Assembly: GCA_023475265.1 (NCBI GenBank)
Contig: JAMCWE010000022.1
Coordinates: forward strand, 1 to 64,000
Source: Bacteroidota bacterium
GTDB taxonomy: Bacteria > Bacteroidota > Ignavibacteria > Ignavibacteriales > Ignavibacteriaceae
Length of the DNA stretch: 64,000 nucleotides
Direction of reading: 5' to 3'
Shown: positions 1 to 64,000 of the stretch, piece after piece
Layout: each line of letters starts with the position of its first letter
Numbering within the stretch: the stretch's first letter is position 1
Position numbers and translations under genes: made by a program
Notes under the pieces: generated by a model
Told to the model about the DNA's origin: nothing
Database searches by the model: none
The model's input: the letters and a program-made list of their open reading frames with translations, nothing else

Positions 1-172
1 TATTTGGAAAAATAATATTGACTATATTCCAAACTATAACCCGGCTAACGCCGGAAAATATATACGTTAAATTTTAGAACTAAATTTCCTTTATTACTAT
101 TGACTTTTAATACAGTACCTTGAACTTGAACTTCTTGAAATTGTGTAAGTGTAAGTTCAAGTTTAAGATTTA

Positions 173-1159
173 TTACTTTTTATTCTTATCAATCCATCTT
201 GCCGCATCTTTAGCAAAGTAAGTAAGGAACATATCGGCGCCGGCACGCTTGATTGCGATTAGTGATTCAATCATAACGCGCTCTTCATCTATCCAGCCGT
301 TTTGTCCGGCGGCTTTAATCATCGCATATTCGCCGGAGACTTGATAAGCGCAAGTCGGCATTCCGAATTTATCTTTCACTCTTCGGATGATGTCGAGATA
401 TGGACCAGCCGGCTTTACCATTACGATGTCGGCGCCTTCTTCAATGTCGGCTTCAACTTCGCGTAAAGCTTCGTCGCCGTTTGCAATATCCATTTGATGC
501 GAGCGTCTGTCGCCGAAAGCAGGCGCTGATTCTGCGGCATCCCTAAATGGTCCGTAATAACCTGAAGAGAATTTAGCAGCGTAGCTTAGAATTGGAATTT
601 TGGTGAATCCGTTTTCGTCAAGCCCTTTGCGTATTGCAGCGATTCTTCCGTCCATCATATCCGAAGGTGCAATGATGTCCGCGCCAGCTTTTGCATGAGA
701 CACAGATTCTTTCACAAGCAGTTCAACAGTTTCATCGTTTAAAATTTCTTCGCCATTCAGAATGCCGCAATGCCCATGCGAAGTATATTCGCACATACAA
801 ACATCAGTAATAACGAGAAGGTTTTTCACTTCTTCTTTAATTGCTCTGATTGCTTTTTGAATGATACCGTTTGGATCGTAAGCTTCGGAACCAACTTCAT
901 CTTTATGTTCCGGAATACCGAATAAAATTATCGCAGGAATCCCGAGCGCTTCTACTTCTTTGCATTCTTTTACAAGTTCATCTATAGATAATTGAAATAC
1001 TCCCGGCATCGATTTTATCGGCTTTCTAATTTTACTGCCAGGCACAACGAAAAGCGGATAAATAAAATCATTTTTTGAAAGCTCGGTTTCTCTCACCATA
1101 TCTCTTAAGAGTGGATTGTAACGAAGCCTTCTCAATCTTTTGGTCGGATAAGTTGCCAT
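173..1159 (-). CDS. hemB: delta-aminolevulinic acid dehydratase (porphobilinogen synthase)
   Basis: 328 aa [51 protein letters not shown] and YQVSGEYAM motifs typical of HemB; haem gene context. Confidence 0.97.
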
Positions 1160-1188
1160 TGTTTACTCCGTAAAAATTAACAATTTTT

Positions 1189-1206
1189 AATTAACAATTA
1201 AGAATT
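1189..1206. repeat. left arm of an 18-bp perfect inverted repeat (AATTAACAATTAAGAATT) flanking the four-helix-bundle gene
   Basis: exact reverse complement of 1611-1628 (AATTCTTAATTGTTAATT). Confidence 0.85.
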
Positions 1207-1219
1207 GTAAAAATATTAT

Positions 1220-1573
1220 TTATTTTGTGTTATTGATAATCGAAGTTAAAAGTTTTATTAATTCTACACAATCCGAAATTAAGCTTTCAAATTCCTTTTT
1301 ATCTAAAATTTCTGTCTTTAAAAATAATTTTAGCCAATATTCGCTTTCATAAGATTCTTTTAAACTAATTCTCAATTTGTTTTTGAAATCTGCTTTACTT
1401 GCAGCCGCTTGGGATTCTGCAACATTGGCGCCAATTGATGTTCCAGCATCAAGTAATTGGTTATATAATGATTTAAGGTCTTTATTTTTCTTTATTAAAA
1501 ACTTATAACAATTTACAATTCTAACAGAAAAATTAAAACTTTTCTCAACAATCGGATTGTTTTGATTCTTCAT
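1220..1573 (-). CDS. four helix bundle protein (S23 / 23S rRNA-intervening-sequence protein-like, TIGR02436 type)
   Basis: 117 aa; LLDAGTSIGANVAESQAAASKADFKNKLRISLKESYESEYWLKL is the characteristic family core. Confidence 0.9.
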   Translation of the reverse strand: MKNQNNPIVEKSFNFSVRIVNCYKFLIKKNKDLKSLYNQLLDAGTSIGANVAESQAAASKADFKNKLRISLKESYESEYWLKLFLKTEILDKKEFESLISDCVELIKLLTSIINNTK

Positions 1574-1610
1574 ATTTCCACCTTTTGTATATAATGAATT
1601 GTTAATTGTA

Positions 1611-1628
1611 AATTCTTAATTGTTAATT
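1611..1628. repeat. right arm of the 18-bp inverted repeat; overlaps the 3' end and stop codon of the PPOX gene
   Basis: AATTCTTAATTGTTAATT, exact reverse complement of 1189-1206. Confidence 0.85.
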
Positions 1629-2992
1629 TGCTGCACGACTTTTTTGTAAATCAGTTCAGCATTCTTAATGCAATCACCCACGGAAATTCCACCGCGGTAA
1701 TTTCCGCCAAAAACAATCCCGGGATTTCTCTTTTCAAATTCATCAAAATATCTTTCATGTTCAATATACCCGAGGTTGTACTGCGGAATCGACTTTGCCC
1801 AGTACCGGTAAGATGTAAATACCGGCTCAGCCGATATTCCCATAATTTCTTCAAATTCATTTCTGACTTTTTTGAAAAGAATTTCTTTGTCGATATTTCC
1901 GATTTCCGGATTACGCGCACCGCCGACAAAAAGTGTAAATGCCGCTCTTCCTTCTTCCGAACGATTCGGGAAAAGAACCGAGCTCCAGATTGCACCGAGA
2001 AAAGATTTCTTCTCTTTAGCCGGGATTAAAAATCCAAAACCGTCAAGCGGCTGATTTATTGCAGTTTTTTCATAAGAAAGTAAAAGCACCAATACCGGTG
2101 GATAATAAATTTGTTCAAAATGTTTCGCCAAATTTTCATCTATCGGTCTGAACAAATCCGCAGCACAGTAAGCCGGGATTGCAGAAAGCAAAATATCGCA
2201 TTCAATTTCGTTTGGAGTTCCATTATATGAATATGAAATTTTGTAACCGGAATTTTCTTTCACGATTGAATTTACTTCTGCTGATTTTATAACCTTTCCA
2301 CCAAGACTTGCAGCGATAGCTTTCGGAAGCACTTGCATTCCGTTAACGAAAGAAAACATCCTTGCACTCTGTTTTGATTTCTCCGCTCGTTTTTTTCTTT
2401 CCTTTATGCTTTTGATTGTACCGATAATCAATCCGCCATATTTTTCTTCGAGCGCGTAAAGTTTTGGGAAGGCAGATTTAACACTCAGCTCTTCCGGATT
2501 GCCGGCATAAACTCCGGCAACAAAAGGGTTGATTGCGTAATCCAAAAATTCTCTGCCGAGTCTTCGCTTAACAAAGTCGGCAATGCTTTGATAATATCCA
2601 TCGTCAGATCTTCCGATAAAAGGCTCGGCAAATAATCTAAGCTTCGCGCTTCCGGAAAATAATTTCGTCTTCAAAAATGCCGGCGGGCTCATCGGCAGCG
2701 GATGAAGTTGATTGTTGCGCAGAATGTATCTTTTATTTCCGATTTTATTTGCATAAACAATTTCGTTTTGAAGACCAAGCTCTTCAACCAATTGTCCGAT
2801 TAGCGGCGTAGTATCAAGTCCGCTGTTCGGTCCGCGGTCAAACAAGTAGCCGTTCTCAAACACGCTCTCCATCGAACCGCCGACTTCATCCTTCTTTTCA
2901 AGCACAGTTATATCGTAACCTTCTTTGTTAAGAAGATATGCTGTTGTCAACCCGGAAATACCGGCTCCCAATACAACTATTTTTTTTGTCAT
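1616..2992 (-). CDS. hemY: protoporphyrinogen/coproporphyrinogen oxidase, FAD-dependent (HemG/HemY type)
   Basis: MTKKIVVLGAGISGLTTAYLLNKEGYDITVLEKKDEVGG FAD motif; C-terminal GGNYRGGISVGDCIKNA. ORF track starts at 3031; Met at 2992 is the more likely start. Confidence 0.93.
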   Translation of the reverse strand: MTKKIVVLGAGISGLTTAYLLNKEGYDITVLEKKDEVGGSMESVFENGYLFDRGPNSGLDTTPLIGQLVEELGLQNEIVYANKIGNKRYILRNNQLHPLPMSPPAFLKTKLFSGSAKLRLFAEPFIGRSDDGYYQSIADFVKRRLGREFLDYAINPFVAGVYAGNPEELSVKSAFPKLYALEEKYGGLIIGTIKSIKERKKRAEKSKQSARMFSFVNGMQVLPKAIAASLGGKVIKSAEVNSIVKENSGYKISYSYNGTPNEIECDILLSAIPAYCAADLFRPIDENLAKHFEQIYYPPVLVLLLSYEKTAINQPLDGFGFLIPAKEKKSFLGAIWSSVLFPNRSEEGRAAFTLFVGGARNPEIGNIDKEILFKKVRNEFEEIMGISAEPVFTSYRYWAKSIPQYNLGYIEHERYFDEFEKRNPGIVFGGNYRGGISVGDCIKNAELIYKKVVQQINN

Positions 2993-3022
2993 AAATTTTT
3001 CAACAAATACTAAGATGCAGCA

Positions 3023-3073
3023 AATTAACAATTCATAATGAATAATTAAGAATGAATCGCAGAATTGTTAATT
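3023..3073. repeat. 12-bp perfect inverted repeat (AATTAACAATTC...GAATTGTTAATT) in the hemY-hemN spacer
   Basis: arms 3023-3034 and 3062-3073; same AATTGTTAATT family as 1189-1206/1611-1628. Confidence 0.75.
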
Positions 3074-3098
3074 GTGCATTGTCAATTGTAAATCTTTC

Positions 3099-4487
3099 CT
3101 AAACGGTTCTTGAATACTTCGCCGTATCTTCTTTCCGCTCGATATATCCATCAAAGTTCATTGCAATATTTCTGATTAGCAACTTGCCCATCGGAGTAAC
3201 TTCGATTTTACTCTCACTGACCGAGACCAATTCATCTTTTTCCATCTCGGTAAGATTATTCAAGCCCCAGGCAAAATATTCTTTGAAATTAATTTTATAC
3301 TTTTCTTCTACCGGCTTAAATTCAAGCTCGAAGTTGCACATCAGTTTCATTACAACTTCACGGCGGAGAATATCATCCTCGCTCAACCGGTAGCCTTTTG
3401 CGCTTGGAATAACTTCATTATCAATTGACTGAAAATATTCTTTTTCTGTTTTGAAATTCTGTGCATAAACATTTTGAAGCTGACTGATCGCGGTTATTCC
3501 CATTGCATAAAGATCAGTACCTGAATGCGTGCTGTATCCTTGAAAGTTTCTGTAAAGCTTTTTTTCTTTAAGCGCAATAGCAAGTTCGTCGTCCGGTTTT
3601 GCAAAGTGGTCCATACCAATAAAAACATAACCGGCGCTTGTTAATCTTTCAATTGTCATCTTCAAAATTTGAAGCTTCACTTCCGGTACAGGCAAATCTT
3701 CCGGATGTATCAACGACATGTGTTTCTTCATCCACGGAACATGGGCATAATTGAAGACAGCAATTCTATCCGGCGAAATATCAATTGTCTTATCAAGTGT
3801 TTCCGAGAAAGTTTCCAAAGTTTGAAAAGGAAGTCCGTACATCAAATCAAGATTTATACTGCTGAACCCAAGCTCACGCACCCACTGCACAGTTTGTCTG
3901 GTAATATCTTCCGACTGAATTCTGTTTGTCGCTTTCTGAACCTTCTCATTAAAATCCTGCACGCCCATACTTATTCTGTTGAAGCCGTTCTTCCGAAGCA
4001 TTTCAAGATGTTGTCTTGTCAATTCGCGCGGGTCTATTTCGCAGCCGTTCTCGGAATCATCTTTAAATTGAAATGATTGCTTTATGTAAGAAGCAAGCTC
4101 ATCAATCTCATCCGGCGACAAATGCGTTGGCGTTCCGCCGCCCCAATGAAGCTGCGAAACTTTTCTGTCCGGAAGAATGTAAGTCCGAACCATGTCGATT
4201 TCTTTTTTCAAATACTTGATATAATCTTTCACGCGGTTGCGGTTGCGGGTAATTATCATGTTGCATCCGCAGAAGTAACAGAGCGTATCGCAGAAAGGCA
4301 GATGAAAATAAAGCGAGAGGTCGGGGAGTCCTTCGCCGTAATTCGTCTTCAATATTTCATCGAGATAGTTCTCGTGTGTAAAACTCTCGCTAAAATGCGG
4401 AGCTGTCGGATAGCTTGTGTACCGCGGTCCAGGCTTATCGTATTTCTTAAACTTCGTTAAATCAAATTCAAACATAATCGTCTCCAA
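3099..4487 (-). CDS. hemN: oxygen-independent coproporphyrinogen III oxidase (radical SAM)
   Basis: YDKPGPRYTSYPTAPHF; CDTLCYFCGCN radical-SAM cysteines; HWGGGTPTHL; probable start at internal Met (MFEFDLTKF, 4475). Confidence 0.96.
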   Translation of the reverse strand: METIMFEFDLTKFKKYDKPGPRYTSYPTAPHFSESFTHENYLDEILKTNYGEGLPDLSLYFHLPFCDTLCYFCGCNMIITRNRNRVKDYIKYLKKEIDMVRTYILPDRKVSQLHWGGGTPTHLSPDEIDELASYIKQSFQFKDDSENGCEIDPRELTRQHLEMLRKNGFNRISMGVQDFNEKVQKATNRIQSEDITRQTVQWVRELGFSSINLDLMYGLPFQTLETFSETLDKTIDISPDRIAVFNYAHVPWMKKHMSLIHPEDLPVPEVKLQILKMTIERLTSAGYVFIGMDHFAKPDDELAIALKEKKLYRNFQGYSTHSGTDLYAMGITAISQLQNVYAQNFKTEKEYFQSIDNEVIPSAKGYRLSEDDILRREVVMKLMCNFELEFKPVEEKYKINFKEYFAWGLNNLTEMEKDELVSVSESKIEVTPMGKLLIRNIAMNFDGYIERKEDTAKYSRTV

Positions 4488-5544
4488 TGTTATCTTTGCG
4501 GTGAAAAACTTTGCTCTCTTCTTTCACAAACTCAACCAACGCCTTTGCATTTTCGGGATCAACATCCGGAAAAATTCCATGACCTAAATTAAAAATATGT
4601 CCGGGTCCTTCGCCAAACGAACGCAGAACTTTTTTTGTTTCTTCTTTAATCTTTTCTTTGTTTGCATAAAGAACCGTCGGGTCCAAATTTCCTTGAAGAG
4701 CAACTTTGCCGCCAATCTTTTTTCTAACTTCACAGAGGTCCATTGTCCAATCGAGACCAATTACATCGGCGCCGGAAGCAGCAAGCTCCTCAAGTTTAAA
4801 ATGAACTCCCTTTGAAAATACGATTATCGGCTCATCATTTCGTTTTATCTTCGAGATTACTTTCGAAATATACCACAGAGAAAATTCCTCGAAGTCATCT
4901 TGCGCAAGAATTCCGCCCCAGGTATCGAATATCTGGATAGCATTTGCGCCGGCTTCAATCTTTGCCGAAAGATAATCTGCAACAGCGTCGGAAAGCATTT
5001 CCAAAACTTTATGTGCAAGCGATGGATTGTTAAAAATTAATTTCTTCACGTAAGAAAAATTCTTAGAGCCTTTGCCTTCAATCATGTAAGTAAAAAGCGT
5101 CCACGGCGAGCCGCCGAACCCGATTAACGGAACTCTTCCGTTCAATTCTTTCTTTGCAAGAGAGACAGCATCAAGGACGAATTTCAAATCCTTGCCGGGG
5201 TCGATTTGCTTCAACAGTTTTGCATCATCCTCATTTCTTAAAGGATGATGAAAAACCGGACCGCGGCTTTCAATCATATCGAACTTCATTCCCATCGCTT
5301 CGGGAATTACGAGGATGTCCGAAAAAATAATCGCGGCATCAACGCCGATAATATCTACCGGCTGGATTGTAACTTCGGCAGCAAGCTCAGGCGTGTGGCA
5401 CATCGTAATGAAGTCGGCTTTATCGCGGACTGCGCGGTACTCCGGTAAATATCTACCCGCTTGACGCATAATCCAAACCGGCGTTCTTTCAACAGGCAAT
5501 CTTTTGCAAGCTCTCAAAAATAAATCGTTCTTTATTTCACTCAA
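4468..5544 (-). CDS. hemE: uroporphyrinogen decarboxylase
   Basis: PVWIMRQAGRYLPEYR and GFGGSPWTLFTYMIEG motifs. Confidence 0.97.
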   Translation of the reverse strand: MSEIKNDLFLRACKRLPVERTPVWIMRQAGRYLPEYRAVRDKADFITMCHTPELAAEVTIQPVDIIGVDAAIIFSDILVIPEAMGMKFDMIESRGPVFHHPLRNEDDAKLLKQIDPGKDLKFVLDAVSLAKKELNGRVPLIGFGGSPWTLFTYMIEGKGSKNFSYVKKLIFNNPSLAHKVLEMLSDAVADYLSAKIEAGANAIQIFDTWGGILAQDDFEEFSLWYISKVISKIKRNDEPIIVFSKGVHFKLEELAASGADVIGLDWTMDLCEVRKKIGGKVALQGNLDPTVLYANKEKIKEETKKVLRSFGEGPGHIFNLGHGIFPDVDPENAKALVEFVKEESKVFHRKDNIGDDYV

Positions 5545-5578
5545 ATTAATCTCCGTTCATTTAGGGAAATGAGTATAT

Positions 5579-6970
5579 TCATTTATAAAATTCAATCATT
5601 GCTTTTGCTAAACCATCAATTGTAAATTCTTCCGGCATAATGTCAACGTGGATGCGCTTGTTCTCAATTGCAGCTTTTGTGGTTGGACCGATTGCCGCAA
5701 CTTTATAGCCTTCAAAATATTTAAGCGGATTATTGATTTTCAAAATCTGAAGATAATTTTCAAAAGTTGATGGGCTTGTGAAAATAAAAACATCTGGTTT
5801 GCTCTGATTTAAAATCTCCGAACTGTTTTTAATTCTTTCTTCTGAAGGTAATGATACATTATAAACCGGTGCGGTTTTTATTTTGGCGCCAAGCGCTTCA
5901 AGCCCTTCCGGAAGCTCTTCACGGCCGATTGCCGAACGCGGAATGAAAATCAACTTCTTCTTTAAATCATAATTCGCGAGTTCTTCAACAACGCCAATTC
6001 CACTGAACTTTTTCGGAATGATATGAACCGGTATTTTATTCTTCTCACAAACAGCGGATGTTTTATTTCCAACTGCAACAACTTTTGTATAATTAAAATC
6101 TATTTTTACACCAAGCTCATCACTTCGCTGCTTAAACATTTTTACGGCATGTGCGGAAGTAAAAATTATGAAATCGATTGTAATGCTGCTTTTAAGTATT
6201 GAATCGAATTCATTCCAGCTTTCCGGCGGAACGATGTCGAGCGTAGGAAAAATTATAACGTTAGCGCCAAGCTGTCTAAAAACTTCGGATGATTCTTTCG
6301 ATTGTTCAACCGCCCTTGTAATTACGATTGTCTTACCTCTCAGCGGAAACATACTGTTCCCCTCGTAAGCAGAAAATAATCCGTGCAGAACAAAGTCAAA
6401 AATTTTCTCCCGTTCGGTAATCATCAAATCTTCAGCGAAGTTTTTTTCTATGCCGCGTTGAATTGAGCCATAAATGCTGCCGAGAATTAAATCAACAGCA
6501 AAGCCGTCTTCAATATTTCTAAATAAACCTTCCGATTTTCCAGATTTGATTATCCCGTGGAGAATATTTTTCAAATCTTTTTCAAGACCGACAAGCTCCG
6601 AACATAGCTCATGATCTGCTTTTAAGGATTCTTTCTGGTACATCAAAAAGAAACTCTGATATTTCATCATAAACATGTAAAGATGGACGATGAACGAATG
6701 AAGAGATTCAATACTGCTTGTTTCATCTTTTATTTTTTCCTTTAGCGAGAGTGTCAGTTTTTCCATACGCTGCTTCATGATGGAAAAATATAATTCTTCC
6801 TTCGATGTGAAATAATTATAAACAGTTCCCTTTGCAATAGATGACAACTTTGCAACGTCTTCCATCATTACTTCGTGATAGCTCTTCTGCGAAAAGAGCT
6901 TTGCCGCAGATTCAATTATTCTCTTACGCTTCTGCTCTTTTTTATTTTCTATTTTTACTTCAAGATCCAT
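5579..6970 (-). CDS. hemD: TetR-family transcriptional regulator fused to uroporphyrinogen-III synthase (TetR-HemD)
   Basis: single 463 aa ORF; residues ~1-206 TetR (RIIESAAKLFSQKSYHEVMMEDVAKLSSIAKGTVYNYFTSKEELYF), residues ~207-463 HemD (GKTIVITRAVEQSKE...IIFTSAHAVKMF...FIFTSPSTFENYL...VAAIGPTTKAAIE). Confidence 0.93.
   Translation of the reverse strand: MDLEVKIENKKEQKRKRIIESAAKLFSQKSYHEVMMEDVAKLSSIAKGTVYNYFTSKEELYFSIMKQRMEKLTLSLKEKIKDETSSIESLHSFIVHLYMFMMKYQSFFLMYQKESLKADHELCSELVGLEKDLKNILHGIIKSGKSEGLFRNIEDGFAVDLILGSIYGSIQRGIEKNFAEDLMITEREKIFDFVLHGLFSAYEGNSMFPLRGKTIVITRAVEQSKESSEVFRQLGANVIIFPTLDIVPPESWNEFDSILKSSITIDFIIFTSAHAVKMFKQRSDELGVKIDFNYTKVVAVGNKTSAVCEKNKIPVHIIPKKFSGIGVVEELANYDLKKKLIFIPRSAIGREELPEGLEALGAKIKTAPVYNVSLPSEERIKNSSEILNQSKPDVFIFTSPSTFENYLQILKINNPLKYFEGYKVAAIGPTTKAAIENKRIHVDIMPEEFTIDGLAKAMIEFYK
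6352..6370 (-). promoter_or_regulatory. possible internal ribosome binding site and in-frame ATG (HemD-only start)
   Basis: minus strand reads ...GCTTACGAGGGGAACAGTATGTTTCCG; GAGGGG lies 6 nt before the Met that opens the HemD domain (residue 207). Confidence 0.45.
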
Positions 6971-6994
6971 TTCAAAATTAATTCTTTGCCGGGT

Positions 6995-7167
6995 AATGAA
7001 CTCACCCTAAATCCCTCTCTTAAAAAGAGAGGGACTTTGCAATACAAGTTTTCAATATTATTTTAATTTTCAAATTTTGTATACCGATTCAAATTATTAA
7101 TTCGCTGACTCCCTCGAATAGTCACCTCTTCTCTTCTTAAGAGAAGAGGACGGGAGATGAGTTCATT
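6995..7167. repeat. MITE-like palindromic element in the hemC/hemD spacer
   Basis: terminal inverted repeats AATGAACTCA (6995-7004) and TGAGTTCATT (7158-7167); internal hairpins CCCTCTCTT-AAA-AAGAGAGGG (7013-7033) and CCTCTTCTC...GAGAAGAGG (7125-7149). Confidence 0.75.
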
Positions 7168-8122
7168 TCAGTCTTGTCGTCTTATAAATTACATCCAGAA
7201 TTTCTTTCGCGCCTGCTTTCAGCAAATTTTTTGCAAGATTCTTTCCGAGTTTTTCCGGTTCCGCTCTGCTTCCTTTAGCTTTCTTGCGGAAAGTTAAGGT
7301 ACCGTCAAGAGAGCCAACTATCGCATCGAGATAAAGTCCGTTCGATTTGACTTCTGCAAATGCGCCAATTGGAACCTGGCAGCCTCCTTCAAGTGTTCGC
7401 AGCAGTGCACGCTCCGCCAGAACTGCTTTGTAAGTCGCTTCATCATGAAGCTTGTTTAGAATTTCTTCAACGAAATTATTCTCTTCGTTTATTTCCATTC
7501 CAAGTGCACCCTGTCCTACTGCGGGAAGAATTTCATCTGTACTAATAATTGAAGAAATATATTTTTGAAGCTTCAATCTCTCAACACCCGCGCGCGCAAG
7601 GATAATTCCATCCCAGCCTGATTCAAGAAATTTATTTATTCTCGTTGGCACATTTCCGCGCAGCTCTTCAATTTTAATGTCTGGACGAAGATGAAGCAGT
7701 TGAGATTTCCTTCTCAGAGAACCTGTAGCAACAACGGCATTTTCTTTTAATGATTGTAAAGTTGTTCCTTTCTTTTTTGAAATCAGAACGTCTTCAACCG
7801 GATGACGTTTTGTAACAGCAGCAAGTTTCAATCCGTCCGGAAGCTGTGTTTGTAAATCTTTTAAGCTGTGTACTGCAATGTCAATTTCATTCTTCAGAAG
7901 GGCGTTCTCAAGTTCTTTGGTGAATAAGCTCTTGTCGCCGATTTTCGACAACGCTACATCAAGAATTTTATCTCCGGTTGTCTTTATAATTTTTATCTCA
8001 ACAGTTATGCTTTTGTTTTTCTTTTGTAATTCTTTTTTAATAAAGTTCGATTGCCACAAAGCAAGCTCGCTTCCGCGTGAACCGATTACAACTTTTCTTT
8101 TCAAATCAGTTTTCCTTTTCAT
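7163..8122 (-). CDS. hemC: hydroxymethylbilane synthase (porphobilinogen deaminase)
   Basis: IGSRGSELALWQSNFI, AVHSLKDLQTQLPDGL, EGGCQVPIGAFA motifs. Confidence 0.97.
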   Translation of the reverse strand: MKRKTDLKRKVVIGSRGSELALWQSNFIKKELQKKNKSITVEIKIIKTTGDKILDVALSKIGDKSLFTKELENALLKNEIDIAVHSLKDLQTQLPDGLKLAAVTKRHPVEDVLISKKKGTTLQSLKENAVVATGSLRRKSQLLHLRPDIKIEELRGNVPTRINKFLESGWDGIILARAGVERLKLQKYISSIISTDEILPAVGQGALGMEINEENNFVEEILNKLHDEATYKAVLAERALLRTLEGGCQVPIGAFAEVKSNGLYLDAIVGSLDGTLTFRKKAKGSRAEPEKLGKNLAKNLLKAGAKEILDVIYKTTRLK

Positions 8123-9386
8123 TCTTCTTATCCATTCCGAACAGCTCGCGGATTATGCTAATCTTAATTGCCGCTTCGTCGTTGTTCGTTCCGTTCTCTC
8201 CGAATTTTTTCAGCTCGACTGTCGGATGGTGAAGGATTTTATTTATTATCCGCTTCGTAATTATTTCTACCTTCTCCTGGTCTTCGGCAGAAAATCTATT
8301 TTTATTCTTTTCAAATTCTTCTGCTCTTACTGCCTCAAAAAAATCTCTTAAATCTTTTATCGCCGGTGCTGCTTCAAGCGAATTGAACCACGAAAGAAAT
8401 CCAGCAAGCTCTTCATCAATAATTTTTTCAACCTTAGGAATTTCTTCTTTCCGCTTTGCAAGATTCTGCTGAACAATGATGTTGAGCGAATCGATGTCAT
8501 TGTAAAAAACATAATCAATATTTTTAGCTTCCGGATCGATGTCTCGCGGGATTGCGATGTCCATCAACACGCATGAATTATAATTTCGTTTTTTCATGGA
8601 AGCTCGAATATCTTCTTTAGTAAGGATTAAATTATCAGAGCTTGTTGCACTTAAGATAATATCGAATTCATGCAAAGTTTCTTTAAAGTTGTTGAATGGA
8701 AGAATTTTTGCGTTAAGATTTTCTGCCAGTTTCTCTGCACGTTCATAAGTTCGATTTGTGATTGTAAGACTTCCGATACCTCTTTCCTTTAAATGCTTTG
8801 CTGCTATTTCGCCGGTTTCGCCGGCGCCAATTACAAGTGCTGATTTACGACTTAAATTCGAAAATATTTTTTCAATTAATTGAACCGCAGCATAACTTAC
8901 AGTAACAGCACCTTCGCTTATAGCCGTTTCTGTTATTGCCCGCTTGCCCGCTCGAACTGCCGAATCAAAAATACGTTTCATTAAAAAACCGGCGTAATGA
9001 TTTTCTTCCGCAAGCTGGAAGGAATCTTTAACTTGTTTGAATATTTGGTTATCGCCAACCATCAAAGAATCTATTCCGCATGCAACGCTGAATAAATGCC
9101 TTATCGCATTTCCCGAAAAATAATTTTGAAAATTATCGGTTGTTAAACCGGAAACAGATTTTAATTGAAGCAGAGAACTTTGAATTTCCTGATGAGAAAT
9201 ATTTTGTGAAACAGGGATGCCGTAAATTTCAGTGCGGTTGCAAGTAGAGATAATCAAGCTTTCACTGAAATATTTACCTTGTGCATGCTTCAAATATTCC
9301 TTTATCTCATCTGAGCTTAGATAAAGTGCCTCACGAAGCTCAATTGAAGCAGTTTTATGATTTATGGATGTCGCTAAGAGATTCAT
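8106..9386 (-). CDS. hemA: glutamyl-tRNA reductase
   Basis: NHKTASIELREAL, STCNRTEIYG, ALVIGAGETGEIAAKHL motifs. Confidence 0.97.
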   Translation of the reverse strand: MNLLATSINHKTASIELREALYLSSDEIKEYLKHAQGKYFSESLIISTCNRTEIYGIPVSQNISHQEIQSSLLQLKSVSGLTTDNFQNYFSGNAIRHLFSVACGIDSLMVGDNQIFKQVKDSFQLAEENHYAGFLMKRIFDSAVRAGKRAITETAISEGAVTVSYAAVQLIEKIFSNLSRKSALVIGAGETGEIAAKHLKERGIGSLTITNRTYERAEKLAENLNAKILPFNNFKETLHEFDIILSATSSDNLILTKEDIRASMKKRNYNSCVLMDIAIPRDIDPEAKNIDYVFYNDIDSLNIIVQQNLAKRKEEIPKVEKIIDEELAGFLSWFNSLEAAPAIKDLRDFFEAVRAEEFEKNKNRFSAEDQEKVEIITKRIINKILHHPTVELKKFGENGTNNDEAAIKISIIRELFGMDKKNEKEN

Positions 9387-9392
9387 ATAATC

Positions 9393-10217
9393 TTAATAAA
9401 ATGAATGAAAGCTTCTGGCTAAAAAATTTGTGATGATCGTAGAACAAATCGCAATTATAAATCCTACGATAGAAAGCATAATGACTTTCTTTCCTTTCCA
9501 TTTGCCGAATATCTTGGTGAAGATTCCAACACCGTATAGTATCCAGACGATTGCTGTCCCGATCAATTTGGGATCAACGTAAGAAAAATCCGGGAAAGCT
9601 TTTGGCAGCCAAATTATACCGATGATAATGGCAATTGACAAAAGAAAAAATCCGATTGTAGCAGAATAAAAACTCATCTTCTCAAGAATCTCAAGGCTTG
9701 GCAGCCGGTTGAAAATCAATCCAAACTTGTTCAGCTTAATGTCCTTGTAAAGAATCAAGTAAAGAAATCCGTACACCGCAGAAATTGTAATTGCTGAATA
9801 TCCGAGCAGTGCATTAAAAACATGAATTCCTAATAGGTGACTTCTTAGAACTTCTTTTACCTGGTAAACATCAGTAATAAAAAATGTAGAGATAATCTGA
9901 AAGATTATTGAGAAAATAATTATGAACGGTCCTGTACCGCGGATGTCAGTCAGCAATTCTAAAATGAAATATGAAAAGCTTACGGCGAATGCTAGCAAAG
10001 TAAAAATCTCGAATACATTTGTAATTGGCGGATGATCGAAATGAATTGACCGTAACAATAGATAAAATAGATGAAAACTTAATGTAAGAAACAGGAAAAG
10101 GCGTTTTGAATTTGTGAATCTTTTTCCACCCTTCATAAAGTCGTAAGAATAAAAACCGAAAGTAACAAGATACAAAATCGGCAGAAGATAGTTCGAAAAA
10201 TCTATTACGGCTTTCAT
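9393..10217 (-). CDS. cytochrome c assembly protein, CcsA/HemX-like membrane protein
   Basis: multi-TM, LLGIHVFNALLGYSAITISAVYGFLYLILYKDIK; immediately upstream of hemA. Confidence 0.85.
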   Translation of the reverse strand: MKAVIDFSNYLLPILYLVTFGFYSYDFMKGGKRFTNSKRLFLFLTLSFHLFYLLLRSIHFDHPPITNVFEIFTLLAFAVSFSYFILELLTDIRGTGPFIIIFSIIFQIISTFFITDVYQVKEVLRSHLLGIHVFNALLGYSAITISAVYGFLYLILYKDIKLNKFGLIFNRLPSLEILEKMSFYSATIGFFLLSIAIIIGIIWLPKAFPDFSYVDPKLIGTAIVWILYGVGIFTKIFGKWKGKKVIMLSIVGFIIAICSTIITNFLARSFHSFY

Positions 10218-10284
10218 AAAAATTCCTTAAATGACTAATCGGTGCAAAAATAAACAACTGGTCGCATCAAAGCAACAAATATTA

Positions 10285-10296
10285 GACCAGTCGGTC
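10285..10296. promoter_or_regulatory. candidate TetR-type operator upstream of the haem operon
   Basis: palindrome GACC-AGTC-GGTC in TTAGACCAGTCGGTCAATTA, about 70 bp upstream of the first operon gene; related ACTGGTC half-site at 10257-10263. Confidence 0.5.
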
Positions 10297-10363
10297 AATT
10301 ATTAAGTGATTATATTTCCCAAATAACTAAAAAATTATAAAATCTACTAGAATCAAAACTTTT

Positions 10364-11725
10364 TTACTGAATTGTCTTCTTAATTAGCTTTGGTGCAATA
10401 ACGGACTGATCGCTAAATTCTAATAATTTATAAAAATTAGAGCTCACATTCTTAATTTTAGCTTCGGAAGAAGAATGCAGTTCTGCAATAATTTCGCCCT
10501 TCTTAACAAAATCGCCTATCTTTTTCTTAAAGATTATTCCTGCTTTAAAATCAATTTTATCTTCTTTGGTTTTTCTGCCCGCGCCAAGTTCTAAAGCAGC
10601 CATTCCAATTTCAAAATTGTTTACCGTTTTTAAGTAACCATCTTCTTTACTAATAATATTATCTATCACTTTTGACTTTGGATATTTTTCGGGATTTTCT
10701 ATAATCTTAACACTGCCGCCTTGAAGTTTAACAATTTCTAAAAATTTTTCGAAAGCTTTTCCGCTGTTGATCATCACTTGAGAAATTTCAATTCCTTCTT
10801 CGATTGACGAAGCTTTCTTCCCCAAAAATATCATTGCACCCGAAAGTGTTTTACTAAGCTCAAGTAAATCTCCTTTTACTTCGCCCTGTAAAACTTTTAT
10901 TGATTCATAAATCTCCAGCCAGTTGCCGATGTAATTTCCGAGCGGTTGGTTCATGTCTGTAATAAAAGCGATTACATTTTTATTAAAAGATTTTGCAGTG
11001 TTGATTAACGACCGCGCAAGTGCTTCGGCATCTTCCAAATTTTTCATGAAAGCTCCGCTGCCGGTTTTAACATCGAGAACTAAGCCGTCAATTCCTTCAG
11101 CTAATTTCTTGCTCATTATGCTTGCTGTAATTAATGGAATTGATTCCACCGTTGCTGTTACATCACGCAAGGAATAAATTAATTTATCTGCTGGTGCAAT
11201 GTCTTTTGTTTGCCCTATTAAGACAGCGCCGCATTTCTTAATCACTTTTTTATATTCGGATAAATTCAAATCTGTCCTGAATCCCGGAATTGATTCAAGT
11301 TTGTCAAGAGTTCCGCCAGAATGGCCAAGCCCCCTGCCGGAAATCATGGGAACGTTTATACCCGCTGCAGCAGCTATCGGCGCGAGGATTAAAGATGTTT
11401 TGTCGCCAACTCCACCGGTAGAATGTTTGTCAATCTTTACACCGGTAATGGATTTTAGGTCGATTATTTTTCCGCTGTAGAGCATCGCTTTGGTTAAAGC
11501 AGAAGTTTCTTCTTTGTCCATTCCGTTTAGAAAAGCTGCCATTAAAAATGACGAGAACTGGTAATCCGGAATTTTATTTTTTGTATAAGAAGAAATCATA
11601 TATTCAATTTCCTCGGCGGTAAGTTTTATCCTATCACGTTTTTTGCGAATTATTTCCACAGTATTCATTTGCTGCCATGTTTTTAAAGTTAAATTTATTG
11701 AGAACAAAATTATATTGTTGTTCAT
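10364..11725 (-). CDS. thymidine/pyrimidine-nucleoside phosphorylase
   Basis: KHSTGGVGDKTSLILAPIAAAAGINVPMISGRGLGHSGGTLDKLESIPG signature; likely start at MNTVEIIRKKRD. Confidence 0.95.
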   Translation of the reverse strand: MNNNIILFSINLTLKTWQQMNTVEIIRKKRDRIKLTAEEIEYMISSYTKNKIPDYQFSSFLMAAFLNGMDKEETSALTKAMLYSGKIIDLKSITGVKIDKHSTGGVGDKTSLILAPIAAAAGINVPMISGRGLGHSGGTLDKLESIPGFRTDLNLSEYKKVIKKCGAVLIGQTKDIAPADKLIYSLRDVTATVESIPLITASIMSKKLAEGIDGLVLDVKTGSGAFMKNLEDAEALARSLINTAKSFNKNVIAFITDMNQPLGNYIGNWLEIYESIKVLQGEVKGDLLELSKTLSGAMIFLGKKASSIEEGIEISQVMINSGKAFEKFLEIVKLQGGSVKIIENPEKYPKSKVIDNIISKEDGYLKTVNNFEIGMAALELGAGRKTKEDKIDFKAGIIFKKKIGDFVKKGEIIAELHSSSEAKIKNVSSNFYKLLEFSDQSVIAPKLIKKTIQ

Positions 11726-11806
11726 GTAAAATAAAGTATGTAGATCAAATTAAGAAGGTTTATTTTTACATGCTTATTTTAATTAGAAACAACATCATTA
11801 ACTTGA

Positions 11807-13648
11807 ATGACAATAGAAGAAGTCTTTGATCAATATTTACGAAACGATTATTCCGCACTGTTTTATACTCCGCCGATTTATAAAAACAGTTTTTCTTATT
11901 TATTTATTGAACCCGCTGAAATCATTTCTGCGCGGAATGGAGAAGAACTGCTTAGCTCTTTTGATTTAATCCAACAGCAGCTGAAAAAAGGAAGAACAGG
12001 ATTTGGATTCATAACTTATGAAGCCGGTTATTACTTTGAAAAAAAACTTTCAAGTCTTGCGGAAGAAGATAATTCAACTGTTCTTCAATTTTGTTTTTTT
12101 GATGAAGCGAGAGTAAAAAAATTCAAATCGGAAGAATTAGACTTCGTAACGGGAGGCAATCATAAAAATTATAATATTTCCGATTTTCATCTAAATAAAA
12201 GCAAAGAAGAATTCGTAAAAGATATTGTAAGAATAAAAGAATTCATTGAAGCAGGTGAAACATACCAGGTTAATTATACAGTTAAAGGTAGATTTCATTT
12301 TTCGGGCAGCTTTGCAAATCTATTTAAAGAATTAATATTTAATCAATCCGCAAGATATTCCGCGTTCATAAACAACGGTAAGGACGTAATAATTTCTATT
12401 TCGCCGGAATTATTTTTCACAACAAAGGACAACAAAATTGTAACCGGACCAATGAAGGGAACAATCCGTCGTGGCATAAATAATCTTCATGATCAGCTCA
12501 ACAAAAAGATGCTGCAGAGCGGCGAGAAATTTAGAGCGGAAAATGTTATGATCCTTGATCTTCTTCGCAATGATCTGGGGCGAATTAGCGAATTCGGTTC
12601 CGTTCAGGTTACAAATTTATTTAAGATAGAAAAATATGAATCGCTTTTCCAGATGATATCAGAAACAAAATCTACTTTACGGAAAGACACAAGTCTGAAA
12701 AACATTTTGATGAATATTTTTCCCTGCGGTTCAATAACCGGCGCTCCTAAAATTAGAACCATGGAAATTATTCACGAACTGGAAAAAGAAAAAAGAGGAA
12801 TCTACACCGGTGCAATTGGAATTATAAAAAAGGACAAAATGATTTTTAATATTGCAATCCGGACTTTAATTATAAATAAAGAAAGCGGCGCCGGAGAAAT
12901 CGGTCTTGGAAGCGGTATTCTTTGGGACAGCGATCCCATAGATGAATATGATGAGACAATGCTAAAAAGCAAATTCCTTATGGAACCCGAAGATTATTTT
13001 GAGTTGTTCGAAACCATGCTTGTTGAAAACGGGAAAATATTTTTGATTGATTGGCACATAGAAAGACTGAAGGATGCAGCAAATTACTTTATGTTTAAGT
13101 TTAACGAACGTGAAATCAGAAATAAACTATCCGGCATTCTTAAAGAAACTGTTGCGGGAAAAAAATATCGATTGAAACTTAATCTAACTAAATGGGGGAA
13201 TTGTACTTTTACAATTAAAGAATATTCCCCGTTAAATGAGAAGGTAAAGATTGTTATTTCGGATAAAAAAGTTTCTTCACAAAATCGTTTTCAATATTTC
13301 AAAACTACAAACAGAAAACTTTATAATGATGAGTACGATAAGTATTCGAAGGAAGGATTTTTCGATGTATTATTTTTTAATGAGAAAGATCAATTAGCAG
13401 AAGGAGCTATCACAAATATTTTTATTAAGAAGAAAAACAAATGGTTAACTCCTTCTTTAGATTGCGGAATTCTTCCCGGCGTATACAGAAAATATTTCAT
13501 TTGCAAAAACCAACCTCATATAATAGAAACGCAAATAACCTATGAAGATTTATTAAATTCCGAAGAGATTATTTTGACAAACTCTCTGAGAGGGAAATTA
13601 AAAGTAAGCCAGCTATTCACACAATCTAATGAAGTAAAAGCCTGGTAA
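11807..13648 (+). CDS. pabB: bifunctional aminodeoxychorismate synthase component I / 4-amino-4-deoxychorismate lyase (PabB-PabC fusion)
   Basis: N-terminal chorismate-binding domain (GPMKGTIRRG, GSITGAPKIRTMEIIHELE) and C-terminal class IV aminotransferase (LAEGAITNIFIKKKNKWLTPSLDCGILPGVYRK). Confidence 0.92.
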   Translation: MTIEEVFDQYLRNDYSALFYTPPIYKNSFSYLFIEPAEIISARNGEELLSSFDLIQQQLKKGRTGFGFITYEAGYYFEKKLSSLAEEDNSTVLQFCFFDEARVKKFKSEELDFVTGGNHKNYNISDFHLNKSKEEFVKDIVRIKEFIEAGETYQVNYTVKGRFHFSGSFANLFKELIFNQSARYSAFINNGKDVIISISPELFFTTKDNKIVTGPMKGTIRRGINNLHDQLNKKMLQSGEKFRAENVMILDLLRNDLGRISEFGSVQVTNLFKIEKYESLFQMISETKSTLRKDTSLKNILMNIFPCGSITGAPKIRTMEIIHELEKEKRGIYTGAIGIIKKDKMIFNIAIRTLIINKESGAGEIGLGSGILWDSDPIDEYDETMLKSKFLMEPEDYFELFETMLVENGKIFLIDWHIERLKDAANYFMFKFNEREIRNKLSGILKETVAGKKYRLKLNLTKWGNCTFTIKEYSPLNEKVKIVISDKKVSSQNRFQYFKTTNRKLYNDEYDKYSKEGFFDVLFFNEKDQLAEGAITNIFIKKKNKWLTPSLDCGILPGVYRKYFICKNQPHIIETQITYEDLLNSEEIILTNSLRGKLKVSQLFTQSNEVKAW

Positions 13649-13777
13649 CTATTAAAATCTTATCAATCTGAATATTTATTCGTTCGATGATGTAATTTAT
13701 CTTAATCCTATTTGTTTGCCCTTTTCGATTTGTTTATTTTTGTAACCTAATTATTTAGAAGGAGCCCAATTAGCAAG

Positions 13778-15544
13778 ATGTTTTTTAAGACACGAACTCA
13801 TACATGCGGTGATTTAAGAGAAAATAATATTGGCGATAGTGTTGTATTGAACGGCTGGGTGGATACAAGGCGCGATTTAGGAGGATTAATCTTCATTGAT
13901 TTACGCGATCGTTATGGAATTACGCAAGTAGTTTTTGAGCCGAATTTTGATAAAGCAGCTCATGAAAATGCAAGCAATCTTCGAAATGAATTTGTAATAT
14001 CAGTTGAAGGAAAAGTAAGAAAGAGACCGGAAGGAACCGAAAATTCTACAATATCAACAGGTCAAATTGATGTAATGGTTAATAAGCTTATTATTTTGAA
14101 TGAAGCTAAAACACCGCCATTCCCGATAAAAGATGGTATAGATACAAGCGAAGATGTACGATTAAAATACCGCTATCTCGATCTGCGAAGACCGGTGCTT
14201 CAAAAAAATATTTTAATGCGCCACAAGATGTATCAATTAGTTAGAAGTTATTTCGATCAAAATAATTTTGTTGAAGTGGAAACTCCTGTTCTAATGAAAA
14301 GCACTCCCGAAGGTGCGAGAGATTATCTTGTGCCAAGCAGGCTTCACAAAGGGAAGTTTTATGCACTGCCTCAGTCTCCGCAGCAATACAAACAGTTGTT
14401 AATGGTTTCAGGACTTGATAGATATTTCCAAATTGTTAAATGTTTTCGGGATGAGGATCTGCGCGCGGATAGGCAGCCGGAATTTACACAGATAGACGTA
14501 GAAATGTCTTTCATCGATCAAGAAAATATTTTTGAGATGGTTGAAGGCTTAATGAAAATTCTATTCAAAGAAATTCTTAATAAAGAATTAATTTCTCCTT
14601 TACCAAGATTAACATTTGACCAAGCGCTTGAAAAATACGGAAGTGATAAACCTGATTTACGTTTCGATCTTGAAATGGTTACACTGAATCATGTTTTTGA
14701 AAATACATCTTTCAAAGTTTTTCAAGATCATATTAAAAACAAAGGAATTATTACCGGATTGCTCGCACCCGGCTGCGGTGATTATACAAGGAATCAGCTT
14801 GATGTTATTACAGATTATGTTAAGAAGCTTGGCGCTGGCGGTTTAATTTGGATGCGTGTTAAGGAGAATGATCTTGAAGCGCCAATTGCTAAATTCCTTA
14901 CCGATGAAGAAAAGAAAAATTTAATTGAATCGATGGAAGCAAAACCCGGAGATTTAATTTTTATTCTTTCCGGTTCAAGATTAAAAGCACTTGCAATTAT
15001 GGGCTCACTACGATTAGAAATGGCAAGGCGCTTGGATTTAATTAAGACTGACTCAGATCCGAAGCTGCTTTGGGTAACTGATTTCCCCTTGCTTGAATGG
15101 GATGAACAAACGAAAAGATTCTATGCAATGCATCATCCATTCACGTCGCCTAGATTAGAAGATATTGATCTTATGGAATCGGATCCCGCAAGAGTTCGTG
15201 CACGAGCCTATGATTTAGTTTTAAATGGAACCGAAATAGCAGGCGGAAGCATAAGAATTCACAATGCCGATCTTCAAGCAAAAATGTTTAAAGCGCTTGG
15301 AATCACAGACGAAGAAGCAGAACACAAATTCGGCTTCCTTATGAATGCATTCAAATTTGGCGCGCCGCCGCATGGTGGTATTGCATTTGGATTCGATAGA
15401 ATGGCAATGATATTTGCGGGCGAGAGTTCCATCAGAGAAGTAATTGCATTCCCCAAAACAGCAAGCGCAGTTTCGATTATGGACGATGCACCTTCTACAG
15501 TTGATGAAAGCCAGTTAAAAGAATTACATATTAAAATTAGATAA
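13778..15544 (+). CDS. aspS: aspartyl-tRNA synthetase
   Basis: class II aaRS motifs; RTHTCGDLRENNIGDSVVLNGWVDTRRDLGGLIFIDLRDRYG, FRDEDLRADRQPEFTQID, GIAFGFDRMAMI. Confidence 0.97.
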   Translation: MFFKTRTHTCGDLRENNIGDSVVLNGWVDTRRDLGGLIFIDLRDRYGITQVVFEPNFDKAAHENASNLRNEFVISVEGKVRKRPEGTENSTISTGQIDVMVNKLIILNEAKTPPFPIKDGIDTSEDVRLKYRYLDLRRPVLQKNILMRHKMYQLVRSYFDQNNFVEVETPVLMKSTPEGARDYLVPSRLHKGKFYALPQSPQQYKQLLMVSGLDRYFQIVKCFRDEDLRADRQPEFTQIDVEMSFIDQENIFEMVEGLMKILFKEILNKELISPLPRLTFDQALEKYGSDKPDLRFDLEMVTLNHVFENTSFKVFQDHIKNKGIITGLLAPGCGDYTRNQLDVITDYVKKLGAGGLIWMRVKENDLEAPIAKFLTDEEKKNLIESMEAKPGDLIFILSGSRLKALAIMGSLRLEMARRLDLIKTDSDPKLLWVTDFPLLEWDEQTKRFYAMHHPFTSPRLEDIDLMESDPARVRARAYDLVLNGTEIAGGSIRIHNADLQAKMFKALGITDEEAEHKFGFLMNAFKFGAPPHGGIAFGFDRMAMIFAGESSIREVIAFPKTASAVSIMDDAPSTVDESQLKELHIKIR

Positions 15545-15571
15545 CTGAATTTTAAAACTTATTTAAGAAAT

Positions 15572-15600
15572 AAAAGCCGGGTTATTTCCCGGCTTTTTTA
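15572..15600. terminator. rho-independent terminator, probably bidirectional, between aspS and the convergent pilin-like operon
   Basis: AAAAGCCGGG-TTATTT-CCCGGCTTTTTT. Confidence 0.9.
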
Positions 15601-15615
15601 ATTTATAATTAAATG

Positions 15616-16752
15616 TTATTCATAATAAGAAACAATTGCAGGGCGTGTTGTTGATGAGCCGTTAGAATTACCAGCCCAGAAAGGAGCGGTTAAAGAAGAT
15701 GTCGCCGGTTTATAATAAATATTTACATTTCCCTCCATCTCAACTTCACCTTTTGAAGTTATGCTTCCATAAACTTCACTGTTTCCCCCAAGCTCTGTAT
15801 TTCCATTAGAAAAAATTTGGGCTTTTATCGTAACATTTCCACTTGTCTCCAAATTGCCGGCAGTATAAAGACCTAGATTACTTCCAGAAGGATCTTGCCC
15901 CGTTATATTTACATTTCCATTTATTTTAATATTTCCCTTAACTATAAAGATTCCATAACCGGAAACATTTCCTTTTAAGGTTAAGTCGCCGCCAACATAA
16001 ATTATTTGAGGATTTGCTTTTGTTCCAAGATAAATATTCCCACTAAAAGATTTATCTCCGGCATAAGTTACAGTTGCTTTACTTTTATAATCATCCGGAT
16101 TAAATGAAGGTATAGTAATTGGAGAAACCTTGCTGTATGTGGGAAGATTAGAAGGATTTTGATTCGGTCTAATTGCGCTCAATTTCCCGTCTATTTCGGA
16201 AACGTATGTTACAAATCCGTTAATGCTGGGATTGCCTTCCATTTCAAACTCGCCATTTGTATGAACATTGGCATTCCATTGACTATTGTTGTCATCAGTA
16301 ATTTTGACGTTACCTTCTAATTCCACATCTTTTCCGGAAGCAAGCGCATAGTTCATAAATCCCGGAGTTCCATTATTAGGGCTGGAAGTAGGCAGTTGAA
16401 TTACAGCTCTTATAGTATCTGTTTGGCTTCCGTATGTTCCAATTGAAGTTACTAATCTTGCATTTGTTAAACCAGCATTGGGACCGTTATAATATTGGCT
16501 TTGGGTGGTTTGGGCAGTAATTGCAACGGTACCGCCGTTTAGCTGTTTTGTTGTTCCGGTCCAAGTCGAATCATCGGATAAATATCTTGAAGCAAACTCG
16601 ACTCCGCTTTTTGCAAAATCTTTTGCTTCTTTAGATTGATATTCTATAACAGAATTATTAACCATAGAAGAATTGCTGCGATTCATATTTAAGTTTGCTA
16701 TTGAAAACAGCATCCCGCCCCCAACGACCAATATTAAAAGCATTCTGCCCAT
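15616..16752 (-). CDS. PilX-like secreted/surface protein with repeated GNV/GN motifs (bactofilin-like or beta-helix-like)
   Basis: N-terminal hydrophobic segment MLLILVVGGGMLFSIANL; repeats DVELEGNVKI, GDLTLKGNVSG, GNIKINGNVNI, GNLETSGNVTI, GEVEMEGNVNI. Confidence 0.6.
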   Translation of the reverse strand: MGRMLLILVVGGGMLFSIANLNMNRSNSSMVNNSVIEYQSKEAKDFAKSGVEFASRYLSDDSTWTGTTKQLNGGTVAITAQTTQSQYYNGPNAGLTNARLVTSIGTYGSQTDTIRAVIQLPTSSPNNGTPGFMNYALASGKDVELEGNVKITDDNNSQWNANVHTNGEFEMEGNPSINGFVTYVSEIDGKLSAIRPNQNPSNLPTYSKVSPITIPSFNPDDYKSKATVTYAGDKSFSGNIYLGTKANPQIIYVGGDLTLKGNVSGYGIFIVKGNIKINGNVNITGQDPSGSNLGLYTAGNLETSGNVTIKAQIFSNGNTELGGNSEVYGSITSKGEVEMEGNVNIYYKPATSSLTAPFWAGNSNGSSTTRPAIVSYYE

Positions 16753-16858
16753 ATAATAATTCCTTCATCGAATGTGTAACTTCGAGGTTGCTATCTTAGA
16801 TCGAAGATTACATTAAAATATTTTTCTAACTTTGTAACCTCGAAGGTTACATTATGGT

Positions 16859-17380
16859 TTATAAATTTTTTGGAAAAAATTTTCTTTGCCAAAATGCGCC
16901 GATAGCATATCGTGCATTACTTTCTTTATTTGTTGTAAGCGAAACAGATATTCCTTTAATGCTCGTAATATTAAACGTAGCAGCACCGGTAGAATCTATT
17001 CCGTTAATCGAAAAGCGTTGAACCGGAATTGACCACGAATTAGTATGCGCACCTGCAACTCGTCTGCTTAAAAATAATTTTTGATTTTGTGTCATTGTTG
17101 AATAAGTAACCGAATCAGCGTTCCCGTTATTATCTAAATCCGCCATAAAAGTTATCGAGCTGGAATCTATTCTAATAATTTTACTTCCTGAAACCCGGTA
17201 ACCTAACTTATCAAAATCGTTTTCAATTATTTTACCGGTTTCTTCTGTATTGTATTGTGCAATTTCGCTAAGCTTTGTTTCTTGAGTCTTGCCATTATAA
17301 CTTAATGTTAATCCAACTAAAGCGAGTACAACAATGCCGCCCAATATATAAGATCCAATTAAATCTAATGATTGATTCAT
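16859..17380 (-). CDS. pilin-like protein with N-terminal hydrophobic helix
   Basis: LIGSYILGGIVVLALVGLTLSYNGKTQ N-terminus; same operon and layout as neighbours. Confidence 0.5.
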   Translation of the reverse strand: MNQSLDLIGSYILGGIVVLALVGLTLSYNGKTQETKLSEIAQYNTEETGKIIENDFDKLGYRVSGSKIIRIDSSSITFMADLDNNGNADSVTYSTMTQNQKLFLSRRVAGAHTNSWSIPVQRFSINGIDSTGAATFNITSIKGISVSLTTNKESNARYAIGAFWQRKFFPKNL

Positions 17381-17398
17381 TCGTTACCTCTCACTCAA

Positions 17399-17884
17399 CT
17401 AATAACATTTATAGGAATACATATATAATGTATCCTTCATAAATTGATTTGAAATCGCTACTTGAATTCTTTTTGTTCTTGATGTAGAAGAAGTTAAAAT
17501 TGTTTTCGGATTATTATCATCAACATAATTAACATGAACTAAAATATTAAAAACACCAGCTCGTGGAGTCGTATCAGCTTCGGTAAAATTATTGTAATCG
17601 TCAACGTCATTATAAGTGGCGGGAGTTTCTCCACTTTCATGTCCAAGCAAATTTGCCGGTGTCATTTTGGTCGGATCAAAAACCGGATCGCCAATAGTTC
17701 CCTGGTCAAATGCTTTTGTGTTTATCTTATTAATTACACTCTGACCAAGTGAAGTGGCAGTTGAGATATATTCCGAATTACTAGTTTGTAAATCAGAATT
17801 AGCTATTGATTTATTAACGTTGACAGCCAGCAGCGAGAATAAAATCAAACCACCGATAACTAATAATAATTGTGAACCGCTCAT
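17399..17884 (-). CDS. pilin-like protein with N-terminal hydrophobic helix
   Basis: MSGSQLLLVIGGLILFSLLAVNVNKSIANSDLQ N-terminus. Confidence 0.5.
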   Translation of the reverse strand: MSGSQLLLVIGGLILFSLLAVNVNKSIANSDLQTSNSEYISTATSLGQSVINKINTKAFDQGTIGDPVFDPTKMTPANLLGHESGETPATYNDVDDYNNFTEADTTPRAGVFNILVHVNYVDDNNPKTILTSSTSRTKRIQVAISNQFMKDTLYMYSYKCY

Positions 17885-18250
17885 ATCTTAAAATCTATTT
17901 ATAAATAATAGCATGTAGCTTTTCGCAAAAATTGTGCCTTACAAAATAATCTGAAAACTAATTTTTCTCTTTAGTTTTGTGTTTCAAACTGAGTAAATGG
18001 CACAAAAGGATATATGTTTATTGTTGAATACTCTGTGTGATTTTAATAAGCGCTTAATTTTTGTAATTCAGAGCTGTATATATATAGATTATCGGAGTTC
18101 TGCAATTTTTATTAAGTCATTTAGTAAAACTACAGGCAAATCCAGAAAGCTGTGACTTGTGTACATCTTTTGCGGATCAATTATACCTTTTTCTTTGCTT
18201 TTTAGGTTTCATTCTTAAAGAAAAATTTCGATTTCTTATCAATTTGTGGG

Positions 18251-18523
18251 CTTTGTGCTAGTTTCAGAACGCTATGTGAAGCTTCAATTTAGCTATGTGA
18301 GGTTGATATTTCGTTATGTGCATCCATCAGAACATTATGTGCATCCATCAGAACATTATGTGCATCCATCAGAACATTATGTGCGACTTTAATTTGACTA
18401 TGTGCAGTTTGAATTTCACCATGTGCAGACTTCAGAACGTCATGTGCGGCTACAAATTCGTTATGTGCATACTTCAGAATGCCATGTGAAATTCAAAAAG
18501 CATTATGTGTTGGATTCAAACAG
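18251..18523. repeat. array 1: 13 degenerate tandem units of exactly 21 bp (core YTATGTGC...TTCAGAA)
   Basis: units start at 18251 and every 21 bp to 18503; three consecutive units at 18314-18376 are identical (TTATGTGCATCCATCAGAACA). Confidence 0.92.
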
Positions 18524-18562
18524 CAATATAAATGTTAAAAAATATTTCCTTCCTCCGCGGAA

Positions 18563-18646
18563 CTCCGTGTCTTCTCGGTGTTACTCTGTGTGAGGATTTT
18601 TTTGTTACGCAGAGTAACGTAGAAGTAGCCGCCGAGTAACACGGAG
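18563..18646. repeat. palindromic intergenic element of the CTCCGTGT/ACTCTGTG type
   Basis: outer arms CTCCGTGT (18563-18570)/ACACGGAG (18639-18646); inner arms GTTACTCTG (18580-18588)/CAGAGTAAC (18610-18618). Confidence 0.8.
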
Positions 18647-18865
18647 AAATTATACAAACAGCTATAATGCTGCATCTTCTATAAATTTTATTCGCCTCTT
18701 ATCTAAAGAAAAATCAGTTTCAAATTTTTAACGTGCAACTTTTCCTTACTTAAAGCGTCTATTAAATATCATCATTTTTAAATTGCATTTTAATAGGTTT
18801 ATAAATAGAATTGCTAAGGAGATAAGAAATATGTTTATATCCTTAAATTAATAAGGGGACATATA

Positions 18866-20254
18866 ATGAATAAAAAGTCGTTCCTTTCAAAGTTCCAAAA
18901 TATTCTTTCCGTTAAATTTCTAAATCCTTTCTTCAAAAGATTAGATGATAAAATCGCAAAGCTTAACCTTCCGATTTCTTCGAGACTAAAGAATTCAAAA
19001 TTGATGGCGGGTTCTCTAATTCTTCTTATCATAGTTATAATTGTTCTAATGAATTCGTTTTCCTCATCGGCATCAAACGTTCCTACATTTAGAGTAAAAA
19101 AAGATAACTTCCTAGTTTCAATAACGGAAAGCGGAGAAATAAGAGCAAAGAATGCAACCTCTATTGTTACGCCGCGGGTTAGGGGAAATATAAAAATAGT
19201 TTATTTGGTTCCCGAAGGAACTTATGTTCATGCCGGCGACACAGTGGTTAAGTTCGATCCTACCGAGGCGATTACAAGTTTGAAAGATTCAGAAGCAAAG
19301 CTTGAAATTGCGCAGTCTGACAAAGCAAAGCTAATGGCAGATCAGAAATCGCAACTAACAAGTTTGGAATCGGCGCTTAAAGAAGCGGAGCTTTCTTTTG
19401 AACTTTCAAAATTAAATCTTGAACAGATGAAATTTGAAGCGGAGATAAAGCAGCGACAGGCAAAGCTGGAACATGAAAAAAATCAATTAAGCTTGTTAAA
19501 AGCAAAGCAGGATTTGGAATCCCAAAAAATAATTCAGAAATCCGAGTTAAGTAAAACAGATATTCAAGTTCAGCAGGCAAAATCCGATTTGGAAAAAGCG
19601 AAAAGAGATTTGGAAGCTTTAACACTTACAACGCCAAAGGAAGGTTTGGTAGTTTATGAAACTAACTGGAGCACTGGAAGAAAAGTGATGATAGGTGATA
19701 CTCCCTGGCCCGGAATGCCGGTAGTAAGTCTTCCAGATCTTTCCTCTATGCAAAGCATGACGTATGTAAATGAAGTTGATGTAAGCAGAGTTCATAAAGG
19801 ACAAAAAGTTTTGGTAAAGCTTGATGCTTTTCAAGACAGCACATTTACCGGAATTATTTCTTCGGTAGCTTCTCTGGGAAGAACGAAAGATAGGAACTCA
19901 ACTATAAAAGTTTTTGAAATAGAAGTTGATTTACAGTCTCAATCGTCAATCTTAAAACCCGGAATGACAACGAGCAATAAAATAATAATTGATCAAATTC
20001 CGAATGTGGTTTATGTTCCGCAGGAATGTGTCTTCGATAAAGGCGGAAAGAAAATTGTTTATCTTAAAAACGGCTCCGGCTTTGATGAACAAAATATTGA
20101 AACGGGTGAGAAGAGTGAAAATTATGTTGTGGTTACAAAAGGCATTAAAACCAACGATGTAGTTGCGTTAATGGATCCGAATGTAAAGCTGGATGAATTT
20201 GATAGTCAGGGCGATCAAAGCAAATCTGTAAATTATCCTTCCTCGGTGAAGTAA
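18866..20254 (+). CDS. HlyD/MacA-family periplasmic adaptor of an ABC efflux system
   Basis: RVKKDNFLVSITESGEIRAKNATSIVTPRVRGNIKIVYLVPEGTYVHAGDTVVKFD; long coiled coil; beta-barrel domain. Confidence 0.88.
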   Translation: MNKKSFLSKFQNILSVKFLNPFFKRLDDKIAKLNLPISSRLKNSKLMAGSLILLIIVIIVLMNSFSSSASNVPTFRVKKDNFLVSITESGEIRAKNATSIVTPRVRGNIKIVYLVPEGTYVHAGDTVVKFDPTEAITSLKDSEAKLEIAQSDKAKLMADQKSQLTSLESALKEAELSFELSKLNLEQMKFEAEIKQRQAKLEHEKNQLSLLKAKQDLESQKIIQKSELSKTDIQVQQAKSDLEKAKRDLEALTLTTPKEGLVVYETNWSTGRKVMIGDTPWPGMPVVSLPDLSSMQSMTYVNEVDVSRVHKGQKVLVKLDAFQDSTFTGIISSVASLGRTKDRNSTIKVFEIEVDLQSQSSILKPGMTTSNKIIIDQIPNVVYVPQECVFDKGGKKIVYLKNGSGFDEQNIETGEKSENYVVVTKGIKTNDVVALMDPNVKLDEFDSQGDQSKSVNYPSSVK

Positions 20255-21546
20255 TGAAAGCCGTCGAGTCTTTTAAAATTGGAATAACCGGGTTACGATC
20301 TAACAAGCTGCGTGCTGCATTAACAATGCTTGGTATCGTATTCGGAGTTGCCGCTGTAATTGCGATGATGTCCATTGGTGAAGGCGCAAAGCAAGAAACA
20401 CTCCAGCAAATCGAGTTGATGGGAACAAACAACATTATCATTCAACGAGTTGCAATAAAGCAAGGCGTCAACAAATCAAAAGCAATGTTTTCTCCTGGAT
20501 TGAATTTAGAAGACGCTAAAGCAATCAAAGAGCTTGTTCCATTAATTGAATACGTTACTCCGCAAAGAGAAATGAACCAAAAGCTTGTTTACAAATCAAC
20601 CTTGCTCGATGTAAAGCTGATCGGAACAACCCCGGAATATCCGCAGACGTTCAACTCAAAGATTGAAGCCGGAACATTCTTTCAGAATTTTCATATATCA
20701 TCTTATGCGAATGTATGCGTAATCGGTTCGGGAATAAAAGAGAAACTTTTCAAGTTTGAAGATCCGCTTTATAAAAAAATTAAGCTTGGCGATCTTTGGT
20801 TTGATGTCATTGGGGTGATGGCACGTAAAAATATTTCGCCCGCAAGCAGCGGCAGCCTTGGGCTGAGAGATTTTAACGATGATATTTATGTCCCAATTTC
20901 AACTATGATGTACAAGATGGAACAGCCGCCCACAGACCAATCAAATATTATGTTTTACTATCCCGGGATGCAGGAGCCTGCAAATGTAATTGATAGAAAT
21001 TCCGTAGATCAGCTTACGGCGAAAGTTAAAAACTCAGAAGAGCTAAAAGCCGCTGCTTATCTTGTAGAAAAAATTATGGAACGTCGCCATTACGGAATAA
21101 AAGATTATTCAATTGTTTTACCGGAAGAACTGCTTGCGCAAAAACAAAAAACTCAAAGAATATTTAATATTGTTATGGGAGCGATTGCCGGCATATCGCT
21201 GCTCGTCGGCGGAATCGGAATTATGAACATTATGCTTGCAAATATTTTGGAAAGAACAAGAGAAATCGGAGTTAGGCGAGCTGTTGGCGCTACAAAGATT
21301 GATGTGCTAAGTCAATTTATTTATGAAGCTTTAACAATCAGCATTGTTGGTGGTTTGCTTGGAATAGTAGTTGGGTTCTTTTTGACTTCATTAATTTCAA
21401 CTTACGCTGAGTGGAAGACGATAATTTCACCACTATCAGTAGTGCTTGCATTCGTCGTCTCTGTTGCTACCGGATTGATCTTTGGAATTTATCCGGCAAA
21501 ACAAGCGGCTGAGAAAAATCCTATTGATTCTTTGAGATATGAGTGA
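20254..21546 (+). CDS. MacB-like ABC transporter permease (MacB_PCD/FtsX), no ATPase domain
   Basis: GLRSNKLRAALTMLGIVFGVAAVIAMMSIGEGAK; GGIGIMNIMLANILERTREIGVRRAVGATK. Confidence 0.93.
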   Translation: MKAVESFKIGITGLRSNKLRAALTMLGIVFGVAAVIAMMSIGEGAKQETLQQIELMGTNNIIIQRVAIKQGVNKSKAMFSPGLNLEDAKAIKELVPLIEYVTPQREMNQKLVYKSTLLDVKLIGTTPEYPQTFNSKIEAGTFFQNFHISSYANVCVIGSGIKEKLFKFEDPLYKKIKLGDLWFDVIGVMARKNISPASSGSLGLRDFNDDIYVPISTMMYKMEQPPTDQSNIMFYYPGMQEPANVIDRNSVDQLTAKVKNSEELKAAAYLVEKIMERRHYGIKDYSIVLPEELLAQKQKTQRIFNIVMGAIAGISLLVGGIGIMNIMLANILERTREIGVRRAVGATKIDVLSQFIYEALTISIVGGLLGIVVGFFLTSLISTYAEWKTIISPLSVVLAFVVSVATGLIFGIYPAKQAAEKNPIDSLRYE

Positions 21547-21563
21547 GAAAGAAATGAATAGAA

Positions 21564-21643
21564 CGCGGATGACACCGATCGAACAGATTTTCACGGATCA
21601 TATATACAATAAGAGATAATCCGTGTTAATCAGCTTAATCCGC
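21564..21643. repeat. palindromic intergenic element of the GCGGAT...CACGGAT / ATCCGTG...ATCCGC type
   Basis: outer GCGGAT (21564-21569)/ATCCGC (21638-21643); inner ACGGAT (21593-21598)/ATCCGT (21619-21624). Confidence 0.75.
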
Positions 21644-21684
21644 GGAATCCGTGTTCCATTGATTTTATTAGAGGCAAATGAAAA

Positions 21685-23124
21685 ATGAAATTCACATATA
21701 AAACAATTTTAATAATTCTTACTTTTATTAATATATCATTTGCACAGCGAGTTTTAACTCTTCAGGATGCGCTTTCAATTGCGCTGGAAAAAAGCTACGC
21801 GGTAAAATCGGCAGAGCTTGTCTTATTGAGTTCGCAGAAAAATTTAGAAGCGGCAAAGCTTGGACTGATGACTTCAATTAACATGCAATTTAATGTACCA
21901 AGCTATTCAAGAACGCTTTCAAATCAATTTAATCCTTTAACCGGCACGCAGCAATTTTTTGATTATGGCTTTACGACTTACGAGGGACTGTTGAATTTTA
22001 CTCAGCCGATTATTTTTACAAACGGAACATTCTCGTTAACCGGTGATCTTTGGAAAAGATCTCAGTTCAGTTCGGGTCAACAAATCCCAACAGATTATTA
22101 TTCAAATTTAAGTTTAAGCTTACAGCAGCCTCTTTTTACTTTTAATTCTTTGAAAGCAAGCTTAACGCGTGCGGAAATAAATTTGGAGAAAGCCGCAAGA
22201 AATTATACCAGCGCTTCAAAAGATATTGTTTATAATGTTACCGTAGGATTTTATCAGCTTTACAAAGCAAAAAAGAATGTTGAGATAACCGAAGAAAAAG
22301 TTAAGCAGACAGAAACTTCTTACAACACTGCTCAAAATAAATTTAAAGCCGGACTAATAGCCGAAGTTGAAGCGCTTCAGCTTGAGATCGATCTTGCTTC
22401 AAGTAAAAATGATTTATTGGGTGCTAAAAGAACTTTAGAAGAAGCCAAGAACGATTTTAAAATTCTTATCGGACTAAAACTGAGCGACAGCATTGATGTT
22501 GTTGCTCAGCTTGATTACAAACCAGTAGATGTTAATCTTGATGAAGCGATTGATTATGCGCTTGCAAATAGAAACGAATTGAAAAATGCTCAAGCAGATA
22601 TTGATTTAAGTAAATTATCTGTTGATGAAATTGATTCACAAGGAAATATCAGCGCAATGCTTTCGGCAAATTATGGAATTAATAAAGATCAGAATAGATT
22701 GCAGGATATCTTTCATGACTTTGACGGCTCAAGAAGCGTTGTATTTACGGTTCGTGTACCTGTGCTTGACTGGGGAAAGAATAAACGTCAAGTGGAATCT
22801 GCCGAAGCTAATTTAAATCTTTACAAACTATCTTATGAAAATCAAAAGCAGGAAATTAGGAAAGAAATAATTGAAGTTGTCGACAATTTAAATTCTGCCA
22901 AAGCCAGGGTTGAAACTTTGAGCAAGAGCGTTGAACTTGCACAAAAAAGTTATGACATAAGCCTGGCACGTTTTCAAGCCGGGACCATCACGAGTTTCGA
23001 TCTTCAACAAATGCAGCTTCGTCTCACCGATGCAAAAACAAACAGCTTAAATGCTCTTATCGATTATAAACTTGCCTTAGCTGATCTTGATAGAAAAACA
23101 CTTCACGACTTTGAGAAAAAATAA
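21685..23124 (+). CDS. TolC-family outer membrane efflux protein
   Basis: signal peptide, LTLQDALSIALEKSYAVKSAELVLLSSQKNLEAAK; two OEP repeats. Confidence 0.93.
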   Translation: MKFTYKTILIILTFINISFAQRVLTLQDALSIALEKSYAVKSAELVLLSSQKNLEAAKLGLMTSINMQFNVPSYSRTLSNQFNPLTGTQQFFDYGFTTYEGLLNFTQPIIFTNGTFSLTGDLWKRSQFSSGQQIPTDYYSNLSLSLQQPLFTFNSLKASLTRAEINLEKAARNYTSASKDIVYNVTVGFYQLYKAKKNVEITEEKVKQTETSYNTAQNKFKAGLIAEVEALQLEIDLASSKNDLLGAKRTLEEAKNDFKILIGLKLSDSIDVVAQLDYKPVDVNLDEAIDYALANRNELKNAQADIDLSKLSVDEIDSQGNISAMLSANYGINKDQNRLQDIFHDFDGSRSVVFTVRVPVLDWGKNKRQVESAEANLNLYKLSYENQKQEIRKEIIEVVDNLNSAKARVETLSKSVELAQKSYDISLARFQAGTITSFDLQQMQLRLTDAKTNSLNALIDYKLALADLDRKTLHDFEKK

Positions 23125-23172
23125 TTTTGAATTAATTTTCTCATCATTTTTATTAAGATTATATAAAATCGT

Positions 23173-24306
23173 TTGAAAGAAAAAGTTAGATTTATTTTTG
23201 TTGATCTGCTGCGCGGCTGGGCGCTCCTAGTGATGATTGAAGTTCACATCTTCAATGTTTTTCTGTTACCAGCACTTAAAGACACTTCCTGGTTCAAAGC
23301 TTTAAATTTTATAAACGGACTTGTTGCACCGTCTTTTCTTTTTATTTCCGGTTTCGCTTTTGTTTTATCTACAAGAGGTAAAACAGAAGATTTAAGAAAA
23401 TTTGATTATGCTTTCTGGAAAAAGCTAGGGAGAATATTCCTTATTATTATAGCCGGCTATTCTCTCCATCTTCCAATCCTTTCGTTAAGAAGACTAATGC
23501 ATTTTTATAGTCAGGATGTCCTAATAAGTTTTTATAATGTTGATATTCTTGAATGCATTGGTTTTGGATTATTGTTTTTATTTTTAACCAGATTACTTTT
23601 CAAAACGGATAAAGCTTACAACAATTTTATACTTGTTTCCACCGTTGCAGTTATTTTATTTTCTCCTCTCGCCTGGCAGACTGACTTTTCGAAGTATATG
23701 ATAATCCCGCTTGCAAATTATTTTAATTCGATGAACGGCTCTTTCTTTCCGTTATTTCCGTGGCTAGGATTTCTGCTAGCAGGAGCTGTTGTAAGCAAAT
23801 TATATATTGAAGCCCGCGAAAAAAATCAAGAGAAGAAATTTATTATCACAATAATGATAATCGGAATTTCCTTGGCATTATTGGGACATGTATTACTCAC
23901 TTTCATTTTTGATTTTCCATATCAGATTGTTAAGCCGCATCCTATTTTCTTTTTCCAGCGGCTTGGATATGTTTTATTTCTTCTCGGCTTATGCTGGTAC
24001 TACGCTGAAATTAGACAAACTAAAACTTCTTTTGTCTTAGCTGTTGGACGCGAATCGCTTTTGGTTTACTGGCTTCATCTTCAAATAATATACAGACGGT
24101 TATGGAATGACCAAAGCTTTGCATCAGTATTAGGAGGTAAATTTGGAATAACAGAATGCATTCTTGCAACAATACTTCTTGCTGTTGTAATGGTTGTGAT
24201 TGCTAAATATTGGGGAAGATTTAAGAAAAGTCATCGACCATTAGCTGCTAATCTTACGTTAGGGCTGGTTAGCCTTTGTATAATTATTTTCTTAATTGGT
24301 TTTTGA
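23173..24306 (+). CDS. DUF1624/heparan-alpha-glucosaminide N-acetyltransferase-like membrane protein (TTG start)
   Basis: RFIFVDLLRGWALLVMIEVHIFNVF...NFINGLVAPSFLFISGFAF, multi-TM. Confidence 0.8.
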   Translation: MKEKVRFIFVDLLRGWALLVMIEVHIFNVFLLPALKDTSWFKALNFINGLVAPSFLFISGFAFVLSTRGKTEDLRKFDYAFWKKLGRIFLIIIAGYSLHLPILSLRRLMHFYSQDVLISFYNVDILECIGFGLLFLFLTRLLFKTDKAYNNFILVSTVAVILFSPLAWQTDFSKYMIIPLANYFNSMNGSFFPLFPWLGFLLAGAVVSKLYIEAREKNQEKKFIITIMIIGISLALLGHVLLTFIFDFPYQIVKPHPIFFFQRLGYVLFLLGLCWYYAEIRQTKTSFVLAVGRESLLVYWLHLQIIYRRLWNDQSFASVLGGKFGITECILATILLAVVMVVIAKYWGRFKKSHRPLAANLTLGLVSLCIIIFLIGF

Positions 24307-24328
24307 CTTCTTCTTTTTTCTATTCGAA

Positions 24329-24805
24329 CTAAGTTTGAATTAAATTTTTTCCTTCAACTTTCATTATCCTATCTTTATAATCGACCAGTTCTCTTAAATA
24401 ATCGGAAGACATTAATGGCGAAGAGATAATGAAATCAGCCGAAGCGCGATTGTTTGCAACCGGAATATTATAAACTACTGCAATTCTTAATAAAGCTTTT
24501 ACATCCGGGTCGTGCGGCATTGGTTCAAGCGGATCCCAAAAGAAAATCAAAAAATCAATTTTACCTTCAGCAATTTTAGCTCCGACCTGCAGATCGCCGC
24601 CAAGCGGACCGCTTTTAAATTTTTTCACTTTAATATGTAATTCATTTTCAATTAATTGCCCCGTTGTTCCTGTTCCAAACAGTTCGTGTTTTGCAAGTAG
24701 ATCGCGGTTAAACTTTGCCCATTCCAGCAAATCAATTTTTCTATTATCGTGTGCAATAAGAGCTATTCTTTTTTTCTTTTCCATTTTAATAATTGTCTTT
24801 CCCAT
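24329..24805 (-). CDS. mgsA: methylglyoxal synthase
   Basis: [86 protein letters not shown]. Confidence 0.97.
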
Positions 24806-25121
24806 TAAATTTCTCCATCCATAATTTTAATAAACTTTGAAATTCATGTATTAAATATTTGATTGGAAAGATAGCGATGCCAAGCACTTCATTCAAATAA
24901 CATTGTGTTATCAAAATATTAATTTTGAGAAATGAGTTTGATTAGCTATTTGTCTTCCCAATATTCATCACCTTTTCGGAAAGGAATGAGACGGGGCTGA
25001 GCAAAATTGAAAACTGTTACAAGAAAAATTAAAATAGAAATAATTTTTATTTGCATTGACAGTTTATTTAAGATTAAACATCGCTGATAAAAATTATTCT
25101 TTTTAATTAAGATGTCAAATT

Positions 25122-27374
25122 CTATTTGAGCAGTGTAAACTCTGAACTTAAATCACCAATAAAAATTTTGAATTTGCCGGGCTCGACAATTCTTTTATTT
25201 TCTCTTCCAATAAAAGACAAATCATAATCGTTAAGCGTAAATTCTACTGTCCTAGTTTCGCCCGGATTGAGTTCAACTTTTGTAAATCTTTTTAATTGTT
25301 TTACAGGTCTCGATACGGAAGCATATTCGTCATTCAAATAAAGAAGGATGGCATCTTTGCCTTTTCTAGTTCCTGTATTTTTAACATCAACTGTAATTTT
25401 AATTTTGTCTCCTTTTTTAATTTCATTTTTATCAAGCTTCAAATTTGAATATGAAAAAGTTGTGTAGCTTAAACCATAACCAAAAGACCATTGAGGATTA
25501 AATTGATTTCCCTCGCTTGCTTCGAGCGGCTTATAATCGTAATGAACTAAATCATCCGGGTATCTTGGATAAGTGACAGATAATCTAGCGCTTGGATTTG
25601 CATCACCAAATAAAATATTGGAAATAGCTTCTCCTCCGTTCATCCCGGGAAGAAATGCCAATAATATTCCTTTTGCTTCATCGGCAATACTGTTGATTAC
25701 ACGCGGTCTTCCTTCAATCATTACAAGTATAACAGGCTTACCGGTTTTAATTAATGCATGTGCAAGCTTTAGCTGCGCTGTATCCAAAGTAAGATCATTA
25801 ATGTTGCCCGGAGTTTCACAATAAGCATGTTCGCCCAAACAGAGAATTATATCGTCGACATCTTTTGCTGCATTAACAGCTTCATCAATATTTATTTCGC
25901 TATTGAAATTTGTCCCTGGGACATACTTCACATTCTCAGAATTAATTTTTTGTTGGATCGCTTTAAGAATTGTTGGTTTATCTTTGGGATAAAGAGATTC
26001 TTCATTTCCTTGCCATGTTATCGTCCAACCGCTGTTCAAAACTGACAGCATGTTTGCAGTTGGTCCGGTTACTAAAACTTTTGCGTTTTTCGAAAGCGGT
26101 AAAATATTTCCTTCATTCTTTGCAAGGACGATTGATTCTTCCGAGGCTTGAAGATTTGTTTCATCAGATTCTTTTGATGCGAATTGTGATTTTAAATTTT
26201 CATCCGGGTAAGGATTCTCGAACAACCCCAACATTAATTTCACTCGTAAAATTCTTGAAACTGCCTCATCAATTCTTTTCTCCGGAACTTTACCCTTTTT
26301 CACAAGTTTCAACAAATAATTGTAGAAGCTAAAATCTAACGGAACCATGCTCATGTCAACGCCGGCCATTACAGCCATTCTAACTGCATCTTCAGGAGAA
26401 TCGGCAACTTTATCTCTTGTATAAAGGCGCTCGATATCTTGCCAATCAGAAACAACAATTCCTTTAAATTTCATTTGACCGCGAAGCACTTCGGTTAGTA
26501 AATGATAATTCGAATGTCCGGGAATTCCATCAACTTCCGATGAATTTACCATTACAGTTTGAGCACCATATTCCACAGCCTTCTCAAATGGAGGAAGAAA
26601 ATATTCTTGCATCATTCTTTCAGAAATCCACGCCGGAGTTCTGTCTTTTCCATCAATCGGAAAACTATAGCCAACATAATGCTTAAGACAAACCGCAACT
26701 TTATCTTTATCGCCAATGTCATTTCCTTGCGCACCTTCAATATAACTTTCGCCCATCTTTAAATCGAGATAAACATCTTCGCCGTAAGTTTCCCACAGCC
26801 TTGGCCAAAGCTGCTGGCGGCCTAAATCAAGCACTGGATAAAAATTCCACGGAATGCCCGAAGCCCTAACTTCAAGCGCTGTAATCTCTCCTTCTTTTTT
26901 TACAAGATCGCTGTTAAATGTTGCAGCCATATTTATTGCTTGGGGAAAAAGTGTAGCACCGGTAGTATAATTTGCACCGTGAATCGCATCGATTCCATAA
27001 AGTATAGGAATCTTTAGTCGTGTCTCTTTTGTAGCAATATTTTGGATTTCGGTAATCAGTTTATGCCAGTAATCCACGCTTAAGGCAACATCATAAACAT
27101 TTAGAATTGATCCGACATGATATTTAACAATAGCATCTTTCATTTTGTTTATATCATATTCAAAATGCTGCGTAGCTGTGCCATGCTGTTTAGCTACGGT
27201 TTCAATAGTAACTTGAGTCATTTGCCCGACTTTTTCTTCGAGAGTCATTTGAGAAAGAAGCTCTTTAACTTTTTTGTCTATTACTTCTTCTTTTTTAATT
27301 TGTTTTTCTTTTGAAGACAAAGCCGGAGATAAAAATAAAATTATAAGTGCAGCTAGATAAACAATACTTTTCAT
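25122..27374 (-). CDS. GH3 beta-glucosidase (BglX-like), secreted
   Basis: signal peptide; SQMTLEEKVGQMTQ, VVSDWQDIERLY, LAFLPGMNGGEAISNILFGDANPSARLSVTYPRYP, FGYGLSYTTFSYSNL, fibronectin III-like C-terminus. Confidence 0.95.
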   Translation of the reverse strand: MKSIVYLAALIILFLSPALSSKEKQIKKEEVIDKKVKELLSQMTLEEKVGQMTQVTIETVAKQHGTATQHFEYDINKMKDAIVKYHVGSILNVYDVALSVDYWHKLITEIQNIATKETRLKIPILYGIDAIHGANYTTGATLFPQAINMAATFNSDLVKKEGEITALEVRASGIPWNFYPVLDLGRQQLWPRLWETYGEDVYLDLKMGESYIEGAQGNDIGDKDKVAVCLKHYVGYSFPIDGKDRTPAWISERMMQEYFLPPFEKAVEYGAQTVMVNSSEVDGIPGHSNYHLLTEVLRGQMKFKGIVVSDWQDIERLYTRDKVADSPEDAVRMAVMAGVDMSMVPLDFSFYNYLLKLVKKGKVPEKRIDEAVSRILRVKLMLGLFENPYPDENLKSQFASKESDETNLQASEESIVLAKNEGNILPLSKNAKVLVTGPTANMLSVLNSGWTITWQGNEESLYPKDKPTILKAIQQKINSENVKYVPGTNFNSEINIDEAVNAAKDVDDIILCLGEHAYCETPGNINDLTLDTAQLKLAHALIKTGKPVILVMIEGRPRVINSIADEAKGILLAFLPGMNGGEAISNILFGDANPSARLSVTYPRYPDDLVHYDYKPLEASEGNQFNPQWSFGYGLSYTTFSYSNLKLDKNEIKKGDKIKITVDVKNTGTRKGKDAILLYLNDEYASVSRPVKQLKRFTKVELNPGETRTVEFTLNDYDLSFIGRENKRIVEPGKFKIFIGDLSSEFTLLK

Positions 27375-27443
27375 TTAAATACCTTCTACAATTGAAATAT
27401 TTTTGTGGAGATAGAAAATTCTCTATCTCCGCCAAAAGATTTT

Positions 27444-28694
27444 TTATTTAAGTAAAATCATTTTCTTAATTGAAGTGAAATCTCCAGCCCGTAATTGATA
27501 GAAATAAACACCGCTGGATAAATTCTCCCCATTGAATTTTAATGTGTGCGAACCTGCGTCTTGATTTTCATTTACTAAAGTTTCTATTTCTTTACCTATT
27601 GCGTTATAAATCTTAATTGAAACAAATCCACTCTTTAGTAATTGGTAAGAAATGTTTGTCGTCGGATTAAACGGATTAGGATAGTTTTGATAAAGCGAAT
27701 AGTTATTAGCTATCATATTCTGCGAATGATCTTTTACATCTGTAATAACTTCAGATAATGACCTCGTCCAAATTTCTCCGTTTAAAGATCCCGCAAATAA
27801 CTTAGAGCCGCTAATAGCAAGGCTGTAAATATAACCGTCGGTTAAGCCCGTGTCGGTAGGAGTCCACAACGAACCGCTGTTTAAAGAAACAAAAACTCCG
27901 TCGCCCGACGTTCCTACAATTAAATTTGGATGAAGTACAACGAGCGCACGAATGTAGGTGTTCGTTAAACCGTTGTTCATTAAGTTCCAGCTAAAACCAT
28001 TATTAGAAGTTGAATAAACTCCTTCATCGTTGCCCAAATAAACATTTGGTCCATCAGTAACAATTGTATAAATAAATAATTTATTTATGCCTGAATTACT
28101 TTGTGTCCAGCTTGCGCCGTAATCATCAGACAAATAAACTCCGTCGCCCCAGGTGCCGGCATAAAGACGAGTTCCTTTTATTCCAAGCGATCTAATATTT
28201 AAATTATTTAAACCATTGTTAACTTGTTTCCAGGTAGAAGCATTATCGGATGAAATAAAAATACCTCCGCCCCAGGTTCCGGCAAATAAATTTGAATCGA
28301 GGATTGCAAGCGTGTAAACATTATTGTTAGACAGGGATGATCCTGAATTTTTCCAACTTTTTCCGTTATCATTCGAAACAAATACTCCGCTGCCGTATGT
28401 TCCAATGTATAGGTTATTAGAATTTTTTAGGATTACATTTATATCCGATGTAGTTAGGCCTGAATCAATATACACCCAACTGCTTCCATTATCCTGTGAT
28501 AAATAAAGATTACCGCCAAGCGTACCAGCATAAATATCTGAACCGTCGGCTTCCAAAGAAATAACTCTGCCGGGTAATGCCCCATGACCTCCCGGGGGAT
28601 TGGGAAGAATGGTTTTTGTCCATTGCGCAAAAACGTTTACTGAAAATAAAGTCAGTATGCCTGCAAGAATAAATAGTAAATAAATTTTTTTCAT
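27444..28694 (-). CDS. BNR/sortilin-like repeat protein with T9SS type A sorting domain
   Basis: repeated SxDNGxSW/YxGTxGxGVFxSxDNG; C-terminal NPFNPTTNISYQL...GVYFYQLRAGDFTSIKKMILLK. Confidence 0.88.
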   Translation of the reverse strand: MKKIYLLFILAGILTLFSVNVFAQWTKTILPNPPGGHGALPGRVISLEADGSDIYAGTLGGNLYLSQDNGSSWVYIDSGLTTSDINVILKNSNNLYIGTYGSGVFVSNDNGKSWKNSGSSLSNNNVYTLAILDSNLFAGTWGGGIFISSDNASTWKQVNNGLNNLNIRSLGIKGTRLYAGTWGDGVYLSDDYGASWTQSNSGINKLFIYTIVTDGPNVYLGNDEGVYSTSNNGFSWNLMNNGLTNTYIRALVVLHPNLIVGTSGDGVFVSLNSGSLWTPTDTGLTDGYIYSLAISGSKLFAGSLNGEIWTRSLSEVITDVKDHSQNMIANNYSLYQNYPNPFNPTTNISYQLLKSGFVSIKIYNAIGKEIETLVNENQDAGSHTLKFNGENLSSGVYFYQLRAGDFTSIKKMILLK

Positions 28695-28728
28695 TTTAAA
28701 TACCTAATCTTCTTAAATTATTTTTTAA

Positions 28729-29763
28729 TCAGAATGCAATTCCCAAAGTAAATTTTTGAATATTATTTAAGCGTCCGAAATTTTGATACGCATAATCTAA
28801 CCTTACTGCTAGATTGCCTAAAAATATTTGCTTCACTCCAAAACCAAGTGCAAATGATTCTTCGGAATCTGTTAAGAACAAAGATTTGTATCCGCCGCGG
28901 ATTGCTAAAATGTCGTCAAAAACATATTCGCCGCCGATGTTAATACTTTCATAATTATCGCTCGGATGTAAAGCATCAACGGCAATTGTGAATTTATGTT
29001 TTTCGGTTGAGATCGGGCTGTAGGCAAGCCCAACTCTAAACGTTAATGGTAGCGCCCAATAGTCTGTACTTAAGTTAGCGGGAATTTTTCCGTTGTTGCC
29101 TGTTGTTGTGGGGTCGGGATCATATATTACTAAAGTTGAGTTACCCTGCATTTGCATTTTTGTTCCGAAGTTTGATACAGACATTCCAAGCATTATTCCG
29201 TCAAAAGGCGTTTTATATTGAACGCCAAGATCCATTGCAAATCCTATTGCATTTGCCTGCCAAATTGATTGATAAACTACTTTGGGATTAAACCCGATTG
29301 CAAAATTATCTGTTAAATTAATTGCATAGCCAAGACTGAAAGCAATGTCCGATGCGTTGAATATTTGGCCTGTGCCGTTTGGCGCATCAACGGTTGTTAC
29401 TTTCATATCCCCGTAAGAAGATGATGTAAAACTAAATCCAACCGTTCCCATTCCACCGAGGTTATATGAGGCGGCAACATAATTGTAAGCTACATCAGCA
29501 ATCCAATTTGTATGATCGAAAATAATTCCCACGCCTTCAAGTTTTGCTAAGCCTGCGGGATTCCAGAAGAATGCACTTTGATCGTCGGAGACAGCAACAA
29601 AGGCACTCCCCATTGCGGTTGCTTTGGCGCCTTGACCAATGGAAAGAAATGAAGCTGCAGTAGTTCCTTTTTTGGAAACATTAGAAATAAAATCACTTTG
29701 ACAAAAAGTTATCGAAGAGATTAAGACCGTTGATAATAAAATAATTAAAACTCTGATTTTCAT
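28729..29763 (-). CDS. PorV/PorQ-like outer-membrane beta-barrel protein
   Basis: AASFLSIGQGAKATAMGSAFVAVSDDQSAFFWNPAGLAKLEGVGIIFDHTNWIADVAYNYVAASYNLG. Confidence 0.85.
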   Translation of the reverse strand: MKIRVLIILLSTVLISSITFCQSDFISNVSKKGTTAASFLSIGQGAKATAMGSAFVAVSDDQSAFFWNPAGLAKLEGVGIIFDHTNWIADVAYNYVAASYNLGGMGTVGFSFTSSSYGDMKVTTVDAPNGTGQIFNASDIAFSLGYAINLTDNFAIGFNPKVVYQSIWQANAIGFAMDLGVQYKTPFDGIMLGMSVSNFGTKMQMQGNSTLVIYDPDPTTTGNNGKIPANLSTDYWALPLTFRVGLAYSPISTEKHKFTIAVDALHPSDNYESINIGGEYVFDDILAIRGGYKSLFLTDSEESFALGFGVKQIFLGNLAVRLDYAYQNFGRLNNIQKFTLGIAF

Positions 29764-29775
29764 CTTTTATCTCCG

Positions 29776-32700
29776 CTATTTAATTACTGCAAATTTGCCG
29801 ATGTATTCGCCGATTCCGGGTGCGTCTACATGAAACACATAAATTCCGAACGCCACATCCATTCCGTCATCAGAAACAAGATTCCATGATATTGCACCGC
29901 CGCTGCTTAAGTTTGAATCATCTTTGTACAATGTTTTTACAAGTGCGCCGGCAATTGTATAAATTCTAATTGTGCATTTAGCAGGAAGGTGTGTGAAATC
30001 TATTTTTCTTTCACCGCGGCCTGTTGTAAATAATGTTCTTGGCTCCCAAGAAGCTGCTGCAATATACGGATTGGGTACTACGGTAATATTTGCTAAAGTT
30101 TTGTTTGCCAAAGAATTGCTTACGGCTGACGACTTAGTTGTAAAGCTGAAGTAGTCGCCACTTTGAAATGGTTTGATTGTATATATTCTGAACTTGTCTC
30201 CAGGCTGGGGATAAATTGGAGTTATTGCCGGATTCTGCGGCGGCTGGTAATGAATTCTCCAGGAATATTTTACTTGATTATTCACAGGCTGAATAAAAAC
30301 TATATCATCACCAAGCGTTAATGATTTTGATTTATCATTATCTATTATTTCGCTTTTTACAGTATCGCCGGTGTTCATATTAATAATTGAATAATTCACA
30401 GGTATCTTGTTGTAAGGAGTTGTTGCAACCGTATGATCATAAAATTCCATTTCATAATCTGCCGGCCAATGAACATCCAAACTCGGCGATGTCATATCTG
30501 GAATAACTGCTAAATTAAGATTGCTGGTTCCGACATACCATCCTGTTAATGTATCGTTGATTGCAACTGTCGTATCATTATTAAATGAAAAAACAATTCC
30601 ATCAAACGGAGGACTAAATACCGTACTGCCAAAAACTGTTGCATCAACATTGCTTTCCAAAGTATCTGCAACCCCATTATAATTTTTTACAACGCTGTAT
30701 GAAACCGTTTTGTAATTTGGAATTGTACCCTGGGAATTAAATTTAATAATGTAATTTGCGCCGTCAAGAATTGTCTGCGGATTAAAAACATTTATTCCTG
30801 TAATGGAACCCGTGCCGAGGCCGCTTGTAACTCTGCTTAAATTTCCGACGACTTGCGGCGGTACGTAGCCCGCAACCGGCGCATTAGGAGTTACAACCGC
30901 GCAATTGATATCAACGAAAGTAATATTGCCGGCATAATCTTGTCTTATAATTTTTGAACATTCGGTTGGCTGTAATCCGTGCGTTCCTCTATTCGGATCA
31001 CCTTTTGTATAAGAGCAAACTGCATAATAATATGTTTTACCATTTTCAACTGTGGTATCGACAAACGAATGTTGTAAGCCGGTATTGCTCCCTCTCCAAA
31101 AATGCGCTCCGTTAATTCCAACCGGATCCGGGCCCGAAATTGAATCGGCTAAATCAAACTGGGCAATCGGTTTCCAATACTTTGGTTCACCTTGTGAATC
31201 GGTAATAAGTTTTACATCGTTGAACTGAGGTTCCAAACTTCTGTAGATTGTGTAGCCTTCAAAAGATTTTTTGTATCCTTGTTTGGGATCGTTGTTTTCA
31301 AATCCAAGGAATGAGTCTCTTGATTGTTCGGCAACATTATCCCAATACAAAAATACTTTTCTATCGCCGGCAACTGCGTTAACATGCGGCGTGTATGGAG
31401 GCTTAGAAAAATTATAATTCGCATTATAGATTTGCTGAACCGTTTCTTTATTAAATAATAATTGGTCCAAATCATTTCCCATTATTATTGAAAGAGAAAA
31501 TCTTTCCCGCAAACCTTTTCCAAGTATGAAAGGACCGGAAGCAAAAACCATACTGATATTTGTGTTCTGAACTAAAGTATCTCTGAAACCATTATTCATT
31601 TTTCCCCACATTACATCATCATTCTTTGGCCAGCCGCCGGTTGGACCTTTATCAGCTAATATATAGATAGAAACTGCCGTTAAACCAATTTGATCTGATT
31701 CGTCCTTATCGGTTTCATCAAAGTGTGGTTCACCGTGCGTTGGAACGCCATCGCCTTCGCCTTCATCTGGGCCAGTGTAACTAGGATCCCAAGGGCCAAG
31801 GCCATCTCTACCCACATCATCATTTAATGGTTCACCCGGATCCCATTTACCGTTTCCATTTAAATCGGTATATGAAACCCAATTGTGATTGTTATCGATA
31901 TTATCGTCTCTTCTCTCATCAATCATTCCGTCCTGATCGTTATCAATTCCATCGAAAGGATTGCCGGGACTTTCCAAATAAGCGTAACCAAGATAACCGG
32001 TTTTCCAGTTGCCAGGATTTCCAATACCGGACGGCGCCCAGGAGTAGGCAATATCTAAAGCAGTATTAAAATATGCGCTGTTGCCAGGTTCAGTTGAATT
32101 TGCGCCGCCTACTCCAGGATCAGCATAAAATCCAAAACCTGTACTGTCATAAGTACGATCGGATAAATTAACAATATCATAATGCCAAAAAATTATATCT
32201 TCTGCTAAAACATGAGACCATTGAAATCCGCGAACTTCAACGCGCAAGCCTAAGCCGCCGCGGTTTGAGTCGCTAGCAATTGGAAAATAATTGTAAGGCG
32301 GTAATGTAAATTTTTTATCCTGCGAATCATCCAATACAAAAAAAGTTTCAAAGTCGGCGTTCATTACATTCTTACCAAAATATCCGTACCACTTTCCATT
32401 CCACGAAGGATCCAAACCAAGCGCTGATGGCCAGGCTTCCGGATATGATGTCGGATCAATACTTATTGCAGGACTAGTACCAGATGGATTGAAATATCCC
32501 GGTACCGGCTCCAATCCCCATGGAACTTGAGTTACAGGGTCCATGCTGTATTCTTCGCGATAAGCAGATATGATTGGATTAATTTTTTTCCCTGTTGGGG
32601 TTGTAACTCTTGCACCAATTAATATTGCCTGCCCATCAAGATAATTATGCCCTGATCCAGCCGGCCACTCAACTGTGGGAGCGAAAAGCCATTTACCAAC

Positions 32701-32895
32701 TTCGCCATCGTTATAAAAAAGAGTGTTGACTCTATTCCCAACCATTATTCCTTGTCTGCGGTATTGAAAATTTCCGTAAGGATCATTTCGATATTGTTGT
32801 ATTCGCGGATCGACCTGGCCATTTTCAATTTGTGCTGACGTAAAATTGAATGCAGCAGTTAAGAAACAAAATATGATTAATAATTTACCTTTCAT
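29776..32895 (-). CDS. large secreted protein with calcium-binding-like Asp-rich segment and T9SS-like C-terminus
   Basis: signal peptide; DGIDNDQDGMIDERRDDNIDNN, DLNGNGKWDPGEP; C-terminal VVPNPYIAAASWEPR...GIYVFHVDAPGIGEYIGKFAVIK. Confidence 0.75.
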   Translation of the reverse strand: MKGKLLIIFCFLTAAFNFTSAQIENGQVDPRIQQYRNDPYGNFQYRRQGIMVGNRVNTLFYNDGEVGKWLFAPTVEWPAGSGHNYLDGQAILIGARVTTPTGKKINPIISAYREEYSMDPVTQVPWGLEPVPGYFNPSGTSPAISIDPTSYPEAWPSALGLDPSWNGKWYGYFGKNVMNADFETFFVLDDSQDKKFTLPPYNYFPIASDSNRGGLGLRVEVRGFQWSHVLAEDIIFWHYDIVNLSDRTYDSTGFGFYADPGVGGANSTEPGNSAYFNTALDIAYSWAPSGIGNPGNWKTGYLGYAYLESPGNPFDGIDNDQDGMIDERRDDNIDNNHNWVSYTDLNGNGKWDPGEPLNDDVGRDGLGPWDPSYTGPDEGEGDGVPTHGEPHFDETDKDESDQIGLTAVSIYILADKGPTGGWPKNDDVMWGKMNNGFRDTLVQNTNISMVFASGPFILGKGLRERFSLSIIMGNDLDQLLFNKETVQQIYNANYNFSKPPYTPHVNAVAGDRKVFLYWDNVAEQSRDSFLGFENNDPKQGYKKSFEGYTIYRSLEPQFNDVKLITDSQGEPKYWKPIAQFDLADSISGPDPVGINGAHFWRGSNTGLQHSFVDTTVENGKTYYYAVCSYTKGDPNRGTHGLQPTECSKIIRQDYAGNITFVDINCAVVTPNAPVAGYVPPQVVGNLSRVTSGLGTGSITGINVFNPQTILDGANYIIKFNSQGTIPNYKTVSYSVVKNYNGVADTLESNVDATVFGSTVFSPPFDGIVFSFNNDTTVAINDTLTGWYVGTSNLNLAVIPDMTSPSLDVHWPADYEMEFYDHTVATTPYNKIPVNYSIINMNTGDTVKSEIIDNDKSKSLTLGDDIVFIQPVNNQVKYSWRIHYQPPQNPAITPIYPQPGDKFRIYTIKPFQSGDYFSFTTKSSAVSNSLANKTLANITVVPNPYIAAASWEPRTLFTTGRGERKIDFTHLPAKCTIRIYTIAGALVKTLYKDDSNLSSGGAISWNLVSDDGMDVAFGIYVFHVDAPGIGEYIGKFAVIK

Positions 32896-32920
32896 TCTAT
32901 AATCTCCTAATCGATATATC

Positions 32921-35677
32921 CTAAAAGCCTAGTTTTAAACCAATGCGAAGCTGCCTTGGCGTAGAAATATTTCCGGGATTGTTTGTGTATTGCTGGATTG
33001 TATTTAATCCTATAATTGGTCCTGCAAGGTAAGTATACAAGTCAATATTGGCTCTTCCGCTTGCTGCGTCAACATTCCATTCGTTCTTAATATCTAATAG
33101 ATTATAAACTAAAAGGAATGCACTCAAATCGATTCCACCAATTTTGAAATATTTTTCTGCTCTTAAATCAACATTATATGTCGGAGGTTTCATACCGCCG
33201 TTTTCAAAACGTAATCCTTCAGAGACCCGCACATCTTCGGTGTATGGAAAGCCTGAACCGTAATTAAAAATAAACCCGGCGCTCCAATCATTAGCCTGGC
33301 CAAAATTGAGTGATAAATTTAATGTCGATCTCTGATCCCAATCTAACGGAACAAATATTTTGTTCGTTTCAATTGGAGGATTTGTTTGATTGTTATAGAA
33401 AACAGACATTGGATCGGAAGCGTCGCCTTCAGCAATTTGATAAGTGTAATCTAACTTCGCACTGAAGAAATCAGAAAATCTTTTATCAAGAGAAACTATA
33501 AATCCTCTAACGTTTGCATAATCTCTATTAATATAGCGCGCATAATTTACACCTTGATAAGTGTTGATGATTTCCATGCCCAGCCAATTTCGAATATCGC
33601 GGTAATAAACTGTAAAATCTAATGAGAGATCATTGGTAAGAGCTTGCTGCAATCCGACTTCATACATAACTGTCTTCTGAGCTTTTAAATCTGGATTTCC
33701 CATCACGGTTGCAAGCGATGAACTCAACGGTACAATTTCATCTGAGTTAACATATAAATTTGAAAAACTAGGAATTTGGAAAAAATGGCCATAAGAAAAA
33801 TGGATTATACCTTTGTCGGTAATCGGAAACGAAATTCCTAATCGAGGACTAAGCTGCATCTTGGGAGTAGCCTCAACCATTTGTCCCGCATTGGCAAAAT
33901 TTGTATCGCGAAGCGGATTTCTTAGATCAGTAAGATATTGTGAATTGGGTCTGAAATAATCAAAGCGTAATCCAAAGTTGATAATCATTATATCATATTC
34001 GGCTTTGTCTTGAATGTACGCTGAAAATGTTGTTGGATATTTTGTATAAGCTTGATTATCCGGTGTTCCCAATTGGCGATAACCCAAAGTAAAGACGGTA
34101 TCGTTCGGAGTTAAATTTACTTCACTATAAGAATGGTTATAAAGTTTGTACCAATCGAATTCTGCGCCGACGCCAATTTTATGTTCCTTTGAAACTTGTG
34201 CATTTAACTGCCACTGAAGAATACTTTGAATTGTCTCTCTCTCATAACGTCCGGACTGCTGGCCGCCGGATTGAAATGTGTAATTTGAAATTGGAGCGCC
34301 TTGATATGGATCTACGTAACGCTGATCGTAAGGATCGGCATAAACATAACCGCGATAATCATACCTGTTAACTGCGAACTTCAAGGTTTGATAAATGCTT
34401 TGAGATGGAACGTGAGAAATTTGAAAACTGTGTATCCAGTTATTCATGTAGTTGTTCATTGTTCCGTCTGGAGTCCATGACCAAGCATGATCATAATATT
34501 TATTCCAGTCTTTATTCCAGAATACGCTGTAAGTTAATTTTACAACCGGAAGAGAATAAGTTAACTTACCGTTGAAAGAATATCGTTCTGTAGGATTCAT
34601 TGGAACAAAGGAAGAATCTCCGGTGTGCGGAATAATGTAAATTGGATTTCCATTCTGATCAAGAATAGCATTTCCACTTTGGTCTTTTAGTTGATAAGGA
34701 GATTTATCTGAAACGTTATAAATTCTTCGGCCGTATAAATAACCGTCGTCATGATAATATCTGCCTGTTGTAAAGAAAGTTAAATGATTTAAAATCATTG
34801 ATGGGCCGCTTAAACTGAATTCATAATCTTTCGTTCTTAACGACATTAACTTTCCAACATTGGGGAAAAGATCCGTATGCCTTGTTACATAATCGCCAGC
34901 ATATGCCGACAACGAACCATGAAAATTTTGTGAGCCATCTTGAGTAACAATGTTTACAACTCCGGACATTGCCTGGCCATATTCTGCATTAAAGGTTCCG
35001 CTTATAACTTCCATTTCTCTGATTGATGAATTTTCAACTTGAAGCGGAAGAGAGCCATTAAAAGCATCGGTCACCGGAAGTCCGTCAACAAGGTAAGCAA
35101 CTTCATCCGAGCGGCCTCCTCTAAAATGTCCGCCGACTACTCCGGCTTGCAGATTGATTATTTGTCCCACACTTTCAACAGGCATCATCTTAATATCGTT
35201 TGAAGATATTGTTACTGAAGTTGATGTTAAATCTTTTTGAACTAGCGGTCTTTGAGCATTGATCACTACTTCTTTAGCGCTGATTGTAGTTGGATTCAAT
35301 TTTACATCAAGTCTAAAAGTCAAATCAATTTTGATCGGAACTTTTCTTACAACAGTTTTTTCATAACCAACCGAGCTGATTATTACGGTATAATCGCCCG
35401 GGGGAATGTTGTTAATGTAATAATAGCCGTCAACGTCGGCTGCAGCTCCTAAGTAGGTTCCATCAATCATTACGTTAGCGCCGATAACAGGTTCGCCGGT
35501 TTGTGAATCTAAAATTTTTCCGGCTAGCTTTCCGGTAGTTCCGGCATAAATAAAATTTGAATTCACAAAAGGCATGTTGAAGGAAAAAATGATCAAGAGG
35601 GATACAAGGAAAATTTTTTGAGCTTTTTCAAAAAGATATTTAAAGTTGATCACCTTCATAGTATCGAAATTACACAT
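32921..35677 (-). CDS. TonB-dependent receptor with carboxypeptidase-regulatory-like N-terminal domain
   Basis: KLAGKILDSQTGEPVIGANVMIDGTYLGAAADVDGYYYINNIPPGDYTV; plug domain VAYLVDGLPV...GTFNAEYGQAMSGVVNIVTQDG; barrel to C-terminus. Confidence 0.93.
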   Translation of the reverse strand: MCNFDTMKVINFKYLFEKAQKIFLVSLLIIFSFNMPFVNSNFIYAGTTGKLAGKILDSQTGEPVIGANVMIDGTYLGAAADVDGYYYINNIPPGDYTVIISSVGYEKTVVRKVPIKIDLTFRLDVKLNPTTISAKEVVINAQRPLVQKDLTSTSVTISSNDIKMMPVESVGQIINLQAGVVGGHFRGGRSDEVAYLVDGLPVTDAFNGSLPLQVENSSIREMEVISGTFNAEYGQAMSGVVNIVTQDGSQNFHGSLSAYAGDYVTRHTDLFPNVGKLMSLRTKDYEFSLSGPSMILNHLTFFTTGRYYHDDGYLYGRRIYNVSDKSPYQLKDQSGNAILDQNGNPIYIIPHTGDSSFVPMNPTERYSFNGKLTYSLPVVKLTYSVFWNKDWNKYYDHAWSWTPDGTMNNYMNNWIHSFQISHVPSQSIYQTLKFAVNRYDYRGYVYADPYDQRYVDPYQGAPISNYTFQSGGQQSGRYERETIQSILQWQLNAQVSKEHKIGVGAEFDWYKLYNHSYSEVNLTPNDTVFTLGYRQLGTPDNQAYTKYPTTFSAYIQDKAEYDIMIINFGLRFDYFRPNSQYLTDLRNPLRDTNFANAGQMVEATPKMQLSPRLGISFPITDKGIIHFSYGHFFQIPSFSNLYVNSDEIVPLSSSLATVMGNPDLKAQKTVMYEVGLQQALTNDLSLDFTVYYRDIRNWLGMEIINTYQGVNYARYINRDYANVRGFIVSLDKRFSDFFSAKLDYTYQIAEGDASDPMSVFYNNQTNPPIETNKIFVPLDWDQRSTLNLSLNFGQANDWSAGFIFNYGSGFPYTEDVRVSEGLRFENGGMKPPTYNVDLRAEKYFKIGGIDLSAFLLVYNLLDIKNEWNVDAASGRANIDLYTYLAGPIIGLNTIQQYTNNPGNISTPRQLRIGLKLGF

Positions 35678-35734
35678 GATCTATTCCCAATTAGTAAAAT
35701 GAATTAAAAATCATTCGAATAAAAAAATTAAAAT

Positions 35735-35782
35735 GTAGAGACGCATCGCAACTTGCCTACCGGCAGGCAGGTGCGTCTCCAC
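35735..35782. repeat. palindromic GTAGAGACGCA...TGCGTCTCCAC element with nested CTACCGGCAGGCAG
   Basis: arms GTAGAGACGCA (35735-35745) and TGCGTCTCCAC (35772-35782). Confidence 0.75.
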
Positions 35783-35796
35783 AATTGTGCAATGAG

Positions 35797-38316
35797 TTAC
35801 TTGAGTAACATCATTTTCTTAACACTCTGGAATGCACCAGATTGAATTTGATAGAAATACACACCGCTTGCAAGCTTTGAAGCATCGAAATTCACAGTGT
35901 AATTTCCCGAACCTTGATATTGATTTACCAAAGTTGCTACTTCGCGTCCAAGTACATCGAACACCTTCAATGAAACTTTTCCAGGCTGAACAATAGAATA
36001 CTGAATTGTTGTTGAAGGGTTAAATGGATTCGGATAATTTTGAGCTAACTTATAACTGTTAACGGTTTGCTTTTGATTATCAACCGCGGTAACTGTCCAT
36101 TTGTTACCAATCCAGGTATAAGTCCAAACTGCAACACTAGACCATGAATTGCCTTGAGCAATAGGTGAATAATCTAATTGCCCATCTCTTTGAGTTGCAC
36201 CAGGACTAACGCTGTTGATCTCAAAGTCAATTGGTAATCTCATGCCTTCTTGAGGAACAAATAAATTATCGCTTCTTGTGGCTCCACCGTCAGCTTTATG
36301 AGCTAAATCTGTCCAAGGAATTCTTGCTTCAACATTGTAGCCGGCAAGTGGATCAGGAAATCTAGTGGGGTTCCAAGCATAATCCGGTCCGTATACTTCC
36401 AAAGAATCAACACCCATATTATCAATTCTAATATGATTCTGAGAAAATCTGATATGATAATCAGGCTGAGCACCGCTTTGCAAACCAGCGTGAGGAACTC
36501 CATGCCAATCATAAAGACCTATGAAAAGATCAGGACTGGTATTTAAATATGAATTACCAAGTGCATCTAAGTTAGGATCATAATAAACGTTGCTTGCATT
36601 AACGTGGAATGCAACATATAAATAGTTTGCATCGGCAGCTAAGTAAGCATCGGCAGAACAAACTGTATCGCTCTTGATATTTGTATTCTGTACAACAGTG
36701 CCGCTATGATCGCTTGGGAACATTCTGAAAGATGGAATGCCTGCCCATTCACTCAGATCAGCATCTGCTTTGAAATTAGCAGGTGCGCCCCAATGAATAG
36801 TAGTAACACCTTTTGCCATATTTGTAAGTGGTGAATTAGTTCCGCCAGGCGACCCCAAAATTCCGGCTCCACTTTTACAAACAACAGCATAATAATAAGA
36901 AACATTTTGATCCGTACCGGGAGCTTTTAGAATATGAGTAGCCGATTGAATTCCATGAACAATTCCTGTTGCAACTATTTCAACATCAGGCGAAGTAATA
37001 TCGGTAATAGGCTTAAATGAATAATAAACATTATACGTCTCACCAGATTGACCGGGCACATCATTCCAAATAATTGTATTTGAACTATTATTGTTGGCAA
37101 CGCCCATAACTGCCTGAGGCGCAACCGGTGGAATGAAGTCTAGTTTTGGAGTGCCAGTCCAAACATTAGATAAATAAATAACATGGTTTAGTATTCCGGT
37201 AGTATCGCCGTTTGTCATAAATTGGAATACAGAAACTTTAGTCGAATCAAATGTTGGAGCGCCGTCGCTCTGAATAACAAAGTTACGAAGCGGTAAAGCA
37301 TATTGATGCCAGTTGGTATCGCTTGCAGCGTTAAAAGCATATCCTTCGTGTCCGGAGCCATCTTCGAACTGTGCTCTTAATGCTACATTAGGCTTATCTG
37401 TTTTCATCATAAACTTTAAACTGTCTACTTGCCAAGCGCCGCCCAAATCAAATGGAGGTGCAACAGAGTAACCAATACCATTCCATCCGGAGCTCCATTG
37501 ATCTCCTAATGTCCACTTAATAGCATTTGAATTTGGAACCGGGCCTGCACCCTGGACAACTTCATATCCTGCATTTCCCCATTGCCATGGAGACAAATTA
37601 CTTGGAGTTGCAACGCCATTAAAAATTACAAAAGGAACTGGTTTGTTTCCGGTTCTTTCAAAACCATCGTACATAACTTCCATAGAATCGTTTGCCATGG
37701 AGGTTGAAACTAAAGCAATATTCCATCCGACAATTTTATCTGCGTCAAACTTTTTATTATTAGTCGGCATGCCCCAGCTAGAAGGAGCTATAATGAATCC
37801 AGTTGTATCCGGATTATCTCCACCGGTTTGATTTCTAGCAATTAAAGGAATCTTAAGCTGTATCCAGTCTGATGTTTGAGATAATACAACATCATTCTCA
37901 TAAATCCATTCTTCAACTGGATCGCCAGGCGCATCCTGATCTGCAATATGAATTCTAAAAACCATGTTGCTAGGATGCAAAGGAGCTTTAACAACTTTGA
38001 TCCACAATTTTACTGTGTCGCTTGAACTCCAATCCATCGGCGTAGCGCCGCTAGGCAAACGGTAAACAAACATTGCGTAGCTTCCCCACGAATGAATTGA
38101 ATCGATCTGAGCATGAACATCAAGAGATGCCAATCCCTGCATTTTATCTGTAGTATTCTCAGAGAAGTTAATATAGCTTGCGTGCCCTTCAGTGGAATAC
38201 TGATACAAAGTATCGGCAGCAAAATTATCGAAACTTTCCAGCATGGTTCCTTGTCCGTAAGAAACAAATGACCAGGCTAGAAGCACGAATAGAACAGGCA
38301 GAATAACTTTTTTCAT
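35797..38316 (-). CDS. secreted carbohydrate-binding-like protein (CBM9-like region) with T9SS type A domain
   Basis: signal peptide; [28 protein letters not shown]...[15 protein letters not shown]-terminal [42 protein letters not shown]. Confidence 0.75.
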
Positions 38317-38380
38317 ATGTTATCTTCCTTTTTTATTATTAATTAACAGTTAATTATTTGAACATTAATTAAGAAATTTT

Positions 38381-40009
38381 TTAGAACCATAAACTCCAAA
38401 GACCTATTATTACTAAAAGAATAAAAGCCGACATCATAACATTTATTCGAAGAGATGCCTTCGAAGGATTATTTGAAAAATTTATACCCAATTCGGAAAA
38501 ACTATTCGGAACTAAATATTGAATTGAAGATAATTTTGATTTTTTTTCTCTCTGCGGTAAATAACTTAAGATGAGAATGATAGCTGTGCTGAATAAAAAT
38601 AAGAAAATTGAAAAGTGTAGAAAATTAATTTGAACCAACACAGATAAAATTCCCATTCCCTTTAGATTTGTTCCGTAAACTAATTCTAAAATTAAACGAA
38701 GGAAGCCGATGCATTCACCAACAATTAAAGTGGTTATTGCAGCTTTCGCATTTATTTTCTTCAAAATAAATCCCCAAAGAAATACAGCGGTAATTGGAGG
38801 ACTAATGTATCCTTGCAAGCTTTGTAAATAAAGATATACCTGCGAACTAATTAGCTTTACCAGCGGAACACAAATAATTGCAAATATTACTATTGCTGTT
38901 GTTGTTAATCTTCCAACTAAAACTAATTCGCGGTCAGATGCGTCCGGATGATTTACTTTGTAAAAATCGTTTGTAAACAGCGCCGCTACCGTATTAAATA
39001 CGCTCGCCAACGACGACATAATCGCCGCCAGTAAACCGGCTAAAACAATTCCTTTTATTCCAATCGGAAGAATATTGCTTGCAAGCAGCATTGGATATGC
39101 TTCATCACCTTTAATATCCTGAAACATAGTTGCGGCAATTAGACCCGGCAGCACCAAAATAAAAATAGGCAGCACTTTTAGCAGTGCAGCGAACAATGAA
39201 CCTCTGCGAGCATCATTGATTGATTTTGCAGAAAGAATTTTTTGAATAAAATATTGATCGGTAATCCAATACCAGAATGCAAGAATCGGCGCGCCAAAAA
39301 TTACTCCCGTCCATGGATAATCCGGATCTTTAATTGATTTAAACATATTAAAGAAATCCGGCGGTAACTTTGCCTGCAAACCTGAAAAACCGCCGACAGC
39401 TTTCAATCCAAAAATAGTTAATAACAATGCGCCGACAATTAAAACAATTCCCTGAAAAACATGAGTCTTCATAACTGATGTTGCACCGCCAAGGACCGTA
39501 TAAAGTCCGGTAAACAGCACGATCATTATTGCTGAGGTATAAATATTTAATCCGAACATTTTGTAGAATAGAATGCCGCCGGCAAAAAGAGCAACAGAAA
39601 TTTTTGTAAAAATATAAATGACAATAGAAATGATTGCGAATGGTTTTCTTAATGAAGGGTCAAATCTTTTTTCTAGAAATTCCGGGGTAGTAACAACTCC
39701 GGATTTAATATAAATCGGTGCAATAATCCATCCTAGTAAAATTAAAATAAAGACAGCCATTAATTCGAACTGACCTACGGCAAGCCCTCTGGAAGCACCC
39801 GCGCCGGCTAAGCCGATAAAGTGTTCGCTGGAAATGTTGGTTGCAAATATAGAAAGCCCAATTGTAAACCAGCCCATTTTTTTCCCTGCAAGAAAGTAAT
39901 CTTCATAACTTTGATCTTTCTTGCTGGAAAAATAAAAGCCCAGGCTTAAAACAATAATTAAATAAACGAGAAGAATTAGGCTATCTAAAAAAGTAAAATC
40001 AACTTGCAA
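38381..40009 (-). CDS. sodium:solute (sugar) symporter, SSS/SGLT family
   Basis: SKKDQSYEDYFLAGKKMGWFTIGLSIFATNISSEHFIGLAGAGASRGLAVGQFE; multi-TM. Confidence 0.92.
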   Translation of the reverse strand: MQVDFTFLDSLILLVYLIIVLSLGFYFSSKKDQSYEDYFLAGKKMGWFTIGLSIFATNISSEHFIGLAGAGASRGLAVGQFELMAVFILILLGWIIAPIYIKSGVVTTPEFLEKRFDPSLRKPFAIISIVIYIFTKISVALFAGGILFYKMFGLNIYTSAIMIVLFTGLYTVLGGATSVMKTHVFQGIVLIVGALLLTIFGLKAVGGFSGLQAKLPPDFFNMFKSIKDPDYPWTGVIFGAPILAFWYWITDQYFIQKILSAKSINDARRGSLFAALLKVLPIFILVLPGLIAATMFQDIKGDEAYPMLLASNILPIGIKGIVLAGLLAAIMSSLASVFNTVAALFTNDFYKVNHPDASDRELVLVGRLTTTAIVIFAIICVPLVKLISSQVYLYLQSLQGYISPPITAVFLWGFILKKINAKAAITTLIVGECIGFLRLILELVYGTNLKGMGILSVLVQINFLHFSIFLFLFSTAIILILSYLPQREKKSKLSSIQYLVPNSFSELGINFSNNPSKASLRINVMMSAFILLVIIGLWSLWF

Positions 40010-40196
40010 ATATTTTTCCTGTTTTTTTGTAGTAAGTCACAAATAATGCCAATTCCTCAATTGGACTAAGCATACGGAAACAAAACAAAAATGAAATCAA
40101 TTCATTTTAACAACGAACATCTTATTAAATTGATAAAATGAATTTTATTATTCTAATAAAATGAATTGCGTCTTCTTATTTTTTCAGCAATCAATT

Positions 40197-42536
40197 TTAT
40201 TTTAATAAAAGCATCTTCCTTGTCGAATTAAAACTTCCGGAGTTTAGCTGATAGAAATAAATTCCGCTTGAAAGTTTGTTTGCATTAAAATTAATATCAT
40301 ACTTACCCTTCGTCTGATATTGATTAACAAGCGTTTCTACATTTCTACCCAGCACATCATAAATTTTTAAAGTAACTATTCCTGAATTTGGAATTTCATA
40401 ATGAATAGTTGTTGATGGATTAAAAGGATTCGGATAGTTTTGTGAAAGTTTAAAACTAAGCGGAATAGAGTTTGCCAAATTATTATCTTTTATTCCCGTA
40501 ACCTCCATCCCGCCTTTATTAAAATACGGCTGGTATTGCGGAATCATATATTTCGCAACAAACTTTGCGGTAGTTCTGTCCATCGAATAAATTCCCATGC
40601 TTTCAAAACCGGTTGGATGCCCGGCTGAATACCAATCAAATGCACACCACCAGGTTGTGCCCATTAAATAACCGCCATTTGGATTAATGGTTCCGTCAGT
40701 TTTTAAGGCGGCATCTTCCGAAAACGCTTTAAACGTGCTGTAGAAAGTTAACGCCTGAGCATTTTGTGTGCTGTTATTTTCTGTTGACCAATATCCAAAC
40801 TCAGTATCTAATATTGGTTTTGTCGGATGATATGAATTCGCTGTTTGTAAAAAGGTTTTTGTCCCGCTGTAATAATCGCTGCCGTAAAAAACTCCGAAGT
40901 ACATCGTCCAGCCAGCAACATCGCAATATTCAACAGAAGGATCTTCCGGTCCCGGTCTGTCGGCTGCTGCAGATTCGGTTAATAATCTTCCATCATCATA
41001 ATTATTTTTATAATCATCTCTGATCGTTTGTATGTAAATTGTTCTGTTCGTTAAATCTAAACATTCGTTGCATGTACTCCATAAAAAAATAGAAGGTCGA
41101 TTATAATCTCTGAAAACCATTTCTCGAAACATTTGCTGATGAATATGCCGCGAATTATTTTGAATTATAAAAGCATTCGGATCGTCAAATTGCCAAACGG
41201 GAACTTCTTCAAGAATTGCAAAGCCCATTCTATCCGCAAGCAAATATGTAAACGGAGAATTTGGATAATGAGCTGTTCTAATCATATTTGCATTCAAGCC
41301 TTTTATTTTTAGAAGGTCAGAATAAATAACGCTGTCAGGAATGCTTCTTCCGTAAACCGGATGATCTTCATGCCGCGCAACTCCGGTAAAAAATATAACA
41401 TGTCCGTTTAGTAAAACTTTAGCGCTGTCGGTTGTAATTTTTCTAATACCGAATTGAGTATAATATTCATCAATAACTTTTCCGCTGTCTTTTAATGTAA
41501 TTTTCATTACGTACAAATTAGGATTTTGCGGCGACCAAAGTCGCGGATTGTTTACTTGCAGCTGGGTTCTCCAAACAGTGACTGAATCATTATCAATTGA
41601 AACTGTGTTATTAGTAATTCCGGAAACTTGTGCCAATGAACCAATCAACGCAGAAGCTTTTTCTGATTGAATGTTTGCTGAATCAATCTGCGCATTATAA
41701 ATATCGATCTGAACATTTGCTTGAGCTGCTGAACCGCTCTTGTTCAGCAAGACCACTGTCGTCTGAAGATTTCCTGTTGTATCCAACGGAACAACATTGG
41801 TTCGAATTACAGAAATTGGATTTGACACTTCAAGATAAACATCGTGAACAATTCCTGTGTAATTGAACCAGTCACATTCTGTATAAGGGACAATATCGTT
41901 TCTTTTTCCCCATGGCGGATTATCAATTCTAACCGCTAATAAATTTGAGCCGTTGAAATTAAGATATTTAGAAACATCAAAAGCAAAAGAAGTATAACCG
42001 CCTTCATGATAGCCGAGATAATGACCGTTCAGCCAAACATCGGCAGTATAATTGACAGCATAAAACATCAGCTTAAAAAATTTCCCGCTTAAACTATCCG
42101 GCACATTAAAGCTCCGGCGGTACCAAACACCATCCTCATAATATTCCGGAACCTTTGGATATGCGTACATTGTGTTTTCTACAGAAGGAATTGATTTCGT
42201 GTCCCAGCTGCTGTCATTATAGCTTGGAGAAAATCTGTTTTGTGCTTCGGTAATTAGATTGGCAAAACCGGCAGAGTCCCTTGCAGCAAGGGAAATATTG
42301 TGGTCGGCAGTAAATCTTTGTTTCTTCCATGTTCCATCCAGGTCAATTGTTTGCCTGTCTTGTTTTTCAAATGTTGGAACAGGCATTCCGTTTTGAAAAG
42401 GTATTGCAATTCCGTTTTCATACTTTAAAGATAATGTTGCTTGAAGTGTCGCGGTTTGCGCTGAAGAAAAATTTGTAAAAATTAAAACAAGAATTAAAAT
42501 AAATATGGTGTGTTTAATACCGTAAATAATTTTCAT
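40197..42536 (-). CDS. GH2-family glycoside hydrolase with T9SS type A domain
   Basis: VWYRRSFNVPD, NYTADVWLNGHYLGYHEGGYTSFAFDVSKYLN, ARHEDHPVYGRSI, RPSIFLWSTCNECLD; T9SS C-terminus. Confidence 0.88.
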   Translation of the reverse strand: MKIIYGIKHTIFILILVLIFTNFSSAQTATLQATLSLKYENGIAIPFQNGMPVPTFEKQDRQTIDLDGTWKKQRFTADHNISLAARDSAGFANLITEAQNRFSPSYNDSSWDTKSIPSVENTMYAYPKVPEYYEDGVWYRRSFNVPDSLSGKFFKLMFYAVNYTADVWLNGHYLGYHEGGYTSFAFDVSKYLNFNGSNLLAVRIDNPPWGKRNDIVPYTECDWFNYTGIVHDVYLEVSNPISVIRTNVVPLDTTGNLQTTVVLLNKSGSAAQANVQIDIYNAQIDSANIQSEKASALIGSLAQVSGITNNTVSIDNDSVTVWRTQLQVNNPRLWSPQNPNLYVMKITLKDSGKVIDEYYTQFGIRKITTDSAKVLLNGHVIFFTGVARHEDHPVYGRSIPDSVIYSDLLKIKGLNANMIRTAHYPNSPFTYLLADRMGFAILEEVPVWQFDDPNAFIIQNNSRHIHQQMFREMVFRDYNRPSIFLWSTCNECLDLTNRTIYIQTIRDDYKNNYDDGRLLTESAAADRPGPEDPSVEYCDVAGWTMYFGVFYGSDYYSGTKTFLQTANSYHPTKPILDTEFGYWSTENNSTQNAQALTFYSTFKAFSEDAALKTDGTINPNGGYLMGTTWWCAFDWYSAGHPTGFESMGIYSMDRTTAKFVAKYMIPQYQPYFNKGGMEVTGIKDNNLANSIPLSFKLSQNYPNPFNPSTTIHYEIPNSGIVTLKIYDVLGRNVETLVNQYQTKGKYDINFNANKLSSGIYFYQLNSGSFNSTRKMLLLK

Positions 42537-42637
42537 GTTTCGGCTCTGAAAAGTTTTTAATGAACTCTTTTAAATGATATTTTTTTATAATATTAGATTT
42601 AATACCGGCGATATGCGGTCTCTAATTCTTCTAAAGA

Positions 42638-42667
42638 AAAAGCCTTCCAAAAAGAAGAAGGCTTTTC
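42638..42667 (-). terminator. hairpin terminator-like structure downstream of the GH5 gene
   Basis: GCCTTC (42642-42647) / GAAGGC (42657-42662), T-rich 3' flank on the minus strand. Confidence 0.55.
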
Positions 42668-42839
42668 CCAACACAAAAAAAAGGAGCTGTATAATTCCGC
42701 TTACTGGGTTTTTACGACATTAATAATGCCAATGGTTTCGTAAAAAGATAACAACAAGAACGCTGATAAATTGATAACGATATAATTATTCTCTTATTAA
42801 ATTGATAAAATAAAATTTATTATAATAATAAAAATAAAT

Positions 42840-44831
42840 TCACTTCAACAAAATCATTTTCTTTAGCCCAGTGTAATTCCCGGCATTAATTCTGTAAAAA
42901 TAAACTCCCGAAGGTAAATTATTAGCATTAAAATTAATTGAATATTCTCCAGCTTCTTTATTTTCATTAACTAATGTTCTCACTTCATTACCAAGAATAT
43001 TATAAACTTTAAGAGTAACAAAACTTCTTGATGGAATTGAATATTTTATTTCCGTAGACGGGTTAAAAGGATTAGGAAAATTCTGATTCAGGCTGAAAGT
43101 GAATTCGTGTTTCTTTTCGTTTTTTACTCCGGTAACATTTGAAGAAAACATAAAATAATTCAAATTGTATCCGCCTGATAAAAATTGAATCATCAAGCTA
43201 TGTTTGTCGGCAGGCAGTTGAATATTTTGCAGCGTCATTGTCTGCCAGGTCTGCCATCCGCCGGTAACGGGAACAGTAACAATTGAAGAAATAATATTTC
43301 CATCCAACTTTAAAATAAATTTTCCGTCTGCCTGGTTTGATGCATAACGAATATCAATATTATAAGAACCTGCTTGAGAAATATTAACAGTATATTTCAT
43401 CCACTCGCCTGAATTTATCCAGCCAACATCATAGCCGTTTGTCGGCAGATCGTTACACTGTTCAATATCAACACCATCATTTCGATAGCTCCAGCCCGAG
43501 TTCCAGGAAGTGCCGTTTATATCTTGATAGTCAGCATCGTTATAAGCATAAGTAATTTTTCCCAAATCATAATTGTCGGCGTAAACAATTCCGGGAATAT
43601 TATTATCCGCAAATGGCAAAGTGGAATTATCATTTGGCTGGCGCATCATAGCATCAATCATATCGTTTTGGAAAATGCAATATTCATATTTTAAATTGCT
43701 TGCCATCTGAAGCAAAGCATTAGTTGCAAATGTAACCGACGGCTTTGTTCCTTTACCTTCCCAATAACTTAAAAGCTGCTGATAGTCGCTTGTAATAGGA
43801 ACATTAAGCGGCGCATTGATAGTACTGAATTTTTTCAGAGTCCACCAGGACCAGCCGATGTCGTATTGCTTCATTAAGGTAACACAATCAGTAAACCATG
43901 AGTTTGAATTCTCTCCTGTTTCACCAAGCCACAGCGGCACATTGTATGTGCTTCTAAGATTCAAATAATTTTGAATAGAACCGGAATTATTTACATTCCA
44001 ATATTTGTGAAAATTGTAAGCCATCTTTTTATCCCACGGCGGAGTTAGACCGCTAAAATCAGTGGCGTACCAATTGCCTTCAATAAAAAGAATATGAGTT
44101 GTATCTACGGAGCGAATTGCGTTTGTAATTCTTACATAAAGATCGTGCAGCGGCTGATTATTATTTGGCAAGGTCCAAGCAGGTTCATTAAGAAGATCAT
44201 AGCCTGCAATGGTCGGCTCGTTTTTGTACCGGCTTGCAATTGTTCTCCAGATGTCAACTGTCCTAGTCTGCTTTGCTGTATCCTGCCACAAAGAAGGAAC
44301 CGAAGGATCGTAATCGGAAATTGTGTTGTTGCTTTCACCGCCGGGGGCGCAATGCAAATCGAGTATAACATAAATATTATATTTCTTGCACCAGGAAATT
44401 AAGCTGTCGAAAAGCGCAAAGCCGCTTGCTGAATAAACGCCCGGTGAGTCCGGCGGAGTTAAAATGTTATAATGAAAAGGCAATCGCACCAAATTAAATC
44501 CCCACGATGCTAGTGCTTTAATATCGCTTTCGGTAACAAAATTTTTTCTAAAATTACTGTAAAATAAATTGGTGTTATCTACTCCGATTAAATCTTGAAT
44601 TTTCTGTTGTATCTGCGACGGCGAATTAGCAAAGCTCGACATTCCGAACATGTAGCCTTCCGGTTCCAGCCAGCCGCCAAGGCCCATTCCTTTGAAATAT
44701 ATTTCTTGTCCGTTTTGATCTACTATTTTATTTCCGTTTACGGTTAGAAAGCTTTGAGGATAATTAGTTTGAATTGATACGAATAAAAATAAAATTAGTA
44801 ATGATAGAGATAAAGTAAACTTCTGTTTCAT
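42840..44831 (-). CDS. GH5 glycoside hydrolase with CBM6-like module and T9SS type A domain
   Basis: FKGMGLGGWLEPEGYMFGM, VILDLHCAPGGE, GYDLLNEPAW, LWLGETGENS; CBM region GYDVGWINSGEWMKYTVNISQAGSYNIDIRYASNQ; T9SS C-terminus. Confidence 0.92.
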   Translation of the reverse strand: MKQKFTLSLSLLILFLFVSIQTNYPQSFLTVNGNKIVDQNGQEIYFKGMGLGGWLEPEGYMFGMSSFANSPSQIQQKIQDLIGVDNTNLFYSNFRKNFVTESDIKALASWGFNLVRLPFHYNILTPPDSPGVYSASGFALFDSLISWCKKYNIYVILDLHCAPGGESNNTISDYDPSVPSLWQDTAKQTRTVDIWRTIASRYKNEPTIAGYDLLNEPAWTLPNNNQPLHDLYVRITNAIRSVDTTHILFIEGNWYATDFSGLTPPWDKKMAYNFHKYWNVNNSGSIQNYLNLRSTYNVPLWLGETGENSNSWFTDCVTLMKQYDIGWSWWTLKKFSTINAPLNVPITSDYQQLLSYWEGKGTKPSVTFATNALLQMASNLKYEYCIFQNDMIDAMMRQPNDNSTLPFADNNIPGIVYADNYDLGKITYAYNDADYQDINGTSWNSGWSYRNDGVDIEQCNDLPTNGYDVGWINSGEWMKYTVNISQAGSYNIDIRYASNQADGKFILKLDGNIISSIVTVPVTGGWQTWQTMTLQNIQLPADKHSLMIQFLSGGYNLNYFMFSSNVTGVKNEKKHEFTFSLNQNFPNPFNPSTEIKYSIPSRSFVTLKVYNILGNEVRTLVNENKEAGEYSINFNANNLPSGVYFYRINAGNYTGLKKMILLK

Positions 44832-44864
44832 GATCTTCCCAAATAGTTTCTACTGCCTTTATAA

Positions 44865-44882
44865 TTGCAACAATCACGCCAA
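44865..44882 (-). promoter_or_regulatory. sigma54 (-24/-12) promoter for the GH5 gene
   Basis: minus strand TTGGCGTGATTGTTGCAA: GG and GC separated by exactly 10 nt (consensus TGGCACGNNNNTTGC), about 35 bp upstream of the ATG. Confidence 0.75.
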
Positions 44883-45134
44883 GTGCTATTTTATTGAATC
44901 AACCACCCGGTCAATTTTTCAATAAACGGATTTATTTAAAGACAAAAAGATGAAAGATTTTTTAATTAAAACATTGACATTATAAAATTAAAAAACTACT
45001 TTATTACGGGGTTTGAAATTGGGAACTATTTTTTACGAGCCCTGGGTTTAATTAGAAAGTTTTTTCCGCATTACCGTAAGTGTTTCTTTTTCTTAGTTAG
45101 TTTTAAATTACTTTAAATACTTCGGGGAGTATTT

Positions 45135-45497
45135 ATGAGAAGATTTTTCCTCTATTTATTTTTTTTGTGCCTAAGTTTTAAGATATCAATTGCACAAAAT
45201 GTATTTGTCAACCATCCTACGGCTCAATCCTATTTTTTATATAAACATGATGTGTATGAGAAACCCATTTTTCATAAAATTGAATTGGGCCCAAGTTTAT
45301 TAAAAAATAATTCAAACCTTTCAGATTTCTACCCCCTTAATAATGGAGATTTCTGTGAATTTCTTGAATTCACTACAACTACTCTATTGGGAGTAAAGCT
45401 CCTAATAAAATTCTATGTATCGAAAGAAATAATTAGGGATAAGTTATTATCAAATGTGTTTACTTATAAAAAATTTCAAATTAGGAAGATAAACTGA
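45135..45497 (+). CDS. small secreted hypothetical protein
   Basis: 120 aa with signal peptide MRRFFLYLFFLCLSFKISIAQ; start of a plus-strand series of secreted proteins. Confidence 0.5.
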   Translation: MRRFFLYLFFLCLSFKISIAQNVFVNHPTAQSYFLYKHDVYEKPIFHKIELGPSLLKNNSNLSDFYPLNNGDFCEFLEFTTTTLLGVKLLIKFYVSKEIIRDKLLSNVFTYKKFQIRKIN

Positions 45498-46756
45498 AAG
45501 TAATTACTAAAATTCTCATAGCTCTCTTTACTATATTACTTACTGAAGAAATCCTTGCACAGGATCCTTTTAATCCTCCGCTTGCAAAAGAAGTTTGGAG
45601 TGAACCTGTCAGAGTAGATTCTTTTGCATTACCTGGCCATTATGAAGCTGAGTTATCATTAACTAATTCTATGGATACAATTTATTTCTTTAGAGATGCT
45701 GATATTTTTAGCTCGGTATTGCATAATAATATATGGTCGTCTCCTAAAAAATTAATTAGTTACATAAATGATGGTAGCCCTTTAAGAAGTCCTGTTATTA
45801 GTAAAGATAGTAAACGATTATACTTTAGCAAATGGGGCGGGTATGGTGCATGGGATTTATACTGCAGTTATTGGGATAGCACAACAAATGATTGGGAACC
45901 TGCACTTAATTTAGGACCGAATATTAATTCTTATTCGGGAGAATATTATGCATACGAATTAAGCCCTGACACTCTTTATTGTATAAATGACAGGTGGGCA
46001 GGGATGGGAGTTTGTATTTATAAAAAGGACAGCTTGACAAAAGATTGGAAAATAATCGATAGCTCAAATTATAATCATCCTTTGGGAGCTGGAGACATTA
46101 GGGGATTAAGTATAACTTCAGATAGAAAGAAAGCCTATTTCAGTCGCTATATATCAGCTTATGATCATACAGGAGATTCACTTCAATCACAATTGTATGT
46201 AACCTATTGGGATAAATTAAATAATAGGTGGGGTGATGTCTACGAATTGAATATTAATTCAAAAGCATATCAGATAAAAGTTAGCGATACTTGGTCATAT
46301 TGGATTGGGGGATGGGATGAATATCCGTGGATATCCCCAGATGGAAAAACTTTATACTTTGTTTCTAATAGAGATGCTGCAAGGAAGGATACTAATCATC
46401 CAAGCCCAGACATTTATATTAGTCATTTAATAGTTGATGACCACGGTGACACGGTTACTGCAATAAACGATAGGGGTAATATTCCTTATAATTATAATCT
46501 TAAGTTATTCCCTAACTACCCCAATCCATTTAATCCCTCAACCACAATAAAGTATATCATCTCAAAATATTCTCATGTTTCTCTTAAAGTTTACGATTTA
46601 TTGGGAAGAGAAGTCCAAACATTAGTAAGCGAAGAAAAACCTGCCGGCGAATATCAAACTATCTTTAGTGCTACAAACCTTTCAAGCGGTGTTTACTTTT
46701 ATATATTAAAGGCAGACGGATATTCTGCAAGCAGAAAATTAATATTATTAAAATAA
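45494..46756 (+). CDS. PD40/WD40-like beta-propeller protein with T9SS type A domain (non-AUG start proposed)
   Basis: YFSKWGGYGAWDLYCSYWD, WISPDGKTLYFVSNRD; the frame is open upstream of the listed ATG (45671) and encodes a signal peptide KVITKILIALFTILLTEEILAQDP from CTG 45494. Confidence 0.75.
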   Translation: MKVITKILIALFTILLTEEILAQDPFNPPLAKEVWSEPVRVDSFALPGHYEAELSLTNSMDTIYFFRDADIFSSVLHNNIWSSPKKLISYINDGSPLRSPVISKDSKRLYFSKWGGYGAWDLYCSYWDSTTNDWEPALNLGPNINSYSGEYYAYELSPDTLYCINDRWAGMGVCIYKKDSLTKDWKIIDSSNYNHPLGAGDIRGLSITSDRKKAYFSRYISAYDHTGDSLQSQLYVTYWDKLNNRWGDVYELNINSKAYQIKVSDTWSYWIGGWDEYPWISPDGKTLYFVSNRDAARKDTNHPSPDIYISHLIVDDHGDTVTAINDRGNIPYNYNLKLFPNYPNPFNPSTTIKYIISKYSHVSLKVYDLLGREVQTLVSEEKPAGEYQTIFSATNLSSGVYFYILKADGYSASRKLILLK

Positions 46757-46783
46757 TATTGACAGGTTCAATATGAAAAAGTA
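46514..46783 (+). repeat. T9SS C-terminal cassette, copy A
   Basis: aligns at a constant 742-bp offset with 47256-47525 with only scattered substitutions. Confidence 0.9.
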
Positions 46784-47498
46784 CTATTACTTTTCGTTAT
46801 TTTTTTGTTTTTCCTTCAATCTCACATGGGCGCAACAAATAGCTGTTGATAAGGATAGCTTGAAAATATTTGGCAGGGGCGATACACTTTATGTTTATAA
46901 TATTGATGACTCTACACTTACAATAAATTCTCTTTATTCTGTTAATCCAATATACGGATATTGGCTAACTATTTCGACAAAAGATTCTTCATTTCCATAT
47001 TATTTTGCCCATAATTATAAAAGACCCTTAGAGTTAAAATTAAGAAATAACGAAGCAATTAAATTCATTTTTGAGCGAGTAGATTTATGTACTGCTTGTA
47101 AGAGAAGTTCAACAAATGAATATTTTAGAGATACGGTAAAGTTAATATCTAATTCTAAACAAAACGACACGTTGCTTCTATTTGTTGAAGGTGATGGAAT
47201 TCTCTCATCCATTAATAATGAAAATAATTTATCTTTTGAATATATATTATATCAAAACTACCCCAATCCATTTAACCCCTCAACCACAATAAAGTATATC
47301 ATCTCAAAATATTCTCATGTTTCTCTTAAAGTTTACGATTTATTGGGAAGAGAAGTCCAAACATTAGTAAGCGAAGAAAAACCTGCCGGCAAATATCAAA
47401 CTATCTTTAATGCTACAAACCTTTCAAGCGGTGTTTACATATACGTATTAAGGACAGAAGGATATTCTGCAAGCAGAAAGTTAATATTATTAAAATAA
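46773..47498 (+). CDS. secreted hypothetical protein with T9SS type A domain
   Basis: signal peptide MKKYYYFSLFFCFSFNLTWAQQ; C-terminus nearly identical to the preceding gene. Confidence 0.8.
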   Translation: MKKYYYFSLFFCFSFNLTWAQQIAVDKDSLKIFGRGDTLYVYNIDDSTLTINSLYSVNPIYGYWLTISTKDSSFPYYFAHNYKRPLELKLRNNEAIKFIFERVDLCTACKRSSTNEYFRDTVKLISNSKQNDTLLLFVEGDGILSSINNENNLSFEYILYQNYPNPFNPSTTIKYIISKYSHVSLKVYDLLGREVQTLVSEEKPAGKYQTIFNATNLSSGVYIYVLRTEGYSASRKLILLK

Positions 47499-47525
47499 TA
47501 TTGGGAGGTACAATATGAAAAAACC
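47256..47525 (+). repeat. T9SS C-terminal cassette, copy B, extending through the intergenic spacer into an ATGAAAAAA stub
   Basis: constant 742-bp offset from copy A; ends in ATGAAAAAACCAATATAG (MKKPI*). Confidence 0.9.
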
Positions 47526-47578
47526 AATATAGAACTGCAATAATAAAAAAATCCCTTTACCTATTTAGGAGAATAAAT

Positions 47579-48451
47579 ATGAAAAAAATAATTGTAATAT
47601 CTGTTTTTGCAACTGTAATTGTCTTTGCACAAGGACCCAATCCATACAGCTTCTTCCCTTCTTCTGTTGGGAATGTGTGGGAATATAGTACAACTGGTGG
47701 TTTAGAGAGATATGAAATTATTTCAACATCTGTTGATTCAATGGGAAATAAAATAATTTTTTTTAATCATGGCACATATGTATTAGACACACTCTTGCAT
47801 GTATATAAGTATCCCTTTAGCCTCAACTGGTTGTATTATAAACTTGATGCCGATTCAGGCGAATCTTGGATTGTTCAAACTAACATTAACAATCAAGATA
47901 CAACCTACACATTAGCTAAGGTTACAGAAAAGTTCCCAGCATTAGTATTTGGAGATACCACAATAGTAATGGGAATTCGATATTATCTTCAACAGCGAGA
48001 CACAATAATAGATTCAGTAGATGAAAGTTATCCTGGACAAAGTTGGATAGATTACCTTGCTGCCGGTATTGGACTTATCGAACAATGGGATATTGAACTC
48101 GGACCAACAATGGTATTAAGAGGCTGCATTATTGATGGCGATACCTTAGGTTATATAACATCTATACAGAATAATTCTGATATGCCGTTAACTTACAAAC
48201 TGTATCAAAACTATCCTAATCCATTTAATCCAATAACAAAAATAAGATACACTTTAGCTAAACCTGACTATGTAAGGATAATTGTCTACTCAATTTTAGG
48301 AAAGGAGGTAAAAGTACTGATAGACAAATATCAATCATCCGGTGAACATGAAGTTGAATTCAATGCTGAAAATCTACCAAGCGGTGTTTATATATATTCT
48401 TTAATTAGCAGTCGTTTTTCTTCGCATAGAAAAATGATTTACTTAAAATAA
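47579..48451 (+). CDS. secreted hypothetical protein with T9SS type A domain
   Basis: signal peptide; SFFPSSVGNVWEYSTTGG; C-terminal NPFNPITKIRYTLAKPDYVRIIVYSILGKEVKVL. Confidence 0.78.
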   Translation: MKKIIVISVFATVIVFAQGPNPYSFFPSSVGNVWEYSTTGGLERYEIISTSVDSMGNKIIFFNHGTYVLDTLLHVYKYPFSLNWLYYKLDADSGESWIVQTNINNQDTTYTLAKVTEKFPALVFGDTTIVMGIRYYLQQRDTIIDSVDESYPGQSWIDYLAAGIGLIEQWDIELGPTMVLRGCIIDGDTLGYITSIQNNSDMPLTYKLYQNYPNPFNPITKIRYTLAKPDYVRIIVYSILGKEVKVLIDKYQSSGEHEVEFNAENLPSGVYIYSLISSRFSSHRKMIYLK

Positions 48452-48465
48452 TTATAAAGAGAGGT

Positions 48466-51400
48466 ATGAAAATGAAAAAATTATTTTTTCTTTTGTTTGT
48501 CTTAATCCCTTTATTATTAACTCACGCTGATATTGGGGATGAAATTGATAATTGTACATCATCACCATCATTCGTTTGGAACGGCGAAATAGGAGGGTTA
48601 TATCTTCCTTCAGAAGGCGCAATTAAAGTCTTATTTATATTTGCACAGTTTCCTGACGATAATTTTGCCGGCAATTCAAGCTGGTACTTAGGACAGGCTC
48701 CAGCCAATATGAATAGCTGGGTTGATGAAACATGGAGTAGTAGCCCAACACAAAATTCAATAACAGATTATTTTAATGTAATGTCATGGGACCATACAAC
48801 GAATACTGCTAAATTAAAATTTACTGGTAAGTCTTTTTCAGTAGTTACACCTCATACTAGGCAGTGGTATTTAGATAATCATAAACAATACGGAGATATT
48901 AATAAAGAAATTATACAACAATTAGATACCGATCCGACATGGAGTTTTGCACAATTTGATAATTGGCATTATAATTCAAATTTTAGTTTCACAAACAGCC
49001 CTGATGGCATTGTTGAAATGGTTATTGTTATATGGAGGAATATTGCAAATGAATTTTCAACAAAACATGATAAGGATAGCATATATTCAGCTTTAAATAT
49101 GGGGCGTTGGGGTGATTTGGGAGGAAGTAATTTTACAGTGGATGGAGGAGCCAGAACAATAAAAACGGGTTATGGAGGCGGGGGCGGGGGCGCAACTATA
49201 TGCGATTGGTACTCAGCAGACATGTTTCGTTTCAGTATTCATGAATTTTCTCATTACTTATTGGGTGATAATACTTATCATAATGGTTTTGGTTTTTGGG
49301 CAATGCTTTCTGGGTATGAACCACGTTCCTACATGATAAATTCTTATGAACGGTACCGACTTGGATGGGGAAATATAATTAATTTAAGTAATACTGGCTC
49401 AAATATTTTAAATGAACCCCTTACCGATTTTATTACTACTGGTAAAGCATATAGAATAGAGATAGATGCATCAACAAATCAATACTTTTACATTGAAAAC
49501 CATCAGAAAATTTCTTATTGGGACAAATGCTCTGGCGATTCATATCCTGATGATAAAGGAATATTTATAATGAGGCAAGATAGAGGTGGTTCTTCCAATT
49601 TGCAAGCTGCAGATTGGATGTACATGATACCGGCAGATGGTAGATATAACTGGAGTGTAAACCAATATGTGTATCCGGATTATTACCCGGCTGGTGTTCC
49701 TGTTTTCAAGAAGCTGGAAGAGAATCATATAACGGGTTATGATGAACTACAACCTATACCATTTACTTATCAGGGCGTTCCAAAATCTCCTTTTGAAGTT
49801 TTGTTTCTTGAAGACCCAATTACCGGTCAGTCAATAGAACATACAGCTCGAAATGGTTTTGGTCATGATGCATTTCGAATTGGTTATAAAACTGAATTTT
49901 ATCCTTGGTCAAATCCTAACAATCAAAAAGCAAATCAAAGTACAACAAATATTGGTATTAAAGTAAATAGCATTAACGGTAGTACAATAAACATAGATAT
50001 TTATCGAGATTGTAATGAATATAATATTACACGCAATGCTACTTTGGCTCCCGGAACTTGGAATATCAATCAAAATGTTACCGTAAATAGTGGCGTTAGC
50101 TTGACCATTCAGCCGGGTACAAATTTGGTCTTTACCAACGGTGCTTCTTTAATTGTAAACGGTAACTTAAATATATCAGGAACAAGTGCATCAAATGTTG
50201 TACTTGATTTTGTTTCTCCCTCTACATCCCCAATAAATTGTATTTGGGCATACGCAGGCAGCCAGATAAATATTGATTATGCGGAAATTAAAAACGCCGC
50301 ACTTGCAATATGGGCAAGCGATGCCGAAGTTCATATTGATCACAGTAATTTACACAATATGATCAAACCCGTCTATTTCTATAATTTACTCTCCAATTCT
50401 TACGGAAGTACCATAAAAAATACGTACATAAAAAACTCTTCATACGAAGGAGTTTGGCTTCGTAATTCTTCAACTTATTTGGAGAACAATAAAATAACAA
50501 ATAATTCCGGCGAGGGTCTCCGACTATCATCTTACAGCGATCCGGTTTTACTAAGGAATACTATAGAAAATAACCGTAACGGAATAACTGTGCAGGTAAA
50601 TTGTACACCTGCACTATCGGGATTCAATTTAATAGATGGTAACACCTATTATGGTATTTATGCCAATAATTACGGAATAGTTCTGGCAGATCAAGGTTTT
50701 AATACATTTCAAATAACAAACGGATATAATGTTTACTTATCTTTTTATTCTCAGACATATGCTTCTGAAAATTATTGGGGAGTTTATCCGCCTGATGTAA
50801 ACAAATTTTATGCTGATGGAACAAGTTTCCTGGATTACAGTACCCCCTTACCCAGCAATCCCGGTTCAGGCTCAAACCTTCCGAAAGCAGGGCAGCAATC
50901 GGACTTACATTTAGCATACAATAATATAATAGAAGGGAATTACAGTGATGCTGAAAAACTATTTAAAAAAATAATAAATGAAAAATTCAATGACAAAGAA
51001 GCCAGATATGCTCTAAGCGGATTAGCTGCATGTTATAGAAAAAGCAAGAAAGACGGGTTTAAGAAGTATTTGGAAGATGAATTAAAACCAAAATTTAACA
51101 ATACAAAAAATGATCTTTATATGCTCTATTTGGAACTTGATTCATATTACTTAACACAAGAAGGGAAATATAATGAAGCGCTTGATAATCTAAAATTAAT
51201 ACGTGATAATTACCCGCTTGATAGCGAAACGAGGAAAGAATTGAATTTCCAGGAGGGTGTGATAAACTTAGTATATAAAGATAATGCGGAAGGAGCGAAA
51301 TCAATATTCGATAAAATTAAGAATGATTACCCTGACGAAAGGACAAAATTTGATGTTGACATTTTGTTGGCAGCATATAATAACGGTGGTTGCTCTTTGC

Positions 51401-51741
51401 TTAAAAATGGGAACCTTAAAAATAATTTGGATGAAAGCTTTGGCCGGAAAGAAGAGGTACCTGTTGAGTACGGGTTATATCAGAATTACCCCAACCCATT
51501 CAACCCAACAACAGCGATCCGCTATCAGCTTTCAGCGGACAGCTATGTTACTCTAAAAATTTACGACGAACTTGGACGAGAAGTAAAAACTCTTGTAAAT
51601 CAATATCAAGATAAAGGAAGATATGATATAAATTTCAATGCAAGCAATCTTGCAAGTGGAATTTATTTCTATCAACTGCATGCATCTACAGGCTCGGTAC
51701 AAAGCTTTGTTTCAACAAAAAAGATGCTGCTTTTAAAATAG
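48466..51741 (+). CDS. M6-like metalloprotease with right-handed beta-helix region, TPR-like segment and T9SS type A domain
   Basis: zinc motif HEFSHYLLGD; beta-helix NSSTYLENNKITNNSGEGLRLSSYSDPVLLRNTIENNRNGI; NPFNPTTAIRYQL C-terminus. Confidence 0.82.
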   Translation: MKMKKLFFLLFVLIPLLLTHADIGDEIDNCTSSPSFVWNGEIGGLYLPSEGAIKVLFIFAQFPDDNFAGNSSWYLGQAPANMNSWVDETWSSSPTQNSITDYFNVMSWDHTTNTAKLKFTGKSFSVVTPHTRQWYLDNHKQYGDINKEIIQQLDTDPTWSFAQFDNWHYNSNFSFTNSPDGIVEMVIVIWRNIANEFSTKHDKDSIYSALNMGRWGDLGGSNFTVDGGARTIKTGYGGGGGGATICDWYSADMFRFSIHEFSHYLLGDNTYHNGFGFWAMLSGYEPRSYMINSYERYRLGWGNIINLSNTGSNILNEPLTDFITTGKAYRIEIDASTNQYFYIENHQKISYWDKCSGDSYPDDKGIFIMRQDRGGSSNLQAADWMYMIPADGRYNWSVNQYVYPDYYPAGVPVFKKLEENHITGYDELQPIPFTYQGVPKSPFEVLFLEDPITGQSIEHTARNGFGHDAFRIGYKTEFYPWSNPNNQKANQSTTNIGIKVNSINGSTINIDIYRDCNEYNITRNATLAPGTWNINQNVTVNSGVSLTIQPGTNLVFTNGASLIVNGNLNISGTSASNVVLDFVSPSTSPINCIWAYAGSQINIDYAEIKNAALAIWASDAEVHIDHSNLHNMIKPVYFYNLLSNSYGSTIKNTYIKNSSYEGVWLRNSSTYLENNKITNNSGEGLRLSSYSDPVLLRNTIENNRNGITVQVNCTPALSGFNLIDGNTYYGIYANNYGIVLADQGFNTFQITNGYNVYLSFYSQTYASENYWGVYPPDVNKFYADGTSFLDYSTPLPSNPGSGSNLPKAGQQSDLHLAYNNIIEGNYSDAEKLFKKIINEKFNDKEARYALSGLAACYRKSKKDGFKKYLEDELKPKFNNTKNDLYMLYLELDSYYLTQEGKYNEALDNLKLIRDNYPLDSETRKELNFQEGVINLVYKDNAEGAKSIFDKIKNDYPDERTKFDVDILLAAYNNGGCSLLKNGNLKNNLDESFGRKEEVPVEYGLYQNYPNPFNPTTAIRYQLSADSYVTLKIYDELGREVKTLVNQYQDKGRYDINFNASNLASGIYFYQLHASTGSVQSFVSTKKMLLLK

Positions 51742-51759
51742 TATCAAATGATAATTATT

Positions 51760-51788
51760 GTAAAGACGTTGCACTGCAACGTCTCTAC
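51760..51788. repeat. palindromic GTAAAGACGTTGCA-C-TGCAACGTCTCTAC element
   Basis: arms GACGTTGCA (51765-51773) and TGCAACGTC (51775-51783). Confidence 0.75.
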
Positions 51789-51867
51789 AAAAATATATTC
51801 TTCAAACATTCTAAATTTTAAAATACCCAACCCGGTTTAACTCGGGCGGGGAATTTTATTTTTTTAA

Positions 51868-52572
51868 TTACTGCTGTGGTGTGGTACTATTTGCGGCGGG
51901 CGGATTTTCATCCTTGCTATCGTGCCTTACGCCTGTGTTGACAAGCTTACGCGCTACAAAATATCCAGATGCTAGTTCCGGCTTCTTAAGCTTTAATGTG
52001 TTTATGTGTTTGTCCTCTTCTTCCCACAATGCCAGCAGCTCAGTATATAATTTTTCAAGCTTAGCAGTCTCTTCTGTGCTGAGCTTTCTGCTGCTTCCCG
52101 CATCTCCAATTGAATCTTTATATTCTTCTGCAAGCGCTTTGTGCTCGGTTATTTCCTCAGGTGTAATATCATAATCATCAAGCACGGCCTTGTTTTCATC
52201 GGCAAGCTTGTTTATCTCAAGCGCCGCATTGTACAGGTTATCTTCTCTCATACCGCTGAAGCCCGATTCTGTTGTATCTGTATTTTCAGCCAAATCAGTA
52301 ATTGAGTTGGCAGTTGCGTATGAATGCAGCGATGAGGCAAAGTTATAAGTAATTTCCTCCAGCTTTGCCCTTAATGAATTTTTTGTGGTTGTCTTACCGG
52401 ATTTAATTGTGCCCTTGCCGCTTTGCAATTCCTCTATTTCTTTCAGCTTTTGCTCAATACGGGTTTTTGTGGCAAGTATTATTGCAGGCTTTACGATCAA
52501 TGCTGCAATGGAAGTAAGGTATGCTAAGACCGCTAAGGTCATGTGATACCAGGTGCTTTGTTTATCGTTCAT
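51868..52572 (-). CDS. hypothetical protein with N-terminal TM segment and Glu/Lys-rich helical body
   Basis: 234 aa; AVLAYLTSIAALIVKPAIILATKTRIEQKLKEIEELQ. Confidence 0.6.
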   Translation of the reverse strand: MNDKQSTWYHMTLAVLAYLTSIAALIVKPAIILATKTRIEQKLKEIEELQSGKGTIKSGKTTTKNSLRAKLEEITYNFASSLHSYATANSITDLAENTDTTESGFSGMREDNLYNAALEINKLADENKAVLDDYDITPEEITEHKALAEEYKDSIGDAGSSRKLSTEETAKLEKLYTELLALWEEEDKHINTLKLKKPELASGYFVARKLVNTGVRHDSKDENPPAANSTTPQQ

Positions 52573-52671
52573 TTTACTATCCTCCTATTATTATTGATTG
52601 TTAATTATTCCCTCATTGTAAGGGACGAAGTTCGATTTTTAATCAATTTTAAGCTTTTTACTATTAACAAC

Positions 52672-53049
52672 TCTCATAAAACTACAGCCGTCATGCATTT
52701 TACTGTCGCGTGGGCTCATTTTTCGCCTGTCACCGTGCATTTGATCACGGTAAATGTGCGTTTGATTACAGTCGTGACGTATTGTTTTTCCGTCGATTAT
52801 CATTTATTCTCCGTCAATTTGCACCTAATCACAGTCAGCTAGTATTTGGATATAGTTCATGCTCATTTTTTAAACGTAAGATTACATTTATCGCACGTAA
52901 GTTTTCATTTAGCTCCTGTCATTCTTCATTTTTCTTAAGTCGGAAATCATTTAACTCGAGCCGGACTTCATTCAGCAAAAGTAAATTGTCTTCCGGCGTA
53001 AGTGAGCGGGCATTTAACCTAAGCCGGCAAGCATTTTTAAAAAGTAAAT
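52672..53049. repeat. array 2: 18 degenerate tandem units of exactly 21 bp (core nnnCATTT......GTMA)
   Basis: units start at 52672 and every 21 bp to 53029; CATTT or a one-base variant at unit positions 4-8 in most units; GTAA/GTC-like core at 16-19. Confidence 0.88.
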
Positions 53050-53292
53050 ACACTTCCATCGATTGCATAAGAACAATTTATTAACTCTAAAAAACTAACA
53101 AATACACCTGGATAAAATAAGTTGGAATGTTAAATTTTCCCCATCCCAATTTACAATCAAAACTTAAGGTTATGTTTTTTATTAATCAAGCTGTTGTAGG
53201 ATTTTTTTCAACTCCCCAGCTGTTTCATCGGAAATAACTTCTGCCTTCAATATTCTTTATTCGATGTTCGTTATTCAAAAACAAATTCCGAA

Positions 53293-54750
53293 TTACTTCA
53301 GTCCCAGTTCCTTTGCCATTCTATAATAATTTGACGGCGCTAAGCCAAGCTTTTTTGCCGCTTCGGTATCCGAGGAAGAATTTTTCCGGATGTAAACAAA
53401 ATATTTTTCTCTAACTGTTTTTTCCATCTGCGATAGCGGAAACTCGTTCTCTTTAAATAATGCTTCGAACGAATCTGCAAAATGGTCTTCGCTTTCATCA
53501 AAAAAAGCGCCCAGAGCACGCTTAGTATTTTGTTCGTCAATTACTGCGCTGTCCACAAACAACATTCTCTGAACTACATTTTTCAGTTCCCTAACATTTC
53601 CTGGCCACGAATAATTTATCAGCAGCTCCAATGCCTGTGAATTAATTGACGGCTTCTCTTTGCCCATGCTCTGGCTGTAAAAAGTTAAAAAGTGATCGAT
53701 CAAAACCGGGATGTCGGTTTTTCTTTCTTTCAAATCTGGAACTTTTATATAAATAACATTCAGCCGGTAATAAAGGTCTTCGCGGAAACGTTTGGCTTTT
53801 ACTTCTTCCTCAATGTTTCTGTTTGTCGCTGCAATAATTCTGATGTTTACTTTTACTTTTTCTGTGCGCCCGATTTTCTCAAGCTCGCCTTCCTGAATAA
53901 CGCGTAGAAGCTTAACCTGTGCGGAAAGGGGGAGCTCGGTTATCTCATCGAGAAAAACAGTTCCGTTGTGCGCAATTTCGAAAAGCCCGGGCTTGCGTTT
54001 ATCTGCGCCGGTAAACGATCCTTTTTCATAACCGAATAATTCACTTTCAATTAATTCCTCCGGAACGCTTCCGCAATTTATGGTAACAAAGTTTTCAAAC
54101 TTTCTGTCGCTCTTGTAATGAATGTTGTAAGCCACAAGCTCTTTACCGGTTCCGGAAGAGCCGCTGATTAAAATGTTCACATCGCTCTGTGCATATTTTA
54201 TTATTTCATTCTTCAAATGTTGAACGGAAGAAGACTCGCCGATAATTCTTTTTTGAAATAAAATATCCTCAACATTTTTTATCAGCTTCTGGTTTGATCT
54301 TATCCAGGCTTTTTCAATTCTTGATTTTTCGCTGGCGTTCAAAATGCTTAAGATAAAATCGGTCGGCTGATAAATATAATCTTCAATATCGCCGGGATAT
54401 TTTGTGCAATACCAAAACGCTCCTGCTTTCATCAAGCGCTGCGCAAAATTATAATCGGTTATATTAATCGTCATCTTGGTAATTACAACAATTTGTATCG
54501 ATGGTTCAATCTCTTTAATTTTTTGAATCAGCTTTTCCCCCATTATTCCGCCGGAAAGATTGAAATCCATTATTATAACGTCAAAGAAAGACAGCTTGGA
54601 TTTAATTAATTCAATCGCGTCATTCCCATCGGAAACAACATCGGTAATGATGATTCTATCTGCAAACGGCTCGATTGTTTTCTTTACACGAATAACATCA
54701 AACTCTTCGTCTTCAACAAGCAAAATATTTATTACATTTTCTGTCGGCAT
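53293..54750 (-). CDS. sigma54-dependent response regulator (REC-AAA+-HTH)
   Basis: NILLVEDEEFDVIRVKK, VIIMDFNLSG; ISGSSGTGKELVAYNIH, ESELFGYEKGSFTGADKRKPGLFE, LNVIYIKVPDL, YSWPGNVRELKNVVQR; C-terminal Fis-type HTH. Confidence 0.95.
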   Translation of the reverse strand: MPTENVINILLVEDEEFDVIRVKKTIEPFADRIIITDVVSDGNDAIELIKSKLSFFDVIIMDFNLSGGIMGEKLIQKIKEIEPSIQIVVITKMTINITDYNFAQRLMKAGAFWYCTKYPGDIEDYIYQPTDFILSILNASEKSRIEKAWIRSNQKLIKNVEDILFQKRIIGESSSVQHLKNEIIKYAQSDVNILISGSSGTGKELVAYNIHYKSDRKFENFVTINCGSVPEELIESELFGYEKGSFTGADKRKPGLFEIAHNGTVFLDEITELPLSAQVKLLRVIQEGELEKIGRTEKVKVNIRIIAATNRNIEEEVKAKRFREDLYYRLNVIYIKVPDLKERKTDIPVLIDHFLTFYSQSMGKEKPSINSQALELLINYSWPGNVRELKNVVQRMLFVDSAVIDEQNTKRALGAFFDESEDHFADSFEALFKENEFPLSQMEKTVREKYFVYIRKNSSSDTEAAKKLGLAPSNYYRMAKELGLK

Positions 54751-54862
54751 TAAAAACCCTTTTCAATAAATTTTTTTTACAATATAACTATTTCAAATTT
54801 ACTTAGAAAATTATTTTAGTTAACCCACCAATTTAAAGTCGATATTGTTGTTGGTTTCGTTT

Positions 54863-54967
54863 TCTCCGTGTTTCTCAGTGCCTTCTCTGTGGAACTCTGT
54901 GTAATTTCTTAGAAAAAATCAGTTACACGGAGTAACACTGAGTAGACACAGAGTTCCACTGAGCAGT
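54863..54967. repeat. palindromic intergenic element, same family as 18563-18646
   Basis: 14-bp arms GTGGAACTCTGTGT (54889-54902)/ACACAGAGTTCCAC (54946-54959); contains CTCCGTGT and TTACACGGAGTAACAC. Confidence 0.82.
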
Positions 54968-55013
54968 TTCTCAATTCAATTGATTTCAAAATTCGAAAAT
55001 AAGCATAAACATT

Positions 55014-56492
55014 TTATGCTTTAATTGAAATTACAAATTCGCTTCCTCCGCCGGATAAATTTTGAGCATCAATATCCCATCCGCATTTTTTAGACATTTC
55101 GTAAGCAATGTAACATCCGTATCCAACATTTTGAATAGCCGAATCTTTTGTAGAAACATTTTCCCTGAAGATGAATCTTACTCCGTGCTCATCGTTTAAA
55201 AGTAATTTTGGGGCTATGCCGTTTCCGTTATCGTTTAAAATTATTTTTATTAATTTTTCTTCAAAAGAGTAATGAGTTTTTATCTTGATGATCAAGTCAT
55301 TTACCCCGGCGTGATCAATGCTGTTCTGCACAAGCGGTTCAATTATTTCCCAGATTACAAATTCATTTATATTCAGAACCGGCAGGTTTTTCCCTTCCTC
55401 AAATGCTATTGAAAATGTTCCGCTCTTCTTTGAACTGCGCAGGAAGATATGGTTTACAATAAAATGAATTACTTCGTTCAAATCCGTTTTGAAAATTGGA
55501 TTACGAATTGTTTGGACCGGCGGTTCGTACCATTTCATATCGTAAATAATCCGCGAAATAAAATTAGCATACTTTGAAACGCGGTATTTTATTTCATTTA
55601 TGTTTACCGGGGACAGCATGGAAAGGTCGCCTTTAATAAATCCCATTATTTTTTCGGCTTTGTGGTGTGTGTGATAAATTCTTTTCGTAAAGCTCATTTC
55701 TTTTTGATAGTTAATTTGCTTTTTCAAATTGTCTTCATGTTCAATAAGAAAAAGTTTTTGAGTTTCGTCTCTTTCTTTTACAGTGTAAGATGAAACAAAA
55801 TACATTGAAAGCAATCCAAGCGATATCAACGATAAATATAAAATGGATGTTTCATCATAATTAGAAATAATTTTGCTGGAGATAAAAGAGAAGTCCGGAG
55901 TATTTTTCATATAAACTGCGCCGATGTATTCGCCGCGTAAAACTAACGGAACAAAAGTATTAAATGTGTTTTTATTCGTAATTATACTTTTAATTTGTTC
56001 GGTGGATACCAGAGCAGCGTGAATACTTTTGTAAAGAGAAACAGCCTGCGGATGAAGCTTATTTATGTTGATGTTGGCGGTGGAATCAAGATAAAGAACA
56101 CGAAATAATGTTTTGCCGTCATCAATAGCATAAATATTATCATCTTTTTTAATGAGTATGCAAAGCTCTTCAATGTTGTGCTGCAAAACTTCCTGACTAA
56201 AAATTATGTCGAATGCTTTGGTAATTCTGCTTGCGGTTTCATCATCAATATCTTTCTTACGATTAATTGTTTCCAGTAAAAGTTCAAATGTAGTTGTAGA
56301 AAGATTTGCAAGTCTTTCGGCAGAATCTTTTTGATACCAGCTTTGTGTACTGTCAAAAAAAGAGCGGATGGAAGATTTGTTTATAAATGACACAATCAGC
56401 TGGAAAGTAAAAAGGACAACAAATATCACGGTCAAATGTTTAAATTGAAAATGATATTCTTTAAGCTTCTCGATTAATTTTTTCTCACTCAT
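55014..56492 (-). CDS. sensor histidine kinase with two TM segments and divergent DHp
   Basis: TM VIFVVLFTFQLIVSFI and ILYLSLISLGLLSMYFVSSYTV; N box EIIEPLVQNSIDHAG, G box LNDNGNGIAPKLL. Confidence 0.88.
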   Translation of the reverse strand: MSEKKLIEKLKEYHFQFKHLTVIFVVLFTFQLIVSFINKSSIRSFFDSTQSWYQKDSAERLANLSTTTFELLLETINRKKDIDDETASRITKAFDIIFSQEVLQHNIEELCILIKKDDNIYAIDDGKTLFRVLYLDSTANININKLHPQAVSLYKSIHAALVSTEQIKSIITNKNTFNTFVPLVLRGEYIGAVYMKNTPDFSFISSKIISNYDETSILYLSLISLGLLSMYFVSSYTVKERDETQKLFLIEHEDNLKKQINYQKEMSFTKRIYHTHHKAEKIMGFIKGDLSMLSPVNINEIKYRVSKYANFISRIIYDMKWYEPPVQTIRNPIFKTDLNEVIHFIVNHIFLRSSKKSGTFSIAFEEGKNLPVLNINEFVIWEIIEPLVQNSIDHAGVNDLIIKIKTHYSFEEKLIKIILNDNGNGIAPKLLLNDEHGVRFIFRENVSTKDSAIQNVGYGCYIAYEMSKKCGWDIDAQNLSGGGSEFVISIKA

Positions 56493-56502
56493 ATCTAAAA
56501 CT

Positions 56503-57849
56503 TTATTTTAATAAAATGCTTTTGGAATTTAATTTGTCATACGCTTTATTAAGCGCTTCGTGCGGAGTCAATTCTCCTTTAACCGAAAGATTTATATAAT
56601 ATGAAAGAATATCCGACACGCTTGTATATTGTTCGGAGAATGGGCGGTATATCCCGTTTTTAAGCAGCGCGGAATAGAAAAGCAGTTTGGGATTTTGTTT
56701 GATATAAATCTGATCATTATAAATGTCGTTATTAATCGGAATGTAGCCGCCTTTTTCATAAAGAATTTTTTGCGCTTCTTTGCTCATTACAAATTTTATA
56801 AACTGAATTGCTTCGGGAACTTTTGTGGAAAATCTGGAGATCATCAAATCCCATCCTCCAAAAACCGATACCGGTTTTGAGCCGGCTAAATGCGGAGTCG
56901 GAACTTCTTTAATATCATTTTTTAAATTCAAATATTTATTTCCGACAAGATTATTTTCAAACAATCCTGTCCATCCACGCAAAAACACTGCATTTTTTTG
57001 GAGAAAATATTTATATGAATCATCCTCTTTAAATCTTAAAACATCTCTTGGCGTAATTTTATATTTGTTCACCAGGTCATCTAAAAATTGCAGCGCTTTT
57101 TCCGCTTGGGGCGTTTTAATCAACAAAGAATCTTTATTCATCAAACTGCCGTTCATGTTTGCAAGTATCTCGTTGTAAATGCAAATTAATCCTTCATAGT
57201 CATCTGCTTGAAAAACAAAGAGCGGATTGTTTTTAAATTTTTCATTCAAAGCAATCATGTCTTGCCACGTAATCGACTTGTTCAACTTATCCTCAATTAA
57301 TTTTGCATCCGGCAGTTGGTCAATTAAATCTTTCCTGTAATACATTAAAGCGATGTCTATATATATAGGAATTGCAACCAACGTATCGTTGTAAAAGCAA
57401 GTCTTAAGGGCGTAGCTCAATAGTTTAGTCTTTTCGGAGTCGGGAAAATAATCCTGTAAAGAAATTGACCATTTAGCAAACCGGGGAACCCAAATTTGAT
57501 CTACCGAGAAAACATCTATGCGGTCGCTTTTACTTCTGAAATATCTTGCCAAAAGCTCCTTCCTATCGTTTGTGCTGAACTTACTGAACGGAAGATCAAG
57601 CGGAATAACTTGAATTTGCCCTTTATATTTTTTGTTAAATAGATCAATAACTTTTTGATGCGCCGGTGAAATATTATCTGCAAAATAAATTTTAACCGGA
57701 GTGCCGAATTCCCTGTCATTTATATTATAAGATGGAAGTACATAAATGATAAGCATGAAAACAGTGACAAGAATTGTACTGACAATAACATAAAAGGTTT
57801 TAGAAAATTGCATATATTGCCTTTGCAAAAACTTAAAGTGGTTTATCAA
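56503..57849 (-). CDS. extracellular solute-binding protein family 1 (sugar-binding-like), membrane anchored
   Basis: N-terminal TM VIVSTILVTVFMLIIYVL; LPFSKFSTNDRKELLARYF...DVFSVDQIWVPRFAKW; VFGGWDLMISRFSTKVPEAIQFIKFVMSKEAQKILYEKGGYIPIN. Confidence 0.9.
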   Translation of the reverse strand: MINHFKFLQRQYMQFSKTFYVIVSTILVTVFMLIIYVLPSYNINDREFGTPVKIYFADNISPAHQKVIDLFNKKYKGQIQVIPLDLPFSKFSTNDRKELLARYFRSKSDRIDVFSVDQIWVPRFAKWSISLQDYFPDSEKTKLLSYALKTCFYNDTLVAIPIYIDIALMYYRKDLIDQLPDAKLIEDKLNKSITWQDMIALNEKFKNNPLFVFQADDYEGLICIYNEILANMNGSLMNKDSLLIKTPQAEKALQFLDDLVNKYKITPRDVLRFKEDDSYKYFLQKNAVFLRGWTGLFENNLVGNKYLNLKNDIKEVPTPHLAGSKPVSVFGGWDLMISRFSTKVPEAIQFIKFVMSKEAQKILYEKGGYIPINNDIYNDQIYIKQNPKLLFYSALLKNGIYRPFSEQYTSVSDILSYYINLSVKGELTPHEALNKAYDKLNSKSILLK

Positions 57850-58105
57850 TTTAATAATAAATTCTTATCAAAATAATAAAACGCAAATGAAATTATCGGA
57901 TGATGTGAGAATTGCATTTTAATCTTTTCTAGAAATTTCGAACAACTCACATTTAAAAAAAGAATACGATACAAAAATACAGCCATTAAAATTATTTTAA
58001 ATAGGGCATAGATTTTGTCACCAATATAGATATTTTTTCAACCGTCAAATTATTATTGTTGAAAGTTTAGTTTTAAATTAATGATAAAAATATAAGGAGT
58101 CGAGA

Positions 58106-59431
58106 ATGGCTATATCCGGTACACCAGCAACTATGAATAGATCAGTTACAAAAGAAAATGTTAATTACACACCAGCTTTAACTGTTTTAACTTCGCTTTT
58201 TTTTATGTGGGGGTTTTTAACTTGTTTGAACGACATTTTAATCCCGCATCTTAAAGCAGTCTTCACTTTAAATTATGCCGAAGCAATGTTAATCCAATTC
58301 AGCTTCTTCGCAGCGTATTTTATTGTATCTCTTCCATCAGGAATTATTGTTGAAAAGATCGGTTACAAGCGCGGTATTATAACCGGATTAATTACGGCCG
58401 GCATTGGCTGCTTAGCATTTTATCCAGCCGCCGGAACTCAATCGTACGCTTTATTTCTGGTCGCTTTGTTTATTCTAGCTTCGGGAATTACGCTGCTTCA
58501 GGTTGCGGCAAATCCTTATGTAGCAATTCTTGGTAAACCTGAAACCGCATCAAGCAGATTAAATTTAACACAAGCATTCAATTCACTCGGAACCACAATC
58601 GCTCCTTATTTTGGCTCTTTGGTTATACTTTCAATTGCCGTAAAAAGCGCTGAAGAAATAAAAAGATTAAATCCATCGGATCTTTCTGCATATCAATTAA
58701 CTCAAGCAAGCGCCGTTCAGGTTCCTTATCTGTGGCTTGCTGCTGCGCTGTTCATTATTGCAGGTATATTTGCAATTGTTAAGCTTCCGCAAATCGAAGC
58801 TTCATCAATTTCATCCAGCGGCGGCGAAGGAAAAAATTTCGATCATCATCATGAAAGCGCCTGGCATTTTAGGCATTTGATTTTAGGTGCGGTTGGAATT
58901 TTTGTTTACGTGGGCGCAGAAGTTTCGATCGGAAGTTTTTTAGTAAACTATATCGGACACCAAGATGTTCTTGGACTTGCTGCTGATCAGGCAGGCAAGT
59001 TCGTTTCGTTTTACTGGGGCGGTGCAATGGTCGGCAGATTTATCGGTTCGGCAATTCAAAGAAAAATAAAACCGGGACTCGTTTTGGCATTCAACGCTGT
59101 GTTTGCAATTATTTTAGTTATTACATCAATGATGTCGTTTGGTTATTTGGCAATGTGGTCTATTCTTTTGGTTGGATTATTTAATTCAATTATGTTCCCA
59201 ACAATATTTACTCTTGCAATAGACGGCTTGGGAAAACATACCGGTCAAGCTTCCGGAATACTTTGTATGGCAATTGTCGGCGGCGCAATCATTCCGGTAC
59301 TTCAAGGATTCATTGCAGATAGCATTGGAATTCATCATGCGTTTATATTGCCTGTACTTTGTTATTTATTTATAATGTATTACGGATTAAAAGGACATAT
59401 TCCACATTTACCAAAAACAGTACAAGCATAA
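58106..59431 (+). CDS. sugar:H+ symporter, FucP/GluP-like MFS
   Basis: [60 protein letters not shown]. Confidence 0.93.
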
Positions 59432-59432
59432 A

Positions 59433-60407
59433 ATGAATAAAATAGAATTAACACTTGGGATTGATATCGGCGGAACTAACTCGGCGTTCGGATTCGTTGA
59501 TCGGGATGGCGAATGCGTTGCCGAAGCTTCAATTCCAACTTTGTCGGAAAACCCGGCGGAAGATTTATTTAAAAGACTAAAAGAAAAAGTAGATGAGCTT
59601 TATAAAGATGTAATCAAAAATGATTACAAGCTTTTAGGAATTGGAATCGGCGCGCCAAACGCAAATTATTATAAAGGAACGGTTGAACTTCCTCCAAATC
59701 TAAAATGGGAAATTGTAAACATTGTTGAAATTTCAGAAAAGATTTTTTCTCTTCCCACGGTAATTACTAACGATGCAAATGCGGCAGCAATTGGTGAAAT
59801 GAAATTCGGTGCTGCAAAAGGAATGAAAGATTTTATTGTGATTACTCTCGGCACTGGATTAGGCAGCGGCATTGTAGTAAACGGCGAATTGGTTTACGGT
59901 GCTGATGGTTTTGCCGGAGAAATCGGCCATACAATTTATGATTACAATGGAAGGGAATGCGGCTGCGGCAGAAAAGGCTGTTTAGAAACTTATGCCTCTG
60001 CGCCCGGAATTAAAAGAACAGTTTTTGAATTGCTTGCAAATTCTAACGAGCAAAGTGAATTAAGAAAAATTTCTTTCGATCAGCTTACTGCAAAAATGAT
60101 TTCTGATGCCGCATTGAGAGAAGACAAAATTGCACTTCAAGCTTTTGATTTTACCGGAAAAGTTCTCGGATTAAAATTAGCAGATTCGGTAGCGCACTTA
60201 AGTCCCGAAGCAATTATTTTATTTGGCGGGCTTGCGCTTGCCGGTGATTTAATTTTTGCGCCGACAAAAAAATATATGGAAGAAAACATGCTTAACATTT
60301 TTAAAAATAAAGTAAAGCTTCTTCCATCAAAATTAACAAAAGGAAACACTGCCGTGCTGGGTGCTGCCGCTTTAATTTGGAATGAGCTTGAAAAAATTAA
60401 GCAATAA
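59433..60407 (+). CDS. ROK-family glucokinase/sugar kinase
   Basis: LGIDIGGTNSAFGFVDRDGE, VITLGTGLGSGIVVNGELVYG, GHTIYDYNGRECGCGRKGCLETYAS. Confidence 0.95.
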   Translation: MNKIELTLGIDIGGTNSAFGFVDRDGECVAEASIPTLSENPAEDLFKRLKEKVDELYKDVIKNDYKLLGIGIGAPNANYYKGTVELPPNLKWEIVNIVEISEKIFSLPTVITNDANAAAIGEMKFGAAKGMKDFIVITLGTGLGSGIVVNGELVYGADGFAGEIGHTIYDYNGRECGCGRKGCLETYASAPGIKRTVFELLANSNEQSELRKISFDQLTAKMISDAALREDKIALQAFDFTGKVLGLKLADSVAHLSPEAIILFGGLALAGDLIFAPTKKYMEENMLNIFKNKVKLLPSKLTKGNTAVLGAAALIWNELEKIKQ

Positions 60408-60435
60408 CTTCCGTAAAGTTAAAAAAGGGTTTGTT

Positions 60436-61260
60436 ATGAAAAAGAATATTCTAATTTTATTTTTGATAATGATCTTCAGCGCGTCGATTATCGGCTGCAA
60501 GAAGAATAACGAGATTACAAATCCGGATTCAACAAACCCTGGACAAACAATAACGCCTCCGCCGGGTTACAAATTAGTTTGGAACGATGAATTTAATTCT
60601 TCAGCTCTGGATACTTCAAAGTGGAATTATGAAGTTAACGGTGACGGCGGCGGCAACAACGAACTTCAATATTACACAAACTTTCCCGATAATTGTTTTA
60701 TAAAAGACAGCTGCTTGGTTATTCAAGCTTTGAAAAAAAGTTATCTCGGCAAAGATTATACTTCCGCTAGATTGAACTCAAACAATAAAGGCGATTGGAA
60801 ATACGGAAGATTTGAAGTGCGTGCAAAACTGCCATACGGGCAAGGACTTTGGCCTGCAATCTGGATGCTTCCAACAGATTGGGTTTACGGCGGCTGGCCT
60901 GCGAGCGGTGAGATTGATATTATGGAAGAGCTTGGTCAGCAGGCAAATAAAGTTTACGGAACTATCCATTACGGAAGTCCGCACCAGCAGCAAGGCGGAA
61001 ATTATACTTTGCCAAGCGGATATTTTTTAAGCGACTTCCATGTTTTTGCCTGTGAATGGGATTCGACAAGCATTAACTTTTTTGTAGACAGCACAAAATA
61101 TTTTACCGCAAAAATTTCAAAGCCGTTCGATCAAAGATTTCATTTCGTTCTTAACGTTGCTGTCGGCGGCAATTGGCCCGGCAGCCCCGATTATACAACT
61201 TCTTTTCCGCAACAAATGATTATCGATTATGTTCGCGTTTTTCAAAAAATTTCTAACTGA
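60436..61260 (+). CDS. GH16 glycosidase (laminarinase/licheninase-like) lipoprotein
   Basis: lipobox SASIIGCKK from the Met at 60436 (ORF track starts at 60382); catalytic GEIDIMEELG; YKLVWNDEFNSSALDTSKWNYEVNGDGGGNNELQYYT. Confidence 0.94.
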   Translation: MKKNILILFLIMIFSASIIGCKKNNEITNPDSTNPGQTITPPPGYKLVWNDEFNSSALDTSKWNYEVNGDGGGNNELQYYTNFPDNCFIKDSCLVIQALKKSYLGKDYTSARLNSNNKGDWKYGRFEVRAKLPYGQGLWPAIWMLPTDWVYGGWPASGEIDIMEELGQQANKVYGTIHYGSPHQQQGGNYTLPSGYFLSDFHVFACEWDSTSINFFVDSTKYFTAKISKPFDQRFHFVLNVAVGGNWPGSPDYTTSFPQQMIIDYVRVFQKISN

Positions 61261-61414
61261 TTACGAGTATAGTTTAGTCTTAAAAATTAAAACTGTATTT
61301 GAGCTTATTGCGATAGGAGCGTTTGTTTTTATTCTCCTTTTTATACTAGTGTTTAGCTTAGTATAATTTTCGTTCAGTCATATTTTGCCTTCAAAATTTT
61401 TCCGGAGATAAATC

Positions 61415-62635
61415 ATGTTTAGGTTCTTAAAACTTTCTTCCGCAATTGTCCTACTCATATGCTTCAATTTCATTTCTTATTCTCAGAACAAATTTGTTTC
61501 GACTAAAGGAAAAATTATTGTTGGTCTTGACGGAAAAGAATTAAAGCTGAAAGGAATTAACATCGGCAACTGGCTAGAGCCTGAGGGTTACATGTTTAAG
61601 TTCGAGAAAGCTGAATCTTCGAGAAAAATTTTCGAAGTGTTTAACGAAATAATTGCTCCGGACGAAGCAGAAAAATTCTGGAATAATTTCAGAGGAAATT
61701 ATATCACTGAAAACGATATTAAATTCATCAAGGAAAGCGGCTTCAATTCAATTCGAGTTCCATTCGATTACAAGCTTTTTACCGGTGTAGATTTTTATTC
61801 GACTTGCGAAACTCCGGGATTTAAGTTGCTCGATAATGTAATCAAATGGTCTAGCAAATATAAAATTTTTGTTATACTCGATATGCACTGCGCACCCGGC
61901 GGACAAACCGGCGCCAACATTGATGATAGCTGGGGCTATCCTTATTTATATGAAAATGTTGAAAGCCAAAATTTAACAATCAAAATCTGGAAGGAAATAG
62001 CAAACCGTTATAAGAATAAAAAATATGTTCTCGGTTATGATCTTTTGAATGAACCTATCGCTCCTTATTTCGATACTGAAAAATTAAATTCAATGCTTGA
62101 GCCGCTTTATATTAAGATTACAAAAGCGATTCGTACAGTCGATAAAAACCATATTATAATTCTCGGCGGCGCACAGTGGGATTCGAATTTTAATATCTTC
62201 CACAAACCTTTTGATTCAAAGCTAGTTTATACTTTCCATGTTTATTGGAGCGATACAACTCAATCGGTAATTCAAAAGTTTATTGATTTTAGCGACAAGT
62301 ATAACGTTCCAATCTGGCTTGGTGAATCCGGCGAAAACACAATGCAATGGATTTCTTCTTTCAGAAACCTTTTAGAAAGAAATGATGTGGGCTGGTGCTT
62401 CTGGACTTTCAAGAGACTCGATACCGACCGCAGCATCGTTTCAATCAATCAGCCGGATGGCTACAACAAAATAATTGATTATGCAAATACCAACAGACAA
62501 ACATTCGAGGAAATCAGAAAAGCTTTGCCGAATAGAGACACAGTAATGAAAGCCACGGAAGAATATTTAAATAACATCAAATTAAAAAATTGCAAAGTGA
62601 ATGAAGATTATCTCAAAGCATTAGGATTGAAATAA
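61415..62635 (+). CDS. GH5 glycoside hydrolase, paralogue of 42840-44831 without CBM/T9SS domain
   Basis: LKGINIGNWLEPEGYMFKF, VILDMHCAPGGQ, GYDLLNEPI, IWLGESGENT. Confidence 0.92.
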   Translation: MFRFLKLSSAIVLLICFNFISYSQNKFVSTKGKIIVGLDGKELKLKGINIGNWLEPEGYMFKFEKAESSRKIFEVFNEIIAPDEAEKFWNNFRGNYITENDIKFIKESGFNSIRVPFDYKLFTGVDFYSTCETPGFKLLDNVIKWSSKYKIFVILDMHCAPGGQTGANIDDSWGYPYLYENVESQNLTIKIWKEIANRYKNKKYVLGYDLLNEPIAPYFDTEKLNSMLEPLYIKITKAIRTVDKNHIIILGGAQWDSNFNIFHKPFDSKLVYTFHVYWSDTTQSVIQKFIDFSDKYNVPIWLGESGENTMQWISSFRNLLERNDVGWCFWTFKRLDTDRSIVSINQPDGYNKIIDYANTNRQTFEEIRKALPNRDTVMKATEEYLNNIKLKNCKVNEDYLKALGLK

Positions 62636-62652
62636 TTTTTAGAAAGTTCTAG

Positions 62653-64000
62653 ATGAAACAAAAATTTTTACTTTCAATATTTTTTATAATTGTTATTTCG
62701 TATTCCGTTTTCGCTCAGTATGAAGATACCGGCAGGCGAGGATTATATTACGCTAAAAAAAATTTTACATCGGTTCCATCTGTAATTCCGACTTTTAATG
62801 AAAGCAAACTAAAACTTCCGTCTCCAATTCTTGAGGACAACAAAGAGCTGATTGATCTTTACTGGAAAGCCTGGCAGCTTGCGTTTCTTCATTTTAAAAA
62901 ACCGCCGAAGGGTTCTCCGCTTGTATCCAATTATATTGATGAGGCTTTCTGCCCAAACATTTTTCAGTGGGATACAATTTTTATGCTGATGTTTGCGCGG
63001 TATGCTCATTTCGTTTTTCCTTCAATTCAATCGCTTGATAATTTTTATTGCAGGCAATATGAAAACGGTTATATCGACCGCGAAATACAGGAAGCTAACG
63101 GTGAAGATTTTGTTTATGAAGGCAGACAAAACACGGTCAATCCGCCTTTATTTAGCTGGGCTGAAGTTGAGAATTATAAAATCACCGGAGACGATTCGAG
63201 ATTTGCTTCTGTTATTCCTGTACTTGAAAAGTATGCCGACTGGTTAGAAAAATATCGAAAGAAAGAAAACACAAAGCACGGATTGTATTGGCAAACCAGA
63301 TTGGGATCGGGAATGGATAACGTACCACGCAACGGCACTGGCTGGGTTGATATGTCGGCGCAAATGGTTTTGATGTATAATAATCTTTCATTCATGTGTG
63401 AAAAAATCGGAATTAAAGAAAAAGCTTCTTTATATAAAGATAAAGCACAAAATATTGCTGCGAGAATTAATAAATACATGTGGAATGAAAAAGATGGTTT
63501 GTATTACGATGTTGATGACAATGGAAATCAAAATAAATGTAAAACCGTTGCGTGCTTCTGGCCGATGCTTGCTGGGATCTCAAGCAATGATCAAGCTGAA
63601 CGAATGCTAACCAATTTAAAAGATCCAAAATTATTCTGGACAAAAATTCCTTTCGCTTCTTTAAGTGCCGACGAAAAGGATTTTAAACCTGATGGACAAT
63701 ACTGGCAGGGCAGCGTTTGGGCTCCAACAAATGTTGAAATTATAAAAGGGCTTGATAATTACGGCAAAGATACAAGCTATGAACACGCACATTACTTTAA
63801 TGAATTTGCATCTCTTGCCGCCGAAAAATATTTGGAAGGAATGTACAAAGTTTATAAAACAACAGGCACAATTTGGGAAAATTATTCTCCCGATTCTTAC
63901 TCGCGCGGATTGTGGTCACAGCCAAATTTTGTTGGCTGGAGCGGCTGCGGGCCTATTGAATTATTAATCGAAGATGTTCTCGGCTTTAGAGCAGACGGCG
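62653..64000 (+). CDS. trehalase-like (GH37/GH63-type) glycoside hydrolase, truncated by the window end
   Basis: not in the ORF track; translation from ATG 62653 gives a signal peptide MKQKFLLSIFFIIVISYSVFAQ and FCPNIFQWDTIFMLMFARYA, QYWQGSVWAPTNVEIIKGL, TIWENYSPDS, GWSGCGPIELLIEDVLG; no stop seen before 64000. Confidence 0.85.
   Translation, partial: MKQKFLLSIFFIIVISYSVFAQYEDTGRRGLYYAKKNFTSVPSVIPTFNESKLKLPSPILEDNKELIDLYWKAWQLAFLHFKKPPKGSPLVSNYIDEAFCPNIFQWDTIFMLMFARYAHFVFPSIQSLDNFYCRQYENGYIDREIQEANGEDFVYEGRQNTVNPPLFSWAEVENYKITGDDSRFASVIPVLEKYADWLEKYRKKENTKHGLYWQTRLGSGMDNVPRNGTGWVDMSAQMVLMYNNLSFMCEKIGIKEKASLYKDKAQNIAARINKYMWNEKDGLYYDVDDNGNQNKCKTVACFWPMLAGISSNDQAERMLTNLKDPKLFWTKIPFASLSADEKDFKPDGQYWQGSVWAPTNVEIIKGLDNYGKDTSYEHAHYFNEFASLAAEKYLEGMYKVYKTTGTIWENYSPDSYSRGLWSQPNFVGWSGCGPIELLIEDVLGFRADG

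Follow-up and report, generated by a model that had tools for sequence, protein, structure and literature searches.

Tandem DNA repeats beside the gene of the protein that binds them are known from plasmid partition systems, where small adaptors bind centromeres (ParR/parC, TubR/tubC and omega/parS). In these systems the repeats usually lie just upstream of the adaptor gene, the adaptor binds each repeat and autoregulates, and the C-terminal tail of ParR projects from the filament (PMC5016525). Iterons of theta-replicating plasmids are a second parallel, in that they are typically direct repeats spaced about two helical turns next to the gene of the Rep initiator that binds them, and iteron sets without rep can probably act in trans. 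TIGR arrays, associated with Tas proteins, have repeats that are constant within a locus but differ between loci, and lie upstream or downstream of the effector gene (PMC12045711). REP/BIME repeats, associated with RAYT transposases, are dispersed intergenic repeats of ~20-40 bp.

Here we describe an array of degenerate 21-bp repeats in a Bacteroidota bacterium (Ignavibacteriaceae; GCA_023475265.1), within a window of 64,000 nucleotides (contig JAMCWE010000022.1, positions 1 to 64,000). The array lies directly upstream of an uncharacterised gene and belongs to a class of array-protein pairs found across the Bacteroidota-Ignavibacteria group, in which the spacing of two turns of DNA stays fixed while the repeated core changes from locus to locus together with the neighbouring protein. 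The pairing is directly observed, whereas binding of the array by the adjacent protein is inferred. We found no paper on 21-bp arrays in this group or on PQLLE proteins in the open-access literature searched, although absence there is not proof of novelty.

A degenerate 21-bp array upstream of an uncharacterised gene

The features of the window discussed here are as follows.

52693..53049, minus strand: array 2, 17 in-register 21-bp units with the plus-strand core nnnCATTTnnnnnnnGTmnnn (gene-sense ATGnnnnntgaCnntngnnAA); non-coding, with a non-palindromic core.
52672..52692, minus strand: weak or decayed 18th unit at the gene-proximal end of array 2.
51868..52572, minus strand: array-linked gene for a 234-aa protein (family A), predicted to be all-helical with a disordered C-terminal tail.
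52580..52585, minus strand: ribosome-binding site GGAGGA, 7 nt before the ATG, in a ~100-nt leader between gene and array.
18255..18527, no strand assigned: array 1, ~13 units of 21 bp with core TATGTGCa, an orphan array lying between divergent genes.
52543..52842, plus strand: spurious ORF across array 2.
52710..53084, plus strand: second spurious ORF across array 2.

The units of array 2 run in one 21-bp register without indels. CATTT at unit positions 4-8 is exact in 11 of 17 units and matches in at least 4 of 5 positions in 14 of 17, and G-T at positions 16-17 occurs in 14 of 17. Identity at lags 21, 42 and 63 is 0.518, 0.441 and 0.548, while 2000 dinucleotide-preserving shuffles give 0.268 +/- 0.024 with a maximum of 0.351, and the largest shuffle value over all lags 10-60 is 0.367. 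In a scan of the whole window over lags 10-79, the two strongest local periodicities are array 1 (18250-18530; z 13) and array 2 (z 11), both with period 21, and the next best reaches z 5.9. We searched for a second conserved cluster one turn away within the unit and found none. The array lies ~100 bp upstream of the minus-strand gene, and beside the module is a row of T9SS sorting-domain proteins (45671-51741) ending in a large beta-helix protein.

An earlier note, made from the sequence alone, described array 2 as 18 units, inferred that its periodicity is at the DNA level rather than that of a heptad-repeat protein, placed arrays 1 and 2 in one class with conserved period and diverging core, and raised an association with the 234-aa protein family. 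These inferences are supported by the comparisons below, which further reveal that several other protein families, one of them a helix-turn-helix protein, share the same arrangement.

The 234-aa protein has no convincing family in searches of Pfam, NCBIfam, PDB sequences, PADLOC and PHROGs. Two AF2 models (pLDDT 78 and 83) are all-helical without beta strand, and Foldseek comparison returned only weak coiled-coil or helical-bundle resemblances, none with E<0.001. No relatives were found among viral contigs, phages and plasmids for the queries tried, with one family member tested against plasmids. The protein does not reach the curated cut-off of 80 bits for the NCBIfam model NF052641 ('PQLLE family protein', an uncharacterised name only). 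An Rfam scan of the window likewise gave no hit.

Arrays and protein families across the genome and its relatives

A three-unit CATTT pattern at 21-bp spacing gave 61 hits in the genome against 12 for the reversed control, and these hits lay in many different arrays. In 1.29 Mb of the 4.77-Mb genome, a sample partly enriched for arrays, strong noncoding degenerate arrays over lags 8-99 comprised 17 with period 21, 10 with period 42, and one each with periods 41, 43, 63 and 84. Other periods were almost absent (8 and 12, once each), and one locus with a 63-bp period (L055; loci are numbered with the prefix L) was set aside as probably coding. In 853 kb not chosen for arrays, 2.0% of random 1.5-kb windows contain one, and in 200 kb each of a closed relative without the family (genome G013) and of genome G038 the figures are 0.3% and 1.3%.

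Homologs of the 234-aa protein are encoded in 12 of 59 related genomes, often several in each, and 22 of 30 such loci have an array upstream. Other arrays of the genome led to other small proteins: the B2 and PQLLE-like (P) group, B1, B3, a helical protein with an fn3-like end (F), and a 117-aa protein with a Cro/C1-type HTH domain (H; PF13443, E 4e-9 and 7e-11). Profile-profile comparison links P to B2 (99.6%) and to family A (92.7%). Searching for homologs without regard to arrays, we find an array centre upstream in 10/22 B2, 6/7 B3, 14/16 PQLLE-like, 4/9 B1 (the other 5/9 downstream), 11/15 F and 11/14 H loci, the last including 11 of 12 full-length homologs. In total 78 of 113 homologous loci have an array upstream, against 0.3-3.4% for random 1.5-kb windows. 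The starting loci in the window genome, which were found through their arrays, are included in these counts, whereas homologs in other genomes were not found in this way; about a third of homologous loci show no array above threshold, some of them at contig ends. The B1 loci with the array on the 3' side of the gene form a subfamily (L188, L192, L193 and L194 in genome G019, L189 in genome G008), and the PQLLE-like loci include other classes of the phylum. The genes are under purifying selection (dN/dS 0.09-0.20), and many of the proteins end in a disordered, proline-rich tail.

The spacing is that of the DNA helix. The best lag is 21 in 59 of 64 gene-linked arrays, with 42 or 41 at the double period. 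Relatives in Stygiobacter and other Ignavibacteria have arrays of period 41 (alternating 20 and 21) in front of the same gene family, and one array has a period of 43. The mean spacing of 20.5-21.5 bp corresponds to two turns of B-DNA.

Cores diverge together with the protein. Similarity of array cores is 0.28 between families, 0.41 at 40-55% protein identity, 0.55 at 55-75% and 0.73 above 75%, and in families A, B1, B2, B3 and P it appears only on the same strand relative to the gene. Part of this co-divergence is expected from joint inheritance. In the H and F families, whose arrays are often palindromic, similarity is the same on both strands, as expected for palindromes but not an independent sign of orientation. 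Between old array duplicates that have drifted apart, core positions are 0.84-0.86 identical and free positions 0.43-0.55, in register. Identity falls only from 0.52 to 0.46 over 11 units. Between paralogs the core persists after unit-by-unit homology is largely lost, and some arrays are nearly perfect (scores of 0.84-0.92), so units are still being duplicated in steps of 21 or 42. The core is therefore constrained while units turn over. A relative's copy of the window's module (L059:1360-2040, genome G005), in which a short remnant array is joined directly to the middle of the gene, is apparently a decayed module.

Each orphan core cluster examined has a gene-linked partner. Array 1 has no gene of these families beside it, but its core, ATGTG at 21-bp spacing, occurs in only three strong arrays of the genome (24 pattern hits, 0 in the reversed control): array 1, the orphan C233:21364-21452 and the array C134:11436-11713 (contigs carry the prefix C), which lies directly in front of a frameshifted member of family A. 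This gene (L246:509-1210) is split into two frames by a frameshift or an assembly error, so the partner of array 1 may be broken in this genome; next to the C134 module lies a protein with a near-perfect repeat AFAQSNSQLDELGSRY (L246:2084-2821). Similarly, L044 matches the gene-linked L102 (0.91), L037 matches L036 (0.84), L039 matches L033 (0.72), and L032/L035:4203 match L157 (0.62-0.82), where the 99.9% null value is 0.56. A further array, at L168, lies upstream of an A-family gene. No same-core partner was found for array 2 by pattern.

Possible roles of the arrays

We favour, with moderate confidence, the reading that array 2 and its gene form one module, a DNA recognition array and its cognate protein. 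The array presents one copy of a locus-specific core every two helical turns, so all copies face the same side of the helix. The neighbouring protein would recognise this core, bind many units in register and build a nucleoprotein filament or cluster, much as ParR does on parC, TubR on tubC or Rep on iterons, and the disordered C-terminal tails would then be displayed as a multivalent surface. Because the array lies just upstream of the gene in most cases, autoregulation is a likely first output, and orphan arrays with the same core would be bound in trans (titration, bridging or regulation). Direct binding is best supported for the HTH group, where the array sits in front of a recognised DNA-binding protein and several arrays are palindromic, as a dimer would require. 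For the helical families binding is inferred by analogy: their models show no known DNA-binding fold and no significant PDB match, and family A proteins are mostly acidic (pI ~5.2-6).

The described systems each match this arrangement only in part. Like partition centromeres, the modules have tandem repeats adjacent to a small protein gene and proteins with disordered C-tails, but no ParM, TubZ or ParA was seen in the neighbourhoods inspected, the contigs are of chromosomal type, there are many modules per genome with different cores, and the helical families lack an RHH or winged-helix fold, while the H group has a Cro/C1-type HTH instead. Like iterons, the repeats are direct and phased at two helical turns, but they number 15-35 degenerate units rather than ~4-7 near-exact ones, and no Rep or winged-helix domain was found. 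TIGR arrays have 36-nt units rather than 21/42, and no Nop domain was found here. Relative to REP/BIME repeats, array 2 units are not palindromic (self-complementarity 0.27, p 0.84), the tandem register is a regular 21 bp, and there is one core per array rather than one per genome.

A broader possibility, which we regard as tentative, is a previously undescribed Bacteroidota-wide recognition system in which several protein families, including all-helical proteins with no known DNA-binding fold, each pair with a private array of 21-bp sites. In this view new specificities arise repeatedly by duplication and joint divergence of array and protein, and same-core orphan arrays form a trans-acting network (chromosome bridging, dosage or regulation). 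If the recognition-array reading is right, it gives a function class to several large families of hypothetical proteins and to a kind of intergenic repeat that ordinary repeat finders miss because the units are only about 50% alike. It would also offer a natural series of many protein-array pairs in which DNA specificity evolves, and an explanation for degenerate 21-bp arrays that otherwise look like heptad-repeat ORFs.

An RNA-level role, in which the repeats act in the transcript (5' or 3' untranslated region, or processed small RNAs) as binding sites or guides for the adjacent protein in the manner of TIGR arrays and Tas proteins, is unlikely but remains the strongest alternative. Core orientation is fixed relative to the gene in families A, B1, B2, B3 and P, arrays can lie on either side of the gene, and repeats vary between loci. 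In addition, the gene-sense strand is purine-rich in 52-55 of 64 arrays (AT skew +0.13, GC skew +0.15) while the flanks are not, which could mean that transcription of the array matters. However, the period matches B-DNA, one array-linked family is a DNA-binding HTH protein, orphan arrays lie between unrelated genes, and the cores are degenerate rather than exact repeats. The arrays are slightly more self-complementary than column shuffles, but equally so on both strands, which we read as DNA dyads in some families rather than RNA-specific structure.

Somewhat less likely still is a platform for a third-party general factor, such as a nucleoid protein or regulator, with the adjacent protein only the regulated product. 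Most arrays lie 20-250 bp upstream of a start codon, and AT-rich arrays could suit a nucleoid-associated protein. Nevertheless, cores differ between loci and diverge with the adjacent protein, some arrays are GC-rich (genome G143), distant B1 members carry the array 3' of the gene, and the HTH protein has its own array.

A heptad-repeat protein gene is very unlikely: although 22 of 64 gene-linked arrays leave at least one frame open and open frames cross array 2 as by-products of a period divisible by 3, 42 of 64 have stops in all six frames, open frames occur on either strand, and a seven-codon repeat cannot produce the 41-bp periods at the same genes.

Mobile-element or slippage debris, in which 21-bp tandem duplications are spread by IS200-like (Y1) transposases and decay neutrally, is also improbable given that the core is retained in register while free positions saturate, the genes are under purifying selection, the same pairing occurs in several unrelated families across classes of the phylum, and the period is almost always 21 or 42. 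A link between module spread and Y1 transposases is nonetheless suggested by the observation that four of the genome's nine Y1 transposase genes lie beside array modules (C5:33692-34036, C34:16969-17244, C209:44294-44638 and C201:22776-23117), as in the order array, PQLLE-like gene, transposase on C5 and C34, and near-identical module copies occur on C5, C34 and C217. Near-identical copies of one module (L033:15104-15300, L031 and L040) also share an upstream flank with an inverted repeat (AGAACTAATTGCAT...CAATTAGTTCT), a possible end of a mobile unit.
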